Assembly: GCA_025937835.1 (NCBI GenBank)
Contig: JAICQO010000007.1
Coordinates: 1-64,000, forward strand
Reading direction: 5' to 3'
DNA length: 64,000 nucleotides
Origin: Polyangiaceae bacterium
GTDB lineage: Bacteria > Myxococcota_A > Polyangia > Polyangiales > Polyangiaceae
The position numbers and the translations under genes were made by a program. The notes under the pieces were generated by a model that saw only the letters and a list, made by a program, of their open reading frames with translations, did not search any database and was not told the DNA's origin. Below are positions 1 to 64,000 of the stretch, piece after piece. Positions within the stretch are counted from its first letter, which is position 1. Every line of letters begins with the position of its first letter.

Positions 1-177
1 GAGCGCAGCGTGGCGATGGCGGTCGTGGCCGGGCTCTCGAACCTCGAGATTGCCCGCCAGCGCGGCACGTCGGCTCGCACGGTCGCCAATCAGATGCACT
101 CGATCTTCGCCAAGCTCGGCGTTGCCTCGCGAGCCGAGCTCACGCGGTACACCAAAGGGCTGCGCGCCCGGCGCTAG
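1..177 (+). CDS. LuxR-type response regulator, C-terminal end (5' truncated)
   Basis: An open frame runs from the window edge to a TAG at 175-177 and gives 58 residues. It reads as the last helices of a LuxR/GerE DNA-binding domain: a stretch like GLSNLEIARQRGTSARTVANQ is the usual recognition helix-turn-helix, followed by IFAKLGVASRAELTRY, which matches the family's dimerisation and C-terminal helix. The N-terminal signal domain lies outside the window, so the input is unknown. It is transcribed towards the convergent RdgC-like gene, whose stop is 23 bases away. Confidence 0.8.
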   Translation, partial: ERSVAMAVVAGLSNLEIARQRGTSARTVANQMHSIFAKLGVASRAELTRYTKGLRARR

Positions 178-200
178 AGGGCCGTTCTAACCCCGAAGTG

Positions 201-1499
201 TTACTGGTCGCGCCGCCGCTGGCTGCGCTTCGGCGGTGCGATGCGCTGCAGCACGGCGGTGGGCGCGCTCTCGCCCTTCGCCCAGGCCGCGATCGCAGGC
301 GTCCACCCCGAGCTCCAGACCTCGCTCAGGCGCGCTTCCAGGAACACGCGGTAGAGCCCGTCGAGGACCTGGAACAGCTCCTCGCAGAGCGCCATGCGAT
401 CGACGAAGGCCTCGCCCGGATCCTCCTTCAAGACCACGGGTACCTTGGCGCCGCTGATGCCGAAGCGCGGCGCGTTCAATCCGCACACGAACTCACGCGA
501 CGTGCCGCGGAGGACGATCTGCGACAGCACCGGGAGCTTTCCGGCACGAACCGCCTCGCGCGCCTCCTCGCCGTCGGCGGGGGCCATGCCGCGTACGCTG
601 ACCCGCTCGTTCCTGTCGATCGGGCTCTCGAAGGCGATCTGCCGGTCGAGCCAGACATCGACGTCTTCACCTGCGACCTGGACGCTGGCCGTCGAGAGCT
701 CGCCGCGGGTCCAGATCCAGAGCAAGAACTCCGGACCCAAAAAGCGCGTCGTCTCGATGCGCTGGAGCGCCTCGTCCTGCTCCTCGTCTTCACCCTCGTC
801 GGATGCTTCCCCTGCCTCGTCGGGTTGCTCGTCGTCCTCGGGCGCTCGGTCCTCGTCCCGGGCGTGGCGAGGCTCCACCTTTGCCGGCGCGAGGATCCGC
901 GACGGCTCGACCCGATCCAGCTCGCGCAGCAACGCGCGCGGCAAGCCCGCGCGCACTGCAGCGAGATAGGGGCTGTCCTCCTCGAGCTCGAGCTTGAACG
1001 TGCGCTCGAAGTGCGCGCTGAAGTCGGCGATGCCGCGGCGGCTGTGGCTGAAGAACAGCACGACTCCGGCGTCCAGATCCCAGACCACGTCGGTCGAACG
1101 GGTCGCGGGCGCGAGCTTCTTGCGCAGGCGGAGGACGATCTTGTCCTTGAGCTCGAGCCGCTCGTTCCGGCTCAGGCGGTCACGATTCAGGCGCGAGAGC
1201 AGGCGCGCTTCCTCGTCGGCGAGCTGCGCTCGGACCATCGCCGGCGGCACCCGGAAGCGATCGGTTCGGAACCCGAGCAACACGAAGCGGTCCTCGAACA
1301 CCTTGTCCGGCTCGAACTCGAGGTCGAAGGGGCGATCGAGGACACACCAGCCGCTCGACTCACTGGCCTCGCCATCGGGGTCCAGCGGCTGAAAGGCCCG
1401 CAAGCGGATCGCCGCGAGGAACGGCTTTCGCACGTCGGTCGGCGGCTTCCCGCGGACGAACAATCGACTCAGGGTCAGGGAACCACGGCGCGCGCTCAC
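201..1499 (-). CDS. RdgC-like protein with an acidic insertion
   Basis: 432 residues with a GTG start. The first 180 residues resemble RdgC, the ring-shaped DNA-binding protein that modulates RecA and recombination: a segment with many Arg/Lys/Glu (about 85-130) is followed by VVWDLDAGVVLFFSHSRR, which aligns in my memory with the helix-strand region of RdgC. Residues 214-244 are almost all Asp/Glu and are not part of classical RdgC, which is about 300 residues, so this protein is about 130 longer. A second RdgC-like pattern (GPEFLLWIWTR) follows the acidic linker. The gene starts 9 bases after the response-regulator/EAL gene, so it is probably co-transcribed with the two-component genes. The family call is moderate and no enzymatic function is implied. 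Confidence 0.6.
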   Translation of the reverse strand: MSARRGSLTLSRLFVRGKPPTDVRKPFLAAIRLRAFQPLDPDGEASESSGWCVLDRPFDLEFEPDKVFEDRFVLLGFRTDRFRVPPAMVRAQLADEEARLLSRLNRDRLSRNERLELKDKIVLRLRKKLAPATRSTDVVWDLDAGVVLFFSHSRRGIADFSAHFERTFKLELEEDSPYLAAVRAGLPRALLRELDRVEPSRILAPAKVEPRHARDEDRAPEDDEQPDEAGEASDEGEDEEQDEALQRIETTRFLGPEFLLWIWTRGELSTASVQVAGEDVDVWLDRQIAFESPIDRNERVSVRGMAPADGEEAREAVRAGKLPVLSQIVLRGTSREFVCGLNAPRFGISGAKVPVVLKEDPGEAFVDRMALCEELFQVLDGLYRVFLEARLSEVWSSGWTPAIAAWAKGESAPTAVLQRIAPPKRSQRRRDQ

Positions 1500-1508
1500 G
1501 GGCGCTGC

Positions 1509-2717
1509 CTAACGGTTCGCGGTCGCCCGGTCAATGTCGGGGTCCAGGGAGCCCCAGACCGGCGCGGGAAAGCCTGCCGCCGGCCGCGCGAACAGAAACC
1601 CTTGCAAGTAATCCAGTCCGTCCTCGGCCAACACGTCCCGCTCGGCAGCCTGCTCGACCCCTTCGCAGATCACCTGGATCCCGAGGTCGCGCGAGCAAAT
1701 CTCGGCGATGCCCTTGACGAGGCTGCGCTTGCGCGTGAGCCGATCGACGCCGCGGATCAAGGACATGTCGAGCTTCACCCACTCCGGCTCGATCCGCGAA
1801 AAGCTGGCGAGCCCCGCGTAGCCCGCGCCGAGATCGTCCACCGCGAGCTTGAACCCGAGCTTGCGCAGCCGGGCCAGCCGCGTGGACAACCCCTGGACTC
1901 CATCCAGCGCCGAACGCTCGGTGATCTCGAGCACCGTGCGGTTCGCGCGGGCGGTCAGCGCCGCGGCGTTCGAATAGAGCTCCTCGTCGTTCAGCTCTTC
2001 GGCGTGGATATTGACGAACAAGAGCGCCGTCTTCGGCGCCGCATCGAACGACGTCGAGGCAAGCTCGCGGATTTTGCGCGCCAGGTCTTGGACCCGGCCC
2101 AGGCGGCTCGCGGCGTCGAACAGATCGGCCGGCTCCGGCAGTGAAGGCTCCGACGAGCGAGCCAGCGCCTCGTAGCCGAGCACTTCGCGCTCAGAGAGTC
2201 GAATGATCGGCTGGAACGCGATCCAGAGCTGGTCGAGCGCGTTGCTGAAGCGCGCCTCGAGCGAGGCTCGATCCCCGAGCTTCAAGCCGTGTACGTCCGG
2301 CAGATCGGAGACGGCGCGCTTCAGCCTGGCGAGACGACGCAGGTGGATCGAACGCCGCACCACCTCCTCGAAGGTCGCCGGGTCGACCGGCTTGACGAGG
2401 TAGCGCGTCGCGCCGTACTCGATGGCCTTGACGGCCGTCTCGAAGCTCGGCTGGCCGGTCACGAGCACCACCGGCACCTCCAGGTCGACCCCGCGGATCG
2501 CCCGCAGAAACTGCACACCGCCGAGGTTCGGCATCGACAGGTCGCTCACGATCACGTCGTAGGCGCCGGCCGAAAAACTCTCGAAGGCTTTCCAGCCGTC
2601 AGTCGCCGTGACGACCTCGAGCCCGAGCCGGCGTAGCAGCCGCGTGAAATCACGGCGCACGTCGGGGTCGTCGTCCACCACCAGCACTCTGCCCGTCGTG
2701 TCGTCGCCGGCCCTCAT
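1509..2717 (-). CDS. Response regulator with EAL c-di-GMP phosphodiesterase domain
   Basis: 402 residues. Residues 10-125 are a receiver domain: acidic pocket DDDPD near 15-19, phospho-acceptor D59, conserved T87 and K109. Residues 155-385 are an EAL domain that would hydrolyse c-di-GMP to pGpG. The EAL signature is present at 183-185, with metal and catalytic residues N236, E264, D294-D295, K315, E352 and Q372 all visible, so it should be active. The ATG start overlaps the stop of the upstream hybrid kinase by 4 bases (ATGA), a sign of translational coupling. The simplest reading is that the kinase phosphorylates D59 and so controls c-di-GMP breakdown. Confidence 0.9.
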   Translation of the reverse strand: MRAGDDTTGRVLVVDDDPDVRRDFTRLLRRLGLEVVTATDGWKAFESFSAGAYDVIVSDLSMPNLGGVQFLRAIRGVDLEVPVVLVTGQPSFETAVKAIEYGATRYLVKPVDPATFEEVVRRSIHLRRLARLKRAVSDLPDVHGLKLGDRASLEARFSNALDQLWIAFQPIIRLSEREVLGYEALARSSEPSLPEPADLFDAASRLGRVQDLARKIRELASTSFDAAPKTALLFVNIHAEELNDEELYSNAAALTARANRTVLEITERSALDGVQGLSTRLARLRKLGFKLAVDDLGAGYAGLASFSRIEPEWVKLDMSLIRGVDRLTRKRSLVKGIAEICSRDLGIQVICEGVEQAAERDVLAEDGLDYLQGFLFARPAAGFPAPVWGSLDPDIDRATANR

Positions 2718-5700
2718 GGGTTCATGAACTCGCCGATCAGCGTCTTCAGCGCGAGAATATTGAACGGCTTCTCGACGTGCGGGTTCGGCACGGACTCGAG
2801 GAAATCCCGAGCGCGCGCCGTGAACGCTCCGCCCGTCACGAACACGAAGCGCTTCGCCTGCTCGGGCAGCTTGCGCGCTACCTCCTGGTAGAGATCTATT
2901 CCCGACACCTGCGGCATCAGCACGTCGCAGAACACGACGTCGAAGGTCGCGCCGCCCTGCAACACCTCGAGCGCGCGCGCGCCGCTGTCGACCACCGTGA
3001 TGTCGTGCTCCGGCGACAACACGCGCCGGATCGCGCCCGCCACGGCCGGCTCGTCGTCGACCACGAGCACGCGGGCGCGCCGCGCGGGTACCGGAGACTT
3101 CGGTCGTCGTCCCTTCTCGGACGCGGGCCGGACCTCGTCGGCGCTCCTCGGCAACACCACCCGAAACTCCGTCCCGCGCCCGACCTCGCTGTGAAAGTCG
3201 ATCTCACCCCCGAGCTCCGTGATGATCTTCTTACACACGGACAGGCCAAGCCCCGTGACGATGCCGCGCGGCTTGGTCGTGAACAACGGCGTGAAGACGT
3301 GAACCTGCGCCTCGGGCGGGATGCCTTCGCCCGTGTCGGCGATCCGGACCACGACGCGGTCGGCCTCGTCGAGGCGGGTCGTGACGCGGATCTCGTTGCC
3401 CGGTGCGTTACCTTCACGGATCGCCTGCGTCGCGTTCAACACCAGGTTCAGGAATACCTGACCCAAACGCGCCTCGTCAGCGGTCACCAGCGGAACCTTG
3501 CCGTAATCCGTCACCAACCTGGCGCGATGGCGGATCTCGTAGCGCGCCGAGCGCAGCGTGGACTCGAGCAACTCTTCGACGTTGACCGCACCGCGCCGCC
3601 CGCCGTCGCGCGCGGTGAAAATCCTGAGATCGAGCACGATCTGCCGCACACGCTCGGCTGCCTCACGCGTGTCGCTGAGCTCCTCCAACAGCGGACCGCA
3701 CAGCTCGTGGCCCGCCGCTGCGACCTCGGCGTCACGAGATGCGAGCGTCAGGTTGACCAACAGCGAAGCCAGCGGGCTATTGATCTCGTGAGCGATGCCG
3801 GACGCGAGCGCTCCGAGCGACGCCATCCGATCCGCGCCGATCAGCTGGGTGTCCGTCAATTTCTTCTCGGTGATGTCCCGGGCGATCACCACGGCGCCGG
3901 TGATCTCGCCGTTGCGGCGGATCGGCCCGAGCACGCTCGAGTACCAGCGCAGGCTGCCGTCCGCCGTCGCGGTCGGCACTTCGTAGGCGGTGGATTTGCC
4001 GTTACCGATGCACTCGCGGAGCGCGCCCTGGATCTTGTCGTGCTCCTCCGGCGGCACTCCGGCGCCGAGCGGCGTGCCCAGCACGTCCTCGCGAGAGAAG
4101 CCGGCAGCGATGCGGTTGATCGCCCGCACGATACCGTCGCGATCCACGTTCAGGATGAAATCCGGCGCGTGCTCGACCAGGGACTGCCACTGCGCTCGCG
4201 ACTCGAGGATCTCCTGCTCGACACGGCGCTGCTCGGTGATGTCGCGGCACACCACCATGCCGCCGCGGAGCTCGCCGCCGTCGGCGAAGAGCGGCCTCGC
4301 GGTGACGTGAAAGCGGCGCAGCTGCCCGGTCCCGAGCGGGCGCGCGCAAATCTCGGCGTCGTCGATGCTCTCGCCGTTCGCGGCTCGGATCAACGGCGCG
4401 TCCTCGGCGCGGAGCGGGGTTTTTCCGTCCGCGTGCGTCATCTGCAAGGCGGCGATGCGCTCTTCGATCGGGCTGCCGACGGCCGCGGGCGCGAACGCGA
4501 CGGCGGTTCTGTTGTGCAACAGGACCCGGCGTTCCCGATCCACGACGAGCACGCCCTCGTTCATGTTGTCGAGGATCAGGCGCATCAGACGGGCCTGCTC
4601 CGACGCCTCTCGGCGAAGTTTCTCCTTCTCTGCGAGGGCCGACGTCAGCGCGAGAACCTGGGTGATCTGATTACCGACGCCGGCGGCAAAGCGGAGAAAG
4701 CCGCGCTGGTTCCCGTTCCGCACCCGCGAGGCCAGCACGCACGCGCCGAGCGGCCCGCTTTCTCCCCGCAAGGGGATCGCCACCACGAAGTTCGAAGCGA
4801 AGCCTTGCAACACCTCGAGCGACGCCGCCTCCGGGACGGTGGACGACGGCAGCTCCGTCGGGACGTTCCACGAGAGAACCTGTCGCAACACTGCTTCCTG
4901 CCCGAAGAACGTGGCGAGCCGCGCGGTGTCCCAGCCTGGTTGCGAGCCCAGCGGGATCACGCCGAAGCGCCCCTCGTCGTCCAGGAGATACAGCGCCCCC
5001 GCGGCGAGCCCGCTGGTCTCGAGGAAGCCTGCCAGGGTTTGCTCGAGCGCGGCCTTGATGTCGCCGTCGTTCAGCACCGCCTCGGAAATCTCGGTAAAAA
5101 GCGCGAGCTCCGAGGAGAGCGCCGCGCAGCGCTGCGAGAGCTCGTCCAGCGCCGCGGCGTGCGTGCGGCCGTCGTCCTGCTGAGTCACGACGATGCTCCC
5201 GACGTCCGGGTCTTGCAGCAGGTTGGTCGCCGTTGCTTCGGTCCATCGCCACGCGCCGTTGGCCGCCCGCATCCGGTACTCGGCCGTGGCCCTCGCGGCG
5301 TGCTGCGAGCTCACTCGCTCGAGCAGGTCCGCGACCAAGCGGCGATCCTCCGGATGGACCAGATCCGCCAGGTTCTGGCCGACTTGCTCGCGAGCCGAGA
5401 AGCCGAGCACGCCGCCGGAAGGACCGACGTCCACGATCGTCCCGTCGCCCCGGCACTGCAGCATTCCGTAAGTGCAGTGCTCGACGAGCTTTTGATACTT
5501 CCGGAGCCTCGCCTCCAGTGCGCCGACGGGAAACGCACCGCTATCCAGGTCTTGCAGCTCACCCGCCGAGACGTCTCGATTAGCGTGGTGCAATGGCTCT
5601 CGTTTCGCGGCGTCGGTGGTCCCCCACGACTGCGATTCTCCTCTCGGCCGCCAATCTACCATCAAATTGGCAGCTACCCAGCTCGGCGCTTTCGCCGATC

Positions 5701-5731
5701 CATTTTCGCCACCGTCTTGGGGTGAAAGCAC
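2714..5731 (-). CDS. Hybrid sensor histidine kinase (PAS-GAF-PAS-PAS-HisKA-HATPase-REC)
   Basis: 1005 residues from a GTG start; an ATG at 5662 (residue 24) is an equally possible start because neither has a clear ribosome-binding site. Order: PAS about 80-190, GAF-like about 205-360, PAS about 380-500, PAS about 510-625, HisKA with phospho-acceptor H648 in an AHEINSPLAS box, ATPase with N766, DTGEG at 799-803 and a TGLGLS loop, then a receiver with D936 and K988. No membrane segment is seen, so it is a cytoplasmic sensor; the GAF and PAS domains could bind a small ligand or redox cofactor, but no heme or flavin signature is evident. It overlaps the EAL regulator and probably works with it. 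Confidence 0.92.
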   Translation of the reverse strand: MLSPQDGGENGSAKAPSWVAANLMVDWRPRGESQSWGTTDAAKREPLHHANRDVSAGELQDLDSGAFPVGALEARLRKYQKLVEHCTYGMLQCRGDGTIVDVGPSGGVLGFSAREQVGQNLADLVHPEDRRLVADLLERVSSQHAARATAEYRMRAANGAWRWTEATATNLLQDPDVGSIVVTQQDDGRTHAAALDELSQRCAALSSELALFTEISEAVLNDGDIKAALEQTLAGFLETSGLAAGALYLLDDEGRFGVIPLGSQPGWDTARLATFFGQEAVLRQVLSWNVPTELPSSTVPEAASLEVLQGFASNFVVAIPLRGESGPLGACVLASRVRNGNQRGFLRFAAGVGNQITQVLALTSALAEKEKLRREASEQARLMRLILDNMNEGVLVVDRERRVLLHNRTAVAFAPAAVGSPIEERIAALQMTHADGKTPLRAEDAPLIRAANGESIDDAEICARPLGTGQLRRFHVTARPLFADGGELRGGMVVCRDITEQRRVEQEILESRAQWQSLVEHAPDFILNVDRDGIVRAINRIAAGFSREDVLGTPLGAGVPPEEHDKIQGALRECIGNGKSTAYEVPTATADGSLRWYSSVLGPIRRNGEITGAVVIARDITEKKLTDTQLIGADRMASLGALASGIAHEINSPLASLLVNLTLASRDAEVAAAGHELCGPLLEELSDTREAAERVRQIVLDLRIFTARDGGRRGAVNVEELLESTLRSARYEIRHRARLVTDYGKVPLVTADEARLGQVFLNLVLNATQAIREGNAPGNEIRVTTRLDEADRVVVRIADTGEGIPPEAQVHVFTPLFTTKPRGIVTGLGLSVCKKIITELGGEIDFHSEVGRGTEFRVVLPRSADEVRPASEKGRRPKSPVPARRARVLVVDDEPAVAGAIRRVLSPEHDITVVDSGARALEVLQGGATFDVVFCDVLMPQVSGIDLYQEVARKLPEQAKRFVFVTGGAFTARARDFLESVPNPHVEKPFNILALKTLIGEFMNP

Positions 5732-5767
5732 GCATCGTGCCGCGCCGCTTTCGAGCGGCCAACGGGG

Positions 5768-7330
5768 TCAATCGAAGCACGGATCCACGGTGCCGCCGCT
5801 GATGTTGCGTGCTCGATTCCCACGATCACCAAGGTCGCACCAGGCTTCGGTCACGCTCGCCCCGCCGCTCAGGGTGAGGTTCTGAAGCGTCACGTCGCGG
5901 GATGGCTCGTAGCGGCCGGAGTTGGTGTTGTCGGTGTCGTTGCTGAGCAGCACCGTCCCGCCTGCCACCGTGCCCGACTTCGCGGCGATCGTGGTGTTGT
6001 AACAGTTCTGGAGCAGGATCGCGTTGTTGCCGGTGTTGGCCAGATCGATCTCGTCGATCGTGAGCCCGCCGCTGCCCGACACGGAGAAGATGCCGCGCCC
6101 TCCACGCCGCGCGACGACCTTGCCGACGTGGATGTTACCGGCCGGCCAATCATCGCCGATCTTGCCCGCGTCGTTGGCGATCCGGAATGCGGCGTAGCCG
6201 GTTCCGGCGCCGCAATTGTCGCAGCTCACCAGCCCGACTTCGGCGTTGCTCGTGTTGTTGAGCAACAGGCCGCACTCGCCGGTGTCTTTCGCTTCGACGG
6301 TACCAATCCGGATTTGATCGATGCCGTAAGTCTCGACGGCGTGGCTGCTCATGCCTTCTCCGTAGACGTAGTCGATGCTCACGTTCTTGCGCCGGACGGC
6401 GCCGGCGTTGTTGTCGATGCGGATACCGAGACCTGCGCTCATCCTGAGCTCGATGCGACCGAGCCGCAGATTGTCCACGTCCCGAAAGAACATGCCGTAA
6501 ACCGGGCTGCCGGTGATGACGGCGTTGGGGACATCGATGTCGGTCCGACCGCGCGCATAGATCGGCGCCATGTCTCCCGTGCCGGAACCCGTGACGTTGA
6601 GCGTGCCGCACACGTTCAAGACCGTGTAGCTGCCGACGCTCACGCGGGTGGAAGCGGGGATGTCGCCCGTGCCGCGCACGATCACGCTCTCCTTCTCGGT
6701 ACGGTTGGCGGTCAAGCCGTCGAGGCCGGCCTGAAGCGCCGCTGCCAGCTGGTTGCCACTGTACAGACTCTTGCTGCCGCGCACCGCCGACCAAGTCTTG
6801 CCGCTCGAGGCCACCACCACGTCGTAGGCGTCGTCCGCGCCGTCGCACGGGTACTGCTCGCTGAGCTCGCTACCGCCCCCGCCGGTGCCGCCGTTGCCAG
6901 CGCCGCCGGTGCCAGCGGTGCCTCCACCGCCCGCGCCCGCCCCCGCGTTCATTCCGCCCGCTCTGCCTGCGCCTGCGCCGCCCTGGCTCGAACCGCCCGC
7001 ACCGCCCGCGCGGCCGCCGCTCCCCTGGCCGCCTTGCCCAGCGGCCGGCGAGCCGCCGGAGCTCCCACCCGTCCCGCCACCCGTCGCCTGCGTGCCACCG
7101 ATGGCTGCTTGGCCACCGCCCGGGGCCCGCCCACCCGTCGGAGCGATGCCCCCCGAAGGCTGACCGGCGGTGCCGCCGCGCGCCGGCCCGCCGCCGCTCC
7201 CCGCCGCACTGCCACCGCTGCCGGCACGCTGCACGGGGTCGTCGCCGTCACCGCTCGCATTGCTACAATCGAGCAGCCACGGCCAGGCGCTCACCAGCAG
7301 CAAACCTGAAATTTGACGGGAGGAGAGCAT
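5768..7330 (-). CDS. Secreted, probably lipid-anchored right-handed beta-helix protein
   Basis: 520 residues from the ATG at 7330; an upstream GTG at 7393 would add 21 residues ahead of the signal peptide. A hydrophobic leader is followed by a cysteine about 21 residues in (LLDC, a poor lipobox because Asp is at -1). Next come about 110 residues of Gly/Ala/Thr/Ser-rich linker. The rest has the short repeated strands, with Asn/Asp turns such as NTTIAAKSG and LQNLTLSGG, that are typical of pectate-lyase-like parallel beta-helices. Such folds bind or cut polysaccharides, but no catalytic residues can be named. The stop is 36 bases from the kinase start in the same direction, so read-through is possible. 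Confidence 0.7.
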   Translation of the reverse strand: MLSSRQISGLLLVSAWPWLLDCSNASGDGDDPVQRAGSGGSAAGSGGGPARGGTAGQPSGGIAPTGGRAPGGGQAAIGGTQATGGGTGGSSGGSPAAGQGGQGSGGRAGGAGGSSQGGAGAGRAGGMNAGAGAGGGGTAGTGGAGNGGTGGGGSELSEQYPCDGADDAYDVVVASSGKTWSAVRGSKSLYSGNQLAAALQAGLDGLTANRTEKESVIVRGTGDIPASTRVSVGSYTVLNVCGTLNVTGSGTGDMAPIYARGRTDIDVPNAVITGSPVYGMFFRDVDNLRLGRIELRMSAGLGIRIDNNAGAVRRKNVSIDYVYGEGMSSHAVETYGIDQIRIGTVEAKDTGECGLLLNNTSNAEVGLVSCDNCGAGTGYAAFRIANDAGKIGDDWPAGNIHVGKVVARRGGRGIFSVSGSGGLTIDEIDLANTGNNAILLQNCYNTTIAAKSGTVAGGTVLLSNDTDNTNSGRYEPSRDVTLQNLTLSGGASVTEAWCDLGDRGNRARNISGGTVDPCFD

Positions 7331-7434
7331 CAGTCGCCGAGGTGTGAATGCACGAGGTGGTGCGGAGGATCGTAGCAAATGCGAGCGCGTCACTCGAGTA
7401 CGCGCTGACCGCCGACATCGAGTAGTTAGGAACC

Positions 7435-7968
7435 GTGCCTTCCCCCCCGCTGCGACGCCTGCGAGATGTCGTGGTGCATCGCCCCAAGCTGTTGCTGGTC
7501 GGTATCAACCCCGGCCTGAAATCGAGCGCGGAAGGTCACCATTTCGCCGGAAACGGCAACCCGTTCTGGCGCTTGCTGCATGCGGCGCGCCTGGTCCGCG
7601 CACCCCTCACCTATCACGAAGACCGGAAGCTCGCGGTCGAGGGCATCGCGCTCACCAACTTGTGTCCGCGGCCGACGCGCTCGGCCGCCGAGCTCGTGCC
7701 AGCGGAGATCGCGGCCGGCCGCCGCACGCTGGCGCGCAAGATCGCGAGGCTCGAGCCGCGCGTGGTTTGCTTCGTCGGCCTGAGTCTGTACCAGGACTAC
7801 TTCCGGCTTCCGAAGAGCGGAGGGCCGGGAGCCAAACCGGAGACCGTCGCCGGCGCGCGCGTGTTCGTCGTGCCGAACCCGAGCGGACTGAACGCGAGCT
7901 TCCCGGGCTTCGCGTCGAAGCTCGTCTGGTTCGAAGCGCTGCGCGAGTTCGTGGAGGCCGCTCAGTAG
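7435..7968 (+). CDS. mug: G/U mismatch-specific DNA glycosylase (Mug)
   Basis: 177 residues. Mug removes uracil, and ethenocytosine, mispaired with guanine in base-excision repair. The signature GINPG lies at 23-27, where N25 corresponds to the catalytic Asn of E. coli Mug, and the second signature VPNPSGLN, which inserts into the base stack, is near residue 145. The length matches the family (about 165-180). The gene is monocistronic; its 3' end overlaps the 3' end of the convergent small membrane protein by 7 bases. Confidence 0.92.
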   Translation: MPSPPLRRLRDVVVHRPKLLLVGINPGLKSSAEGHHFAGNGNPFWRLLHAARLVRAPLTYHEDRKLAVEGIALTNLCPRPTRSAAELVPAEIAAGRRTLARKIARLEPRVVCFVGLSLYQDYFRLPKSGGPGAKPETVAGARVFVVPNPSGLNASFPGFASKLVWFEALREFVEAAQ

Positions 7969-8180
7969 CCGGCGCGCACGCCGAGCCACAGGAGCGCGAG
8001 CAGACAGACAGCGATCCCGAACATCAGCAGCGGGCTCGGGATGAAATACGGGTACACCATCAGCACCAGCCCGACGACGAGCTGCGGGAACCGGCTCTGC
8101 TTCTTCCCGTAAACGAACAGCACGAAGCCGATCGACGAGACCAGCATCCCGGCCAGCAGGGAATTGGCGTCGAGGTCCAT
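7962..8180 (-). CDS. Small conserved two-segment membrane protein
   Basis: 72 residues. It has a first hydrophobic helix (LLAGMLVSSIGFVLFVYG), a KKQSR turn that would face the cytoplasm, and then two more hydrophobic stretches around VYPYF. Short proteins with this 'SSIGF..YGKKQ...MVYPYF' pattern occur in many proteobacteria and are often labelled amino acid transport protein without evidence. Function is unknown. The ATG at 8180 is the only sensible start; 3' ends overlap with mug. Confidence 0.7.
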   Translation of the reverse strand: MDLDANSLLAGMLVSSIGFVLFVYGKKQSRFPQLVVGLVLMVYPYFIPSPLLMFGIAVCLLALLWLGVRAGY

Positions 8181-8411
8181 GTCGTTCGTAGCTTAGCGTG
8201 ATCGCGCGCTTGACAGACCCGGCACCAGTTGTCATTTATCTGCCCGCGCTGCGCCGACCCGGCGTGCGAGAGAGGAGATGATGCCGATGATGCCGACACG
8301 GAAATGCGCTCAGCGAGTGCTCATCTCCGCGGGCGCGGTTTAACCCGTCCCTCAAGTTCGACAACAGCCATTTCACGGCATTTTGCCGGTTTTGGTCGAG
8401 GTTTCTTTGCG

Positions 8412-8792
8412 ATGGCCGAGCGTCAGCGACGATCGCGGGAGGACCTCGAGGCGCACTCCAGCTTACGGGGAATGCGGCTCGAGGGATTGATCCGCGAAGA
8501 ATTGAATTCATTGCTCGAGGGCGAGATCAGCGATCCGCGTCTCGAAGAGGTGCGCGTGACTCGGGTGGAGCTCACCCGGGACGGGTCCCGCGCGCGCGTC
8601 TGGTTCGTCACGACCCGACCCGAGGAAGAAGCGAACGCTGCGATCGATGCCGCGTTCACCCGCGCCTCGGGATTCCTTCGGAGCCGGCTGTGCGAGGCGC
8701 TACCGCTGAAGCGGAGCCCCGAGCTCCGGTTCCGCCACGACCCCTCCGCCGTCCTGGAGCCAGAAAGCGCGCCAGAAAAAGGGCAAGAATGA
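8412..8792 (+). CDS. rbfA: Ribosome-binding factor A (RbfA)
   Basis: 126 residues from the ATG at 8412; longer upstream in-frame sequence (from 8229) is out of line with the family and rejected. RbfA binds the immature 30S subunit and helps process the 5' end of 16S rRNA. The KH-like core is visible: IREELNSLLEGEISDPRLEEVRVTRVELT followed by RVWF and a C-terminal LRFRHD segment. It is usually found beside infB or truB; here instead it overlaps the RNA ligase gene rtcB by 4 bases (ATGA). Confidence 0.92.
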   Translation: MAERQRRSREDLEAHSSLRGMRLEGLIREELNSLLEGEISDPRLEEVRVTRVELTRDGSRARVWFVTTRPEEEANAAIDAAFTRASGFLRSRLCEALPLKRSPELRFRHDPSAVLEPESAPEKGQE

Positions 8793-9976
8793 CCACCACT
8801 CTCATCAAGGGCGAGCGTGTTCCGATCAGGATCTGGGCCCCGGCTCACGAGGTCGAGTCGGAAGCGCTGCGTCAACTGAAGGCGGTGGCCAGCTTGCCCT
8901 GGGTCGCCCATCACGTGGCCGTGATGCCCGATGTCCACGTCGGCAAGGGCGCCACCGTAGGCTCGGTGATCGCGCTGCGCGGCGCGGTCGCGCCCGCGGC
9001 AGTCGGCGTCGACATCGGCTGCGGCATGTCGGCCGTGCGCACCAGCCTCACCGAGCGCGACCTGCCGGACAATCTGCGCAAGCTGCGGTTCGCGATCGAA
9101 GACGCCGTGCCCGTGGGGCGCGACGCACACCGAGAGCCGGTGTGGTCCGAGTCCACGCCGGAGCTCGCGGAGCGCGCGAGCGCTTTGATGGGCCGCTTCA
9201 CCGAGCTGGAACCGGGAGTCGGCCAGCTGCTCTCCACGGCCAGCGAACAGCTCGGTAGCCTGGGCGGGGGCAACCACTTCATCGAAGTTTGCGTCGACAC
9301 CGAGCGAGCAGTCTGGCTGATGCTCCACTCGGGCAGCCGGCGCATCGGCGCAAAGCTCGCGGAGATCCACATGGAGCGCGCGCGCAAGGCGTTCCGCGAC
9401 AAGGAGCTACCGGATCCGGATCTGGCAGTGTTCCTCGCGGGAACTCGGCCGTTCGAGCGCTACCGGCACGATCTGACCTGGGCCCAGGACTACGCGGCGC
9501 TGAATCGCCAGTTGATGCTCGAGCGGGTGAAGGGCGTGGTCTCGGCCCTCTGGCCCCGCGTCCGCTTCGACGCGCCGATCACCTGCCACCACAACTACAT
9601 GGCCGAAGAGCATCATTTCGGCGAGGACCTGCTCGTCACCCGTAAGGGTGCGATTCGGGCCGGGCTCGACGAGCTCGGCATCATCCCCGGCTCGATGGGC
9701 TCCAAATCGTTCATCGTGCGCGGCAAGGGCAACCCCTGGTCGTTCGAGTCCGCGTCGCACGGGGCCGGACGTCGCATGAGCCGCACCCAGGCCCGCCGTG
9801 CCTTCACGCTCGCGGATCTCGAGCGCCAGACCCGCGGCGTCGAGTGCCGGAAAGACTCGGGCGTGCTGGACGAGGCTCCCAAGGCCTACAAGAACATCGA
9901 CCAGGTCATGGAGCGGCAGAGCGATCTGGTCGAGATCGTGGCCGAGCTGAAGCAGGTGGTGTGCGTGAAGGGCTGA
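8789..9976 (+). CDS. rtcB: RNA-splicing ligase RtcB
   Basis: 395 residues. RtcB joins RNA 2',3'-cyclic phosphate or 3'-phosphate ends to 5'-OH ends using GTP and manganese, in RNA repair. Seen here: DIGCGM with D75 and C78 (metal ligands in the E. coli enzyme), GGGNHF, the HSGSR motif, a paired-His HHNYMAEEHH motif, GSMGSKSF and ESASHGAGR carrying the His that is guanylylated. No RtcA cyclase or archease is adjacent. The start overlaps the rbfA stop, so both are made from one message. Confidence 0.95.
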   Translation: MTTTLIKGERVPIRIWAPAHEVESEALRQLKAVASLPWVAHHVAVMPDVHVGKGATVGSVIALRGAVAPAAVGVDIGCGMSAVRTSLTERDLPDNLRKLRFAIEDAVPVGRDAHREPVWSESTPELAERASALMGRFTELEPGVGQLLSTASEQLGSLGGGNHFIEVCVDTERAVWLMLHSGSRRIGAKLAEIHMERARKAFRDKELPDPDLAVFLAGTRPFERYRHDLTWAQDYAALNRQLMLERVKGVVSALWPRVRFDAPITCHHNYMAEEHHFGEDLLVTRKGAIRAGLDELGIIPGSMGSKSFIVRGKGNPWSFESASHGAGRRMSRTQARRAFTLADLERQTRGVECRKDSGVLDEAPKAYKNIDQVMERQSDLVEIVAELKQVVCVKG

Positions 9977-9980
9977 GCGG

Positions 9981-10175
9981 TCAGCGGCTGCGGCGGCTCG
10001 CCGTGCCGCCGGCTGGCGGGCGCCGGGATGCGGGCTTGGCGGGCGCCGAGGCCTTCGACAGGCGACCTTGCGGATTCTTCTGGAACTTGTCTTCTCGCTC
10101 GTAGTCGCGTTCGTGCGGCTCGCGAGCGTGCGTTTGGGTCTTGTTCTCGTCGTTGCGCGGGCGGGTTGCAGCCAT
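9981..10175 (-). CDS. Small basic low-complexity protein
   Basis: 64 residues, very rich in Arg, Lys, Pro and Ala, with no predicted fold, ending in a run of Arg/Ser. The start at 10175 is preceded by a strong ribosome-binding site (GGCAGGAGG, 7 bases before ATG), which is the main reason to believe it. The stop is 4 bases from the convergent rtcB stop. Basic tails of this kind bind nucleic acid, but no function can be assigned. Confidence 0.5.
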   Translation of the reverse strand: MAATRPRNDENKTQTHAREPHERDYEREDKFQKNPQGRLSKASAPAKPASRRPPAGGTASRRSR

Positions 10176-10299
10176 GAAGACCTCCTGCCGAGCCGGACTG
10201 CGACGAACGTGCCAACCGTGAATGCGCTCGATTTCCGGGGTATTTGACTGCGCCCGCGCCACACCGGGGCATTCCGACCCGGAGGCTTCACGGAACACG

Positions 10300-10788
10300 C
10301 TAGCTGCGCATGCGGGCGTGGCGCTTCTTGGCTTCGCGTTCGTCGAGAGCAGTGACCCGCGTCGCCCCGCAGACCCGCTCGCTCGCCGCCGCGATCGTCG
10401 GACGCAAGGGCTCGAGCGCGCTCACCAGGTGGCCGAGCCGCTTGGTCGCCGCTTCGGCTCGTGACCACGCCGCGCGGTGACCGATCGTGTCCGGCTTGGT
10501 CTTCCGCGCGAGCTCGAGCGCCGCTCGGAGCTCGCTGCCGATCGCCGCGAGCTCGTCGAGCTCCACCGGCCCCGCGCCGGAGCGTCGCCACGCCGAGTAC
10601 AGAGCTCGGCACACGCCGATCAGGTCGCGTAGCGCTTCGAACGGGAGCTTGCCGGAGGTCGTCGGTGGCACGAGCCGATGAGCGAAGCGCGAGCTCACCG
10701 CCCCGTCAATTGCCGGCGCTAGCCCAGCGAAACCAGAGGGAAAGCCGCCGAGCCCACGCTCGTTGACTGTGTCCGCGTTCGCCCACAA
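10300..10788 (-). CDS. Hypothetical helical protein
   Basis: Up to 162 residues. The first possible start is TTG at 10788 and a GTG lies at 10767; neither has a strong ribosome-binding site, so the N-terminus is uncertain. The part from about residue 45 on is regular alpha-helix with charged faces (RDLIGVCRALYSAWRR, ELRAALELARK). There is no signal peptide or known motif. It is divergent from the acetyltransferase gene. Confidence 0.4.
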   Translation of the reverse strand: MWANADTVNERGLGGFPSGFAGLAPAIDGAVSSRFAHRLVPPTTSGKLPFEALRDLIGVCRALYSAWRRSGAGPVELDELAAIGSELRAALELARKTKPDTIGHRAAWSRAEAATKRLGHLVSALEPLRPTIAAASERVCGATRVTALDEREAKKRHARMRS

Positions 10789-10811
10789 ACTCGCCGGCCG
10801 TGGAAGAATCC

Positions 10812-11612
10812 ATGGTTCGCGAGTGCGAGGCCGCCGAGCATGCCGCCCTCACTGACCTGTATCGGCTCGCGCCGGGCGCGCTTCGAGAGAGGTATGGGCT
10901 CGAGCAAGTCGAGCGCTCGGGGGTTCTCACTCTGCTCGCGCCCGGGCTCCCGGTACCCATGTTCAACCGCGCGCTGATCCTCGAGGGCGCGGTCAGGGAC
11001 GCGGATCTCGACGCCGCGCTCGCGTCCCTCGCGAACGGGCGCCGCCGCGCTTACGTCCAGGTTCCGCCCGGCGCAGCCTTCGACGCCGTTCGCAGCGCGC
11101 TACGCGCTCGCTTCGGCGACCCCGTGAATAGCTGGGCGCGTTTCTACCGCGACGAACGGCGGGTCGCGGAGACCGTCACCGACTTCGAGGTGCGCGAGCT
11201 CGGTGCGGCGGATGCTGCCGCCTTCGGCAACGCCATCTCCGTGGGCTTCGGCCTACCACCGGAGCTCACTCCGTGGCTGGAAGGGCTCGTCGGACGCAAA
11301 GGCTGGCGCGCATTCGGAGCGTTCGACGCGGAGCGCCTCGTCGGTTGCGGAGCCACCTTCCTCGCGGGTGAGCGGCGCGCGGCGTGGCTGGGCTTCGGCG
11401 CGGTCGAGGCATCCTCACGACGGCGGGGCGCACAAGGAGCGCTCTTGGCGCAGCGCATGCGCGCCGCCTTCGCCGATGGTGCCGCTGCGGTCGTGAGCGA
11501 GACCGGCAAGCCCAAGCCCGGTGAAGACGGCCCGTCGTTCCGCAACCTGTCGCGCGCGCTCGACCTCGCGTACCTGCGCGAGAATTATCTCGTGAAGGGG
11601 GCGTCGGCCTAG
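10812..11612 (+). CDS. GNAT-family N-acetyltransferase
   Basis: 266 residues from the ATG at 10812; a GTG at 10800 is also possible. The second half carries a GNAT core: beta strands around WRAFGAFDAERLVGCG, then the acetyl-CoA pyrophosphate loop as SSRRRGAQGALLAQRM at about 200-215, then a strand with VVSETG. The first half looks like a degenerate GNAT repeat, as in two-domain acetyltransferases. The acceptor substrate cannot be told. It is convergent with a lipoprotein gene 8 bases away. Confidence 0.7.
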   Translation: MVRECEAAEHAALTDLYRLAPGALRERYGLEQVERSGVLTLLAPGLPVPMFNRALILEGAVRDADLDAALASLANGRRRAYVQVPPGAAFDAVRSALRARFGDPVNSWARFYRDERRVAETVTDFEVRELGAADAAAFGNAISVGFGLPPELTPWLEGLVGRKGWRAFGAFDAERLVGCGATFLAGERRAAWLGFGAVEASSRRRGAQGALLAQRMRAAFADGAAAVVSETGKPKPGEDGPSFRNLSRALDLAYLRENYLVKGASA

Positions 11613-11620
11613 CCGAGCGC

Positions 11621-12625
11621 TCAGCGTTGCGCGTATTCCAGCGTGTAAGTGGCACCACCGCCATCCGACGGGCGCGTCGACCTCAGGAAGTAGATCGAGC
11701 GACAATCGGGGGTGAACGTCGGGCTGTAGTCGTCCACCAGCATCGCTCCGGGTGGGGGCGCGGGCATACCGACAGTCGAGGGCAGCGCCATCGCAGCGAG
11801 GTCGTCGTCCAGCGAGACGAACGAAATTCGGTAGCCTTCTGCCGCGCGAATCGCACCGAACAGAACCCGGCCGTCGTAGCTCAGGTCGGGGTTCAAGAAG
11901 GTCTCATCGACCCCCCCGACCGCGGTCGCGGCGCCGAAGCCTTCGGTGAGCGATGCACGGACGTAGGCGTCGGGCCGAGCATTCATCGACAGATCGCGAA
12001 CAGCCACCGCCGTGAGCTCGTCGCCGCTCACGGTGATCGAGTCTCCGACGGTCCCGATGGGGTCGGCGTCGACGACCCAGGCGGCGCTCCGTGAAGCCCG
12101 CGTCGCGAAGCGGAGCGGGGCCGGCCCGTCGAGGCACGTGAAGTACATCCGCAGCCCGTCGTCGCTCACGTCGAGCGACGGGTAGTTTTCGGCTGCGCAC
12201 GTCGCCTGGAGCTCGCTCACCACGGTCGCCCCGGAAAAAGCCGTGCTCTTCGAAGTTCGCTTCAGCACCGCAATGTCGTGGGTGTTCGCAGTGGGGTTGA
12301 CGTGCACGTAGAACACCTCGAGCTCGTCCGCGGTGACGCTCAGGCTCGAACCGATCGCGGCCTTGAAATTGAAAAGAGTCTGGCTGGCACCAAAGCTCCC
12401 CTCGCAGCGCTGCATCGCGCTCGCGCCGCCCGTCACGGCCGCGCCTCCCGTTCCGCCGCTCGTCCCCCCCGCGCCGGACCCGCCGCTGCTACTGCCGCCC
12501 GTAGTCGCCGCGGGACTGCCCGCCGCTGCCTTGGGCGCCTCCGGCTCATCGCGGGACTCGCCTCCGCAGCCCGACGCCAACCCGCACACCGTCCCGAACC
12601 CCACAAGTCCAAGCAACCATCGCAT
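11621..12625 (-). CDS. Lipoprotein with TolB/PD40-like beta-propeller repeats
   Basis: 334 residues. The lipobox LASGC puts the lipidated cysteine at residue 20. It is followed by about 50 residues of Gly/Ser/Thr linker. The body has repeats of the PD40 (WD40-like) type: NYPSLDVSDDGLRMYFTC, NPDLSYDGRVLFG and SPTFTPDCRSIYF all follow the pattern of a polar start, a D-G turn and a hydrophobic strand. Such propellers are binding platforms at the cell surface; the ligand is unknown. It is a single gene between two convergent or divergent neighbours. Confidence 0.75.
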   Translation of the reverse strand: MRWLLGLVGFGTVCGLASGCGGESRDEPEAPKAAAGSPAATTGGSSSGGSGAGGTSGGTGGAAVTGGASAMQRCEGSFGASQTLFNFKAAIGSSLSVTADELEVFYVHVNPTANTHDIAVLKRTSKSTAFSGATVVSELQATCAAENYPSLDVSDDGLRMYFTCLDGPAPLRFATRASRSAAWVVDADPIGTVGDSITVSGDELTAVAVRDLSMNARPDAYVRASLTEGFGAATAVGGVDETFLNPDLSYDGRVLFGAIRAAEGYRISFVSLDDDLAAMALPSTVGMPAPPPGAMLVDDYSPTFTPDCRSIYFLRSTRPSDGGGATYTLEYAQR

Positions 12626-12729
12626 TTGGGCATTCTACGCATCCGCCCCCCAAACCTCGACAATGTTACGCCACTTGGCCAGATGGCCGAGTTCCAGCGC
12701 TGCTGCCATTCCGACTAGAGTCTCGACCC

Positions 12730-13542
12730 ATGCGATCCGCCACTCGCTCGACACTGCTCCTCGGAGCGCTCGCCGCGCTCGTCACCCTTGCCTGTGAAGA
12801 AGACAAGCCGGCCCCCGCTCCTGCCGCGACCGCCACGGCACCGGCCGTGCCGACGCCGGCTCCCACGCCGAGCCCAGCCCCCACGCCCGAGCCAACCGCG
12901 GCGGCCGCCCCGAAGCCGAAGAAGAAGCTGTCCGACTGCCCGAAGACCAAGCAGGTCGAGTTCGAACAAAAAGAGATCGAGCTCGAGGTGCGGCGCAAGC
13001 TGCCGAAGGCCGAGGGCCCGATCACCACCGCCGATCTGCGCAAGCTGCGCTCGTTGAATCTGTCGCAGACGAAGCTGTCGGAGCTCGACGTCTGTCTCTT
13101 CGGGCACATGACCGGCCTGAAAGAGCTGTTCCTCGGCCAGGGCGACTTCGACGACCTGTCACCGATCGCGGGCGCCACGCAGCTCGAGTCGCTGCGCGCG
13201 TCGATCAATCACGTGCGCGACATTTCCCCGCTCGAGAAGATGACCAAGCTCGACCGGCTCGATCTCGGCCGCACCCAGGTAGCCGACCTCAAGCCGCTCG
13301 CCGCGCTCACCAAGCTGACCGAGCTGCAGCTCGACGACACGCAGGTCGAAGACGTCTCGCCGCTGGCCGGCCTGACGCTGCTCGAGACGCTGAGCCTCAA
13401 GCGCACCAAGGTGAAGGACGTCTCGGCGCTGAAGAACCTGAAGAAGCTGAAGACGCTCTACATCGGCGGCTCGCCGCTCGACGAGGACGTGATGAGCGTC
13501 GCCCCCGTGCGCGCGAACGGCACCAAGATCATCGCTGATTGA
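12730..13542 (+). CDS. Leucine-rich-repeat lipoprotein
   Basis: 270 residues. The signal peptide ends in a VTLAC lipobox with C22. A Pro/Ala-rich spacer of about 40 residues leads to at least six leucine-rich repeats of the 22-residue SDS22 type (L-x-x-L-x-L-x-x-T-x-V-x-D-V-x-P-L) between about 100 and 255. It contains no enzyme motif and is likely a periplasmic or surface protein-binding scaffold. Its 3' end overlaps the convergent cysH-like gene by 14 bases. Confidence 0.85.
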   Translation: MRSATRSTLLLGALAALVTLACEEDKPAPAPAATATAPAVPTPAPTPSPAPTPEPTAAAAPKPKKKLSDCPKTKQVEFEQKEIELEVRRKLPKAEGPITTADLRKLRSLNLSQTKLSELDVCLFGHMTGLKELFLGQGDFDDLSPIAGATQLESLRASINHVRDISPLEKMTKLDRLDLGRTQVADLKPLAALTKLTELQLDDTQVEDVSPLAGLTLLETLSLKRTKVKDVSALKNLKKLKTLYIGGSPLDEDVMSVAPVRANGTKIIAD

Positions 13543-14536
13543 GCTCGGAGTGCAGCCCGCACTCGCGCTTGGTCGCCTCTTCCCACCACCAGCGCCCGGC
13601 GCGCTCGTGCTCGCCGGGCCGGATCGCGCGCGTGCACGGCGCGCAGCCGATCGACACGAAGCCGCGCTCGTGGAGCGGATTGTACGGCACGCCGTGGTCG
13701 CGGATGTACTGCCACACCTCGCCGAGCGTGGTGAACGCCAGCGGGTTCCACTTGAGCAGCGAGCCCGAGGGCCCGGCCATGCCCGGGTCCGACTCGACCA
13801 GCGAAACATTGCTGCGCGTCGGGCTTTGATCGCGGCGCTGCCCGGTCATCCAGGCGCGGTAGCTCGCTAGCGTCCGGCGTAGCGGCTCCACCTTGCGGAT
13901 CCCGCAGCACTCGCCGTGTCCGTCCTCGTAGAAGCTGAATAGGCCCTTCTTGACTACCAGCGCCTGGACGGCGGGCGCCTGTGGAAACGCGGCGTGAATC
14001 GGCACGCCGTAATGCTTGCGTACGCGCTCGATGAACTCGTACGTCTCGGACGCGAGGCGCCCGGTGTCGAGCGTGAACACGCTGAACGGCTTGCCCGTCT
14101 TCACGGCCATGTCGATCAACACCACGTCTTCCGCCCCGCTGAAGGCGATCGCAAGCTCGCTGCCGAAGAGCTCGAGCGCGCGCGCCACGATTTCTTCCGG
14201 ACGCCGTCCGGAGAGCTCCGCCGCGAGGGTCGCCGCGTCGGGCACGCCCGCCGCCGCCTCCACCGGCTTCGGGCTCAGAACCTCGCCGATCAGCTTGAGC
14301 ACGCTCGTGTAAACGACGCTCTGCTCGCCGCGCTTCACGATGAAAAACGGTGCCAGGTCGATGCCGTGCTGCGATGCCAGCAGGTAGCCGGGCGAAGACG
14401 GATCGCGTACGTCGGCGACCACGACCTCGTCGATCCGCTCCCACAGGCCGCGGCGCCGCAACAGCTCCTCTGCCTGCACGCATTTCTGGCAGGGTTCGCC
14501 GTTCTCGAGCCGCTTCTTGATCATCGTGACGTGCAT
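13529..14536 (-). CDS. cysH: Assimilatory adenylylsulfate/PAPS reductase with N-terminal glutaredoxin-like domain
   Basis: 335 residues from the ATG at 14536, chosen because GAAGGAT lies just upstream; longer in-frame sequence to 14677 is rejected. Residues 1-90 resemble a glutaredoxin/thioredoxin domain with C16-x-x-C19 and a FFIVKRG strand. Residues 110-330 are the CysH reductase: SGAEDVVLID (P-loop-like), TLDTGRL, then CC in GECCGIRK and CAPC in GCAPCTRAI. The CC...CxxC set binds the [4Fe-4S] cluster of enzymes that reduce APS, so APS is the likelier substrate. The product is sulfite for cysteine synthesis. No other sulfur gene is nearby. Confidence 0.88.
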   Translation of the reverse strand: MHVTMIKKRLENGEPCQKCVQAEELLRRRGLWERIDEVVVADVRDPSSPGYLLASQHGIDLAPFFIVKRGEQSVVYTSVLKLIGEVLSPKPVEAAAGVPDAATLAAELSGRRPEEIVARALELFGSELAIAFSGAEDVVLIDMAVKTGKPFSVFTLDTGRLASETYEFIERVRKHYGVPIHAAFPQAPAVQALVVKKGLFSFYEDGHGECCGIRKVEPLRRTLASYRAWMTGQRRDQSPTRSNVSLVESDPGMAGPSGSLLKWNPLAFTTLGEVWQYIRDHGVPYNPLHERGFVSIGCAPCTRAIRPGEHERAGRWWWEEATKRECGLHSELNQR

Positions 14537-14553
14537 CTGCTCGGATCCTTCGA

Positions 14554-14565
14554 CGGAATTTTCCG
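14554..14565. promoter_or_regulatory. Palindrome CGGAA-TT-TTCCG upstream of cysH
   Basis: A perfect 12-base palindrome sits 18 bases upstream of the cysH start codon. The same half-sites with other two-base centres occur at 16026 and 28653 in non-coding DNA. A regulator site is possible but unproven. Confidence 0.35.
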
Positions 14566-14751
14566 GGCTTCGAGCCCAGCAAGGCGGACAAGCATGGGTC
14601 CTGGCCCCGGCGGCGCAAGCCACCCGACCCGCGAGGATCGGGGCAACCACCGGCACCTTCTTACGCGAAAACTGCAATTCGCTTGCGAAGCGCCCGCGGA
14701 GGAGCTAATTCGCCGAACCGAATGGCCAATCGAGCAATCTGGAACGTCCGT

Positions 14752-14880
14752 ATGCGCCACGAATGGCTGGCGACACCGCTCAAGGGCAAGCGCCTCAACA
14801 AGCGCAAGCGCGCGCGCATCGGCATCGAGCAGGCGCGCGAGCGTCGTGCCGGTGAGCCGACCCCGCCCGCGGCGAGCTGA
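14752..14880 (+). CDS. Possible 42-residue basic protein
   Basis: A short frame with ATG at 14752 (alternative ATG at 14722) codes for a Lys/Arg-rich peptide with helical character in GIEQARERR. Support is modest: GGAA 12 bases before the ATG, and a hairpin terminator starting 8 bases after the stop, which suggests that something transcribed ends here. No homologue is recognised, and an alternative is that this is simply leader RNA. Confidence 0.3.
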   Translation: MRHEWLATPLKGKRLNKRKRARIGIEQARERRAGEPTPPAAS

Positions 14881-14888
14881 GAGAATCG

Positions 14889-14910
14889 AAGCGGGCGTTC
14901 TGCCCGCTTT
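14889..14910 (+). terminator. Hairpin terminator
   Basis: Stem AAGCGGGC / GCCCGCTT with a five-base loop and a following T, placed directly after the small frame ending at 14880 and 49 bases before the next lipoprotein gene. Confidence 0.5.
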
Positions 14911-14958
14911 CCAGCTCGGAATCTTGGCCCGCGTCGTTCGGGGCGGGTACGCGGTGGC

Positions 14959-15510
14959 ATGCTCACGATCGCGTCCCGCGCGACTCCGGCGCTCGTTCTT
15001 CTCCTCGGGACCCTGGCTGCCGGCTGCGGTGACGGCCGCTACGACGCCAAGACGCCCGGCGAGCCGATCGGCCGGTTTGCGATGCGCGGCTCGCTCGACC
15101 GGGACGAGTGCAAGGCCACCGTGCTCGGCGTGGTCGACCCGTGGGAGTTCGATCTCCGCCTCTCGCGCTCGGTCAACGATCTGTATTGGTTGAACGGCCG
15201 GGAGGCGATCTCGGGAGACATCGCCTCGGACGATCGCACCTTCAAGTTCGACACCCACGTGGATGTTCCGCTGATCCCAGCGCGCAATGGTCGTGGTGGC
15301 TGCACCTTGACGCGACGCGATCGCGCAGAGGGCGAGCTCACGCCGGACGCCTCGAGCGCGAGCGATCTCGCGGGCTCCATCTCGTTCACGTACGAGCCGC
15401 GAGTCGGCTCGGAATGCTCTGAAATCATTGGTGTTCCTGGCGGCTTCGATCGCCTGCCCTGTCGCGTCGATTTCGATCTCCGAGGCACTCGCTCGGACGA
15501 CGACGAGTGA
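14959..15510 (+). CDS. Small lipoprotein of unknown function
   Basis: 183 residues. The signal peptide ends LAAGC, lipidated cysteine at residue 23. The mature part is mostly beta (VDPWEFDLRLS, TFKFDTHVDVPLIPA, SISFTYEP) with four further cysteines (in DRDEC, GGC, GSEC and LPC) that could form two disulfides. It has no known domain. It is followed by a long non-coding stretch. Confidence 0.7.
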   Translation: MLTIASRATPALVLLLGTLAAGCGDGRYDAKTPGEPIGRFAMRGSLDRDECKATVLGVVDPWEFDLRLSRSVNDLYWLNGREAISGDIASDDRTFKFDTHVDVPLIPARNGRGGCTLTRRDRAEGELTPDASSASDLAGSISFTYEPRVGSECSEIIGVPGGFDRLPCRVDFDLRGTRSDDDE

Positions 15511-15863
15511 CCTGACCGCATGCGGGTGGCTGCGCGAAACACGCGCACCCTCTGCGACGAATCGTGTCTCCGGGCTGGTGACGAGCGCGATCGCCGTGCT
15601 ATGTACCTCCGTACAGTGCAGCGTGGAGCGATCTCCCGGAATCATCCGGCGGGGGAGCACCCCCGTAGCGGCACAGGGCCGAGAGACGGCGATGTCCCTA
15701 TCGCAGTCTCCCTTGCGGAAGCGCCCTCATTATCTCGGACAGCCTCGATCGAGCCTTGGCTCTCGTTTGGTTGTGCGGGATCGGGGCGTCCGGCGATTGC
15801 CGGAGGAGGTCGAGTCAATGACAAGTAGTTGTACCCACACCCCGGAGGTGCGCCCGATCTAGT
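15511..15863. other. Non-coding stretch with tandem perfect hairpins
   Basis: No credible gene is seen. Four tight hairpins occur: 15636-15649 (CCGGA-ATCA-TCCGG), 15650-15665 (CGGGGG-AGCA-CCCCCG, directly abutting the first), 15683-15710 (GAGAC-G-GCGAT, six-base loop, ATCGC-A-GTCTC) and 15790-15803 (CCGGC-GATT-GCCGG). The density and neat four-base loops suggest a folded RNA rather than a set of protein sites. I tried to match RNase P, tmRNA, 6S, SRP and common riboswitch cores by eye and found none. Confidence 0.35.
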
Positions 15864-16025
15864 CTCGTCCCTCTGCGCCGCGTCATTGGTGACGCTCGGC
15901 GTGTCGGACGAGCGCCTGGATAGCGACCAGGCAGACCGTTGCCCCAGGCCCTAAGCCGAGGCGGTAAACGGCAGGTTTTCTCGGGTTTGCTGCGCGTCGA
16001 CCGTGCGGCGGCCGCGAAGGCCTCT

Positions 16026-16037
16026 CGGAACCTTCCG
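16026..16037. promoter_or_regulatory. Palindrome CGGAA-CC-TTCCG
   Basis: A perfect 12-base palindrome within the structured stretch. It has the same half-sites as the elements at 14554 and 28653. It may be part of the RNA fold rather than a protein site. Confidence 0.25.
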
Positions 16038-16061
16038 GGGTTTCAGGGATCGCTACGGCGA

Positions 16062-16101
16062 GGCCGGGTCTCCACCAGGGGACCCGGCCCGTTTTCATTT
16101 T
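16062..16101 (+). terminator. Strong intrinsic terminator
   Basis: Nine-base perfect GC stem GGCCGGGTC / GACCCGGCC with a ten-base loop, followed by CGTTTTCATTTT. It lies 160 bases before the next start codon, so it ends an RNA made upstream or acts as an attenuator. Confidence 0.65.
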
Positions 16102-16262
16102 GGGGACCCAGGCGCCAATAGCCACGCGCTGTTGCTTCGGACCTGAGCCGAATACGCCTTCCCCGAACCTGCAGGGGGCCCCCGCTCCGCTGTTGCCCGA
16201 ATCAGGCCCCTGGTCTACGACGCTGCTGCCGCAGATCCGCGGCGGGAGGCCCCTTCCGTTTC

Positions 16263-18023
16263 ATGACGCTGCTCTCGCTCGTTTCCGAATCCTTCGCGAG
16301 CTTCTGGTCCGCCCCCAGCAGTTTCTGGAGCAACCCGCTCTTCGAAAAAGAAAAGTGGGAGGTATTCACCAAGGTGCTGCGGATCGGCCTGGCGATGACC
16401 GGGGCGCTGCTCCTGATTTACGAGATCCGCGCGCGGCGCATGGCTGTTCGGATCTCGGAGCGCACGCGGCGACGCTTCGCGTGGTTCCTGACGATCCTCG
16501 CGTTCTTCACGTTCTTCGACTTCTTCAACCCCAACGTCCGGTACTCCGAGTACTACCACCGGCACGAATTTTACCATTACTACCTGGGCTCGAAGTACTT
16601 CAAAGAGGTCGGCTACACGCGCCTCTACGAGTGCACGCTCGTCGCCGAGGTGGAAAACGGCCGTCGTGATCAGGTCAAGGACAGGGAGTTCCGCGATCTC
16701 TCCGTCAACCTGATCAAGCCGATCTCGCAGACGTACATCCTGACGGATCCGGATCAGTGCAAGAAGCACTTCACGAAAGAACGCTGGGAAACGTTCCGGA
16801 AGGAGATCGATTGGTTCTACCGATCTGCCGCCGGTAGCTACTGGGAGGGCATGCAGAAGGACCACGGCTACAACCCGCCGCCGGTCTGGACGATGACCGG
16901 CAAGTTCTTCGGTAGCTTCGGTCAAGCCGACGACGGCTTCTTCAAGATCCTCGCCAGCATCGACGTCGTGCTGCACGCCGCGATCATCCTCTTGTTCTAT
17001 TGGGCGTTCGGCTGGAGAACCATGGCCGTGGCGGCCGTGTTCTGGGGCGCGAACGCTCCAGCGGACTTCTATTGGACGGGCGGCGCGTTCCTCAGACAGG
17101 ACTGGCTATTTCTGCTGGTGGCCGCGCTGTGTTGCGCGCGCCGGCGCTATTTCGTGCTGGCCGGGTTTGCTCTCACGTGGTCGGCGTTGCTGCGGATCTT
17201 CCCCGGCATTTTCGTGGCCGGCTGGGCGATCATCATCGGTATCTACCTGATTCAGAGCGTGCGCTTCGGGCCGCGGAAGATCGCTGGCGACAAGGCCACC
17301 GGCCTGTTGCGTTACCTGCACCCGGATCACCGGCGCGTGATCATGGGCTGCGTGCTCGCGCTCGGCGTGTTGGTGCCTGCCAGCATGGCAGTCTGCGGCA
17401 CGGACTCTTACAAGCAGTTCTACAATCACACGCTGAAGACCCACCAGAACACCCCGCTCACGAACCACATGGGGCTCGAGAGCATGATGGTGCACAACTG
17501 GGAAGGCCGCATGCGCTTCGGCCGGGACGACAACCTCGACGATCCGTTCATGGATTGGAAGAAGGGTCGCCTCGAGCGGTTCCGCAATCTACGACCGCTG
17601 TTCATCGCGATCGTGCTCGGGATCTTCGGCTGGACGGTGTGGGCGCTCCGGCGCACCAAGCTGCTCTGGGTCGGGACGGCGCTCAGCCTGCCGCTGGTGA
17701 TGAGCCTCACCAACCTCACCTGTTACTACTATTCGATGTTCATCGTGGCGGCCGCGCTGGCCTCGGTGAGACCCATGCTCGGCGCGCCGATATTGATGGC
17801 TAGCGGTATCGGCAAGCTGCTCCAGTACGCGCCGTGGGGTTTCTACTGGGTAGACGATCGCTGGGTAGCCGAGAGCTGGCTGTACTTCACGCTGTGCGTG
17901 CTGTTGCTTTACGGCTACTCACGGCCCTTCAGCATGGCGCGCCTCAAGGCCTGGTGGGACGGCAAGCCCGAGCCGCGCTCGTCGCCCCCTAGCCTGTCGG
18001 CGAAGCCCACGCCCGCCGAATAG
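16263..18023 (+). CDS. Multi-pass membrane protein, possibly GT-C type glycosyltransferase
   Basis: 586 residues. Helices are visible at about 42-55, 75-95, 240-260, 265-285, 295-345, 365-385, 455-475, 480-515 and 545-560. The long polar segment between helices two and three (about 100-235) has FYHYYLGSKYF and many aromatic and charged residues, typical of an external loop near a membrane active site. The layout and the FYWTGGAFLRQDW and LTWSALLRIFPG segments recall polyprenyl-phosphate-dependent (GT-C, GT87-like) mannosyltransferases, but no catalytic motif is certain. A GGGAGG ribosome-binding site lies 13 bases before the ATG. No sugar-polymer genes adjoin it. Confidence 0.65.
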   Translation: MTLLSLVSESFASFWSAPSSFWSNPLFEKEKWEVFTKVLRIGLAMTGALLLIYEIRARRMAVRISERTRRRFAWFLTILAFFTFFDFFNPNVRYSEYYHRHEFYHYYLGSKYFKEVGYTRLYECTLVAEVENGRRDQVKDREFRDLSVNLIKPISQTYILTDPDQCKKHFTKERWETFRKEIDWFYRSAAGSYWEGMQKDHGYNPPPVWTMTGKFFGSFGQADDGFFKILASIDVVLHAAIILLFYWAFGWRTMAVAAVFWGANAPADFYWTGGAFLRQDWLFLLVAALCCARRRYFVLAGFALTWSALLRIFPGIFVAGWAIIIGIYLIQSVRFGPRKIAGDKATGLLRYLHPDHRRVIMGCVLALGVLVPASMAVCGTDSYKQFYNHTLKTHQNTPLTNHMGLESMMVHNWEGRMRFGRDDNLDDPFMDWKKGRLERFRNLRPLFIAIVLGIFGWTVWALRRTKLLWVGTALSLPLVMSLTNLTCYYYSMFIVAAALASVRPMLGAPILMASGIGKLLQYAPWGFYWVDDRWVAESWLYFTLCVLLLYGYSRPFSMARLKAWWDGKPEPRSSPPSLSAKPTPAE

Positions 18024-18046
18024 CGTACGGCGCGAACCGCGGGCGC

Positions 18047-18910
18047 TCAGGATCCGATCCGCGATCGGAACTCGGGGCGTCCGCGAACCCCGGCGGGCAT
18101 GCGATAGAGGGTGCCGTCGTCGCCGGGGCCGTCCCAGCCGGCGCCCGCGGTCGTTACGTACAGCGTGTCGCGCTCCGGGCCTCCGAACGCGACCGAGGAC
18201 ACGCGCTTCACCGGAAACTCGATGCGCTCGAGCATCCGCCCGTCCGGCGAGATCCGAAGCACCGAGCCGCCATCCCAGCGCGCGCTCCAGAGATCGTCCC
18301 GTTCGTCCACCGCGAGCCCATCGGGCAGGCCTTCCGAGGGATGCGCTTCATAAACGACGCGGCGATTCGCGAGCTCACCGCGGCTGCGGTCGTAGTCGAA
18401 GGCGTAGATGCGGCGCGTCGTGCTGCACGTCCAGAAGAACCGCGACTGGTCGCTGGAGAAGCCCATGCCGTTGGCACAGCCCGTGTCCTTGAACAGGCAG
18501 CGGATTGAGCCGTCGAGATCCACGCGATAGAGCCCGCCGCTCTGGTCGGTCTGGCCGATCGTGCCGGCGAACACCCGCCCTTCCGGATCGGCGATCACGT
18601 CGTTGAAGCGCTTCATGTCCGGATCGATGCCCGAGCGGAGCTCGCGTCGAGCGCCGCTCTCCGGGTCCAGCACGCTGATCCGATCCGCCTCGAACAGGAG
18701 CAGGCTGCCGTCGGCCTGAAACGTGAAGCCACCCACCACGTCCCCCGTGTAGAAGCATTGGTGTTCGAGCGTATCGTGACGCGCCCGAAACAGGCGGCCG
18801 GTATCGATGTCCACCCAGTAGACACGGCCGTCGCGCTCGTTCCAGAGCGGGTTCTCGCCGACCTGACACTCGTAGTTCACGACGGGCGTGATCGGGCGTT
18901 GGCCGGTCAT
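18047..18910 (-). CDS. SMP-30/gluconolactonase/LRE family hydrolase
   Basis: 287 residues from the ATG at 18910. This is a six-bladed propeller that hydrolyses sugar or other lactones with one divalent metal. Metal-ligand positions of the family are present: Glu in GENPLW near residue 18, Asn in KRFNDV, Asn in CANGMGFS, and Asp in LPDGLAVD. WDGPGDDGTLYR near the end closes the propeller. It starts 18 bases after the stop of the upstream hypothetical gene, so the two form an operon. The substrate lactone is unknown. Confidence 0.9.
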   Translation of the reverse strand: MTGQRPITPVVNYECQVGENPLWNERDGRVYWVDIDTGRLFRARHDTLEHQCFYTGDVVGGFTFQADGSLLLFEADRISVLDPESGARRELRSGIDPDMKRFNDVIADPEGRVFAGTIGQTDQSGGLYRVDLDGSIRCLFKDTGCANGMGFSSDQSRFFWTCSTTRRIYAFDYDRSRGELANRRVVYEAHPSEGLPDGLAVDERDDLWSARWDGGSVLRISPDGRMLERIEFPVKRVSSVAFGGPERDTLYVTTAGAGWDGPGDDGTLYRMPAGVRGRPEFRSRIGS

Positions 18911-18928
18911 TGGCAACTCATTCTCGGC

Positions 18929-19582
18929 TCAGAAGGCACGGCGCACGCTGTCGACGGCGCCGAGCACGCCGTCCGGAAAGGCCCGAAGCGCGACGTCCAG
19001 GTGATCGTTCTCGGACTCGACCCCGCCCACGGTCACGAACGGCACGATCAGCGAAACCAGCTTGCGGAGCCGCCTGTCCGAGCCGAGCTTCGGGTGGCGG
19101 AACAAGTCGAGGGTGATGCGATCGTCCCGCGCGTCGACCAACATGGCGGGGCGCTTGGGCATGAAAGCCAGCAGGTTTCCGGGCTTGCTGAGGTCGAGCG
19201 CGCCAGACCTGAGCAGCGCGGCGAGCGGGCTCTCGACGTGATCGGCCGTGACCTTGAGGCTCAGGTTCTTGAGGCGCACGACCAGCCGCAGCTCGTCGCC
19301 GGTGATGCGCACGTCCTCCGCGTAGATCTCGGCTGAGCCGCGCAGCGGGGTGCCCATGACCTCGAAGCTGCCCGCGACGCGCACGCCAGGCGGCACCGCG
19401 GAGAGCTCCACGTCCTTCGGCGCCTTCGGGCTGCCGCGCTTGCGATCGATCGCCCAGCGCAGCGCCGCCATCGGCACGCCGACGCGCAGCGCGACCGCGT
19501 TCTTCACGGCTCGAACCAGCTCGTCCGGGTGTGCTCTCAAGTAAGCGACGACCGCTTCCGCGATCGACAGGGCAGCTTGCAT
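18929..19582 (-). CDS. Conserved hypothetical protein
   Basis: 217 residues from the ATG at 19582. The N-terminus is helical (AALSIAEAVVAYLRAHPDELVRAVKNAVALRVG). After residue 70 it is beta-rich with alternating strands (ELSAVPPGVRVAGSFEVMG, LRLVVRLKNLSLKV, DRITLDLF), like an antiparallel sheet that might bind lipid or membrane. A short hydrophobic segment LVSLIVPFV is near 185. No signal peptide or known domain is recognised. First gene of a pair with the SMP-30 hydrolase. Confidence 0.65.
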   Translation of the reverse strand: MQAALSIAEAVVAYLRAHPDELVRAVKNAVALRVGVPMAALRWAIDRKRGSPKAPKDVELSAVPPGVRVAGSFEVMGTPLRGSAEIYAEDVRITGDELRLVVRLKNLSLKVTADHVESPLAALLRSGALDLSKPGNLLAFMPKRPAMLVDARDDRITLDLFRHPKLGSDRRLRKLVSLIVPFVTVGGVESENDHLDVALRAFPDGVLGAVDSVRRAF

Positions 19583-19671
19583 GGCCCGGGAGTAAGCCAC
19601 ACCTCTCCCCCACCTCACAATGGGGTCGCGCCACGGTCCCCAGAGGCGCGCACGAGTGCTAAACCAACGGA

Positions 19672-20997
19672 ATGCGCCGGCTCGCACCAGAGGACATTCA
19701 CGGGACGATTGGCCGCCACGTGCTGCAAAGCGGGCTCCCCCTGGTGCTCGACCTCGGCAAGAGCCGAGGCTCGCTCGCGCGCGACGCACTTTCCGGCAAC
19801 GACTACCTGGATTTTGCAGGGTTTTATGGCTCGAACGCGCTCGGCTTCAACCACCCGAAGCTGACCGAACCCGAAACGCGCGAGCGCCTGCTGGACGCGG
19901 CGCTGATCAAGGTGGGCAATCCCGAATTTTACACCTCCCAGTACGCAGAGTTCGTCGGGACGCTCGAGCGCACCGCCGCTCCTGCCACCCACCCGCACTA
20001 TTTCTTCATCGACGGCGGCGCACTCGCCGTCGAAAACGCCATGAAGGCGGCGATGGACTGGAAAGTCCGGAAGAACCTGGCCCGCAGCATCGGCGCGGAG
20101 GGTCGCGAGATTGGCACGGAGATCCTGCATTTCCAGAACGCGTTCCACGGTCGCGCCGGCTACACGCTGAGCGTCACCAACACCGACCCCGCCAAGACGC
20201 AGTACTTCCCCAAATTCGACTGGCCGCGCGTGCCCGCGCCCGTGGCGCGCTTCCCGCTCAACGGCGGCAATCTGGAAGCAACGCTCAGAGCCGAGGCCGA
20301 GGCCACGCAGGCCATCGAGCGCGCCTTCGACGAACGCGCGAACCGCATCGCCGCGATCCTGGTCGAGCCGATCCAGGGAGAGGGCGGCGACGGCCATTTC
20401 CGCGCCGAGTTCCTCGCGACGTTGCGGCGCTTCGCCGACGAGCGCGAGGCGCTGTTGATCTTCGACGAGGTCCAAAGCGGCGGCGGCACCACCGGCTCGT
20501 GGTGGGCGCACGAGCACGCGGGGCTAAGGCCCGATCTGATCACCTTCGCCAAGAAGATGCAGGTCGGCGGGTTCCTCGCCTCGACGCGGATCGACGAGGT
20601 CGACAGCGTGTTCAAGGTCCCGAGCCGGATCAGCAGCACCTGGGGCGGCGCGCTGGTCGACATGGTGCGCGCGACGCGGGTGCTCGAGGTCATCACCGAA
20701 GATCGACTGCTCGACAACGCGCGGGCGCGCGGCGACGAGCTGCGGCAGGCGCTCGAAGCGCTCGCCGCGGAGTTCCCCTCGAGGGTCTCCAACGCGCGCG
20801 GCCGGGGCCTGTTCGCCGCCATCGATCTTCCGACCACGACCGAGCGCAACGCGTTCGTCAAGCGCTGCTTCGAGGAGCAGCTGCTCGTGCTCGCGGGCGG
20901 CCAGCTGACGGCGCGATTCCGTCCGTCACTCTGCGTTCGAAGCGACGAAGTCTCGCTCGCGCTCGACAAGCTGCGCCGCGTTCTGCGCGGCTTCTAG
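19672..20997 (+). CDS. lat: L-lysine 6-aminotransferase (class III, PLP)
   Basis: 441 residues, the normal length. The enzyme moves the epsilon-amino group of lysine to 2-oxoglutarate, giving aminoadipate semialdehyde. Class III features: GALAVENAMKAA at 116-127, FHGRAGYTLSVTNTDP near 158-173, EPIQGEGGD at 232-240, the cofactor-ring Asp in IFDEVQSGGGTTGSWW (D265), and the PLP lysine in TFAKKMQVGG (294/295). The KKMQ form and the NPEFYTSQYAEFV segment separate LAT from ornithine or GABA transaminases. No beta-lactam or lysine-catabolic gene is next to it. It is convergent with the YtfJ gene, 4 bases between stops. Confidence 0.88.
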   Translation: MRRLAPEDIHGTIGRHVLQSGLPLVLDLGKSRGSLARDALSGNDYLDFAGFYGSNALGFNHPKLTEPETRERLLDAALIKVGNPEFYTSQYAEFVGTLERTAAPATHPHYFFIDGGALAVENAMKAAMDWKVRKNLARSIGAEGREIGTEILHFQNAFHGRAGYTLSVTNTDPAKTQYFPKFDWPRVPAPVARFPLNGGNLEATLRAEAEATQAIERAFDERANRIAAILVEPIQGEGGDGHFRAEFLATLRRFADEREALLIFDEVQSGGGTTGSWWAHEHAGLRPDLITFAKKMQVGGFLASTRIDEVDSVFKVPSRISSTWGGALVDMVRATRVLEVITEDRLLDNARARGDELRQALEALAAEFPSRVSNARGRGLFAAIDLPTTTERNAFVKRCFEEQLLVLAGGQLTARFRPSLCVRSDEVSLALDKLRRVLRGF

Positions 20998-21001
20998 CCG
21001 T

Positions 21002-21466
21002 TCATTTGTGTTTGGCGGGTAGCGCCTTCGACTCTTCGGAGGCGAGCGCTTCGCTCTCCCCCACCGCGCGGGCGGCGAGCTCGCGCTGCGCCCGATCGCC
21101 GACTGCCTGCGCGAGCCGCGAGATCAGGTCAGGAACTTGCGAGAGCAAGCCGGACCAGGCGGTCTCGGGGCTGCCTTCGACCGTGAGCAGGTGCGCGTGA
21201 CCGTCCTTGCCGACGGCGATGGCGGCCACGGGCTCGAGCTCGACGGCGCCGCCGGCCCCCTGCCCGCCGGAGCTGGCGCCGACCTTGCCGCCGTGTCCGC
21301 CGGCGTTGGCGCTCGCCGCGCCGAACGCGATCTTCAGGCGGTGGACCGGGATCACCGTGGCGTCGCCGGCCTGTTGCGGTGCGCCGACGATGGTCTCGCT
21401 CTTGGAGATCTCGTGCACGCCGGACAACAAGCTGTTCACGATCTCGGAGATGCGGCTGTGGCTCAT
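21002..21466 (-). CDS. YtfJ/GerW-family protein (second copy of the cassette)
   Basis: 154 residues from the ATG at 21466, which overlaps the DUF2953 gene stop by 4 bases. It shows the family pattern: SETIVGAPQQAGDATVIPVHRLKIAFG, then a Gly-rich loop (GGHGGKVGASSGGQGAGG), then VELEPVAAIAV and HLLTVEGSP. In Bacillus, YtfJ (GerW) is a spore protein needed for SleB-driven germination, but homologues are widespread in non-sporeformers and their role is unknown. About 35 extra C-terminal residues here are Ala/Glu-rich and variable. Confidence 0.85.
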   Translation of the reverse strand: MSHSRISEIVNSLLSGVHEISKSETIVGAPQQAGDATVIPVHRLKIAFGAASANAGGHGGKVGASSGGQGAGGAVELEPVAAIAVGKDGHAHLLTVEGSPETAWSGLLSQVPDLISRLAQAVGDRAQRELAARAVGESEALASEESKALPAKHK

Positions 21467-22122
21467 GCTGCGGTTCCTGCTGCGGGCTCGACCTGGGGCG
21501 GCACGGGCGGCGACGGGCGGCGCCGAAGCCGTGCTCGGATGATGTACCAGAGAACATCGGCCACGACGAGGGCAGGCCACGTGGCCACGCGGCCCGCGAG
21601 GTGCACTTGCCAAGTTTCCGCCCCTTCCCAGCTCGGGTTCTGGTGGATCCGCACCCGAGGCGGCAGCACCGCGGCCAACATGTACAAGGCGCCCGCGATT
21701 TTTCCGGTCAGCGCCACGTCGCGGAAACCGTAATCGAGCGTCACGTCCAGGCTCTCGACGGCGATGTGACGGCGCTCGTCGAGCACGAACAATCCGGCAT
21801 CGAGCGGATCGAGCCCTTCCAAAAAGCGGCTCCCGCGCGCGGGATCCGCGGGCGCTTTCGGCTTCTCCGGGCGCGGGCCGCGCTTTTCTCGCGAACGCGG
21901 CAGCGGCACCCGAAAGCCGAACAGGCGGAGCTCGAGCTTGGTCACGGCCGAACCGGTGACCCCGCCGAGTTGCACGGGACCGACCTCGAGCCCGAAGGCC
22001 AGCGCCCAGGCGCCATTCGCTCTTCCGATTCCGCGCAGATCGAAGGCGATCTCGAGCGCCGCAAACACGCAAAGCAGCGCGAGCGAGAGGGCGCTGCCCA
22101 CCAACACCGCGAACAGCTGCAT
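21463..22122 (-). CDS. DUF2953-like membrane-anchored protein
   Basis: 219 residues. The N-terminal helix QLFAVLVGSALSLALLCVFAALEI is followed by a beta-rich body (VQLGGVTGSAVTKLELRLFG, DVTLDYGFRDVALTGKIAGALYML) and a second hydrophobic segment (VATWPALVVADVLWYII) near 185. This matches my recollection of DUF2953 (Bacillus YtfI), whose gene sits next to ytfJ in Firmicutes; here it is flanked by two ytfJ homologues. The shared neighbourhood supports the call. A Lys/Arg/Pro-rich stretch (75-95) splits the domain. Confidence 0.7.
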   Translation of the reverse strand: MQLFAVLVGSALSLALLCVFAALEIAFDLRGIGRANGAWALAFGLEVGPVQLGGVTGSAVTKLELRLFGFRVPLPRSREKRGPRPEKPKAPADPARGSRFLEGLDPLDAGLFVLDERRHIAVESLDVTLDYGFRDVALTGKIAGALYMLAAVLPPRVRIHQNPSWEGAETWQVHLAGRVATWPALVVADVLWYIIRARLRRRPSPPVPPQVEPAAGTAA

Positions 22123-22141
22123 GTCGGCCGCGACGTCGAGG

Positions 22142-22549
22142 TTATTCGTCTTCGCCCGAGCCGAGCCGCGGCGACTCCGCGCCCTTCAGCGCGCCGGTGT
22201 CGGGCTTGCCGGACAGGATCTCGATGCCGCGCCGGACGACCCCGTGCTTTCCGCCTTCGAGCGCCAAGAGGTGGGGTACGCCGTCTTCGCCGACCACGAC
22301 GAAGGCCTTGGGCTCGACGACGATCGCGCCGCCAGCACCGCCCAGCGCGCCGCCCGCGTCACGCTGCTCCCCCGAGAGCTGGGCCTTGCCATCCGCTTCA
22401 CCGAGCGCGGTACCAAAGCCGAGCCGGATCCGGCTGAGCGGCAAGACCTTGGCCTTGCCGGCGTCGCGCACGGTTCCCACGACCGCATCCGACTTGGAGA
22501 CCTTGCCGAGCTCGCTCAGCAACTCCGTCACGAGCTCCTTCAAGTCCAT
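22142..22549 (-). CDS. YtfJ/GerW-family protein (first copy of the cassette)
   Basis: 135 residues from the ATG at 22549 (MDLKELV), because a start at 22585 adds residues unlike the family. Pattern: KSDAVVGTVRDAGKAKVLPLSRIRLGFG, a Gly/Ala loop, then IVVEPKAFVVVGEDGVPHLLAL. It differs clearly from the second copy, so the duplication is old. It is the first gene of the YtfJ-DUF2953-YtfJ cassette, 19 bases before the DUF2953 start. Confidence 0.85.
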   Translation of the reverse strand: MDLKELVTELLSELGKVSKSDAVVGTVRDAGKAKVLPLSRIRLGFGTALGEADGKAQLSGEQRDAGGALGGAGGAIVVEPKAFVVVGEDGVPHLLALEGGKHGVVRRGIEILSGKPDTGALKGAESPRLGSGEDE

Positions 22550-22609
22550 CGCCGAAAAGGAACCATGCCCCGCGCGCTCCGTCAAACCCGGCCGAGCTGG
22601 GCATTGCAG

Positions 22610-22647
22610 CTCGAGGCGCCCGCAACTCCGGGTCGCGGCGCCTCGAG
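22610..22647 (-). terminator. Hairpin between leftward genes
   Basis: Perfect 11-base inverted repeat CTCGAGGCGCC / GGCGCCTCGAG with a 16-base loop, 14 bases after the stop of the gene ending at 22662 and 60 bases before the YtfJ start. It has no T tract, so it may be a weak terminator or a processing site. Confidence 0.4.
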
Positions 22648-22661
22648 AGCATATCGCCGGT

Positions 22662-23273
22662 TTAGCCGGTCCTGCGCACTTCTCGCAGATGCCCGCCGAT
22701 CGGCCTGGCAGGCTCGGAGACCATGCGCTGCGGCTCGGACAGCAGATCCGCGAATAGCGCGCGGTAGTGAACCAGGGCCTGGCGCAGCTCCTCGGTGTCG
22801 GCGCGGCCGCTGCGATTCGCCTCGGCGAGCGCGTGGGCCGCGCGATAGTGCTGCACGACGTTCGCGTGGTCCACCGAAAGGTCCTCGACGCGGCGCTCGA
22901 AATCCTCCACCGGGTAGCCGCGGGCGCGCATCACGGTCTTGATCAGCTCGTGTGCCTCGCTGACGGCGCCCGAGGGGTCGTCCACGAAGCGCGTTTGCGC
23001 GTGCGCCCACTCGCTCGCGAACTGCACGCGGTGCGCGTCGTCGAGCTCGTTGATGTGAAGGCGCTCGACGCGGCGCTGCCGCGACAAGAGCGCACGCTCG
23101 GCGCGGCGCGGGTTGTTCTCGGCCTCCTCGAGCGCCCGGTCGTACTCGGGTCCGAAGCGCTCGCGCAGCTCGACCTGTCGCGCCTTGGACTTGCGCGACG
23201 AAAGCATCGCCACCACCACCAGCGCCACGGCCGCCAGGGCGATCACGAGCACAATCAGGGTTTCGGTCGTCAT
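22662..23273 (-). CDS. Membrane-anchored hypothetical protein
   Basis: 203 residues from the ATG at 23273, with GAGGTGA as ribosome-binding site. One N-terminal helix (TLIVLVIALAAVALVVVAML) is followed by SSRKSK, so the rest is cytoplasmic. The body is charged alpha-helix, with RERFGPEYDRALEEAENNPRRAERALLSRQRR typical of short anchored coiled-coil proteins seen in actinobacteria and myxobacteria. No function is known. Monocistronic, divergent from the esterase. Confidence 0.7.
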   Translation of the reverse strand: MTTETLIVLVIALAAVALVVVAMLSSRKSKARQVELRERFGPEYDRALEEAENNPRRAERALLSRQRRVERLHINELDDAHRVQFASEWAHAQTRFVDDPSGAVSEAHELIKTVMRARGYPVEDFERRVEDLSVDHANVVQHYRAAHALAEANRSGRADTEELRQALVHYRALFADLLSEPQRMVSEPARPIGGHLREVRRTG

Positions 23274-23392
23274 GAACTCACCTCGAATCCACGAAACAGC
23301 AAGGCTCGTACCAAAACCCGACCGAGTGCGCGCCCCCTGCGGGAAATCGCCTGGCCAGCGGCGCTCGCCCGGAGTAACAACGCGAGACCCCA

Positions 23393-24115
23393 ATGCAACG
23401 CATGAAACTCGGCGAGCTCGAGGCCGTCGTCGCTGGCGGTATCGATGGTTCAGGCGGGGGTTCTGGCCCGACGGTGGTGCTGCTCCACGGTTATGGAGCG
23501 CCCGGCGACGACCTCGTGCCGCTGTTCCGCGTGATCGACGTGCCGAAGAGCGTGCGTTTCGTGTTCCCCTCGGGCCCGATCGCGCTCGACCCGCGGTTCC
23601 CGGGCCAGTCGAACGCCTGGTGGCCGCTAGACATGGAAGAGCTGCTCGGGATCGCCGCTTCGCGGGACATCGCGCGCCTGCAAGCCATGGACCCCGCCGG
23701 AATGTCCGAAGCGCGTGCCCTCGTCGAGGGCCTGCTCGACGCGGCCGCGACCGAGCTCTCGGTGAACCCGGTGACGACCGTGATCGGCGGCTTCTCCCAA
23801 GGAGGCATGCTCGCCACCGAGCTCGTGCTGGGTACCGAGCGCCCGTTCGCCGCGCTCGCGATCTTGAGCGCGACGCTGGTGCGTAAGCAGCTGTGGGAGC
23901 AGCGCGCCGAGTCCCGCCGCGGGCTGCCCGTGCTGCAAAGCCACGGGCGCACGGATCCAATCGTCCCGTACGAAAACGCCGAAGCGCTCCGCGATCTCTT
24001 GATCGCAGCCGGGCTCGACGTGGAGTGGGTCGCCTTCGGCGGCGGCCACGGCATCCCCGACTCGGCGGTCAGCGGGCTCGGCGAGCTCATCCGCACTGCG
24101 ACCGGCGTCGGCTGA
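23393..24115 (+). CDS. Phospholipase/carboxylesterase-family alpha/beta hydrolase
   Basis: 240 residues; an in-frame ATG also occurs at 23402. The oxyanion strand is VVLLHGYGAPGDDLVPL, the nucleophile elbow is GFSQGG (Ser near 125), the acid is Asp in SHGRTDPIVPY, and the catalytic His is in GGGHGIP near 222. This is the order and spacing of the small YpfH/carboxylesterase 2 family, which cleaves short-chain esters or lysophospholipids. No signal peptide is seen. It ends 1 base from the stop of the convergent dehydrogenase gene. Confidence 0.88.
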   Translation: MQRMKLGELEAVVAGGIDGSGGGSGPTVVLLHGYGAPGDDLVPLFRVIDVPKSVRFVFPSGPIALDPRFPGQSNAWWPLDMEELLGIAASRDIARLQAMDPAGMSEARALVEGLLDAAATELSVNPVTTVIGGFSQGGMLATELVLGTERPFAALAILSATLVRKQLWEQRAESRRGLPVLQSHGRTDPIVPYENAEALRDLLIAAGLDVEWVAFGGGHGIPDSAVSGLGELIRTATGVG

Positions 24116-24116
24116 G

Positions 24117-25142
24117 CTACTGAATCGACACCACGGCCGAGCCGCTGAAACTGCCGGCTCGTAGATCGTCGAGCGCCTGGTTCGCCATCTCGAACGCGTA
24201 CGAGCGCACCTCGGTGTGCAGGCGCACGCGAGACACCAGCTCGAGGAACTCGAGGCCGTCGCGGCGCGTCAGGTTCGCGACCGAGCGCAACGTCCGCTCC
24301 CCCCACAAGAGCTCGTAGGGGAAGGACGGAATGTCGCTCATGTGGATCCCCGCGCACACGACGCTGCCGCCGGGTCGGATCGCCTTCAGCGCGCGCGGCA
24401 CGAGCACACCCGACGGGGCGAAAATGATCGCCGCATCGAGCTCGACCGGGGGGAGCACGTCCGAGCCGCCGACCCACTCCACGCCGAGCTTCTGCGCGAA
24501 GGACTGAGCGGCCGCGTCGCCGGGCCGCGTGAACGCGTAGACCTTGCGCCCCTGGTGCTTCGCGACCTGCGCGATGATGTGCGCCGACGAGCCGAAGCCG
24601 TAGAGCCCGAGGGTCTGCGCGTCGCCGCTCATACCGAGCGCGCGGTGGCCGATCAGACCCGCACACAACAGCGGCGCTGCCTGCAGATCCGTGAATGAAC
24701 CGGGCAGCGGAAAGGCGAAGCGCGCATCCGCCACCGCGTACTCGGCGAAACCACCGTCCACCTGATAGCCGGTGAAGGACGCGCGGTGGCACAGGTTTTC
24801 CGAGCCGCGGCGGCAAAATGCGCACTCGCCGCAGGCGCGGCCGAGCCAAGGAATGCCGATGCGCTGACCTTCGACCAACCAGTCCACTTCCGCGCCCAGG
24901 CCCACGATCGTGCCCACGATCTGGTGTCCGAGCACGAGCGGGAGCTTTGGCTTCGACAGCTCGCCATCCATCACGTGCAAGTCCGTGCGGCACACGCCGC
25001 AGCAGCGCACCCTGACGAGGATTTCGTCGGACAAGGGCTCGGGCCGAACGATCTCCCGCATCCGCAGCGGGGACCTCTCGGCCTCGAGCAACAGCGCACG
25101 CATCGTCGATGCCAGCCGGCTCGCTCCCTCTTTTGTATCCAT
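24117..25142 (-). CDS. Zinc-dependent alcohol dehydrogenase (MDR family)
   Basis: 341 residues from the ATG at 25142; MRALLLEAE at 25103 is the start usual in relatives. Catalytic zinc ligands lie in CGVCRTDLH and GHQ; the structural zinc loop has four cysteines in CGECAFCRRGSENLC. The NAD(P) fold shows GLYGFGSSAHIIAQVA rather than GLGGLG. The YQVDGGFAEYAV segment and the general form match AdhA-type enzymes that oxidise primary alcohols or reduce aldehydes. It is divergent from the HelD-like helicase. Confidence 0.9.
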   Translation of the reverse strand: MDTKEGASRLASTMRALLLEAERSPLRMREIVRPEPLSDEILVRVRCCGVCRTDLHVMDGELSKPKLPLVLGHQIVGTIVGLGAEVDWLVEGQRIGIPWLGRACGECAFCRRGSENLCHRASFTGYQVDGGFAEYAVADARFAFPLPGSFTDLQAAPLLCAGLIGHRALGMSGDAQTLGLYGFGSSAHIIAQVAKHQGRKVYAFTRPGDAAAQSFAQKLGVEWVGGSDVLPPVELDAAIIFAPSGVLVPRALKAIRPGGSVVCAGIHMSDIPSFPYELLWGERTLRSVANLTRRDGLEFLELVSRVRLHTEVRSYAFEMANQALDDLRAGSFSGSAVVSIQ

Positions 25143-25211
25143 GAAGGTACCCGAGCACCTCGAATCGCTCAACCGTGTTCCCCGATTTTTGCTAACGGGT
25201 GTCAGGAGCCC

Positions 25212-27737
25212 ATGAGCCGTGCTAGGCGCCGGGGCTCCGCCGAGCGCCATTTGGCCCATCGACCGATCGACATGACGACGAACTCCGAGCCAGGTACCAC
25301 CGATCCCGACCGCGATCGGATCGTGGCCGAAGAGCAAACTTGCCTCGACCGCGTGCTCGAGCACGTGGCGACCCGCCGCGCGCCCAAGGTGCAGCACGAC
25401 ATTGCGGACTACGACGCACGCTTGCTCGACCTGCGCGACCAAATCGCGCAGGCGCGGCTCGAAGACGTGCCGCCGCTCGTGCAGGAGATGGAGCGTTTGC
25501 AAGTGCTCGCGGCTCGCCTGCGCGACGCGACGACCGAGGTGCAAATCGATGCCAACTCCCCGTATTTCGGCCGGCTCGTGCTCGAGGAGAACGGACGAAA
25601 GCGCGAGGTGCTGATCGGCCGCGGCACGTACCTCGATACACAAGCGGGGATCCGCATCGTCGATTGGCGTGACGCGCCCGTGAGCCGCCTATTTTATCGC
25701 TACGACGAAGGCGCCGACTACGACGAAGAGTTCGGCGGGCGCGAGGTGTCGGGCACGGTGCAGGTGCGACGCAGCCTGGTGATCGCCGACGCGGTGCTGG
25801 AGCGCATCAGCTCCCCGCAGGGCTCTTTCGCTCGCCAGCGCGGCGGCGGCTGGCGACGCCTCGCCGAGAGCGCGACGCGGCTCGCGGGTGGTGCCGGCAG
25901 CGCGATCCGCGCCGAGCAACACCACAAGCCCGGCCGCCTCGGCACACGGCAGGACAGCGGCAGCGAAGACAAGGTGCTGCGCGAGATCACGGCGCTGATC
26001 GACAAGCGCCAGTTCGACCTGATCACGCGTCCCGACTCCGGGCTGGTCGTGATCCAGGGCGGCGCCGGCAGCGGCAAGACCACGATCGGCCTGCACCGCC
26101 TCGCGTACCTCGCCTTCCGCGACTCGCGCAGGTTCCGACCCGACAAGCTGCTGGTGATCGTGTTCAACACGGCGCTGGCTCGCTACATCTCGGGCGTCTT
26201 GCCGGCGCTCGGTGTGAACGGCGTCGCGATTCGAACCTACGAAGACTGGGCGAACCGCCTGCGGCAGGGCCTCTTGCCAGGGCTGCCGTCGCGCTACCGT
26301 GAAGACACGCCCTCGGTCGTGACGCGCTTGAAGAAGCACCCGGCGCTGCTCGATCTCATCGATCGCCACGTGGCCACGGTCGCGGCCGAGCTCGACCGCG
26401 AGCTCCACGACGCGCTGTCCGGCGACGCGGCGGCAGGTCCGGTTCTCGAGGCCTGGAACAAGGGCAAGCAGCGGGTGCCGGCGCACCGTCTGCATGCGCT
26501 CGGCACGTTGCTCGAAGGCCCCGCGGGACAGGCCCTGTCTTCGAACGCGCGCATCTCGCTGGAGCGGCTCGTCAAGCGCGGCCTCGAGAAGACGCGCGAC
26601 GTGTTCGGCCATTTCGCCGAGCTGTTCTCCGATCGCAGCTTGATCACGCGGCATTTCGCGGAGCTCGCACCGAACGACTTCCAGAGCGGCGAGCTCGCGC
26701 GCGCCATCACCTGGTGCGAGGCGCGCATCAGCGAGGTGCTCGAGCACGTGGCGGAGCGCGCCGAAATCCGGGCGGCCCGCGCCGAGCGCGCCGCCCGCGA
26801 CGAGGAACCCTTGCCGAAGAAGAGCAAGCACCGCGAGGACGACGACGACGGCGGCGACGACTCGCCGCGCGAAGCCTCGCTGCAAGGCATCGACGGCCGC
26901 GACGTGTCGGAGAGCGCCGCGCTCGACGTCGAGGACGACAGCCTGCTGCTACGCCTGAGCCAACGCCTGCGCGGCCCCCTCACCCGCGGCGTCTCCAGCC
27001 GCGAGCCCGTCCTCTACGAGCACGTCTTGATCGACGAGGCGCAAGACCTGAGCCCCGTCGAGCTCGCCGTCGTGCTCGGCACTGTCAGCCAGGCCGAGAG
27101 CGTCACGCTAGCGGGCGACGTCCAGCAGCGGCTGCTCATGGACAACGGCTTCTCCGATTTCCAGAGCACACTCGCGCGCTTGAACCTGAAGCACGTCCAG
27201 GTCGAGCCGCTCAAGCTGAGCTACCGCTCGACCCACGAGATCATCGATTTTGCGCGCGCGGTGCTGGGCCCGCTCGCCAGCCCCGACGCTCCGCAAGCCA
27301 CCCGCTCCGGAGCCCCCGTCGAGCTCTTCCACTTCGGTCACACCGGCAACGCCGTGGCCTTCCTGGGAGAAGCGCTGCGCGAGCTGATGAACGAGGAGCC
27401 GAACGCGTCGGTCGCGATCGTCACGCGCTTCCCCGAGCAGGCCGACACCTACTACGCGGGCCTGCAGCGCGCCGAGATCCCGAAGCTCCGCCGGATCGCC
27501 GATCAAGACTTCCCCTTCAAGCCAGGCATCGACGTCACCGACGTGCGCCAGGTGAAGGGCCTCGAGTTCGACTATGTCGTGCTCGCGGAAGTGAACGAAG
27601 GCTCGTATCCGGTCGAAGACGAAGCGCGGCACCTGCTCCACATCGGCGCCACCCGCGCGGCGCACCAGCTTTGGATCGTGACCGCGGGCAAGCCGAGTGG
27701 GTTGTTACCGGCCGAGCTGGTCGAGAGGTCGAGCTAG
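25212..27737 (+). CDS. HelD-like UvrD/Rep-family helicase
   Basis: 841 residues. The ATG at 25212 has AGGAG five bases upstream and is preferred to the ATG at 25272. The N-terminal coiled-coil (about 40-110) and a domain with VDWRDAPVSRLFYRYDEG resemble HelD, the RNA-polymerase recycling factor. Helicase motifs: Walker A GGAGSGKTT near 284-292, motif Ia in LLVIVFNTALARY, Walker B LIDEAQD near 605, SYRST, VKGLEFDYVVLAEVN and a final ATRAAHQLWIV. An acidic/basic insert (about 530-560, KKSK then DDDD) separates the two ATPase lobes. It could remove stalled RNA polymerase from DNA. Confidence 0.85.
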   Translation: MSRARRRGSAERHLAHRPIDMTTNSEPGTTDPDRDRIVAEEQTCLDRVLEHVATRRAPKVQHDIADYDARLLDLRDQIAQARLEDVPPLVQEMERLQVLAARLRDATTEVQIDANSPYFGRLVLEENGRKREVLIGRGTYLDTQAGIRIVDWRDAPVSRLFYRYDEGADYDEEFGGREVSGTVQVRRSLVIADAVLERISSPQGSFARQRGGGWRRLAESATRLAGGAGSAIRAEQHHKPGRLGTRQDSGSEDKVLREITALIDKRQFDLITRPDSGLVVIQGGAGSGKTTIGLHRLAYLAFRDSRRFRPDKLLVIVFNTALARYISGVLPALGVNGVAIRTYEDWANRLRQGLLPGLPSRYREDTPSVVTRLKKHPALLDLIDRHVATVAAELDRELHDALSGDAAAGPVLEAWNKGKQRVPAHRLHALGTLLEGPAGQALSSNARISLERLVKRGLEKTRDVFGHFAELFSDRSLITRHFAELAPNDFQSGELARAITWCEARISEVLEHVAERAEIRAARAERAARDEEPLPKKSKHREDDDDGGDDSPREASLQGIDGRDVSESAALDVEDDSLLLRLSQRLRGPLTRGVSSREPVLYEHVLIDEAQDLSPVELAVVLGTVSQAESVTLAGDVQQRLLMDNGFSDFQSTLARLNLKHVQVEPLKLSYRSTHEIIDFARAVLGPLASPDAPQATRSGAPVELFHFGHTGNAVAFLGEALRELMNEEPNASVAIVTRFPEQADTYYAGLQRAEIPKLRRIADQDFPFKPGIDVTDVRQVKGLEFDYVVLAEVNEGSYPVEDEARHLLHIGATRAAHQLWIVTAGKPSGLLPAELVERSS

Positions 27738-28585
27738 CCCGCGAGCGGAAGCGCTCGGCGGTCGATGTGGCTCTTGTGGATGCGCATGGTCGCATCCACG
27801 CCGACCATGTCGCCCGGGCCGAGCGGCGTCCAGACGCTCTCGCCCTGGAGCGGCTCGCTCGACAACACGAAGTGATTCACGGAGGTTCCGTCGGGCGCCG
27901 GCGCTTCGCAAGCCGGGGATAGGCTCGGGCAGGTGTCGCGATCGGAGCAGCGCGTTTTGTACGTGGACAGGTTGAGCTCGCGGCCGCCCTGCGTGGCGAT
28001 CAGCAGATCCCCGTCGGTGGCCATCAAGGTCAGACTCGACGGCTTCTCGCCGTAGTCCGCGATCGCGCGCACGCTGCGCACGGTCGTGCGAAGCGCGGCG
28101 AGCGCCTCCTCCACGTCGTGCCCCTCGGCGAGCGGTCGGATCAGCGTGAGCTGCGTGAGGAAGACGAAGAACACGACCTCGCTGTCGGTCTCGCCCAGGA
28201 TGAACCGGCGCAGCCGCGGCGCGACCTCGGCCACCAGCTTTTCTCGACATTCGCCGAACGTGCCGATGTCGCCGTTGTGAGCGAACACCCAGCGCCCGTG
28301 CTGGAACGGGTGGCAATTGAAGACCGTCTTCGGCCCGCGCGTGGCCTTACGCACGTGCGCGAGCACGGTCTGCGACGACACGACGCCGCTCAGGCGGTGA
28401 AACAACGCGTCGCCGACCGCGGTCAGCGGGCTGCGCGTGACGTGCGGCGCGCCGTCGATGAAGAACGCCACACCCCAACCGTCCGGATGTTCCGAGCTCT
28501 GGACTCCGAGCGCGTTCTCGGCGGCGAGCAGCGATCGGTGGACTTGGCTCGGAATGACGCTTCGAAATCCGAAAAGCCGGCACAT
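27734..28585 (-). CDS. Class II glutamine amidotransferase domain protein
   Basis: 283 residues. Met is followed at once by the nucleophile Cys2 (MCRLFGFRS), as in Ntn-type amidotransferases. Further signatures: HPDGWGVAFF, HVRKATRG, NCHPFQHGRWVFAHNG and GETDSEVVFFVFL. The family includes YafJ and EgtC; EgtC cleaves gamma-glutamyl groups in ergothioneine synthesis, but no egt genes are near, so the substrate is unknown. The 3' end overlaps that of the HelD-like gene by 4 bases. The start has no obvious ribosome-binding site. Confidence 0.88.
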   Translation of the reverse strand: MCRLFGFRSVIPSQVHRSLLAAENALGVQSSEHPDGWGVAFFIDGAPHVTRSPLTAVGDALFHRLSGVVSSQTVLAHVRKATRGPKTVFNCHPFQHGRWVFAHNGDIGTFGECREKLVAEVAPRLRRFILGETDSEVVFFVFLTQLTLIRPLAEGHDVEEALAALRTTVRSVRAIADYGEKPSSLTLMATDGDLLIATQGGRELNLSTYKTRCSDRDTCPSLSPACEAPAPDGTSVNHFVLSSEPLQGESVWTPLGPGDMVGVDATMRIHKSHIDRRALPLAG

Positions 28586-28652
28586 GGGGGATCAGGTACG
28601 GACACTTTGTCACGCTTTTGCAGTGCCTGGCTCGCAAAATATCGCTCTTTCA

Positions 28653-28664
28653 CGGAAGTTTCCG
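28653..28664. promoter_or_regulatory. Palindrome CGGAA-GT-TTCCG
   Basis: 12-base inverted repeat 47 bases before the start of the membrane-protein gene at 28712, in the divergent region shared with the amidotransferase gene. It shares half-sites with the elements at 14554 and 16026. Confidence 0.35.
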
Positions 28665-28711
28665 GCATCGCCGCAGCGCGTTGACGCGGAAGCGCGCTAC
28701 GTTTCACGGAC

Positions 28712-29392
28712 GTGACCGATCAGGGCCGCGCGCCGCACGGGGACCGCTGGGCAGGCTCGGCGCTCGTAGCCTCCGCGCTGGGTTTTGCCTGCTGCCTCGG
28801 CTGGGCCGCGTTCGTCTACCCGGGGGGTACCTGGTGTGAGCCGGAGAAGGTCGGATACGACATCCTGCGCAGCTTTTTCTGCGATCTGCTTCACGCCCGG
28901 GGGTTGAATGGTCAGCCGAACACTGCGGCTCCGCTCGCCCGTGCAGGGCTGCTGTTCGCGGCTCTCGGGTTCATCCCGTTCTGGCTGGGAACCCCTCGCG
29001 CGTTCGGCTTCGGAGGCGGCCGCGCGCTCTGGGTACGCGGGCTCGGCGCAGCGTCTGCGCTCGGGTTACTGGCGGTCGCCTCCACTCCCTCGGATATGTG
29101 GCCGGTGCTCCACCAGGTCTCGGTTCTGTCGGCCTCGGCGAGCGGTGTCGTCGCGGCGCTGCTGGCCGCGAGCGCGCCTGTCGCAACCGGCGCGGGGCGG
29201 TGGCTACGCGTCCTCGCCTGGGCAGCGCTCGGAACCGCCGCGCTCGACGCAGGGTTGTACGCAGAGCAGGTGTTTTTCCCGAAGCCTTGCGCAGTGTTGC
29301 TGCCCGCACTGCAGAAATTGGCGGCGCTCTGGATTTTGGCCTGGATGCTGGCAACGGCCTGGGTGCTGCTGCGCGGACGAGCGGCGCAGTAA
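28712..29392 (+). CDS. Six-helix membrane protein, DUF998/Frag1-like
   Basis: 226 residues from a GTG. Six hydrophobic helices can be counted, at about 15-35, 75-95, 105-125, 135-155, 160-182 and 200-220. The loop after helix one has WCEPEKVGYDILRSFFCDLLHARG, similar in form to the YDFLRNYISDLG loop of DUF998/Frag1-like proteins. Function is unknown. It lies 51 bases before the molybdopterin oxidoreductase gene in the same direction and might be co-transcribed. Confidence 0.6.
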   Translation: MTDQGRAPHGDRWAGSALVASALGFACCLGWAAFVYPGGTWCEPEKVGYDILRSFFCDLLHARGLNGQPNTAAPLARAGLLFAALGFIPFWLGTPRAFGFGGGRALWVRGLGAASALGLLAVASTPSDMWPVLHQVSVLSASASGVVAALLAASAPVATGAGRWLRVLAWAALGTAALDAGLYAEQVFFPKPCAVLLPALQKLAALWILAWMLATAWVLLRGRAAQ

Positions 29393-29443
29393 CCGAAATC
29401 GACGCCAGCCGTACCGGTTCTTGTGACTGAATACGATGGAGTC

Positions 29444-30127
29444 ATGGCGCGCATCGAGCAGCGGCGGCGCTTCATCCAGCGCGCACTGGCGGGCACGGCC
29501 GTGGCCGCGCTCGGCGGTTACTATTTTCTGTCGGACGACCTGACGCGCGCCGCGCGCGCCGAGAGCCGCAAAGACGGCCGCCCTCGGCTTCCTCCCGGAC
29601 AGCGCGTGCTGTCCAAGCTGCGCCCGATGGGCGGCGAGCCTTCGGATACGCCGCCCTCGCGGTACCGCGTGAAGATCTACGGCGAGGTCGAAGCCCCGTT
29701 CGAGCTGACGCTCGCCGAGCTCGCCGAGCTCTCGACGGAGCACTCCGTCGACGTGCACTGCGTGACGGGTTGGAGCGTGCTCGGCGCCCGCGTGAAGGGC
29801 GTGCCGCTCGCAAAGCTCGCCGAGCGCGCGAAGCCGAGGACCAAGGCGCGCCACGTGATCTTCGAAGCCGCACACGGCTACACCTCGAACGTGCCGATCG
29901 CGGAGGCGCTGCGCCCGAACGTGCTGCTCGCGCAACGGCTCGAAGGTCAGGCGCTGCCGCGCGCGCACGGCGGGCCGCTGCGCGCCGTGGTCCCCGATCT
30001 GTACTTCTGGAAGAGCGCGAAGTGGCTCGAGGGCGTGCGCTTCGTCGAGCACGACGAACCAGGCTATTGGGAGACACGTGGCTACCACAATCACGCCGAC
30101 CCCTGGCGCGAAGAGCGCTACGGCTGA
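29444..30127 (+). CDS. Tat-exported molybdopterin oxidoreductase (sulfite-oxidase/MsrP fold)
   Basis: 227 residues from the ATG at 29444; a GTG at 29423 would lengthen the region ahead of the Tat motif. The twin-arginine signal RRRFIQ at 7-12 with a hydrophobic core sends the folded protein across the membrane. The cofactor-ligand cysteine is C106 in SVDVHCVTGW, followed by RVKGVPLAKLAE and HGGPLRAVVPDLYFWKSAKWLEGVRF, the standard end of the oxidoreductase molybdopterin-binding domain. Relatives repair oxidised methionine or oxidise sulfite. It overlaps the next gene by 50 bases. Confidence 0.88.
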   Translation: MARIEQRRRFIQRALAGTAVAALGGYYFLSDDLTRAARAESRKDGRPRLPPGQRVLSKLRPMGGEPSDTPPSRYRVKIYGEVEAPFELTLAELAELSTEHSVDVHCVTGWSVLGARVKGVPLAKLAERAKPRTKARHVIFEAAHGYTSNVPIAEALRPNVLLAQRLEGQALPRAHGGPLRAVVPDLYFWKSAKWLEGVRFVEHDEPGYWETRGYHNHADPWREERYG

Positions 30128-30710
30128 CGCGGCGCGCGCGCGCAAGAAGCTGCCGCTACGCCCCTGGCTGCGGGCGCTGCACCGCGACGTCGGCTACCTC
30201 GCCGTCGGCTTCACGGTGATCTACGCGGTCTCGGGCCTGTCCGTGAACCACATCGCCGACCTCGGCGATCCGAGCTTCAAGGACGTCAACCGCACGCACC
30301 AGCTCGCGCGCCCGCGCGACACGAGCACGGAAGCCGTCACGCGCGCCGTGCTCGCGCAGCTCGGCATCGACGTCAGGCCCAGCGACGTTTATCGAGCCAG
30401 CGACACCGAGCTCGACATCACGCTGACGGAAGAGCACCGCCTCCACGTCGACCTCGCTCGCGGGACGATCCAGGAAGAGGCGCGCGAGCCTCGCTTCTTC
30501 TTGCGCCTCGCCAATTGGCTGCACCTGAACCGCGGAAAGAAGGCCTGGACCTACCTCGCCGACGGCTACGCCGTGTTCCTGCTGTTCCTCGCCGCGTCCG
30601 GTCTGTTCATGATCCCGGGCCGAAAAGGCCTGCTCGGCCGCGGTGGCCTGTTCGTCGCCGCCGGCGTGCTCGTGCCCGTGCTGTACGTGGTGCTTTCGGG
30701 CGGTCCGTAG
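30078..30710 (+). CDS. PepSY-associated membrane protein, likely partner of the molybdoenzyme
   Basis: 210 residues from the ATG at 30078. The first helix RDVGYLAVGFTVIYAVSGLSVNHI, a soluble middle part with a PepSY-like stretch (VTRAVLAQLGIDVRPSDVYRAS...LHVDLARG), then two C-terminal helices (YAVFLLFLAASGLFMIP and LFVAAGVLVPVLYVVL). Histidines in RALHRD, VNHI and NWLHLN sit at membrane edges and could ligate heme. This suits an electron-donating partner, in the role that MsrQ plays for MsrP. The 50-base overlap with the oxidoreductase gene supports a joint function. Confidence 0.75.
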   Translation: MATTITPTPGAKSATADAARARKKLPLRPWLRALHRDVGYLAVGFTVIYAVSGLSVNHIADLGDPSFKDVNRTHQLARPRDTSTEAVTRAVLAQLGIDVRPSDVYRASDTELDITLTEEHRLHVDLARGTIQEEAREPRFFLRLANWLHLNRGKKAWTYLADGYAVFLLFLAASGLFMIPGRKGLLGRGGLFVAAGVLVPVLYVVLSGGP

Positions 30711-30997
30711 CTCAGGAAGCAGCGCGTCAAACGTCCTCCAGCGAAAACGACGCGCCCGCTCGCGCGAAAAAAAACGGATCGCCGTCCGAGGCCTCGTACA
30801 TAGGGAGCGAGCGCGCCGCCATGACGACCGACCTGGTTTAGGAAATACCCTAAATTTGGCCGATTCAGCCTGGAACCGTTCCCAGATTTCCGTGCTTCCC
30901 GGGCGGGCACGAGCCTGATATGAAGGCGGCGCGCAGAGCCCGCCCTCGCAGCGTCACCGTCACGAAGCCGGCCAGCGCCCTACCCCACGAGAACCCG

Positions 30998-32977
30998 ATG
31001 CGGATCCATCCGATTGCCTTTACTTCCGCCCTCTCCTTGTTCGTAGCCCTGCCGGCGCTCGCGCAGGCCCCTGCTGCCCCGGCCCCCGCCGCGGCAGATC
31101 CGGCGGCCCCGGCGGCTCCGGACGCGGCCGCTGCCGCGCCTGCCGAAACCCCGGCGCAGACGCCGACGGCGCCCGAGGCCACTGCCGGCAGCGCCTCCGC
31201 GGAGGGCTCCGTCAGCGCGGGTACCGGCACCAGCGCCGTGACTGCCGAAGCGGCAACCACCGCCCCCGCGGCGGGTTCGTCTGGCGGCGGCGGCGCTGCG
31301 CCCAGCAACGTGTCGGCGCGCGGCAACGAGTCGGCGATCAAGGGCGCGACGTGGGAGATGGAGTTCCACGGTTACCTCCGCGCGCCGATGCGCTTCGGCA
31401 TGGGCAAGCGCGACAACCCGCTCGACGGACAGAGCGCCAACACCTTTCACTACCCGGTGATTCCGGACGACCAGTACCTGAACTGGCAGTTCACGAGCCA
31501 CAACAAGAAGGACTGGGCCGAGGTGTTCTTGAGCTACGGCACGCCGTACGCGAAGGGCGTGGTCGCGCTCCAGGGCTTCAACTTCACCGACGCCAGCTGG
31601 AACATCTACAACGCGAACTTCGGCATCTCCCAGGGCTACGTGGCCCTGACGCCCGACCTCGGTTACGAGAACTTCCGCCTCTCCGGCAAAGCCGGCGCCT
31701 TCTGGGCGCGCTACGGCCTCGCCGGCAAGTGGGACGCGGGCGAATACGACACGTACCTGATCGGCCGCACGCACGTGATGGGCGCCCTGGCCCGCATCGA
31801 ATACGACGTCGACGACGCGAACATGCTGTGGGTCGAGGGCGGCTTCGGCGCCAAGCGCCCGAACCCGACGCAGTTCAACAACGCCCGCTTCACGATGCTC
31901 GGCCACGGCCACGTCGGCTTCCGCTTCGGCAACGGCATCGAGGTCGGCGCCCACTACATGCACAGCTTCGCCAAGGAGGAAGACCGCATCCTCCAGCCGC
32001 CGAACCCGAACCCCGCGGGAACGATCAGCGAATACCAGGCGCCGAACTATCCCTCCGCGGTGATGGAAGCCAAGGACGGCAGCGTGTCGGTGATGGGCGC
32101 GGATGCCCGGCTCGAGCTCGGCGCGTTCGGCTTCGCCTTCCTCGGCTACTCGCACATCAGCGCCAAGAACGCGCTGGTCGTCGCCCCCGCGATCGAGGTG
32201 CTGCACTCGTACGGCGGCGGTGAGTTCCAGAACGGCGTCACCGACAACTACTTCGGCCCGAGCTGCCGCGGCGTGTCGCTGCCGGCGAACACCAGCGGTC
32301 CGTTCAACACCTCGCGCGAGAGCCCGAAGAACGCGGCGCCCTACAGCGCGACCGGTCCGTCGGGCTGCAGCGAGGGCAACGGCGCGGTCGACAGCATCCT
32401 CGCGCAGTGGGAGTTCAGCTTGACGAACTTCCTCCAGCAGTCCTCCGGCGGGCAGAAGTTCTGGGGCGACGGGCAGGACGTCAAGGCCACGATCTACGGC
32501 ATGTTCAACAAGGTGAAGTCCGACGTCGAGACCTTCGACGGCATCACCAAGCTCAAGTACGGCGCCGACGTCCAGGCGCAGATCCTGCCGTGGCTCACGT
32601 TCGCGACCCGCTACGATCGCGTGCAGCCGAACAGCGACATCGCCAATCAGTCGTTCTCGATCCTCTCGCCCCGGCTGATCTTCAAGTCCACCTGGAACAC
32701 GCGCGAGCAGATCGCGATTTCTTACTCGCGCTACATGTACAACCAGCGCGAGTGTGCCGATGGCGTGAACCCCGCCTTCAACACCAGCGAGAGCGGCCCG
32801 TACGTCGGCTTCCCCTACGACGCGAAGCAGCTCCAGTGCGTGCAACCGCCGAGCGCGCCGTCCTCGCCCGAGGCCTTCGGCGCGCATTATCAGAACCTCG
32901 ACCCGCAGACGCGCGGCGCACCCGCGACCCGCCCGGACATCAACGTGTTCAAGGTCGAAGCCTCGATGTGGTGGTGA
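30998..32977 (+). CDS. Outer-membrane beta-barrel protein (porin-like)
   Basis: 659 residues from the ATG at 30998, which starts directly at a signal peptide ending in ALAQA. Residues 25-105 are an Ala/Pro/Thr-rich linker. The rest alternates hydrophobic and polar residues with many aromatic girdle residues (WEMEFHGYLRAPMRFGMG, EVFLSYGTPYAKGVVALQGF) and ends in a terminal Trp-Trp after FKVEASMW, as barrel proteins do. The large size and the beta start FHGYLRAP recall carbohydrate porins (LamB/OprB type), but the substrate is inferred only from the nearby cellobiose genes. Two hairpins follow the stop. Confidence 0.75.
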   Translation: MRIHPIAFTSALSLFVALPALAQAPAAPAPAAADPAAPAAPDAAAAAPAETPAQTPTAPEATAGSASAEGSVSAGTGTSAVTAEAATTAPAAGSSGGGGAAPSNVSARGNESAIKGATWEMEFHGYLRAPMRFGMGKRDNPLDGQSANTFHYPVIPDDQYLNWQFTSHNKKDWAEVFLSYGTPYAKGVVALQGFNFTDASWNIYNANFGISQGYVALTPDLGYENFRLSGKAGAFWARYGLAGKWDAGEYDTYLIGRTHVMGALARIEYDVDDANMLWVEGGFGAKRPNPTQFNNARFTMLGHGHVGFRFGNGIEVGAHYMHSFAKEEDRILQPPNPNPAGTISEYQAPNYPSAVMEAKDGSVSVMGADARLELGAFGFAFLGYSHISAKNALVVAPAIEVLHSYGGGEFQNGVTDNYFGPSCRGVSLPANTSGPFNTSRESPKNAAPYSATGPSGCSEGNGAVDSILAQWEFSLTNFLQQSSGGQKFWGDGQDVKATIYGMFNKVKSDVETFDGITKLKYGADVQAQILPWLTFATRYDRVQPNSDIANQSFSILSPRLIFKSTWNTREQIAISYSRYMYNQRECADGVNPAFNTSESGPYVGFPYDAKQLQCVQPPSAPSSPEAFGAHYQNLDPQTRGAPATRPDINVFKVEASMWW

Positions 32978-33005
32978 GTCGCGCGAGAGGAAACCCTCTT
33001 GTCAT

Positions 33006-33026
33006 CGCGGTTTACTAACCGCGTTT
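33006..33026 (+). terminator. First terminator hairpin after the porin gene
   Basis: Perfect stem CGCGGTT-TACT-AACCGCG followed by TTT, 28 bases after the porin stop. Confidence 0.6.
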
Positions 33027-33027
33027 G

Positions 33028-33066
33028 CGGCCCGGCTGGTGGCACACTAGCCGGGCCGTTGCTATT
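33028..33066 (+). terminator. Second terminator hairpin after the porin gene
   Basis: Ten-base stem CGGCCCGGCT / AGCCGGGCCG with an 11-base loop, followed by TTGCTATT. Two terminators in tandem isolate the porin gene from the VWA lipoprotein gene. Confidence 0.6.
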
Positions 33067-33079
33067 CTGAGCCTTCTTC

Positions 33080-34375
33080 ATGGCGGCAATCTCGCGGCTT
33101 TTTGGGCATTTCGCGCTTGGCGGGCTCGCGCTCGTCGTCTCCTGCTCGAGCGACGAGAGCACGGGGCGCAATCGCACGATCCCGACGTCCACACCGGGAA
33201 CAGGAGGCGGCGGATCGGTCGTGTCCCCTCCCCCGCCTGGCCCCGTCACGATGGGCGGCGGCAATGGTCAACCCGTGGTGGTGCCCACCGGAGGCAACGG
33301 AGGCAGCGGCGGGCAGGCGATCTGCAACGAGCTCACGATCGTGCCGACGCCCGTGGTGCCCACGGTGCTGATCGTCGTCGATCAGTCGTCGAGCATGTTC
33401 GAGCCCATGGGCATGGCCCCGTGGGACCTCTTGTACACGACGCTGATGGCGGACGACGGCGCCGTCAAAACCCTGCAAGACAAGGTGCGGTTCGGGTTCA
33501 CGAGCTTCCGGGGCAACATGACCGCGCAGCCGAACGAGACCGGCGAAGCCTGCGCGGAGATGGGGAAAGCCACCTTCGCGCTCAACAATTACGACGCCAT
33601 CAACAGCGAGTATCAAGCGCTCGGCAAGCAGTGGATGCCGGGCATCAAGTGGGAGACGCCCACGGGCCACGCGCTCACCCGCGCCACGGCGCAGCTCACG
33701 GCCTTCACGGCCATGCCCGACGGCCCGAAGAACATCCTGCTCGTGACCGATGGCAACCCCAACACCTGCCAGATCGTCGATCCGCAGTGCGGGCAGGATC
33801 TGAGCATCAAGGCCGCTCAAGACGCGTTTGCCGCCGGCATCCGCACCTACGTGATCGGCATTGGCGACGTGATCCAGGACGTCAACATCGGCTGTGAGCC
33901 GCGCTGGGGCCACTGCGGCGCCGACCACCTGGCGGATCTTGCCAACGCCGGTGTCGGGCTACCGGTCGCGCCACAGCCCATGGAGTACCCGTGGCAGAGC
34001 TGCGCGGACGCCTACACCCCGCCACGCGAGCTGAAAGCGACCTACGACACCACCGGCATGCCCGGCAACGCGCCGTACTTCACGGCCAAGAACCAGGCAG
34101 AGCTCACGGCCGCGATCCAGAGCCTGCTCAACAACGTGCTCTCTTGCACCGTGCAGATGAACGCGCTCGTCACCGGCGACGCCTCGCTCGGGCGCGTCGA
34201 CGTGAACGGCACCCCCGCGGTTTATCAGAACCCCGACGGCTGGCAGCTCGAGGCCGACAACCGCAGCGTCACCCTCGTGGGCAAGAGCTGCGACGCCTTC
34301 AAGGCCTCCGGTCAGCTCCACATCAGCTTCCCCTGCGACCCGACGGGTAAGCCCGTGGTCGTGCCGATCAACTGA
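33080..34375 (+). CDS. Lipoprotein with von Willebrand factor A domain
   Basis: 431 residues. The lipobox is LVVSC (C22), then a Gly/Pro/Thr linker to about residue 80. The VWA domain spans about 95-300 with a complete metal-ion-dependent adhesion site: DQSSS at 101-105, Thr in TPTGHAL near 195, and Asp in LLVTDGNPNT. This supports metal-mediated protein or surface binding. Several cysteine pairs in the C-terminal half (CQIVDPQC, CEPRWGHC) suggest disulfides. It is convergent with a carbohydrate-binding lipoprotein gene. Confidence 0.85.
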   Translation: MAAISRLFGHFALGGLALVVSCSSDESTGRNRTIPTSTPGTGGGGSVVSPPPPGPVTMGGGNGQPVVVPTGGNGGSGGQAICNELTIVPTPVVPTVLIVVDQSSSMFEPMGMAPWDLLYTTLMADDGAVKTLQDKVRFGFTSFRGNMTAQPNETGEACAEMGKATFALNNYDAINSEYQALGKQWMPGIKWETPTGHALTRATAQLTAFTAMPDGPKNILLVTDGNPNTCQIVDPQCGQDLSIKAAQDAFAAGIRTYVIGIGDVIQDVNIGCEPRWGHCGADHLADLANAGVGLPVAPQPMEYPWQSCADAYTPPRELKATYDTTGMPGNAPYFTAKNQAELTAAIQSLLNNVLSCTVQMNALVTGDASLGRVDVNGTPAVYQNPDGWQLEADNRSVTLVGKSCDAFKASGQLHISFPCDPTGKPVVVPIN

Positions 34376-34502
34376 CCAGGCTTTGTGAGCATCCGCCGCA
34401 AAGGCCGCAAAGACTCGCAAAGTTTTTGGGGGGTCGCACTGCGCGCCCAGCGCGTCGAAAGTAGCGACGCTGCGTAACTCGCCGGAGCGCGCCCCACAAC
34501 GA

Positions 34503-34535
34503 CGAACGGGCCGGACTTGAGATCCGACCCGTTCG
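34503..34535. terminator. Hairpin between convergent genes
   Basis: Stem CGAACGGG / CCCGTTCG with an inner CGGA/TCCG pairing. It lies between two converging stops (34375 and 34571) and could end transcription from both sides. Confidence 0.5.
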
Positions 34536-34570
34536 CTTGCCGTGTAGCGCGGTGAAAGCCGCGCTGGGGC

Positions 34571-35395
34571 TCAGTAGAACGCGAAGTTGTCGACCGAGTA
34601 GTCGAAGTTCGTGCCCTTGCCGACCTGGAACTGGAAGCCGATCGCCTGGCTGGTCTGCGGCCCAGTCGTGAACATCTGGCTGGTCCAGCTTTCCTGCTTG
34701 AGATCCGCGAACGGGATCGTGAAGTCGACCCAGGTTCCGACCGTGGTGCCCATCAGCACCATGCCGAAGTTGTTGTCGCACTTGCCGAGCGCGGGGTCAC
34801 AGGTGCCGCCACGCGCGACCGGCGTCGTCTGAGCGTCGACCAGCTTCACGCGGACCGTGCCCGTCTCCGCGGTGTTGACCTTGATCGAGAACTTGATGCC
34901 CGTGAACTTGGAGATGTCCACGATGCCGGGGTTCGTGCCCTCGGGCGAGCCGCTCGGCGGGATCTTGAGGTTGAAGCCCATGCCCGCGCCCCACAGGGTG
35001 AAGCCGCTGCCCTTGGCGTTGAACACGTAAGTGCTGTTGACCGGATCGGCCGCGTCCTGGATACAAGCGAAGGTACCCATTTCGACCGGCGTGATGGTGC
35101 CCATGCCCATACCAGCGGCCATGGCCTCTGCGTTATCCGTATAGGTGAACCAGGCGATCTCCCAGCCGTTCACGGCGTCCATGTAGTAGCCGTCGTGGGC
35201 CGTCGGGTTGAGCTCGTCGCAGTTGCCGACGATCGTGCCCGTGGAGGGTGCGCCACCACCACCGCCTCCGCCTCCGCCCGTGGGCGCCGGGGGCGGCGTG
35301 TTGGGATCGTCGCCATCGTCGCCGCCGTCACAGGCGATGACCGAAAAAGAAAGCGCAGAACAGAGCGCGAGATGAATCCAGGACGAAGTTTGCAT
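34571..35395 (-). CDS. Lipoprotein with CBM11/CIA30-like beta-sandwich
   Basis: 274 residues from the ATG at 35395, with GGAAGGAA upstream. The lipobox is SVIAC (C22), followed by an Asp-rich then Gly-rich linker. The mature part is a jelly-roll of the galactose-binding/CBM11 kind: STYVFNAKGSGFTLWGAGMGF, DISKFTGIKFSIKVN, VKLVDAQTT, WVDFTIPFADLKQ and the closing strand DYSVDNFAFY. The D-x-S/A-x-(Y/F)-x-G-(I/V)-x-F pattern is shared with two other lipoproteins nearby. It probably binds glucan at the cell surface; this is inference. Confidence 0.72.
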   Translation of the reverse strand: MQTSSWIHLALCSALSFSVIACDGGDDGDDPNTPPPAPTGGGGGGGGGAPSTGTIVGNCDELNPTAHDGYYMDAVNGWEIAWFTYTDNAEAMAAGMGMGTITPVEMGTFACIQDAADPVNSTYVFNAKGSGFTLWGAGMGFNLKIPPSGSPEGTNPGIVDISKFTGIKFSIKVNTAETGTVRVKLVDAQTTPVARGGTCDPALGKCDNNFGMVLMGTTVGTWVDFTIPFADLKQESWTSQMFTTGPQTSQAIGFQFQVGKGTNFDYSVDNFAFY

Positions 35396-35800
35396 GTGGC
35401 GGTTCCTTCCAATTCGGAGCAAAGCTAGATACGCGCCGCGTCCGCGGCCACGAAAAGGTATGGTGCACGAACGGGGGTCATTGAGACCGGCACGGGAGTC
35501 TGTCCCAAGGGCCCGGCGCATGCAACGGGGTCGAGGGCAGCAAACTGTTTGGCACATCGTGTGAGATCGGTTCCACATCGCTCGTGCCGCGGCGGGGGCC
35601 TTGCGGCGGCGCGTCAGAGTTAGGGCGTCTGCCTATCCTCAGCAGTCCCCGCGGGCGTTTCGCTGTTTTTTCTTCGGATCGAAACCGGCGCGAGCGTACA
35701 TGGGGGCGAGCTGATGGAGCGTTTCTGGATGAAAATCCCGGGCTTCTGCGGTAAGCAGGCGACCCGAGACGGCGACGTCCCGAGCGCCGAGGAGTAACCA
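35396..35800. promoter_or_regulatory. Divergent promoter region of two carbohydrate-binding lipoprotein genes
   Basis: No gene is seen in these 405 bases. They separate two divergently transcribed related lipoprotein genes and should hold both promoters. An imperfect dyad at 35551-35588 begins GGCAC and ends GTGCC, with TGTG-N10-CACA inside at 35560-35577. A paralogous pair sharing one control region would allow joint regulation. Confidence 0.4.
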
Positions 35801-36523
35801 ATGACCGACTTTCGCAGTGTTTGGGTAGTGATGTCTCTTTCGGCGCTCGCCTTCGCGGGCTGCAAGCCGAAGATCGATCCGCTGTCTTCCGCCACGCAGG
35901 AGATGCCCGAGGGCAAGGCTTGCGGGCCCGAGGGCGTGATCTCCGACGGCGAGAACAGCCCGAACCAGGTGAACGTGGTCGGGGGCCGCGGTGGCTACTG
36001 GTACACCTTCGCCGACGACGGCTCGACCATCACCCCGCTCACGGGCAAGAAGGGCGGCACCTTCGCGATGGAACCGGGCGGCGCCAACGGCACCAAGATG
36101 GCGGCGCACATGAAGGGCACCGTCGGCGGCGCGGACATCGTCTACGCCGGCATGGGCTTGAACTTCGTCGATCCGAAGGGTCAGTACGACGCCTCGGCGT
36201 ACCAGGGCATTTCCTTCTGGGGCAAGAAGGGCCCGGGCTCGTCCGGCAACCTGCGCCTCAAGGTGCCGGACGTCGCGACCGAGCCGGACGGCGGCATGTG
36301 CTCGGAGTGCTTCAACGACTTCGGCGCGGACCTCACCTTCGCCGAGAACTGGCAGAAGTTCACGATCCCGTTCAGCGCCATGAAGCAGCTGAAGGGCTGG
36401 GGTAACCCGCACACCAGCGGCATCGACAAGAGCAAGCTCTACGGCATCCAGTTCCAGGTGAACGAGAAGAACGCGGCGTTCGATATCTGGGTCGACGAGA
36501 TCCAGTTCACCGGCTGTCCGTAA
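35801..36523 (+). CDS. Lipoprotein with CBM11/CIA30-like beta-sandwich
   Basis: 240 residues. The lipobox is AFAGC (C21). It lacks the Gly-rich linker of its relatives. The sandwich shows YWYTFADDGSTI, the strand-turn DASAYQGISFWGKKG, LRLKVPDV, a CSECFNDFG loop with two cysteines, WQKFTIPFSAMKQ and the final strand FDIWVDEIQFTGC. These correspond one by one to segments of the lipoproteins at 34571 and 40605. It lies 148 bases ahead of the cellobiose phosphorylase gene and is the best candidate for a surface cello-oligosaccharide binder. Confidence 0.75.
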   Translation: MTDFRSVWVVMSLSALAFAGCKPKIDPLSSATQEMPEGKACGPEGVISDGENSPNQVNVVGGRGGYWYTFADDGSTITPLTGKKGGTFAMEPGGANGTKMAAHMKGTVGGADIVYAGMGLNFVDPKGQYDASAYQGISFWGKKGPGSSGNLRLKVPDVATEPDGGMCSECFNDFGADLTFAENWQKFTIPFSAMKQLKGWGNPHTSGIDKSKLYGIQFQVNEKNAAFDIWVDEIQFTGCP

Positions 36524-36548
36524 GCGTCGTCCGAAACTTTCGCGCCCG

Positions 36549-36579
36549 AGCGCGCTCACGAATCGCACGTGAGCGCGCT
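36549..36579 (+). terminator. Hairpin after the lipoprotein gene
   Basis: Perfect 12-base stem AGCGCGCTCACG / CGTGAGCGCGCT with a seven-base loop, 25 bases after the stop. It has no T tract. It may reduce read-through into the phosphorylase gene. Confidence 0.5.
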
Positions 36580-36671
36580 GCCGCGATCCCGGTTGCCGCG
36601 CATGCCTGGCGCGGGTAGAGCATCGTCCCCACAAAGGGCGAAAACCTCGCCCCGACCCAGAGAACTGAACC

Positions 36672-39095
36672 ATGCGCTTCGGCCACTTCGACGACGAAAA
36701 CCGCGAATACGTGATCACGACCCCGAAGACTCCCTACCCGTGGATCAACTACCTCGGGACGGAGAGCTTCTTCGGCTTGGTGTCGCACACCGGCGGCGGC
36801 TACTGCTTCTATCGTGACGCGCGGCTGCGCCGGCTCACGCGTTACCGCTACAACAACGTGCCGGTCGATCAGGGGGGCCGCTACTTCTACGTGGTCGACG
36901 GGGACGACTACTGGTCGCCGACGTACATGCCGGTGAAGCGCGAGCTCGACAAATTCGAGTGCCGCCACGGTCTCGGCTACACGCGGATCACGGGCTCACG
37001 CGGCGGCGTCGAGGCCGAGGCGCTCTACTTCGTGCCCTCGGGCGAGACGTGCGAGGTGCACCAGGTCACGCTGCGCAACCAGAGCGACAAGCCGAAGAAG
37101 CTCAAGCTGTTCTCGTTCGTCGAGTTCTGTCTGTGGAACGCCCACGACGACCAGACCAACTTCCAGCGCAATTTCAGCACCGGTGAGGTCGAGATCGCCG
37201 GCAGCACCATCTACCACAAGACCGAATACCGCGAGCGCCGCGACCACTACGCGTTTTACCACGTGAACCAGAAGCTCGCGGGCTTCGACACCGATCGCGA
37301 GAGCTTCCTCGGCCTGTACAACGGCTTCTCGGAGCCGGACGTGGTGGTGGCCGGCAAGGCCAAGAACTCGGTGGCCAGCGGCTGGCACCCGATCGCGTCG
37401 CACGCGCTCGAGGTCGAGCTCGCGCCCGGCGCCGAGCAAAAGTTCGTGTTCGTGCTCGGCTACGTCGAGAACCCGAAGGACCAGAAATGGGAGAAGCCGG
37501 GCATCATCGACAAGCGCCGCGCCCAGGCGCTGATCGAGCGCTTCTCGACGCCCGCCGCCGTGGACCGGGCGTTCGCGCAGATAAAGCAGCACTGGCAGGG
37601 GCTGCTCTCGAACTACCGCGTGAAATCCGGCGACGAGAAGCTCGATCGGATGGTGAACGTCTGGAATCAATACCAGTGCATGGTGACGTTCAACATGTCG
37701 CGCTCGGCCTCGTACTTCGAGTCCGGCATCGGCCGCGGCATGGGCTTCCGCGACTCGAACCAGGATCTGCTCGGCTTCGTGCATCTGGTGCCCGAGCGCG
37801 CGCGCGAGCGCATCGTCGACATCGCCTCCACGCAGTTCAAGGACGGCAGCGCGTACCACCAGTATCAGCCGCTCACGAAGCGCGGCAACAACGACATCGG
37901 CAGCGGCTTCAACGACGACCCGCTGTGGCTGATCCTCGGCGTCTCCGCCTACATCAAGGAGACCGGGGACTACTCGATCCTCGACGAGCAGGTGCCGTTC
38001 GACAACGATCCGAACGATGTGGCCACGATGCTCGAGCACTGCAAGCGCAGCTTCGATCACGTGCTCAACAACCTCGGCCCGCACGGGCTGCCTTTGATCG
38101 GGCGCGCAGACTGGAACGACTGCCTGAACCTGAACTGCTTCTCGGAGACGCCGGACGAGAGCTACCAGACCACCAACAACCGCATGGGGCGCACCGCCGA
38201 GTCGATCTTCATCGCCGGCATGTTCGTGTACATCGGACCGGAGTACGCGAAGCTGTGCGAGAGCCGCGGCCAGGTGGACGAGGCGAAGCGTGCGCGCTCC
38301 GAGATCCAGAAAATGGAGCAGGCCGTGCTGCGCGACGGCTGGGACGGCGGCTGGTTCCTGCGCGCTTACGACTTCTTCGGCAACAAGGTCGGCAGCAAGG
38401 AGTGCGAGGACGGGCAGATCTTCATCGAGCCGCAGGGCTTCTGCGTGATGGCCGGCATCGGCGTGAAGACGGGCGAGGCCAAGGCCGCGCTCGACGCGGT
38501 GAAGGAGCGGCTCGACACGCCGTGGGGCATCGTGCTCAACAACCCCGCGTACAAGGAGTACCACATCGAGCTCGGCGAGATTTCCTCGTACCCGCCCGGG
38601 TACAAGGAGAACGCCGGCATTTTCTGCCACAATAACCCCTGGATCATGATCGCCGAGACCGTGATCGGGCGGCCCGAGCGCGCGTTCGAGTACTACACGA
38701 AGATCGCGCCCGCTTACCTCGAGGACAAGAGCGAGGTGCACCGGCTCGAGCCGTACGTGTACGCGCAGATGATCGCCGGCAAAGACGCGGTCCGCCAGGG
38801 CGAGGCCAAAAACAGCTGGCTCACGGGCACCGCGGCCTGGAACTTCGTCGCGGCGAGCCAGTACCTGCTCGGCGTGCGCCCCGAGTGGGAGGGGCTGCTC
38901 GTGAAGCCGTGCATCCCGAAGTCGGTCGGTGACTTCACGGTCGAACGCCGCTGCCGCGGCGCCATCTACGAGATCCACGTCAAGAACGGCGGCGGCACCG
39001 AGCCCAGGCTCAAGGTCGACGGCAAGGCCATCGAAGGCCAGATCGTCCCCTACGCCCCGAAGGGCGCGAAGGTCCGCGTAGAAGTCGAAGTCTAA
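36672..39095 (+). CDS. cbp: Cellobiose phosphorylase (GH94)
   Basis: 807 residues, the usual length. It cleaves cellobiose with phosphate to glucose 1-phosphate and glucose in the cytoplasm. The N-terminus [18 protein letters not shown] and following [15 protein letters not shown] match clostridial cellobiose phosphorylases as I remember them. The catalytic acid is D483 in [12 protein letters not shown]. Other signatures: [52 protein letters not shown] and [12 protein letters not shown]. No signal peptide is present. Closeness to the Firmicutes enzyme suggests ancient transfer. A sugar ABC transporter follows 3 kb on. Confidence 0.95.
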
Positions 39096-39107
39096 CGTCT
39101 CCGCCGG

Positions 39108-39141
39108 GGATGACAGGGAGCAGCTCCGCTTCCTGTCATCC
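39108..39141. terminator. Hairpin between convergent genes
   Basis: Perfect ten-base stem GGATGACAGG / CCTGTCATCC between the phosphorylase stop (39095) and the stop of the leftward outer-membrane gene (39155). It can serve both directions. Confidence 0.55.
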
Positions 39142-39154
39142 GAACGGTTGAGCG

Positions 39155-40468
39155 TCAGATACCGAGGGCGTAGCCCACTGCCAGGGCCAGGCCGGTAGCG
39201 CTCTTGCCGAACAAGAACATCCCGCGCAGGTCTACCGTGACGCCGCCGCGCGAGCCCGCAGGGATCACCACGCCGAAACCGGGCGCGAAGAACACCTTGC
39301 CCGTGCGCCGCCAGGCGTCGAGCTTGCCGGCCTCGGCCTCGTCCTCGAAATTCTGTTGACTGTCCCAGTACTCGACGGTGCGGTGGCTGGTGAGCTCGGC
39401 GACACCGATGCCCGCCGATAGGTTCGGCCGCAGGCCCTTACGCGCGAACGGGGACGAGCCCAGAAACAACTGAGCGCGGAGCTCGGCGTGCAGCGGCAGG
39501 TACGGCGCGCCTTCGAGCGGCGTGGGCCCTCCGCCGAATGCGTAGCCGAGGCGCGCGCCGAGCAGCAGGTTGTTGCTGACGCGCCGGTCGTAGCCGATCA
39601 TCAGGCGCGTCGTCGAGCGCGACAGACCACCCTCGACGGTGTTGCCTTCCTCTTCGTAGATCGGGCCGAAGTACTCGCTGCCGCGATAGTCGAAGCAGTC
39701 GTAGGTATCGACGCCGTCGTCGCACACGCCGCTATCACCCGGGTAATAGAGAAAGTCCTGCTGTAGGGTGAGCGAGACGAAGCTGTTCCTGCGCTTGATC
39801 TTGGGCTCGCGCTCGGCTTCTTCCGCGGATTTTTCGGGCTCCTCGGGGGTGCTCGCGTCTTCGCCGATCCCGGACGAGAGCTCGCTCGAGTCTTCGCTCG
39901 AACCACTGCTCTCGGGCTCGCTCGGTTCGGACGCGGGCTCCGGGCTCTCCGGTTCGCGCTCGGGTTCCTCCGCGGGCTCGGGTTCTTTCGCGGGCTCGGG
40001 CTCTTCTCTTACCGGGGCCGGCTCCGCTGCGCGCGTGCCCTGCCCGCCGCCGGCATCCGCGAAGAGCTGCTCGAGCTCGGGCGTGGCGATGCGCTGATCG
40101 AGCTCGATGCTCGGGTCGGCCTTGACGGCCTTGGTCAGGTATTCCTTGCCCTTGTCGAGCCGGCGGAGCCCCACGATGTAGACCACACCGAGGTCGCGCA
40201 GCAGCCGCGCGCGCACGCTCTTGGAGCAGGCGTTCTTGCCGCACTTCTTGAGCGCGGCCGCCAGGCGCTTCTCCGCCACCAAGAAGTTCGAGTACAGCCG
40301 ATCCGGATCCATCACCTTGTCGGCGACGTCGTTGGCGGATGCGTCGGCTTGCGATTGTGCGCGCGCTGGCGCCGCGCACAGCAAAGCGCTCGCGAGCGAC
40401 AGGGCGAACCACGCGCGCGCAAGCCGACCGGAGGTCGGAGCTTCGACACGTACGCAGGGAGATCGCAT
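39155..40468 (-). CDS. Secreted outer-membrane protein with Glu/Pro/Ser-rich hinge
   Basis: 437 residues from the ATG at 40468; a TTG at 40483 is less likely. The signal peptide ends APARA. Residues 40-140 are helical, TPR-like (SNFLVAEKRLAAALKKCGKN...VRARLLRDLGVVYIVGL). Residues 150-230 are nearly all Glu, Pro, Ser and Ala in EPEPAEEPE-like repeats. The C-terminal 210 residues are a small beta-barrel (FVSLTLQQDFLYYPG, TTRLMIGYDRRVSNNLLLGARLGYAFGGG, final GLALAVGYALGI). This three-part build recurs in Polyangiales envelope proteins as I recall. Function is unknown. Confidence 0.7.
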   Translation of the reverse strand: MRSPCVRVEAPTSGRLARAWFALSLASALLCAAPARAQSQADASANDVADKVMDPDRLYSNFLVAEKRLAAALKKCGKNACSKSVRARLLRDLGVVYIVGLRRLDKGKEYLTKAVKADPSIELDQRIATPELEQLFADAGGGQGTRAAEPAPVREEPEPAKEPEPAEEPEREPESPEPASEPSEPESSGSSEDSSELSSGIGEDASTPEEPEKSAEEAEREPKIKRRNSFVSLTLQQDFLYYPGDSGVCDDGVDTYDCFDYRGSEYFGPIYEEEGNTVEGGLSRSTTRLMIGYDRRVSNNLLLGARLGYAFGGGPTPLEGAPYLPLHAELRAQLFLGSSPFARKGLRPNLSAGIGVAELTSHRTVEYWDSQQNFEDEAEAGKLDAWRRTGKVFFAPGFGVVIPAGSRGGVTVDLRGMFLFGKSATGLALAVGYALGI

Positions 40469-40604
40469 CACCGCTAATCCCAAATGGTGGCGCCCCGACG
40501 TTAAACACGAAGCCCGCGTTTTCGCAACGAAAGAGCGGAATCGACGAACTGCCGAATCCGCGCAAATTTCCGGGAAGGCGCGGCGTTCGGCCTCAGGCGT
40601 GGCT

Positions 40605-41675
40605 TCACTCCACGAACTTCACGTCGTCAATCCAGAGGTTCGCGGTTCCTGGCTTGGCGACCCACTGAATACCTACGATTTCCGCCGGGTCGAAGCCGTC
40701 CGGCGGTTCGAAGCCCCAGCCTTCTTGCAGAAGGTCTTCGAACACGACCGTGAAGTCCCGCCACGTGTCGTCCAGTAAGACCTCGGCGAAGAAGTGGTCG
40801 TAGCACTGCTCGTGCGAATCGGCTGCGGCGTTCTCGTCGCAGTATTCGAAGTCCGGATCGGTCCCGGGTGTCACGAACTTCACGAAAATAGTCTGTTCGC
40901 CGCTCTCGGAGCGCGCTGAAAAACCGACGGCTGAATACGCGCTCGCGTCGTACACGTCCTTCGGATCGAGCAAGTTGAAGCCGCAGCCGCACGAGTCGTC
41001 ATCGCCACCCTTCGCGGTGAAATGAACCGCGTATTCGCCGCTGCCGCCGCTGACCGCGGTCATGAAGCTCGTGGCCATCGTGTTGGTCGGCGTGGCCATG
41101 CACGTGGTCGGGCCGAACGTGGACCAATAGCCGTTCCTGCCTTGGTTCAGCCGGACGCGATTGTTCCGGTCCTCTCCGTCGTCGATCAGCTCCGGTGCGA
41201 TGGGCATTCCACCCGTCGAACTGCCACCGGTTTCGGTGCCACCGGTCGTTCCTCCGCCGCCCATCGCGGGGCTGCCGCCGCCGGGCTCGATCGCACCACC
41301 GGGGTTGTCCATGCCGCCTGTTCCGGGCTCCGCCGCGCCTCCGGGAGAGCCGGCGTCCCCGCCGGGACCGACGTCGCTGCCGCCGTTCGAGCTCGCGCTC
41401 ATGCCGCCGGTCGCGCCCGACGTGATGCCGCCGCGACCGCCCGTGCCGCCGGCGCCGCCGCCAGCGCGCGAGCCGGCCCCGCCCGTGGCAATGGTGCCGC
41501 CGCTTCCGGCGTTCGTCATCGGAACGAAGGGCGCACCGCCGGTCGAAACGCGACCGCCGGTCGGCGCTGGCTCGCTCTCGTCGGGGCCGGCCAGGTCGGA
41601 CTCATCGTAGACCTGACAAGCGTAGACGCTCAGGAAGGCCGCGGCCGTCATCGCGGCCAAGCGTCGCCGTATCAC
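40605..41675 (-). CDS. Lipoprotein with long Gly-rich linker and CBM11/CIA30-like domain
   Basis: 356 residues. The lipobox is SVYAC (C20). Residues 40-160 are a low-complexity Gly/Ser/Thr/Ala linker that would reach far from the membrane. The last 190 residues form the same sandwich as the lipoproteins at 34571 and 35801: YAVHFTAKGGDDDSCGCGFN, DASAYSAVGFSARS, IFVKFVTPG, WRDFTVVFEDLLQEGWG and NLWIDDVKFVE. It probably binds extracellular sugar. It lies on the same strand as the outer-membrane gene downstream. Confidence 0.75.
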   Translation of the reverse strand: MIRRRLAAMTAAAFLSVYACQVYDESDLAGPDESEPAPTGGRVSTGGAPFVPMTNAGSGGTIATGGAGSRAGGGAGGTGGRGGITSGATGGMSASSNGGSDVGPGGDAGSPGGAAEPGTGGMDNPGGAIEPGGGSPAMGGGGTTGGTETGGSSTGGMPIAPELIDDGEDRNNRVRLNQGRNGYWSTFGPTTCMATPTNTMATSFMTAVSGGSGEYAVHFTAKGGDDDSCGCGFNLLDPKDVYDASAYSAVGFSARSESGEQTIFVKFVTPGTDPDFEYCDENAAADSHEQCYDHFFAEVLLDDTWRDFTVVFEDLLQEGWGFEPPDGFDPAEIVGIQWVAKPGTANLWIDDVKFVE

Positions 41676-41840
41676 TCGTCGAACAATACTCGTGCCGAGG
41701 TTTCCATCAAGCGCTCTCGAGCACGCGCTTTCGAGGCCGCACGGCTACACCACAAACGCAAATAGACACTCGCACGTGAATCCGCTGCCCTTCGTCTTCG
41801 ACGACGCAGCGTGCAAGAGCGCACCTACATCGGTTCGTGC
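41676..41840. other. Short non-coding gap
   Basis: 165 bases between the end of the leftward transporter operon and the start of the leftward lipoprotein gene. It should carry the lipoprotein promoter. Nothing else is recognised. Confidence 0.3.
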
Positions 41841-42767
41841 TCAGCCCTTGACCGCACCCGAGGTGAGCCCGCTGATGAACTCCTTCTCGAGCGCAAAGAA
41901 CAAGATCGCAGGAGGAATGATCGCGACGGCCGTCCCCGCGAGGAAGACGCCGTAGTCGTTCTGATAGAGCCCGAGGTACAGGTTCAAGACGACCGGCAGC
42001 GTCAACATGTCCTGAGACTGCAGGAAGATGCTGGGCTGAAAGAACGCGTTCCACTGCGTGAGGAACGTGATCAGGCAAAACGCGGCGCTCATCGGCCGCA
42101 CCAGCGGCATCACCAGCCTCAAGTAGATCCCGAGCTCACTCGCGCCGTCGACGCGACCGGCGTCGATCATTTCGTTCGGCACCGAGACGATCGCTTGGCG
42201 GAACAAGAAAATCCCGTAAGCGCTGACGAGGCTCGGCACGACCACGCCGTGATAAGTGTTGATCAACCCGAACTTCACCATCATCTCGTAGATGGGCGCG
42301 AACAGCAGCACGGCCGGCACCATCATCGAGCCGAGCATGAAGCCCATCAGCGCGCGTTTTCCGTAGAACTCGAACTTGGCGAGCGCGTAGCCGGCGGCCG
42401 AGCACAACACCAGCTGCACCACCGTGACTGCGCTGGCGAAGAACACCGAGTTCAGCACGTACTGCCAGAAGAAGACCTTGCCCTGGACGGTGTCCTCGCC
42501 CTTGAACAAGCGCCGGAAGTTGTCGAGGTTCAGCGTCGTGTCCCAGGTCGAGGGCGGCGGCAGGAACACGTACTCGTTGAGCACGGACTTGTCCTTGAAC
42601 ACCGCGCACACCAGCCAGGCGAAGGGCGCCAGCACCAGGAGCGACGCGCCGAGCAGCAGCACCCAGCGCAGGTATCGGAACGCCAGCCGCGGATCTCTCG
42701 GCGAGCGCAGATAGAGCACGACGAAGCCCGCGAGGGCGATCAGCACGGCGGCGCGAAGCGGGCTCAT
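41841..42767 (-). CDS. Sugar ABC transporter permease (MalG family)
   Basis: 308 residues from the ATG at 42767, which overlaps the upstream permease stop by 4 bases. Six or more helices are seen after an extra N-terminal helix. The ATPase-docking EAA loop reads DAGRVDGASELGIYLRLVMPLVRP near 220-243, the standard form in carbohydrate permeases (EAA..DGA......I.LP). The C-terminus EKEFISGLTSGAVKG is the typical MalG end (GL..GAVKG). Third gene of the leftward transport operon. Confidence 0.93.
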   Translation of the reverse strand: MSPLRAAVLIALAGFVVLYLRSPRDPRLAFRYLRWVLLLGASLLVLAPFAWLVCAVFKDKSVLNEYVFLPPPSTWDTTLNLDNFRRLFKGEDTVQGKVFFWQYVLNSVFFASAVTVVQLVLCSAAGYALAKFEFYGKRALMGFMLGSMMVPAVLLFAPIYEMMVKFGLINTYHGVVVPSLVSAYGIFLFRQAIVSVPNEMIDAGRVDGASELGIYLRLVMPLVRPMSAAFCLITFLTQWNAFFQPSIFLQSQDMLTLPVVLNLYLGLYQNDYGVFLAGTAVAIIPPAILFFALEKEFISGLTSGAVKG

Positions 42768-43654
42768 GCGTCCTCCGTCACGCGCGAGGCGCGGATCTGC
42801 AGCATGCTCAGCACGAAGATGATCAGCGCGACGAGCCAGCCGATCGCCGAGCCGAGCCCGAGGTCCCCGGCGTTGAAGCCGACCTCGTACAGATAAGTGA
42901 CGACGGTGAGCCCGGCGTTGTCGGGACCGCGCCCGTCGCTGCTGGCGAGCAGCGCGAGCGGCAGCTCGAACAGCTGGTACGAGCCGATGATGCTGGTCAC
43001 GACCACGAACACCACCACCTGCCGCATCGAGGGCAACGTCACGTTCCAGAACACCTGAAACGGGGTCGCGCCGTCGATCCGCGCGGCTTCTTCCAGGCTC
43101 TTGTCCACGCCCTGCAGCGCCGCGAGGAAGTAGATCATGTTGAAGCCGACCCAGATCCACAGCGACGTGAGCACGATCGCGGGCATCACGAGCGCGGGGT
43201 TGCCGAGCCACTGCTCGTCGAGCCCCCAGCCGACAAGCTCGTGCAGGATGCGATTGACGAGCCCGTAGCGCGGCGTGAGCAGCACGTAAAACAGGATCCC
43301 GACGAAGATTTGCCCGACCAGATTCGGCGAGAACAACACCAGGCGCACGATGGCTTTGGCCCTGCCCTGGCTCGAGTTCAAGAGCAGCGCGAGGCCCATC
43401 GACAGCGGGAGCTGCAGGAACACCGAGAACAACGCGAACACGGTCGTGTTCCAGAGCGCCTTGTGGAACATCTCGTCTGAGAACAGGAACCGGAAATTAT
43501 CGAAGCCGACGAAGCTCTTCGAGGCGGGGCCGTTGGTCTGGTAGAACGCCAGCGTTCCCGCGTTGAACATCGGATACACGGTGAAAACCAGCGCGTACAC
43601 GAGGTACGGCAGGAGAAACCAGAGCGGCGTGAACCTGCGACTCTTGTCTTGCAT
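42764..43654 (-). CDS. Sugar ABC transporter permease (MalF family)
   Basis: 296 residues. The N-terminus RRFTPLWFLLPYLVYALVFTVYPMF is the usual first helix of sugar permeases. The EAA loop is LEEAARIDGATPFQVFWNVTLPSMR near 188-213. Six helices are seen. It pairs with the MalG-type gene by a 4-base overlap and follows the binding-protein gene by 23 bases. Confidence 0.93.
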   Translation of the reverse strand: MQDKSRRFTPLWFLLPYLVYALVFTVYPMFNAGTLAFYQTNGPASKSFVGFDNFRFLFSDEMFHKALWNTTVFALFSVFLQLPLSMGLALLLNSSQGRAKAIVRLVLFSPNLVGQIFVGILFYVLLTPRYGLVNRILHELVGWGLDEQWLGNPALVMPAIVLTSLWIWVGFNMIYFLAALQGVDKSLEEAARIDGATPFQVFWNVTLPSMRQVVVFVVVTSIIGSYQLFELPLALLASSDGRGPDNAGLTVVTYLYEVGFNAGDLGLGSAIGWLVALIIFVLSMLQIRASRVTEDA

Positions 43655-43677
43655 CGAGCTTGCGCTTCCCGCTCCCG

Positions 43678-45060
43678 CTACTGCTTCATGAGGACGTTGC
43701 GATCCATCACGCGTCGCACGTACCCCTCGGCCGCGTCGAGCTCGCGCTGGATCTGCGCCCTCAAGCCTTTTTCCCCGTATTGTTTGTAGTACTCGATGGA
43801 GCGGACGTGCGCTTCGCTGAGCTTGTTCTCGGCCATCAGTGAGTAGGGGTTGCCCCAGGCGGGCGGCGTCTCCGTCGCGAGCTCGGCGAACAGCTCGCCC
43901 AGGCGCTGCCCTCCGTAGTACTCGAAGGGCCGCTTGAGCTCCGGCAGGTCCCAGGCGTCCTTGAGCGGCGGCAAGATCGCCGTCTCGGCGAAGCGCTTAC
44001 CGAGCGAGTCCTTGTCGAAGTAGAGCGCCTTCGCGAACTCCCAGGCGAGCTCGGGGTGCTCGGTGGCGCGCGCGATCGCGAGGCCGGTGCCGCCCCAGGC
44101 GCTGGTGCGCCGCCCGCCGGGCTCCCAGACCGGAAACGGGATGGCCCGGAATCGCCCGGACAGGTGCGGCGCGTCGAGCTCGAAGGAATGCGTCCGCCAG
44201 TCCGGCGCGATGAAGAACAGCGCGAGGCCGTCCTGCATGGCCTTGAACAGCGGCTGCCCCCAGCCGCACTCGAAGGCGATCTTCTGAGGACCGACCGTCT
44301 GCCTCAGGTACCATTCGATGGTGTCGACGGTCTTCGGCTGGTTGAAGCCGACGCGCCCCTCGGCGTCGAACAGATCGATGCCGCGCTGCCGCAGCAGCGT
44401 GATGAGGCCCCAGGCCTGGGACGTCGGCAGGTCGATCATGAAGTGATCGATCACACCGTCCCCGTCGTTGTCGCGCGAGATGCGCTGCCCGACCGCCACG
44501 AAATCCTCCCAGGTCTTCAGCTGGGACACGTCGATCCCGAGCGACTCGACCAGCGCCGGCTGGTAGACGAGCACGGTCGGGTGCACGTCGTGCGGCAGCG
44601 CCAGCACGCGCTTCCGCATCGTCCACAGGCTGAGGCGCGACTCGACGAGCCGCGAGCGTAGGCCCTCGCGCTCGAGCCGCTCGGTGAGATCGAGGAAGCC
44701 GACGTCCTTCAGCGGCCCCCGCGTGAAGAAGCCGAGCCCGCCCTCCAGCATCTCGACCATGTCGGGCACGGGAGTGCCGGCCAGCATTGCATTCTGAAGG
44801 CGATTCTGCAGCGCAGCTCGATGAACCAGCTGCAGGCCGATGCTCACGCCGTGCTTCTTCTCGAAGCGTGCGATCACCTCCTCGTAAGACTTGACGTGAT
44901 TCGGCGCGAAAATCGCGAAAACTAGATCGGGCTTCGGCTCTCGCTCGCGGCGCGCGACGGCGAGCAACACCACGCTCGCGAGCAACACCACCGTCAGCCA
45001 GAACGGCGCCTTGCCGTATGGAAAGCGATCGACCACGGCTCCGGGGGCGACGTTTACCAT
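43678..45060 (-). CDS. Sugar ABC transporter substrate-binding protein, membrane-anchored
   Basis: 460 residues from the ATG at 45060. No lipobox is present; instead one helix ([19 protein letters not shown], about 20-40) should anchor it. The binding domain is of the MalE/UgpB type: [84 protein letters not shown], and [26 protein letters not shown]. An Asp-rich [10 protein letters not shown] loop near 205 looks like a calcium site. The ligand is presumably a cello-oligosaccharide, judging by the phosphorylase nearby. Confidence 0.88.
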
Positions 45061-45069
45061 GGTTGGCGA

Positions 45070-45085
45070 ATTCCGTGGCCGGAAT
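45070..45085. promoter_or_regulatory. Operator-like palindrome between divergent transporter genes
   Basis: ATTCCG-TGGC-CGGAAT is a perfect inverted repeat lying in the 52 bases between the start codons of the binding-protein operon (left) and the ATPase gene (right). It is well placed for one regulator to control both. No LacI or ROK regulator gene is adjacent. Confidence 0.5.
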
Positions 45086-45112
45086 CGACCTCGTGGGTAT
45101 GATGCCGCGCCC

Positions 45113-46231
45113 ATGGCAGGCGTGATTCTGAAGGACGTGTGCAAGATCTTCGACGGCGGAGTCCGCGCCGTCGACAACTTCACGCTCGACATTCAGGACC
45201 GCGAGTTCGTGGTGCTGGTCGGCCCCTCCGGCTGCGGTAAGTCCACGACCCTGCGCATGGTGGCTGGCCTCGAGGAGATCTCGAGCGGTACCATCACCAT
45301 CGGCGACAAGGTCGTGAACGACGTCCCGCCGAAGGATCGGGACATCGCGATGGTCTTCCAGAGCTACGCGCTCTACCCGCACATGTCCGTGTACGAGAAC
45401 ATGGCGTTCGCGCTGAAACTCCGGAAAATTCCGAAGACGGCGATCGAGGAGAAGGTGAAGCACGCCGCCAAGGTGCTGATGATCGAGCACCTGCTCGAGC
45501 GCAAGCCCAAGGCCCTGTCGGGCGGGCAGCGCCAGCGCGTCGCGCTCGGCCGCGCGATCGTGCGCGACCCCAAGTGCTTTCTGTTCGACGAGCCGCTCTC
45601 GAACCTCGACGCCAAGCTGCGCGTCGAGATGCGCGCCGAGATCAAGCAACTGCACATGGGCCTCAACGCCACCACCATGTACGTCACGCACGACCAGGAG
45701 GAGGCGATGACGCTCGGTGACCGCGTGGTGGTGATGAAGGACGGTCTCATCCAGCAGTCCGGCGGCGCGCTCGAAATCTACCAGCGGCCGGTAAACCGCT
45801 TCGTTGCCGGGTTCCTCGGTAGCCCGCCCATGAATTTCTTGAGCGGCAAGATCATCGACGAGGGCGGCGCGCTCTGGTTCGACGAAGGCAGCGGCAAGCT
45901 CCCGGTTCCGCCCTCGGCCAAGAGCGGGCTCGCGGCTTACGCAGGAAAGCCGCTCGTGTTGGGCGTACGCCCCGAGGCGCTGTGCGACGCGCAGCACGCG
46001 CGGTTTTCCACCGAAGCGGGGCTCGATTTCCGCGTGATGCTGGTCCAACCCCTCGGTGACAAGATGGACGTGACGCTGGCGACCGATGCGCACCCGCGCG
46101 TCGTCGCCCACCTGGATGCGTTCAGCGGTGTTCAGGCGGGGCAGACGCTGCGCATGTTCTTCGACCTGTCGCGCGTGCACTTCTTCGAGCCCGGGGACGA
46201 GGGCAAGCGCATCGCCACCGGCGCGAACTGA
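45113..46231 (+). CDS. Sugar ABC transporter ATPase (UgpC/MsmK/MalK type)
   Basis: 372 residues from the ATG at 45113. Walker [10 protein letters not shown] at about 38-46, Q-loop [10 protein letters not shown], signature LSGGQRQR near 137, Walker [13 protein letters not shown], and H-loop YVTHDQ. The C-terminal part (240-370) with PMNFLSGKI and LGVRPEAL is the MalK/UgpC regulatory beta-domain, so it can power carbohydrate import and perhaps serve several transporters. It is transcribed away from the permease operon and completes the importer. Confidence 0.95.
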
Positions 46232-46235
46232 CCGA

Positions 46236-46252
46236 GTCGGATTCTATCCGAC
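46236..46252 (+). terminator. Weak hairpin after the ATPase gene
   Basis: GTCGGA-TTCTA-TCCGAC immediately after the stop. The stem is short and the T tract is missing, so termination is uncertain. Confidence 0.35.
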
Positions 46253-46324
46253 ACACCGCGTCGTGGCGTGACGTCTGTCAGGATCGCTTGGCCGCGAATT
46301 CTGGTATAGCCAAAGACGCGTCAC

Positions 46325-47602
46325 ATGACGGAAAAACCCAAAGTTGGCATTTTGGTCGGCGGAGGCCCCGCCCCCGGCATCAATAGCGTGATCGGCGCGG
46401 CGACGATCCGAGCCTGCCTGTCCGGCTTCGGCGTCGTCGGCATCCGCGACGGCTACCAGTGGATCATGAAGGGGGATCTGAACAAGACCCGGATCCTCGA
46501 CATCGAGACCGTGTCCCGGATCCACTTCCGCGGCGGCTCGTGCCTCGGCACCTCCCGCGCCAACCCCACGAAGGATCCCAAGAACCTGGAGACCGCGGTC
46601 GACTCGCTCGGCAAGCTCGGCGTGGGCTACCTGATCAGCATCGGCGGCGACGACACGGCGTTCTCCGCCATGAACCTGGCCCGAGCCTCGAAGGGCGCGC
46701 TCAAGGTCGTGCACGTGCCGAAGACGATCGACAACGATCTCGATCTGCCCGAGAGCATCCCGACCTTCGGCTACCAGACGGCCCGCCACGTTGGCGCCGG
46801 CATCGTGCAGGATCTTCTGACCGACGCGCAGACCACCTCGCGCTGGTACTTCGTGGTGGCGATGGGGCGTAAGGCCGGCCACCTCGCGCTCGGCATCGGC
46901 AAGGCCGCGGGCGCCACCCTCACGATCATCCCGGAAGAGTTCCGCAAGGAGCGGATCGGCCTCGACGAGATCGCCGACATCCTCGTCGGCTCGATCGTCA
47001 AGCGCCTGGCCTATGGCCGCCCCGACGGCGTGGCGATCCTGGCCGAGGGCCTGGTCGAGCACCTCGACGAGAAAGAGCTCGAAAAGTACGTGCCCGCGCT
47101 GGAGCGCGACGAGCACGACCACATCCGCATCGCCGAGGTCGAGTTCGGCCCGATCATCAAGGCGCGCGTGAGCGAGAAGCTCAAGGAGCTCGGGATCAAG
47201 GCCACGATCGTGTCGAAGAACATCGGCTACGAGCTGCGCTGTACCGATCCGATCCCGTTCGACATGGAATACACGCGCGACCTCGGTTACTGCGCGGCGA
47301 AGTTCCTGATCGAGGGAGGCTCGGGCGCGATGGTCACGATCCAGCGCGGCGTGTTCCGCCCCGTGCCGTTCGAGGACATGCTCGATCCGAAGACCGGGCG
47401 CACCCGCGTGCGCATGGTCGACATCAATACGGAGCAGTACAAGATCGCGCGGCGCTACATGCTGCGCCTGCGCCGTGACGATTTCGAAGACGACAAGGAG
47501 ATCAGCCGCTGCGCCGCGATCGCTCGCGTGACCCCGGCCGAGTTCCGGCGCCGCTTCGAGTACCTCGTCCAGGAAGAAGACCCCCCGCTGCGCTTCGGCT
47601 GA
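46325..47602 (+). CDS. pfp: Phosphofructokinase, PPi-dependent type
   Basis: 425 residues. It phosphorylates fructose 6-phosphate. The nucleotide-site signatures are GGDDT at 107-111 and PKTIDND at 132-138. ATP-using enzymes have Gly at the two diagnostic positions (GGDGS and PGTIDND in E. coli); Asp110 and Lys133 here mark the pyrophosphate-dependent type, which is reversible. Other motifs: GGGPAPGIN at 12-20, MGRKAGHLAL and an Arg-rich C-terminus. It lies 6 bases ahead of the aldo/keto reductase gene. Confidence 0.9.
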   Translation: MTEKPKVGILVGGGPAPGINSVIGAATIRACLSGFGVVGIRDGYQWIMKGDLNKTRILDIETVSRIHFRGGSCLGTSRANPTKDPKNLETAVDSLGKLGVGYLISIGGDDTAFSAMNLARASKGALKVVHVPKTIDNDLDLPESIPTFGYQTARHVGAGIVQDLLTDAQTTSRWYFVVAMGRKAGHLALGIGKAAGATLTIIPEEFRKERIGLDEIADILVGSIVKRLAYGRPDGVAILAEGLVEHLDEKELEKYVPALERDEHDHIRIAEVEFGPIIKARVSEKLKELGIKATIVSKNIGYELRCTDPIPFDMEYTRDLGYCAAKFLIEGGSGAMVTIQRGVFRPVPFEDMLDPKTGRTRVRMVDINTEQYKIARRYMLRLRRDDFEDDKEISRCAAIARVTPAEFRRRFEYLVQEEDPPLRFG

Positions 47603-47608
47603 GCACCC

Positions 47609-48538
47609 GTGGCGACGCCCCGCTTCGCACCCCGCCGGGAGCTCGGGAAAACCGGGTTCTCGGCGACGCGCGTCGGGATCGGGGATCTGGCCGATCGCAG
47701 CCTGCCGCTCGAAACCAGCGTCGCCACGCTGCGACGCGCGCTGGATTTCGGCCTGAACCTCGTCGACACCGCGCCGAGCTACGAAGACGGCTACAGCGAA
47801 GAGCTCGTGGGGGCGGCGCTCGCCGGACACAGCGATCCGATTTTCCTGATCGACAAGGTCGACCACTTCGACCGGCCGGTGGCGCCGCAAATCGAGCAGA
47901 GCCTGCAACGTCTGAAGCGCGAGCGGGTGGACCTGTTCGTGCTGCACGGCGTGAAGTCGCCGGAACAGTGGCGGCAGCTGACGGTCAAGGGCGGCACCTG
48001 GGAGCAGCTCCTCGCGTGTCGCTCGGCAGGCAAGTGCCGCTTCGTCGGGATCTCGGCGCACCACCCCGAAGCGCTGGACGCCGCGCTCGACGCCGGCGCT
48101 TGCGACGTCTTGATGTTCCCGATCGGGCCGTTCGTCGATGCGCGCTACGTCGAGCAGATCTTGCCCAAGGCGCGCGCGCTCGGCGTCGGCAGCGTCTGCT
48201 TCAAGACCTTCGGCGCCGGCAAGCTGCTCGGCGACACGGAGGGCTACGGCCGAGAGCTCTCGGCACGCCCGCGCGGCAAGCTGAGCTCGGGCGGCGCCGA
48301 CGACGCCTCCCCCACCCTGCCGCGGCTCAGCGTCGAAGACTGCGTGCGCTACACGCTCACGGTCGATCCCGACGTCGCGCTGCTCGGAATGAGCTTTCCG
48401 AACGAGCAGGACGCGGCGCTCGCGGCAGCGGAGCGCTTCGTGGAGCTGTCACCCTCGGAGCTTGCCGCCGTTCGAGCGCGCGCCGCCGAAGCCATGCGCG
48501 GTAAGGGCAAGTGCTGGTGGGATCCCGAGCCGGCGTGA
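47609..48538 (+). CDS. Aldo/keto reductase
   Basis: 309 residues from a GTG start, directly after pfp in one operon. The AKR tetrad is present: D53 and Y58 in LVDTAPSYEDGYSEELVG, K83 in LIDKVD, H113 in FVLHGV. These define the (beta/alpha)8 NADPH-dependent reductases. The C-terminal LGMSFPNEQDAALAAAERF replaces the usual cofactor-binding GxxxxxQ... segment and is short of the last helices. The substrate is unknown; a sugar or glycolytic aldehyde is plausible from its partner. Confidence 0.85.
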   Translation: MATPRFAPRRELGKTGFSATRVGIGDLADRSLPLETSVATLRRALDFGLNLVDTAPSYEDGYSEELVGAALAGHSDPIFLIDKVDHFDRPVAPQIEQSLQRLKRERVDLFVLHGVKSPEQWRQLTVKGGTWEQLLACRSAGKCRFVGISAHHPEALDAALDAGACDVLMFPIGPFVDARYVEQILPKARALGVGSVCFKTFGAGKLLGDTEGYGRELSARPRGKLSSGGADDASPTLPRLSVEDCVRYTLTVDPDVALLGMSFPNEQDAALAAAERFVELSPSELAAVRARAAEAMRGKGKCWWDPEPA

Positions 48539-48547
48539 GCGACGCTG

Positions 48548-49471
48548 CTACTTGCGGCGGGGCTTGCCGCGCCTCGTTCGGTGCTCCGACTTCAGAAAGT
48601 CGATGAGCGCGCGGAGCTTCGGCGCCACGTGCGCGCGGCTCGGGTAGTAGAGGTAGTAGCCAGGGAACGGCTCGCAGTAGCGCTCGAGCACGCGCACCAG
48701 AGTACCGCTCGCGAGCTCCTCGCGCACCAGGCTCTCGAGCGCGTACGCGATCCCGACGCCGTCGCGCGCGGCGCGCAACATCAAATCGGCGTCGTTGCAC
48801 ACCAGGCGGCCGTTCACGCCGATCCGAAAATCCTTGCCCGCCTCGGTGAACTCCCACTCGTAGAGGCGACGGCTCGTCACCATGCGGTAGTTGATGCACT
48901 CGTGCTCGAGTAAATCCCGCGGGTGTTTCGGCGTGCCGCGCTCGGCAAAGTAGCCCGCCGAGCCGACCACGGCGGCGCGCTGTTTTTCGCCGAGCCGAAC
49001 CGCGACCATGTCGCGTTCGAGCGTCTCACCGAGGCGGATGCCCGCGTCGAAGCCCTGCTCGATGATCGGCGTGAGCCCTTCGTCGAACGCCACGTCGAGC
49101 CGGAGCTCCGGATAGGCTGCGAGGAAGCGCGCCAGGACCGGCTCGATCAGCGCCCGGCTCGCCACGCGCGAGACCGACAGCCGCAGCGTCCCGCCCGGCC
49201 GCGCGCGGGCGTCGTCGAGTGAAGAGAGCGCGCTTCGTACCTCTTCCACGGCCGGTCGCACGCGGGAGAGGAAGCGCTCCCCCGCCTCCGTCAGGCCGAC
49301 CTTGCGCGTGCTGCGTTGGAGCAAGCGGACGCCGACGCGTGCCTCGAGCGCGCTGACCGTTTGCGAAACCGCCGACGGCGTCACCCGCAGCTCGGCCGCG
49401 GCGGCCGTGAAACTCCGCTTTTCCGCCACCATGAGCAGCACCGACAGACCCGCAAGCTCATCCTGGATCAT
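48548..49471 (-). CDS. LysR-family transcription regulator
   Basis: 307 residues. The N-terminal winged helix-turn-helix is FTAAAAELRVTPSAVSQTVSALEARVGVRLLQRSTRKVGLTEAG; the effector domain from about 90 on begins GTLRLSVSR. The form with GYFAERGTPKHPRDLLEHECINYR is the CrgA-like subgroup common beside SDR or oxidoreductase genes. It is divergent from an SDR gene, 84 bases apart, with a palindrome covering its start codon, so it likely controls the SDR gene and itself. Confidence 0.93.
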   Translation of the reverse strand: MIQDELAGLSVLLMVAEKRSFTAAAAELRVTPSAVSQTVSALEARVGVRLLQRSTRKVGLTEAGERFLSRVRPAVEEVRSALSSLDDARARPGGTLRLSVSRVASRALIEPVLARFLAAYPELRLDVAFDEGLTPIIEQGFDAGIRLGETLERDMVAVRLGEKQRAAVVGSAGYFAERGTPKHPRDLLEHECINYRMVTSRRLYEWEFTEAGKDFRIGVNGRLVCNDADLMLRAARDGVGIAYALESLVREELASGTLVRVLERYCEPFPGYYLYYPSRAHVAPKLRALIDFLKSEHRTRRGKPRRK

Positions 49472-49486
49472 TAAGCTGTTCTTAAT
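49470..49486. promoter_or_regulatory. LysR-type operator
   Basis: Perfect palindrome ATTAAG-CTGTT-CTTAAT, which contains the T-N11-A core of LysR-family sites. It overlaps the LysR start codon and lies 70 bases before the SDR start. It is AT-rich in otherwise GC-rich DNA. Confidence 0.6.
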
Positions 49487-49555
49487 AACACGTTCAGACT
49501 CAGGCGATTTTTCGAATGAGTCATCGTCCCTAGATTCCGGGTCGTGGAGCTAGCC

Positions 49556-50407
49556 ATGAGCGCAAAAACTCTCGATTCCAAGGTCTGGTTCGTCACGGGT
49601 GCGTCGTCCGGGTTCGGCCGGGCGCTCGCCGAGCACGCCCTCTCACGGGGCGACCGCGTCGTCGCGACCGCACGCTCGCTTGCCGCGCTTTCCGAGCTCG
49701 CCGAGCACGAACCCACGCGCGTCGCGCTGGCCGAGCTCGACGTCACCCAGCCCGCCCAAGTACGGCGCGCGCTGTCCGTCGCATTCGAGCGCTTCGGCCG
49801 CATCGACGTGCTCGTCAACAACGCCGGCTACGGCCTGGTCGGCGCAGTCGAAGAAACCAGCGACGACGAGCTTCGCGCCGCCATGGACACGATGTTCTTC
49901 GGCGCCGTGTCCGTCACGCGCGAGGCGTTGCCCGCGCTGCGCCGCCAGAAGAGCGGCACCATCGTCCAGATCACCAGCATGGGCGGGTTGATGAGCGTGC
50001 CCGGCTTCGGGGCCTACTGCGCAGCCAAGCACGCGCTCGAAGGCCTGTCCGAGGCGTTAGCCGCCGAGCTCGCCCCGTTCGGCATCCGCGTGTTGATCGT
50101 CGAGCCCGGCGCCTTCCGCACCCGGCTCTTCGGCGCCGCCTTCCGCCGCATGCGGGTGATCGAAGACTATGCCGCCACCGTTGGCCCCACCCGTGCCTAC
50201 TCGGACACCGCACCGGGCAACGAGCCCGGCGATCCAGCCAAGGCCGCCCGCGCGATCGCCGACGCCGTGGACGCGGGCGCGCCGACCCTGCGCCTGCCCC
50301 TCGGCGCGGACGCCCTCGGCGCCATGCGCGAAAAGCTCGCCCGCGTCCTTGCCGACTTCGAACAGAGTGAAGCCGTCGCGCGCGCGACGGCGTTCGATGC
50401 GCCGTGA
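49556..50407 (+). CDS. Short-chain dehydrogenase/reductase
   Basis: 283 residues from the ATG at 49556; GTGGAG lies upstream and the GTG at 49544 is an alternative. NAD(P)-binding TGASSGFGRALAEHAL at about 14-29, NNAGYG near 90, catalytic Ser in QITSMGG, and the Y-x3-K pair in YCAAKHALEG near 155-159 are all present. The Arg in ATARSLAAL at the end of strand two suggests NADPH. The long C-terminus is typical of classical SDRs acting on ketones. Its partner regulator is the divergent LysR. Confidence 0.92.
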   Translation: MSAKTLDSKVWFVTGASSGFGRALAEHALSRGDRVVATARSLAALSELAEHEPTRVALAELDVTQPAQVRRALSVAFERFGRIDVLVNNAGYGLVGAVEETSDDELRAAMDTMFFGAVSVTREALPALRRQKSGTIVQITSMGGLMSVPGFGAYCAAKHALEGLSEALAAELAPFGIRVLIVEPGAFRTRLFGAAFRRMRVIEDYAATVGPTRAYSDTAPGNEPGDPAKAARAIADAVDAGAPTLRLPLGADALGAMREKLARVLADFEQSEAVARATAFDAP

Positions 50408-50417
50408 GGTTTTCCGG

Positions 50418-50490
50418 AGCGGGACACGAGGCTCGAACTCGCGACCCCGAGCTTGGGAAGCTCGTGCTCTACCAACTGAGCTAGTCCCGC
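50418..50490 (-). tRNA. tRNA-Gly (anticodon CCC)
   Basis: 73 bases. Acceptor stem GCGGGAC / GTCCCGC with discriminator T, D-arm TAGCTCAGTTGGTAGAGCA, anticodon stem CGAGC / GCTCG around loop TTCCCAA, and T-arm with GTTCGAGCC. CCA is not encoded. Confidence 0.95.
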
Positions 50491-50609
50491 TTAGGTTCGG
50501 GGAACGTAGCGCGGTTCGCGGGGGTTGAAAAGGGCGAAGCCGCGCGGGTGGCGCGGGGGGTTCGGCGAGGGCTTGACCAGGGAGCGGAGGCTCGATAGAC
50601 CGGCGAATC

Positions 50610-50864
50610 ATGAAGATTGCGACCGTTCGTTCCGTCTGCGAGTGCCAGGCCAAGCTCGGGGCCGACGTGGACGAGCAGTGCAATGCGCTCAAGGGCTGGG
50701 CCTGGGATACGCGCCGCCGGGTGTACTCGGCGCCGGCCACGGCCAAGAAGGTGACGGACCAGCGCTTCGACGTGGGTTGGATGTGCCCGCTGTGCACGCG
50801 CAACGTGCTGCGTTCGTTCGACGTCTCGGCGCTCGGCTATCGCGAAGAGCGCGCTGCAGTCTGA
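50610..50864 (+). CDS. Small protein with two cysteine pairs
   Basis: 84 residues. Cysteines occur as CEC at 10-12, C24, and CPLC at 59-62, a layout that could bind zinc. The segment WDTRRRVYSAPATAKKVTDQRFDVGWMCPLCTRNVLRSF looks like a small folded domain. It has no homologue that I know. A GGAGG sits about 20 bases before the ATG, somewhat far. Convergent with the helical-repeat gene, 3 bases between stops. Confidence 0.55.
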   Translation: MKIATVRSVCECQAKLGADVDEQCNALKGWAWDTRRRVYSAPATAKKVTDQRFDVGWMCPLCTRNVLRSFDVSALGYREERAAV

Positions 50865-50867
50865 GTC

Positions 50868-51209
50868 TTACGCGGCGCGCGACGTGAGACCGTTGCCGAG
50901 CTCGACGGACGCGATCAGCGAGCGCAGGACGTTGGCGCGCGCGGCGTCGTGCGCGCGCTCGCGCAGCCACAGGGCTTGAGTCAGCGCCTGCCGCGCGTCG
51001 GCGATGCGACCCATGCGCCAGCTCTGCGCGGCGTAGAGCGTCCACAGGCGCGCGTCGGAGCCGGCTTTGAAGCAGGCTTCACGGAGCAGAACGAGCGCCT
51101 TGCGGTCGTCGCCGCGACGGCGCTGGCGCCGAGCCCGCTCCACGCACTGCTCGAGCTCATCGACCACGACGGGCTGCTCGGAGGCTGGGAAGCGGCGACG
51201 CTTGGACAT
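50868..51209 (-). CDS. Small TPR-like protein
   Basis: 113 residues from the ATG at 51209, with GAAGG upstream. After a basic N-terminus (MSKRRRF) the protein is all helix with two or three repeats of TPR spacing: RGDDRKALVLLREACFKAGSDARLWTLYAAQSWRMGRIADARQALTQALWL. It would bind a protein partner in the cytoplasm. Longer in-frame sequence upstream to 51641 is rejected because it does not look like protein. Confidence 0.6.
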   Translation of the reverse strand: MSKRRRFPASEQPVVVDELEQCVERARRQRRRGDDRKALVLLREACFKAGSDARLWTLYAAQSWRMGRIADARQALTQALWLRERAHDAARANVLRSLIASVELGNGLTSRAA

Positions 51210-51465
51210 GGTGCCTTCGCCGATGCGACTTGCGTGCCAGAGCCTGAACCTGGTCGGGCGCGGCGAAATTTCCCCGGGAACATCCGCGGCGAGCTCGGAA
51301 TTTCGAAGAGATTCTGCGGGCACCCGGCGGCACCGGCGCGGGCGACAGGGCTTTGACGGCGGAGGAGTCAGCGGCGCCGGTGTCGCGAAGAGGACACGCT
51401 TCCGGACAATCTTGTCCGGATCGGCGCGCGGCACAGTGGCGAAAACGAGTGCGAGTCCGAACCAA

Positions 51466-51487
51466 TGCGGGGCCCGCAGGCCCCGCA
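51466..51487 (-). terminator. Hairpin terminator after the cysteine-rich lipoprotein gene
   Basis: Perfect nine-base stem TGCGGGGCC / GGCCCCGCA with a four-base loop; on the minus strand it is followed by TTGGTT. It lies 18 bases after the stop at 51506. Confidence 0.6.
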
Positions 51488-51505
51488 CGTGGGGGCTCGA
51501 GACGG

Positions 51506-52633
51506 CTACTCGCAGGTCTCGAGGCTCGGCGTGTCGTCCGGGTAGAAGCAGATGCCGCGGTGACCGAAGGACGTCAGGAACTGCTGCGGGTTCTCGGTGT
51601 ACTCGTAGCACTTGTGCTCGCCGAGGCAGTCGGCGTCGCAATCGCAGAGCGGGTAGCAGAGGCCCTGATCGCCCTCGCCTCCCTCTTGGAAACGGGGGAA
51701 GCAGATCCCGGGCGCGGGCTCGCTTTCATCTTCCCAACCGCACTGGCCCGGGGCGGCGAAGGTGCATTCGGACACGCAGATCGACTCGATGTCCATGTCG
51801 TTATCGTCCACGAACGTCGCGCAGCGGCCGAGGCAGCTGTCTTCGACCGCCTCGCCGTCGCACGGCGTGCCGTCGACGTCGCCCGTGACCTCTTCGTCCC
51901 CACAGGCGCCGCTCTCGGGATCGCAGAACATCGCGTCGGGGCAGTCGTTGTCGCTCGCGCACTGCGGATAGCAGGCCGTGGTCGGCTTGCGGCACTGCCC
52001 GTCGACGTCGCAGAGCTCATCGGCGCCCGGGCAATCGGCGTCGGCTTCACAGGCCTCGCCCGTGATCAGGTAGAGGAGCGAGCAGGCCATCTCGGGGCGG
52101 TTGTGGCACTTGGCGTCGAGCGCCGTGGGCGTGCCCATCGTGCAACCCTCGAGGCAGATGCCGGCCGGGCCCTCCTCCGTGTCGAACACCAGACAGACGT
52201 CGTTGGCTCCCGGGCAATCAGCGTCGGCGACGCAACCGGCGGTGCACAAGCCTTGCGGAATGCCCGAATCCTCCGCCGTCAGACACTCGAGGTCGCCGCA
52301 GCTCGTGTTGTTGATGCACTCTTGCCCGACGCTCACGGCCGTGCTGCTCGAGCCGCCGGTCGTTGCCTTGCCGCCGGTGCCCGGCCCGCCCGCGGCAGTG
52401 CCGCCGACGCCGCCCGTCGGGGCTAGCCCGCCCGTTGCGCCACCGCTGCCGCCGTTCGACGAGCCGCCGAGCAGGGTGCCGGACTCGCCAGCGTTCGTGT
52501 CGGACCCGCCCGTCCCGCTCTTGCCGCCCTTTTCATCGTCGTCGCCACCGGTTGCTTCGTCGCTGCCGCAACCGGCAAAGAGCGTCGAGACGCCGACGAT
52601 CGTGCACAAAGCCAGCCAAGCCCGTTTGGTCAT
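51506..52633 (-). CDS. Cysteine-rich lipoprotein
   Basis: 375 residues from the ATG at 52633. The lipobox is LFAGC (C22). Residues 25-100 are an Asp/Gly-rich then Gly/Thr-rich linker. The body has about 30 cysteines in repeats of the form C-x-(A/D)-D-x-D-C-P-G-A-x-(D/E)-x-C (DADCPGANDVC, DADCPGADELC, DNDCPDAMFC, CDADCLGEHKC), a spaced pattern found in myxobacterial surface proteins that recalls small disulfide-knot domains. Aspartates in each repeat could bind calcium. Function is unknown. Confidence 0.8.
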   Translation of the reverse strand: MTKRAWLALCTIVGVSTLFAGCGSDEATGGDDDEKGGKSGTGGSDTNAGESGTLLGGSSNGGSGGATGGLAPTGGVGGTAAGGPGTGGKATTGGSSSTAVSVGQECINNTSCGDLECLTAEDSGIPQGLCTAGCVADADCPGANDVCLVFDTEEGPAGICLEGCTMGTPTALDAKCHNRPEMACSLLYLITGEACEADADCPGADELCDVDGQCRKPTTACYPQCASDNDCPDAMFCDPESGACGDEEVTGDVDGTPCDGEAVEDSCLGRCATFVDDNDMDIESICVSECTFAAPGQCGWEDESEPAPGICFPRFQEGGEGDQGLCYPLCDCDADCLGEHKCYEYTENPQQFLTSFGHRGICFYPDDTPSLETCE

Positions 52634-52833
52634 GTTCCGAAAGCCTCCTGCCGTCTTCAAGGAATCGAAAGCCTGTCCATAGACTTGGTGTCCCGAAGCT
52701 GGCCTCGCGGTTCAAGCTTTGCTCGGGGGCCCACTGTGAAGCAAGCGGGATCGCGGCGTTTGCACCGAATGCGCTCGCCCGCGAACGCCGGCGGAATTTT
52801 CCCGGCTGGGTCCCGCCTCTCGCGAATCTTTGG
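52634..52833. other. Upstream region of the cysteine-rich lipoprotein
   Basis: 200 bases between the lipoprotein start and the tRNA-Lys 3' end. An AT block CGGAATTTTCCCGG at 52792-52805 stands out; it is one base off the palindrome at 14554. No gene is seen. Confidence 0.3.
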
Positions 52834-52907
52834 TGGGTCGACTGGGACTCGAACCCAGGACCAACGGATTAAAAATCCGCTGCTCTAACCGACTGAGCTA
52901 TCGACCC
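52834..52907 (-). tRNA. tRNA-Lys (anticodon TTT)
   Basis: 74 bases. Acceptor stem GGGTCGA / TCGACCC with discriminator A, D-arm TAGCTCAGTCGGTTAGAGCA, anticodon stem GCGGA / TCCGT with loop TTTTTAA, and T-arm with GGGTTCGAGTCCC. CCA is not encoded. Confidence 0.95.
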
Positions 52908-52996
52908 GTTTGGGCGGCGAGGTCTTTCACAGCATGCGCCCCGGGTCAACGTCCGCGGTGCGCGACCGCGAGTCCGGGCCGCCGTCCAACGCCCTT

Positions 52997-54247
52997 CTAG
53001 GGCTTGATGACGGCCAGCATCTCGCGCACGGACTTGAGGAGCGCGGCCTCGGCGCTGGCTCCGAGGGCGGCTCCGGCGCTGAACAAGGCGAAGCTCACGT
53101 AGTCGTGGAGCATGCGCTTCAGGACTTCGCTCGCATCGGCGTCGCCGGCGATGAGCTCGGCGTTGGCCGCGACCTTGTCCGCTGCGAGCTGGCCCTGGTC
53201 GTCCGGGCCGGCGCCTCGGAGCAAGACGTCGTAGACGCCGGCGCCAGACGCGAAGGCCGACAGGCTGGCGCTGACCTCGGCGCTCTTGCCGGCGGCGCCC
53301 GTGGCGCGAAAGACGGCTTCGAGCACGCCGTTGGCCGCGGCGACGATCGCGGCGGGGCCGCCCGTGACGCGCGGCGGACGGATCACGACGTGGTGCGACT
53401 GAACGAGCGCGAAGACCTGCTTCGTGGTTTCGAATTCGCCGAGCCCCGCGAGCCGGCCGATCTCCAAGATCGAGCGGCGCCCGTCGATCGCACCGAACAC
53501 CCCGCCCTGCCCTGGCGGCGCCGCGTGTCCGTCAACGAGCGCGGGCACGTGCTCAGCGGAGGGGATCTTTTGACGGAAGAACTTGAGCTCGTCCATGCGC
53601 GTGACGCAGTCCATCAGCAGCGCACCGGCGTTGACGCTGTGCCGAACCGGCAGGCGCGCGTCGTCGAAGCCGTCGAGGAAATAAAAAGCGCCGTCGCTCA
53701 CGCCCAGCGTCGCAAACAAGATCTCTTCGATCTGCTTGGAGATGTGGCGATACAGGGTTTCCTGCGAAACCATGCCCAGCATCACCACCACTTCGCCGAA
53801 GCGTTGACCCGGGCTCATGTGCGCGAGCGCTGCGTCGCGCGCCCGAGCGTCGATCGCGCCGAAGCGATACAAGATCGAGCCGATGCGCTCGTCCTCCACA
53901 TCGGTGACGGCGCCGACGATCTCGCCGCGGTCGAAGAAGATGCTGCGCACGCTGTCGCCCGAGGCGACCGCGAGCTCACCGCGTAAGCCGGCCTGGCCGA
54001 CCAGCGCGATCACGTCCGCGAGCGCACCGGGAGCCGTGATCTCCCCGGCGAGCCGCACGATCGCGCCGTCTTCGACGTCGCGGCGGCCGTCCTCGCCCGT
54101 GTAACGGAGAAACACGATGTGCGGCGGCGAGGGCAAGAGCCGATAGGTGCCGGCGCGGGCGCGCAGCCGCTGGCTCGCGACGGTGCCGATCGGATGCGCT
54201 TCCCCGCGGGAGTCGATCCGGACCAGCTCGGCGCGCGGTTCCCGCAT
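52997..54247 (-). CDS. DUF4388 domain protein
   Basis: 416 residues from the ATG at 54247. Residues about 65-200 carry the DUF4388 (PATAN-like) pattern: DVIALVGQAGLRGELAVASGDSVRSIFFDRGEIVGAVTD, then LYRFGAIDARARDAALAH, GEVVVMLGMVSQETLYRHISKQIEEILFATLGVSDGAFYF. These domains are frequent in myxobacterial signalling and motility proteins. The rest is helical and resembles winged-helix then regulatory segments. No enzyme motif is seen. It follows dnaE by 33 bases on the same strand, so it may share its transcript. Confidence 0.8.
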   Translation of the reverse strand: MREPRAELVRIDSRGEAHPIGTVASQRLRARAGTYRLLPSPPHIVFLRYTGEDGRRDVEDGAIVRLAGEITAPGALADVIALVGQAGLRGELAVASGDSVRSIFFDRGEIVGAVTDVEDERIGSILYRFGAIDARARDAALAHMSPGQRFGEVVVMLGMVSQETLYRHISKQIEEILFATLGVSDGAFYFLDGFDDARLPVRHSVNAGALLMDCVTRMDELKFFRQKIPSAEHVPALVDGHAAPPGQGGVFGAIDGRRSILEIGRLAGLGEFETTKQVFALVQSHHVVIRPPRVTGGPAAIVAAANGVLEAVFRATGAAGKSAEVSASLSAFASGAGVYDVLLRGAGPDDQGQLAADKVAANAELIAGDADASEVLKRMLHDYVSFALFSAGAALGASAEAALLKSVREMLAVIKP

Positions 54248-54280
54248 GAGCGAAAACCCTACCACGGGCGGGCGCCGGAC

Positions 54281-57200
54281 TCAGCGCAGCTCTGCGACCG
54301 ACGTCCCGAACACGCGCTCGAGCCGGCCGAGCAGCGCGTCGGAGGGGGCAACCCTCGTGGCTTGCAGGTCGAGCACGGCCTCGGCGCCGTCGGCGAGCAT
54401 CAGCACGAGCTCCACCGGGCACTCCCCCGGGGAGAGCGCGAGCAGATCCTTCAGCGCCACGAGATCGCGGCGCTGGGTGCGCTCCGCGTCCAGGCGGATC
54501 GAGACCGCGCGCGTGGCCCGAATCGCCACGTCCGACAAGCGCTCGACCTGGTCCACGAGCAGCGTCGGCTCGCGCTCCTCGTCCGTCGGCTCCTCGGTCA
54601 TGGGGAAGCTGACCTTGCCGGTCAGGAGCACCGGATCGCCGCTCGTGAGCAACGGCGCGAATAGCTCGATCTTGTCGCCGCGGAGCTTGGCCTTGACTCG
54701 GCCGACCATGTCCTCGACGTCGAAGAACGCGGCGCGCCCGCCGGCTCCGCCCTTGAACAGCTTCTCCTGATAGTTCTCGATCATGCCGGCCACGCTGGCG
54801 ATCGACCACGGGGTTTGGTCGGCGAGCTTGATCGTGCCGACGACGTTCAGGCGCCCGAGCTTGCCTTCGTAGCGAGACAGCGGATGCCCCGAGACGTAGC
54901 AGCCGAGCGCGGCTTTCTCGCGCTTCAAGAGCTCCATCCGATCCCAGGCCTCGACCTCGGGGTAGTCGCTCGATGCCACGCGCCCGCCGCCGCTCGCGGG
55001 CTGCGCGGCGCGCTCGAACATGCCGAACATGTTGGCCTGCCCGCTCTCGCGATCGCGGCTCGCGCTGCGCGAGCGTTCGAGCACGCGGTCGATGCAGGCG
55101 AACGCGCGCGAGCGGTGCACCGCGAGCGGTTCGATCACCGAGTCGAACGCGCCGCACTGGACGAGCGCCTCGAGCACGCCCTTGTTCAGGCGCTTGGCGT
55201 CGACCCGCGACGCGAAATCGAAGAGGTCACGGAAAGCGCCGCCCGCGCGCCGCGCCTCGAACATGGTCTCGAGCGCAGCCTCGCCCACGCCGCGCACGGC
55301 GCCGAGGCCGAAGCGGATCTGCGGGCCGTAGGGATCGCGCAGCTTGCCGGAAGCGCGGGCGCCCTTGCCGTCGGGGTGCGCGTACACGACCGTGAAATCG
55401 GTCTCGCTGGCGTTGATGTCCGGCGGCAGCACCGACACGCCCCAGGCGCGCGCCTCGGCGACCGTGCGCACGACCTTCTCGATCTTGTCCTTGTCGGCGG
55501 TGAGCGCGGCCGCGAAGAACTCGGTCGGATAATGCGCCTTCAGGTACGCGGTCTGATACGTGACGAGCGCGTACGCGGCCGAGTGGCTCTTGTTGAAGCC
55601 GTACGAGGCGAAGCCCTCGATCTCCTTGAAGATGCTCTGCGCCTTCTCGGCGGGCACGCCGTTCTTCTCGGCGCCTTCGATGAAGGTCTTCTCCTGCTTC
55701 TGCATCTCCTCGGCTTTTTTCTTACCCATCGCGCGGCGCAGGAGATCGGCGCCGCCGAGCGTGTACCCGGCCAGGCGCTGCGCGATCTGCATCACCTGCT
55801 CCTGGTAGACGGGCACGCCGTAGGTCGGCGCCAGCACCTCGTCGACCAGCGGGTGCAGCTTGCGCGTCGCGCGGCGCCCGTGCTTGCCCCCGACGAAGTC
55901 GTCGATCATGCCCGTACCGAGCGGGCCCGGGCGATAGAGGGCCACCACGGCCACGATGTCCTCGAAGCAGTCGGGTTTGAGCTGCCGCAGGAGCTGCTGC
56001 ATCCCGCTCGATTCGAGCTGGAACACGCCCGTGGTTTCACCGCTGCTGATGAGCTGGTAAGTGCCCCGGTCGTCGAGCGGCAGGGCGGACATCCGGAGCG
56101 GCGAGGCCTTGCGATCGGGGCGCGCGTTGACGAGCTTTTCGGCGATGTCGATCACCGTCAGCGTCTTCAGCCCCAAGAAGTCGAACTTGACGAGACCGGC
56201 GGCCTCGACGTCGTCCTTGTCGTACTGCGTGACGATCGTCTCGTCACTGCGGAAACACGGGACGTGATCGGATAGCTTTCCATCGGCGATCACCACGCCG
56301 GCCGCGTGCATGCCGGCGTGGCGCGTGAGCCCCTCGAGCTTCTTGCTGTGCCGGATCAGCTCGCCCACGCGCGGGTCGCCCTCGGCCAGGTCCTTGAGCT
56401 TCGGCTCGACCTCGAGCGCCTCCTCGATCGTGAACATCTTGCCCTGGCCCTTTTCGGGCACGAGGCTCGCGATCCGCTGCGCTTCGGGCGCGGGCATCCC
56501 CATCGCGCGCGCCACGTCCTTGATCACGCTGCGCGCTTTCAGGTTCTGGAAGGTCGCGATCTGTCCGACGCTCTCCACGCCGTATTTCTGCGCGACGTAG
56601 CGGATCACCTCGTCGCGCCGCGACATGCAGAAATCGATGTCGAAGTCCGGCATGCTGACACGCTCGGGGTTCAGGAAGCGCTCGAACAGCAAGTTGTACG
56701 GGAGCGGGTCGATCTCGGTGATGCCGAGCGCGTAGGCGACCAGCGAGCCGGCGCCGGAGCCGCGCCCGGGCCCCACCGGGATGCCCATGCTCTTGGCCTC
56801 GCGGATGAAGTCCCACACGATCAAGAAGTAGCCGGCGTACTGCATGCGCTCGATCACCGAGAGCTCGGTCTCGAGGCGCTCCTTGTACGCGGTCTCGTTC
56901 ACCTTCTTGTTGCTGCGGATGAACTCGGCGAAGCGCGCGGCCAGGCCCTCGCGCGATACGTGGCGGAAGTAGCTGTTCGAGTCGTAGCCCTCGGGCACCG
57001 GAAAGCGCGGCAGCATCGGCTTGCCGAGCTCGAGCTTCAGCTCCGAGCACATGTCGCGCACGAGCAGCGTGTTCGACAGCGCCTCCGGCAGCGCCCGGAA
57101 CTTGGCCTCCATTTCCTCCGGGCTCTTCAGGTACATCTCGAAGCTGTCGTGACGCAGCGGCTGGGCCTCGTCGTAGGTCCGCCCCTGCCGCACGCACTCG

Positions 57201-57841
57201 AGATAGACCTGCGCCGTGCCGTCGTCCTTGCTCGTGAAGTGGACGTCGTTGCTCGCCACCACCGGCAGCTCGAAGCGCTTCGCGGCCTGAACCAGCAGGT
57301 CGTTGACGATCGGCTGCTCGGGGAAGCCGTGATCCTGGAGCTCCACGAACAGCCGCCCCGGCTCGAGGCGATCCCTGAGCTCGCCGAGCGCGCGGTCGGC
57401 TTGTTCGGGGCCGAACTCGAGCACGCGCTGCGCGACCACGCCGCCGAGACAGCCCGTGAGCACCACCAGGCCCTCCTTGTGGCGCTCGATCTGATCGAGG
57501 CTGATGCTCGGCGCGACCTGGCTGGTCGGCGACAGGTGTCCGTCGGACACGAGCTGGATCAGGTTTTTGTAGCCCTGGTTGGTCGCGGCCAGGAGCACCA
57601 GGTGATCGACCGCGCTGCCCGCGGAGCGCGCCACGTTCACCTCGCAGCCGAGGATCGGCTGAATCCCGGCGGCGCGGCAGGTGTTGTAGTGGCGGATCGC
57701 GCCGAACATGTTGGCGTGATCGGTGAGCGCTACCGCCGGCATTCCGAGCGCCTTCACCTTCGCTGCCAGGCCGCTCAGCTTCACGGCGCTGGTCAGGAAC
57801 GAGTACTGAGAGTGAACGTGGAGATGGACGAACTCGGGCAT
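54281..57841 (-). CDS. dnaE: DNA polymerase III alpha subunit (DnaE)
   Basis: 1186 residues, full family length. It is the replicative polymerase. The N-terminal PHP domain starts FVHLHVHSQYSFL. Catalytic carboxylates of the C-family palm: PDFDIDFC near 400-404 (two Asp) and a third Asp in VKFDFLGLKTL near 550. GPGRGSGAGSLVAYAL, FNKSHSAAYALVTYQTAYLK and the OB-fold strand LNVVGTIKLADQ are present. The PHP metal ligands look largely intact, unlike E. coli. No second dnaE or imuB is in the window. Confidence 0.97.
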   Translation of the reverse strand: MPEFVHLHVHSQYSFLTSAVKLSGLAAKVKALGMPAVALTDHANMFGAIRHYNTCRAAGIQPILGCEVNVARSAGSAVDHLVLLAATNQGYKNLIQLVSDGHLSPTSQVAPSISLDQIERHKEGLVVLTGCLGGVVAQRVLEFGPEQADRALGELRDRLEPGRLFVELQDHGFPEQPIVNDLLVQAAKRFELPVVASNDVHFTSKDDGTAQVYLECVRQGRTYDEAQPLRHDSFEMYLKSPEEMEAKFRALPEALSNTLLVRDMCSELKLELGKPMLPRFPVPEGYDSNSYFRHVSREGLAARFAEFIRSNKKVNETAYKERLETELSVIERMQYAGYFLIVWDFIREAKSMGIPVGPGRGSGAGSLVAYALGITEIDPLPYNLLFERFLNPERVSMPDFDIDFCMSRRDEVIRYVAQKYGVESVGQIATFQNLKARSVIKDVARAMGMPAPEAQRIASLVPEKGQGKMFTIEEALEVEPKLKDLAEGDPRVGELIRHSKKLEGLTRHAGMHAAGVVIADGKLSDHVPCFRSDETIVTQYDKDDVEAAGLVKFDFLGLKTLTVIDIAEKLVNARPDRKASPLRMSALPLDDRGTYQLISSGETTGVFQLESSGMQQLLRQLKPDCFEDIVAVVALYRPGPLGTGMIDDFVGGKHGRRATRKLHPLVDEVLAPTYGVPVYQEQVMQIAQRLAGYTLGGADLLRRAMGKKKAEEMQKQEKTFIEGAEKNGVPAEKAQSIFKEIEGFASYGFNKSHSAAYALVTYQTAYLKAHYPTEFFAAALTADKDKIEKVVRTVAEARAWGVSVLPPDINASETDFTVVYAHPDGKGARASGKLRDPYGPQIRFGLGAVRGVGEAALETMFEARRAGGAFRDLFDFASRVDAKRLNKGVLEALVQCGAFDSVIEPLAVHRSRAFACIDRVLERSRSASRDRESGQANMFGMFERAAQPASGGGRVASSDYPEVEAWDRMELLKREKAALGCYVSGHPLSRYEGKLGRLNVVGTIKLADQTPWSIASVAGMIENYQEKLFKGGAGGRAAFFDVEDMVGRVKAKLRGDKIELFAPLLTSGDPVLLTGKVSFPMTEEPTDEEREPTLLVDQVERLSDVAIRATRAVSIRLDAERTQRRDLVALKDLLALSPGECPVELVLMLADGAEAVLDLQATRVAPSDALLGRLERVFGTSVAELR

Positions 57842-58058
57842 CCGCGCGAGAGCCTAGCCCCGGAACCCGCCGCAGGTGAGCGGCCCAGCGGCCGGCCCGC
57901 GCGCCGCGATTGAAGCGTCCGCGAGGTCGTTCCGTCGATCAGGGACCTCGAGGCGAGCGCCGTCCTTGCCTCGGGATAACCACTTGGATTACCGCTTGAG
58001 CCCCGATCGCTCGTCGCTCGGCGGCGGCCGCCGACCTGAGCACCCCAGGAGAGGACGC

Positions 58059-58736
58059 ATGACTTCGAAAACTTTGAGGACGCCCGCGTACACCATGACC
58101 GTGATCGCGCTCGCAGCGAGCACGCTGTGGGCGGTGAGCGCCTGCAGCGCGTCTTTCCAAGCAGGCGGCGCAGCCCAGCCGAGCGCAACGCCCCCGCCTC
58201 CCCCGCCTCCTCCGCCTGCGACCACGGTGGCTCCGGCGCCCACGCCGACCACGACCACTCCGGAGCCGGCGCCCACGACCACGACCCCGCCGCCGGCCGA
58301 GCCGCGCAAGTCGACCGTGAGCGTCAAGGCCGATCAGATTTTGGTGCCGGGCACGATCGCCTTCGACGGCACGACCGCCAACCTGCTCACCACGAGCGAC
58401 ACGGCGCTCGAGGAGCTGCGGCTGTTCCTCGAACAGAACCCGCGCGTGACCAAGCTCCGCGTCGAGGGCTACACGGACAACGTCGGCAAGCCCGAGGACA
58501 ACGAGAAGCTCTCGGGTGAGCGCGCGCTCTCGATCAAGAAGTGGCTCGTCGCGAAGGGCGTGGCCAAGGACCGCGTGATCGCCGTCGGCTTCGGCCAGAA
58601 GAGCCCGCTCGCCGACAACGCGACGGCCGAGGGTCGCGCCAAGAACCAGCGCATCGAGTTCAAGCTCGCCGAGCTCGGCGGCAAGAAGTACCCGGGCCGC
58701 GCCCTCGACGGCGGCGGCAAGGTCTTCGACTACTGA
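58059..58736 (+). CDS. OmpA-like lipoprotein (Pal type)
   Basis: 225 residues from the ATG at 58059, with AGGAGAGG upstream. The lipobox is AVSAC (C29). A Pro/Thr-rich linker (about 40-88) precedes an OmpA C-terminal peptidoglycan-binding domain (95-210): ILVPGTIAFDGTTANLL, LRVEGYTDNVGKPEDNEKLSGERALSIKKWLVAKGV, IAVGFGQKSPLADNATAEGRAKNQRIEF, with the Asp and Arg that hold diaminopimelate. It would tie the outer membrane or cell surface to the wall. First gene of a rightward group. Confidence 0.92.
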   Translation: MTSKTLRTPAYTMTVIALAASTLWAVSACSASFQAGGAAQPSATPPPPPPPPPATTVAPAPTPTTTTPEPAPTTTTPPPAEPRKSTVSVKADQILVPGTIAFDGTTANLLTTSDTALEELRLFLEQNPRVTKLRVEGYTDNVGKPEDNEKLSGERALSIKKWLVAKGVAKDRVIAVGFGQKSPLADNATAEGRAKNQRIEFKLAELGGKKYPGRALDGGGKVFDY

Positions 58737-58765
58737 GCGCATTGTCCATTCGGAGTCATCTGCCG

Positions 58766-59395
58766 GTGCCACGACTTCGGGCGTCACTGCTCGCGCTCTC
58801 GCTCGTCTGCGGCTGTAGTCGCGAGGCCAGCGATCTGCGCGAGTGGAAGCCGAGCGATCACGATCACACCTCGAACCCCAGCGCCGCGCAGGTCGAGGTC
58901 AAGCAGGACGCCGCCAGCCCGCTCGCGGTCTACGGCATCGACGAGGTGACCGTGGTGGCGTGGGAGCAGTCGTGCGCGACCTGCCACGGAGCGCAGGGTG
59001 CCGGCGACGGGCCGCAAGGGCCGATCACCAAGGCACGTGACCTCACGGACGCTGCATGGCACGCGTCCGTGAGCGACGAGAGCATCGCTCAGACGATCCG
59101 CAACGGGCGCGGAATGATGCCTCCCTCGCGCTTGCCGGAGGCCACGATCCAATCGCTCGTGCGGCTCGTGCGCTTGCTCGATCCGCGGCGCCGCGCCGAA
59201 ATCGAGGCCAAGGCCAAGGCCAACCCGAGCGCGGCACCCGCAGCGTCGGCGGCGCCGAGCGGCGCGCCCCCGGGCTCGGCAGCACCGGCTCCGCCTCCCG
59301 CGCACGCCGCACCCGCCCACGCCGCCCCCACGCAGACGGCCGCACCCGCGCACGCGGCACCCGCGCAAGCTGCGCCCGCACGTCCCGCGCCGTGA
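58766..59395 (+). CDS. Cytochrome c lipoprotein
   Basis: 209 residues from the GTG at 58766; the TTG at 58742 is an alternative. The lipobox is LVCGC. One heme c is attached at CATCH (in QSCATCHGAQGAGDGPQG), and the sixth ligand is probably Met in GRGMMPPSRL about 45 residues on, as in class I cytochromes. About 70 Ala/Pro-rich residues form the C-terminal tail (many PAHAA units). The gene overlaps the next by 4 bases (GTGA), which links electron transfer to the proteins that follow. Confidence 0.88.
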   Translation: MPRLRASLLALSLVCGCSREASDLREWKPSDHDHTSNPSAAQVEVKQDAASPLAVYGIDEVTVVAWEQSCATCHGAQGAGDGPQGPITKARDLTDAAWHASVSDESIAQTIRNGRGMMPPSRLPEATIQSLVRLVRLLDPRRRAEIEAKAKANPSAAPAASAAPSGAPPGSAAPAPPPAHAAPAHAAPTQTAAPAHAAPAQAAPARPAP

Positions 59396-59838
59396 ACGAG
59401 CCCGCACCGCGCCGCCGCTGGTTCGGCGGCACCGAAGACGGCGCGCGACATCGCAAAAAGGGTGCGCTGTTGATCCTCGCCGTCGGCTTTGCACTCGTGC
59501 TCACGACGCTGGGACCGGATTTGCCCAAAGATCAGCCGTTGAACTTCCGGCTGCCGGCGGCGCACTCGGGCGGCCCTCTGCGTTTGCAGGTGTCGTTCAC
59601 TCGAGTTGGCGCCGCGCGCGCACTCCAGGGCTTCACTCTCGAACTCGATGGTTCGACGCGCAGCGTGCGACATCAGCCACGCCTTCCGGATGGCGACTAC
59701 CTCGTCACCATCGAGCTCACTTCCACCCACTCATCGGGGCGCGAGCCCCCCGCGAAGATGGAGACAACCGAAGTCCGTCGAGTTACCCTCGCTGGTCAGG
59801 AAACAACCATCCTGATCGAAGGGGAACAGTCGGAGTGA
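59392..59838 (+). CDS. Single-pass membrane protein of unknown function
   Basis: 148 residues from the GTG at 59392, which overlaps the stop of the cytochrome gene. A basic start (RRRWFGG...RHRKKG) and one helix (ALLILAVGFALVLTTLG, about 25-42) anchor it; the remainder is beta-rich (RLQVSFTRVGAARALQGFTLELDG, DGDYLVTIELTST) and periplasmic. No motif is known. It overlaps the activator gene by 4 bases, so the three genes are translationally coupled. Confidence 0.7.
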   Translation: MNEPAPRRRWFGGTEDGARHRKKGALLILAVGFALVLTTLGPDLPKDQPLNFRLPAAHSGGPLRLQVSFTRVGAARALQGFTLELDGSTRSVRHQPRLPDGDYLVTIELTSTHSSGREPPAKMETTEVRRVTLAGQETTILIEGEQSE

Positions 59839-61208
59839 CGCAACCCTCACAATCCGTAGAGCCCTCGACTCGCGCGCACGGGAGCATTCCACCCGTTCCC
59901 GACGAGCTGGTGCTGTTGGTCGTAACCGGCTCCGCACGCGGCCGCCGCGTGAAATTCGGAGAGCGGGTGTCGATCGGCAAGGCGCCCGACAACGATCTGG
60001 TGCTCTCCGACGACACGGTCTCGAGACATCACTGTGTGCTCGAGCGCGGGCCGAGCGGCATCGTCGTGCGCGACCTCGGCTCCACGAATCACACGCGCGT
60101 GGGCCGCACCACGGTGGCCGAGGCCACGATCGAGCCTGGCTCCACGATCACCATCGGCAACGTCGAGCTGTTGCTGCGCGCAGAGCCGAATCGCGCGCAA
60201 ATCCTGCCCAGTGAGGCGCCGCGCTTCGGGGACGTGATCGGCCCGAGCCTGGCCATGCGCAGCATCTTCGGGCTGCTCGATCGGATCGCCCCGACCGATG
60301 CCTGCGTGCTGATCGAGGGCGAGACCGGCACGGGCAAGGACGTCCTGTCTCGCGCGATCCACGAAAAGAGCGCCCACCGAGAGCACGAGTTCTTGGTCGT
60401 CGACTGTGGCGCCATCAGCTACAACCTGATCGAGAGCGAGCTGTTCGGGCACGAGCGCGGCGCGTACACCGGCGCCGTCGCAACCCGTCAGGGTGCGTTC
60501 GAGCTCGCCGGGCGCGGCACCGTGTTTCTGGACGAGGTCGGCGAGCTCCCCCTCGACGTCCAACCGAAGCTGCTGCGGGTGCTCGAGTCCGGTGAGTTCC
60601 GTCGCGTCGGCGGCAACAAGACGCTGCGCACCGAAGCCCGCATCATCGCCGCCACGAAGCGCAACCTTCGGGAAGAGGTCGAACGCGGCAAGTTCCGCGA
60701 GGACCTGTACTTCCGGCTCTCGGTCGTGCCGATCACCGTCCCGCCCTTGCGCCAGCGCCGCGAAGACATCCCTGCCCTCGTCGAGCGCTTCCTGGATCAT
60801 GCGCGCCGCCGCGTCCCCGCCGCCGCGCAGGTCACCCTGAGCCGTGAGACGCTCGCGGCGCTCAGCGCGCACGACTGGCCCGGCAACGTGCGCGAGCTCC
60901 GGAACGTGCTCGACCGCGCCATCTACGTCGCGGCCGCCGGCGGCGAACACGAAGTCCGCCTGGTCGATCTGCCGGTCTCCGCGAGCCCCAACGGCTCCGC
61001 GCCCCAGGCTTACCCCGCCTTCGACGCCGACAAGAGCTACCGCGAGATCCGCACCGACTTCGAAGCCGACTTCGAGCGGCGCTACGTCTCATGGCTTTTG
61101 GATCGCCACGCCGGCAACATCAGCGCGGCCGCGCGTGAAGCCAAGATGGATCGGAAGCACCTGTACGACCTGGCTCGGAAGCACGGGTTGCGAGGGGAGC
61201 GAAGCTAA
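59835..61208 (+). CDS. FHA-domain sigma-54-dependent transcription activator
   Basis: 457 residues from a GTG. Residues 25-115 are a forkhead-associated domain ([22 protein letters not shown]), which binds phosphothreonine; the usual Arg of the GR motif is Lys here. The AAA+ domain (130-370) has Walker A GETGTGKD at 162-169, GAYTGA at 209-214 (usual GAFTGA, a tolerated change), and [10 protein letters not shown] Fis-type helix-turn-helix ends the protein ([23 protein letters not shown]). This is a myxobacterial class that answers to Ser/Thr kinases. Confidence 0.93.
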
Positions 61209-61381
61209 GAAACGGCGCTGAGCGGCGTGGACGGGGATGCAACAGGAAGACGGGAGACAAGAAGATCGGAGGGAATTTTTTTGGGGGGGGGACTACTGAC
61301 GGGTCTCGCCGCTCCAGTTGGCCCTAGACGTTCCCCTTAGCCTTCCCTTTCCCCTTAAAGCCCTAGCCTCTCTCTCGGCCT
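61209..61381. other. Non-coding gap between convergent genes
   Basis: 173 bases between the activator stop and the DUF3570 gene stop. It has a T tract followed by a run of nine or more G near 61277-61294 and pyrimidine-rich stretches. No hairpin strong enough to call a terminator is seen. Confidence 0.3.
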
Positions 61382-62653
61382 TTAGAACTCGCTCTTCAGA
61401 CCGAGGGACAGCAGCATGCCGAGCGTGTCATCTGGGTCTTTCCCTCCCCAGGTGAAGCGGTCGAGGCTGGTGTCGATGACGTCGAAAGCGGCGGTGGCGG
61501 TGAGGCCGAGGAAGATGCCGAGGAAGCGCGCGTCGCGCGTGGCGCGCTTGGCGTAGACGAGACGGCCGCCGTACTGGAGGTTGTGGAGCGCGGAGAGCTC
61601 GCGATCGCCGGTCCAATACTGGCCGTTGGGGCCGTCGACCGGCTCGCCGCCGGTGTAGTCGTCGCTGTAGAACAACGCGGCGGTCTGGGTGTAGTAGCTG
61701 CCGCGAGCTTGGATGCGTAGGCCCTCGAACAGGTAGCGCTCGGCGGCGAGCTCGTAGTTCTGGCCGAACATGTCCCAGGTATCGAGGTAGTAGCGGGCGC
61801 CGGCGCTGAAGGCGACCTGGATCGGGCGAACGTAGAGGCGGGCGCGCAGAGCCATGGCGGCGCGCCCGCGGTTGTCGGGGTGATTCTCGAGCGCCTGATC
61901 GCCCGCGGGAGCGATCACGACGGCGCGATACGGGTTCTCGAGGAAGCCGTGTTGGAGTGCGCCGGTCAGCACGAGCTGCGTCGCGAGCACGGGCGTCCAG
62001 GCCTGGGTCCAACCGGCCTGAAAGTTGTCGAGGGAGACGTCGCGCTCGGCGCGGTCATCGTCCTTGGTGAAGCAGCCGTCGGAGGCGTCGAGCGGGCTGC
62101 GAACGCTCGGAGCGTCCGATTGGGCGAAGGCCGTGGTGCAGACCGTGTCGAAGCCGCGCGCGTACGACAGGACGATTTCGGTGTTTTTCTGGAAAAAGTT
62201 GGTGCCCGCCGTGACCGCGAAGGCTTGAGAGCGGTAGTCGGACTCGGTGCCGTAGCTGTAGCTCACGGCGAGGTTGGTGTTCTCGCGGGTGATCGCCACG
62301 CCGCCGCTCGCGACGTGACGCACGTCGTCGAACTTGGTCGCGGAAGACACGATGTCGACCGTGGCCAGACGACCGCCCTTGATCGACTCGGTGGCGCCCG
62401 ACACGATGTCGGCCTCGTAGTGGGCGTCGATCGAGACCACGCCGGCGATGTGGCCGGTCACGCCGACCGATGGGTTGATGACCGTCAGGTTGCTGGTCTT
62501 GGAGGGCTCGAGATAGACGTTCGTGCCGAGATCGAGGTCGAGCACCTGCGCGCGCGCGCGACCGCCGAGCAGCGACACGAGGGCGAGGGCTAGGGCGAGC
62601 AGCCCGAGTCCCGGGACTCCGTGGCGTCGACGTCGTTCGAGCAAGCGTTTCAA
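61382..62653 (-). CDS. DUF3570-family outer-membrane protein
   Basis: 423 residues. The signal peptide ends GRARA after a leucine-rich core. The rest is a barrel with many alternating strands (YSYGTESDYRSQAFAVTAGTNFFQ, NTEIVLSYARGFD, FQAGWTQAWTPVLATQLVLTGALQHG, ending GMLLSLGLKSEF with the C-terminal Phe). DUF3570 proteins are paired with a DUF4266 lipoprotein, as here (18 bases upstream). Role is unproven; such operons elsewhere carry redox or flavin-transfer genes. Confidence 0.85.
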   Translation of the reverse strand: MKRLLERRRRHGVPGLGLLALALALVSLLGGRARAQVLDLDLGTNVYLEPSKTSNLTVINPSVGVTGHIAGVVSIDAHYEADIVSGATESIKGGRLATVDIVSSATKFDDVRHVASGGVAITRENTNLAVSYSYGTESDYRSQAFAVTAGTNFFQKNTEIVLSYARGFDTVCTTAFAQSDAPSVRSPLDASDGCFTKDDDRAERDVSLDNFQAGWTQAWTPVLATQLVLTGALQHGFLENPYRAVVIAPAGDQALENHPDNRGRAAMALRARLYVRPIQVAFSAGARYYLDTWDMFGQNYELAAERYLFEGLRIQARGSYYTQTAALFYSDDYTGGEPVDGPNGQYWTGDRELSALHNLQYGGRLVYAKRATRDARFLGIFLGLTATAAFDVIDTSLDRFTWGGKDPDDTLGMLLSLGLKSEF

Positions 62654-62671
62654 GGGCGTTCTCTAAGGGGG

Positions 62672-62890
62672 TTAGTTACAGCCGCAGCCGCCGCCCTTGA
62701 CGGAGCCGCGCCCGTTCGAGCCCTCTCGAAACTCGAGCACGTGCTCTTTGGCGCGCGCGTCGGGGTCCTCGCCGTTGAACTGCATGACGGGATCGGCGAG
62801 GAGCTGGCGCTGCTCGGGGCGCACGGTCGCGCAGGCAGAGGACGCGAGCGCCGCGCCGCACAGCGCGATCAGGCACAGCTTCTGCTTCAT
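62672..62890 (-). CDS. DUF4266 lipoprotein
   Basis: 72 residues from the ATG at 62890 (GGAGA eight bases upstream); a coupled ATG at 62905 overlapping the upstream stop is an alternative. The lipobox is ASSAC (C20). Family pattern: ATVRPEQRQLLADPVMQF, EHVLEFREGSNGRGSVKGGGCGCN, with the closing GGGCGCN that is diagnostic of DUF4266. It sits between the SH3/barrel gene and the DUF3570 gene, as usual for the pair. Confidence 0.9.
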   Translation of the reverse strand: MKQKLCLIALCGAALASSACATVRPEQRQLLADPVMQFNGEDPDARAKEHVLEFREGSNGRGSVKGGGCGCN

Positions 62891-62904
62891 GCGAAGGGTC
62901 TCCA

Positions 62905-63672
62905 TCAGAAATAGGTCCCGAGCCCGGCGAGGTAAGCCTGGCGGTTCTCGTAGTCGTCTTCGGTGAAGAGCACGACGTTCGAGGCCTCGAGGCGAAACAG
63001 CAAGCGCAAGCGCAACGACACGAGCAAGCCGCCGCCCGCTCGGGCGTGGAACCAGCGACGATCGTCGGCGATGAATTCGTCGTTCGGGTTTTCGAACACA
63101 CCGCCCGCGCCGATCTGGACGAACGGCGCGATCGCCCAATCGGGGGCCAGGTTCAAGGTGCCGGACGCGCCGTACAGCAAGCGCTTGCTGTCGAGCCGCA
63201 GCGCGACGCCGATGTAGGGCTCGAAGGCGATGGCCGGGGCGATCACCAGCGCCGGGCGGATCTCCGAGTACCCGTCGCCGTCGTAGAGACCGGCCATCAG
63301 CGCGAAGCCGCCGCGCGCCGTCTGCAGCGCCGGGGGTGCGAAGATGCCTGGCTTGGAGAAGCCGGCCTCGGCGTCTTCCTCGGCAGAGATGGCCGAGACG
63401 GTGTCGCCGAGGACGTACGCGGTGCGGCCGTCGGGCAGCAAGACCTGCAGCCAGAAGCCCTTGGTCTCCCGCGTCTCGATCACGAAGGTCTCACCGCGGA
63501 CCGCGCGGTGGATGACGCGATACGAGACCCCGGGACCCGCGCGGAGCTCGGTCTCGGCCACGACGACGCGCGCGAACACGTCGGGGTCGTCCGCGGCTCG
63601 GGCAGGGGCCGCCGAGAGGGCGAGCGACAGCAGCGCCGACGCGGTCAGCGTGTGGAGTACTGCGTGGCCCAT
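62905..63672 (-). CDS. Secreted SH3-domain and beta-barrel protein
   Basis: 255 residues from the ATG at 63672. The signal peptide ends PARAA. Residues 32-95 are a bacterial SH3 domain (AETELRAGPGVSYRVIHRAVRGETFVIETRETKGFWLQVLLPDGRTAYVLGD), which binds peptidoglycan or peptides. Residues 115-255 are a small barrel (GGFALMAGLYDGDGYSEIRPALVIAPAIAFEPYIGVALRL, final FLEASNVVLF-type strands ending LAGLGTYF). It overlaps the upstream cysteine-containing gene by 28 bases and belongs to the DUF4266/DUF3570 operon. Confidence 0.8.
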   Translation of the reverse strand: MGHAVLHTLTASALLSLALSAAPARAADDPDVFARVVVAETELRAGPGVSYRVIHRAVRGETFVIETRETKGFWLQVLLPDGRTAYVLGDTVSAISAEEDAEAGFSKPGIFAPPALQTARGGFALMAGLYDGDGYSEIRPALVIAPAIAFEPYIGVALRLDSKRLLYGASGTLNLAPDWAIAPFVQIGAGGVFENPNDEFIADDRRWFHARAGGGLLVSLRLRLLFRLEASNVVLFTEDDYENRQAYLAGLGTYF

Positions 63673-64000
63673 TGGCGAATCACGTCCGCTTCGGCGCTCT
63701 CCGGCTCGAACACGGTGCGCGGGTGCTGCGCCTGCCCCGTCGGGTAGCGCAAGAGCGGCGCCTGATCGGGGTTTCTGCGCATGCGCGCCTGCGCGGTTTG
63801 GTAATTCTGCGCCGCCGTCGGCGGGATGCTGACGCTCGCGGGGACGACGCCGTTGCAGGTGTCGGCGACGGGGTTCATGTACTCGCTGAACCGGAAACTG
63901 GTCACGCTCGAGTGGCAGCCGTTCGGGGGGTCGCCCGCAGCCGGGTTGCCCGGACCACACCCGCTCTGGAACAGAACCGGCTCGACACGACAGTAGAAGA
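63645..64000 (-). CDS. Cysteine-containing secreted protein, C-terminal part (5' end beyond window)
   Basis: An open frame enters from the right edge and gives at least 117 residues with no stop before 63645. It starts FYCRVEPVL then has cysteines and a His in GCGPGNP and NGCHSS, similar to the cysteine-rich 'C..VEPVL..C...CH' segments of myxobacterial and planctomycete cytochrome-like proteins, but no CxxCH heme motif is seen. It is followed by FRFSEYMNP and a polar tail. It is the first visible gene of the leftward envelope operon. Confidence 0.6.
   Translation of the reverse strand, partial: FYCRVEPVLFQSGCGPGNPAAGDPPNGCHSSVTSFRFSEYMNPVADTCNGVVPASVSIPPTAAQNYQTAQARMRRNPDQAPLLRYPTGQAQHPRTVFEPESAEADVIRQWATQYSTR

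Follow-up and report, generated by a model that had tools for sequence, protein, structure and literature searches.

A conserved structured RNA with a short open reading frame in Sorangium and related bacteria

The 64,000-nucleotide stretch of Polyangiaceae DNA that was analysed here (the window) holds, between a lipoprotein-like gene and a membrane-protein gene, a segment rich in hairpins at 15511-16101, which raises the question of whether an RNA is encoded there, whether it is a known one, and what it could be for. The + strand of this segment (591 nt) has a minimum free energy of -301 against a shuffled mean of -266.5 (z -4.29), and 0 of 100 dinucleotide shuffles equalled it. The reverse complement likewise folds better than its shuffles (z -3.03), so that folding energy alone is little proof. 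At the gathering threshold, the only Rfam matches in the 64-kb window were two tRNAs about 34 kb away; at E values up to 10 the interval 15450-16320 gave nothing credible (scores far below threshold, e.g. PVT1_3 at 16.5 bits), and 20 related loci searched with Rfam 15 returned tRNAs only. Rfam includes a model for the Downstream-peptide motif, and its glutamine-type aptamer had no match at the gathering threshold in the window and no credible one at E up to 10 in 15450-16320. Known RNA families were thus rejected as the identity of the RNA, and we found no description of it in the open-licence literature that was searched.

When 97 relatives were searched at the DNA level, clear homologues turned up in the genus and family of the window. 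They fall into two blocks, which correspond to 15616-15665 and about 15780-15853. The search also returned E-values of 0.001-1 in nearly every genome, and these are mostly GC-rich noise. Fifteen regions were taken from this search, two of which (L042 and L043) were dropped as spurious by eye, while L041 was left out of the alignment inspection. The first alignment comprised 13 homologues including the window, with a core reaching from a promoter-like element to the stop codon of a small open reading frame (ORF), and 11 of the 13 were used to build a covariance model, R1. Two later models, R2 (29 rows) and R3 (27 rows, holding 29 of 36 pairs), were made from subsets picked partly to keep the alignment below 400 columns. 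The 5' part of the RNA and its two ends, all on the + strand, are as follows.

15597-15605, + strand: extended -10 promoter-like element TGCTATGTA, pattern TGnTAnnn[TAC]
15616-15621/15669-15674, + strand: helix P1, enclosing P2, P3 and P4 (15616..15674); 6/6 pairs changed on both sides
15625-15628/15633-15636, + strand: helix P2; 2/3 pairs changed on both sides
15637-15640/15645-15648, + strand: helix P3; 3/4 pairs changed on both sides
15649-15655/15660-15666, + strand: helix P4; 7/7 pairs changed on both sides
15683-15687/15706-15710, + strand: hairpin P5; 5/5 pairs changed on both sides, 81.3% of cells paired
15721-15726/15784-15789, + strand: helix P6; 6/6 pairs changed on both sides, 91.9% of cells paired
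15790..15803, + strand: hairpin P7, CCGGC-GATT-GCCGG, immediately 5' of the Shine-Dalgarno sequence; 97.5% of cells paired
16062-16098, + strand: intrinsic terminator with a 12-bp stem, a 4-nt loop and a T-rich tail (hairpin 16062-16089 plus T-tract)

RNAalifold applied to the 13-homologue alignment predicted 25 pairs, 12 of them with changes on both sides. When the alignment was enlarged to 73 sequences, the named structure could pair in 93.1% of 2349 cells, and the compensatory base changes in relatives by which the structure was to be checked are present, 31 of the 36 pairs being changed on both sides. The covariation score was 0.502, compared with 0.158 after shuffling and 0.04-0.11 with the strands slid against each other. 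The 73 sequences had been fitted to the model, which makes such counts lean towards the structure, although, given the slid controls and how large the effect is, this bias is of little concern. Covariation is strong in six of the seven helices and little in P7, since that hairpin is nearly invariant, and an independent covariation scan ranked the same helices highest. Chance hairpins in GC-rich intergenic DNA, the explanation with which a reverse strand that also beats its shuffles would agree, are refuted by this covariation; the breadth of occurrence and the conservation of the small ORF, described below, also speak against them, and we give this explanation hardly any probability. That the RNA is a genuine conserved structured family is, judged from these comparisons, close to certain.

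P6 (15721..15789) encloses a variable hairpin region and is preceded by a conserved GGAA. Several of the order's families (L113, L118, L121, L123 and others) lack P4 or have something else in its place, and the 5' domain therefore has a removable arm. Two further sets of contacts were considered and set aside: a pairing of the P3 loop with the start region (UGGU/ACCA), seen by eye, is inconsistent between clades, and long-range pairs beyond P1-P7 in the covariation scan (columns 179/192 of the core, for instance, with 65% paired) resemble clade signal.

With R1, matches were obtained in 69 of the 108 family genomes (E up to 0.1) and in 97 of the 183 order genomes (E up to 0.01), the best E-values reaching 1e-62, training sequences included. 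Beyond the order, R2 matched 22 of 116 class genomes and 16 of 140 phylum genomes, and R3 matched 32/116 and 19/140, respectively. The R2 matches in class genomes outside the order were full-length, mostly at 1e-7 to 1e-11 and at weakest 1e-4, and the sole carrier outside the class was one genome of the phylum (G335), at E 1.1e-13. Many of the genomes with no match are drafts, and the filters used in large-set searches drop weak matches. Within the window's own genus, G001 (84% complete) and G004 (88%) had no R1 match, and are either incomplete drafts or true losses. The RNA is nearly always present in a single copy per genome, with the exceptions of G058 and G179, which have two matches each. 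A pattern scan found it in the named strains Sorangium cellulosum So0157-2, So ce26 and So ceGT47, and also in metagenome-assembled genomes labelled Labilithrix luteola and Byssovorax. On this distribution, the RNA is a new structured family without an Rfam entry, its taxonomic home being the class of Sorangium and its relatives, and it is one that soil myxobacteria such as Sorangium appear from these matches to have retained over long evolutionary times. The counts per 100 members that follow are based on 100 member loci, L124, L146 (a partial match) and L170-L174 being excluded.

Where does the RNA begin and end? In 49 of 100 members, the 30 nt that precede P1 contain the TGnTAnnn[TAC] pattern, at a distance of 16-21 nt from P1, whereas shuffles gave a mean of 4.3 and a maximum of 11. 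From the element at 15597-15605, transcription would start at about 15611-15613. At the other end, a terminator-like hairpin with a T-rich tail is present in 87 of 100 members. In the window, the hairpin at 16062-16089 was the sole terminator found between 14800 and 17000, a scan that is not significant by itself because shuffles average 1.6. The best explanation is a free-standing + strand RNA of about 490 nt, from about 15612 to the terminator at 16062-16098. The original prediction had described an orphan structured RNA over the whole of 15511-16101, a run of hairpins from 15511 onwards, a strong intrinsic terminator at 16062-16101, no known RNA core, and possibly a new small RNA. The terminator is there, the strand does have strong structure, the Rfam check agreed that no known family is involved in the window, in 15450-16320 or in the 20 related loci, and a small RNA that is new is what the conservation, the covariation, the RNA's own promoter-like element and its terminator point to. 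The 5' boundary is what had to be moved, as the initial ~100 bases are not part of the conserved RNA and the hairpin at about 15531-15548 lies outside it, given a promoter-like element at 15597-15605 and a first conserved helix at 15616.

The other suggestion was that the segment, as a leader, could control the membrane-protein gene at 16263. Members of the window's genus and of near genera do have this order, a small lipoprotein-like gene upstream of the RNA and a membrane-protein gene downstream. In Sorangium-type loci (L082, L083, L087, L094, L099 and L107), however, the two have changed sides: the lipoprotein-like gene follows the RNA, and the membrane gene precedes it in reverse orientation. 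Genomes that are more distant have other genes next to the RNA, with an unrelated one immediately downstream (names assigned by eye from the starts of the proteins). Simple gene calls put this next gene on the opposite strand, convergent with the RNA, at 22 of the 76 loci examined. Since the downstream genes differ and are convergent in 22/76 loci, the leader hypothesis was rejected, and the changing neighbours together with the promoter-like element make it most sensible to treat the RNA as an independent gene.

As to the neighbours themselves, the lipoprotein-like gene (14959-15510) had no Pfam match and the membrane protein (16263-18023) scored below the Pfam threshold; the pair flanks the RNA in many of the family's genomes, in one or the other of two arrangements, and both look like uncharacterised families. 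Further upstream, 13529-14677 on the - strand encodes a PAPS reductase-domain protein (E 1.5e-49) that is syntenic in the genus, the domain match spanning residues 175-351 of 382 only. Four loci from a single genus (L155, L156, L157 and L161) have a tRNA gene on the same strand as the RNA (both minus), about 260 bases further downstream.

At the centre of the RNA lies a small ORF, which the original prediction missed: its statement that no protein frame was convincing holds for long frames. The following elements, again on the + strand, belong to this part.

15802-15809, + strand: Shine-Dalgarno (SD) sequence GGAGGAGG, a purine run before the ATG
15818-15862, + strand: 14-codon ORF MTSSCTHTPEVRPI, stop TAG; conserved in length and stop, with no detectable selection on the peptide
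15839-15848, + strand: 5' strand of helix P8, ACCCCGGAGG, inside the ORF; identified as the longest ungapped helix with the downstream segment and by a family-wide test
16032-16041, + strand: 3' strand of helix P8, CTTCCGGGGT, before the terminator; support is family-wide

An SD-type purine run 6-11 nt before an ATG was seen in 73/73 of the first members and later, by pattern, in 99/100, the hundredth (L038) being within the first 73. All 100 aligned members have the ATG followed by an ORF of 12-21 codons. In 95 of 99 its length is 12-17 codons, a count that shuffles reach in 10.9 on average and in 19 at most and that is 14 and 4 in the +1 and +2 frames; the stop codons are TAG (53), TAA (24) and TGA (23). 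The models include the ATG and stop columns, so that matches are biased towards both, not towards frame or length. Ten further matches were outside all models, and the nine that were readable all had the SD, the ATG and an ORF of 12-19 codons (9/9); for the tenth, L207, the extracted segment missed the element. By these counts the length of the ORF is selected.

The encoded peptide gave a different picture. Across 21 close pairs, each independent of the others, 92 codons had changed and 18 of these changes were synonymous, a fraction of 0.196 versus 0.220 in column permutations (p 0.73), and no codon-level selection on the peptide was detected, so that the test gives no support to a conserved peptide. 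Serine recurs at codon 3 and glutamate at codon 10. The serine at codon 3 is encoded by AGT in 49 of 50 cases, compared with 3.3% of the serines in flanking genes, hence the constraint is on nucleotides; this fits a need for a weakly structured start region and not for the residue.

The nucleotides of the ORF are further involved in P8, in which its second half pairs with the segment directly 5' of the terminator. In the window this is a 10-nt helix, 15839-15848 with 16032-16041, and the stop codon lies inside P8, between its two strands. Among the 87 members with a recognised terminator, pairing with the member's own pre-terminator segment had a mean of -29.3 kcal/mol, versus -24.7 kcal/mol with the segments of other species; the double-centred permutation Z was -10.4 and 0 of 2000 permutations were as good, in a test that ignores relatedness, and the own partner ranked first in 11 of the 87. 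Support is uneven from member to member: against dinucleotide shuffles the mean z was -1.46 (n=100), at most 5 of 100 shuffles were as good in 37 of 100 members, and the window's own P8 had a z of 0.0. As an alternative to P8, pairing of the SD with the pre-terminator segment gave a weak signal, with a permutation Z of -2.6. The motif CCGGAGG is duplicated, with one copy in P7/SD and one in the ORF, which hints at the idea, and we offer it as an idea only, that a freed 3' strand of P8 could pair with the SD and close initiation.

A short ORF that ends within a helix, with a terminator next, is the geometry of trp-type leaders, and could suggest a ribosome-mediated transcription attenuator of the downstream gene. 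A similar layout is described for the fthC motif (PMC11109978). Given downstream genes that are unrelated, that are convergent in 22/76 loci and one of which, the window's, lies upstream and reversed in Sorangium-type loci, we regard an attenuator as very improbable. The main rival is a leader, riboswitch-like or protein-binding, that controls a functional micropeptide of 14 residues. A large multi-helix domain right before a strong SD, the universal ATG and stop, and the recurrent Ser and Glu codons would all agree with it, and the Downstream-peptide/yfr6 RNAs of cyanobacteria are a precedent (PMC2864571). However, there is no synonymous excess, codon 3 is nearly always the same triplet, P8 pairing largely accounts for codons 5-11 and the peptides of distant members are dissimilar; weak peptide selection could be hidden because P8 pairing restricts synonymous freedom. 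We consider the micropeptide unlikely, and evolution seems to preserve the length of this ORF of ~14 codons, not its peptide.

The reading that we prefer, to which we give about an even chance, is that of a small RNA in which the fold and the translation of the ~14-codon ORF are coupled, such that the act of translation would matter and not the peptide. It can be built on parts that comparison of the genomes has established, namely P1-P7, the SD and ATG in the gap between P7 and P8, the start, frame and stop of the ORF, P8 and the terminator. The RNA would be transcribed and translated, with ribosomes loading at the exposed SD/ATG between P7 and P8. A ribosome would then translate the ~14 codons, unzip P8 and finish within it, and the fold of the 3' half, perhaps through stability or activity in trans, may report or depend on translation, refolding being its presumed purpose. 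The 5' domain could gate ribosome loading via a putative ligand or protein. More tentatively, the family may be a class-wide translation sensor, a ribosome-gated RNA switch in which the passage of a ribosome over ~14 codons would be the signal and the peptide irrelevant, which would act in trans or on its own stability and in which the 5' domain would set loading. We also considered a dual-function regulator, pairing with target mRNAs and with the ORF as a secondary feature, and regard it as improbable: the RNA is free-standing, has its own promoter-like element and terminator, occurs once per genome and has changing neighbours, as would be expected of such a regulator, whereas the start, stop and length of the ORF are among its best-kept features and no conserved single-stranded seed was recognised by eye beyond the start region. 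If coupling to translation is true, the RNA would be a clean case of translation as a regulatory act, and a selected ORF start, length and stop with no detectable peptide selection is unusual for a free-standing RNA. The host bacteria are ones whose large genomes, natural products and multicellular behaviour are well known; the gene is conserved, single-copy, absent from Rfam and testable in cultured Sorangium strains, and the covariance model from this analysis is ready for use in annotation.

In regards to known systems, tmRNA also is an RNA with an internal short reading frame, whereas the RNA here starts by SD and ATG and has no tRNA-like ends. RF00023 had no match in the window and a separate tmRNA was found in 5 of the 6 genomes of the order that were searched, so that identity was rejected. 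The draft of the window's own assembly (G000) is the one with no tmRNA above the Rfam cut-off, the five relatives having one, which is probably an assembly gap or a divergent copy. SgrS/SgrT and RNAIII are dual-function small RNAs with functional peptides; like them, the RNA here is of regulatory size and a free-standing transcript with a small ORF as judged by sequence alone (promoter-like element, terminator in 87/100 and ORF). In trp-type leader attenuators, an ORF of ~14 codons overlaps a helix, the stop is inside the helix and a terminator follows. The RNA has this arrangement in common with them, a short ORF with its stop inside a helix preceding the terminator, and differs in that no regulated operon and no run of one regulatory codon are seen here. 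In the fthC uORF motif of Streptococcus, two helices likewise flank the SD and AUG, the second often with an in-frame stop, and a terminator follows, the motif lying upstream of one gene, that of 5-formyltetrahydrofolate cyclo-ligase (PMC11109978); the RNA here has a large extra 5' domain instead, and no constant downstream gene. Both trp-type leaders and the fthC motif serve such a gene, which is missing for this RNA: the identity of the next gene varies, and at 22 of 76 loci it lies on the other strand. The Downstream-peptide motif, or yfr6 RNA, of cyanobacteria is related to the glnA motif and is an RNA of ~250 nt formerly taken for noncoding, with ORFs of 17-100 residues in which synonymous changes support a conserved coding sequence (PMC2864571). 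The two share a structured 5' part right before a short ORF and have no tie to one protein family, and the RNA described here is set apart by its ~14 codons with no detectable codon-level selection and by a conserved 3' helix that holds the stop codon.
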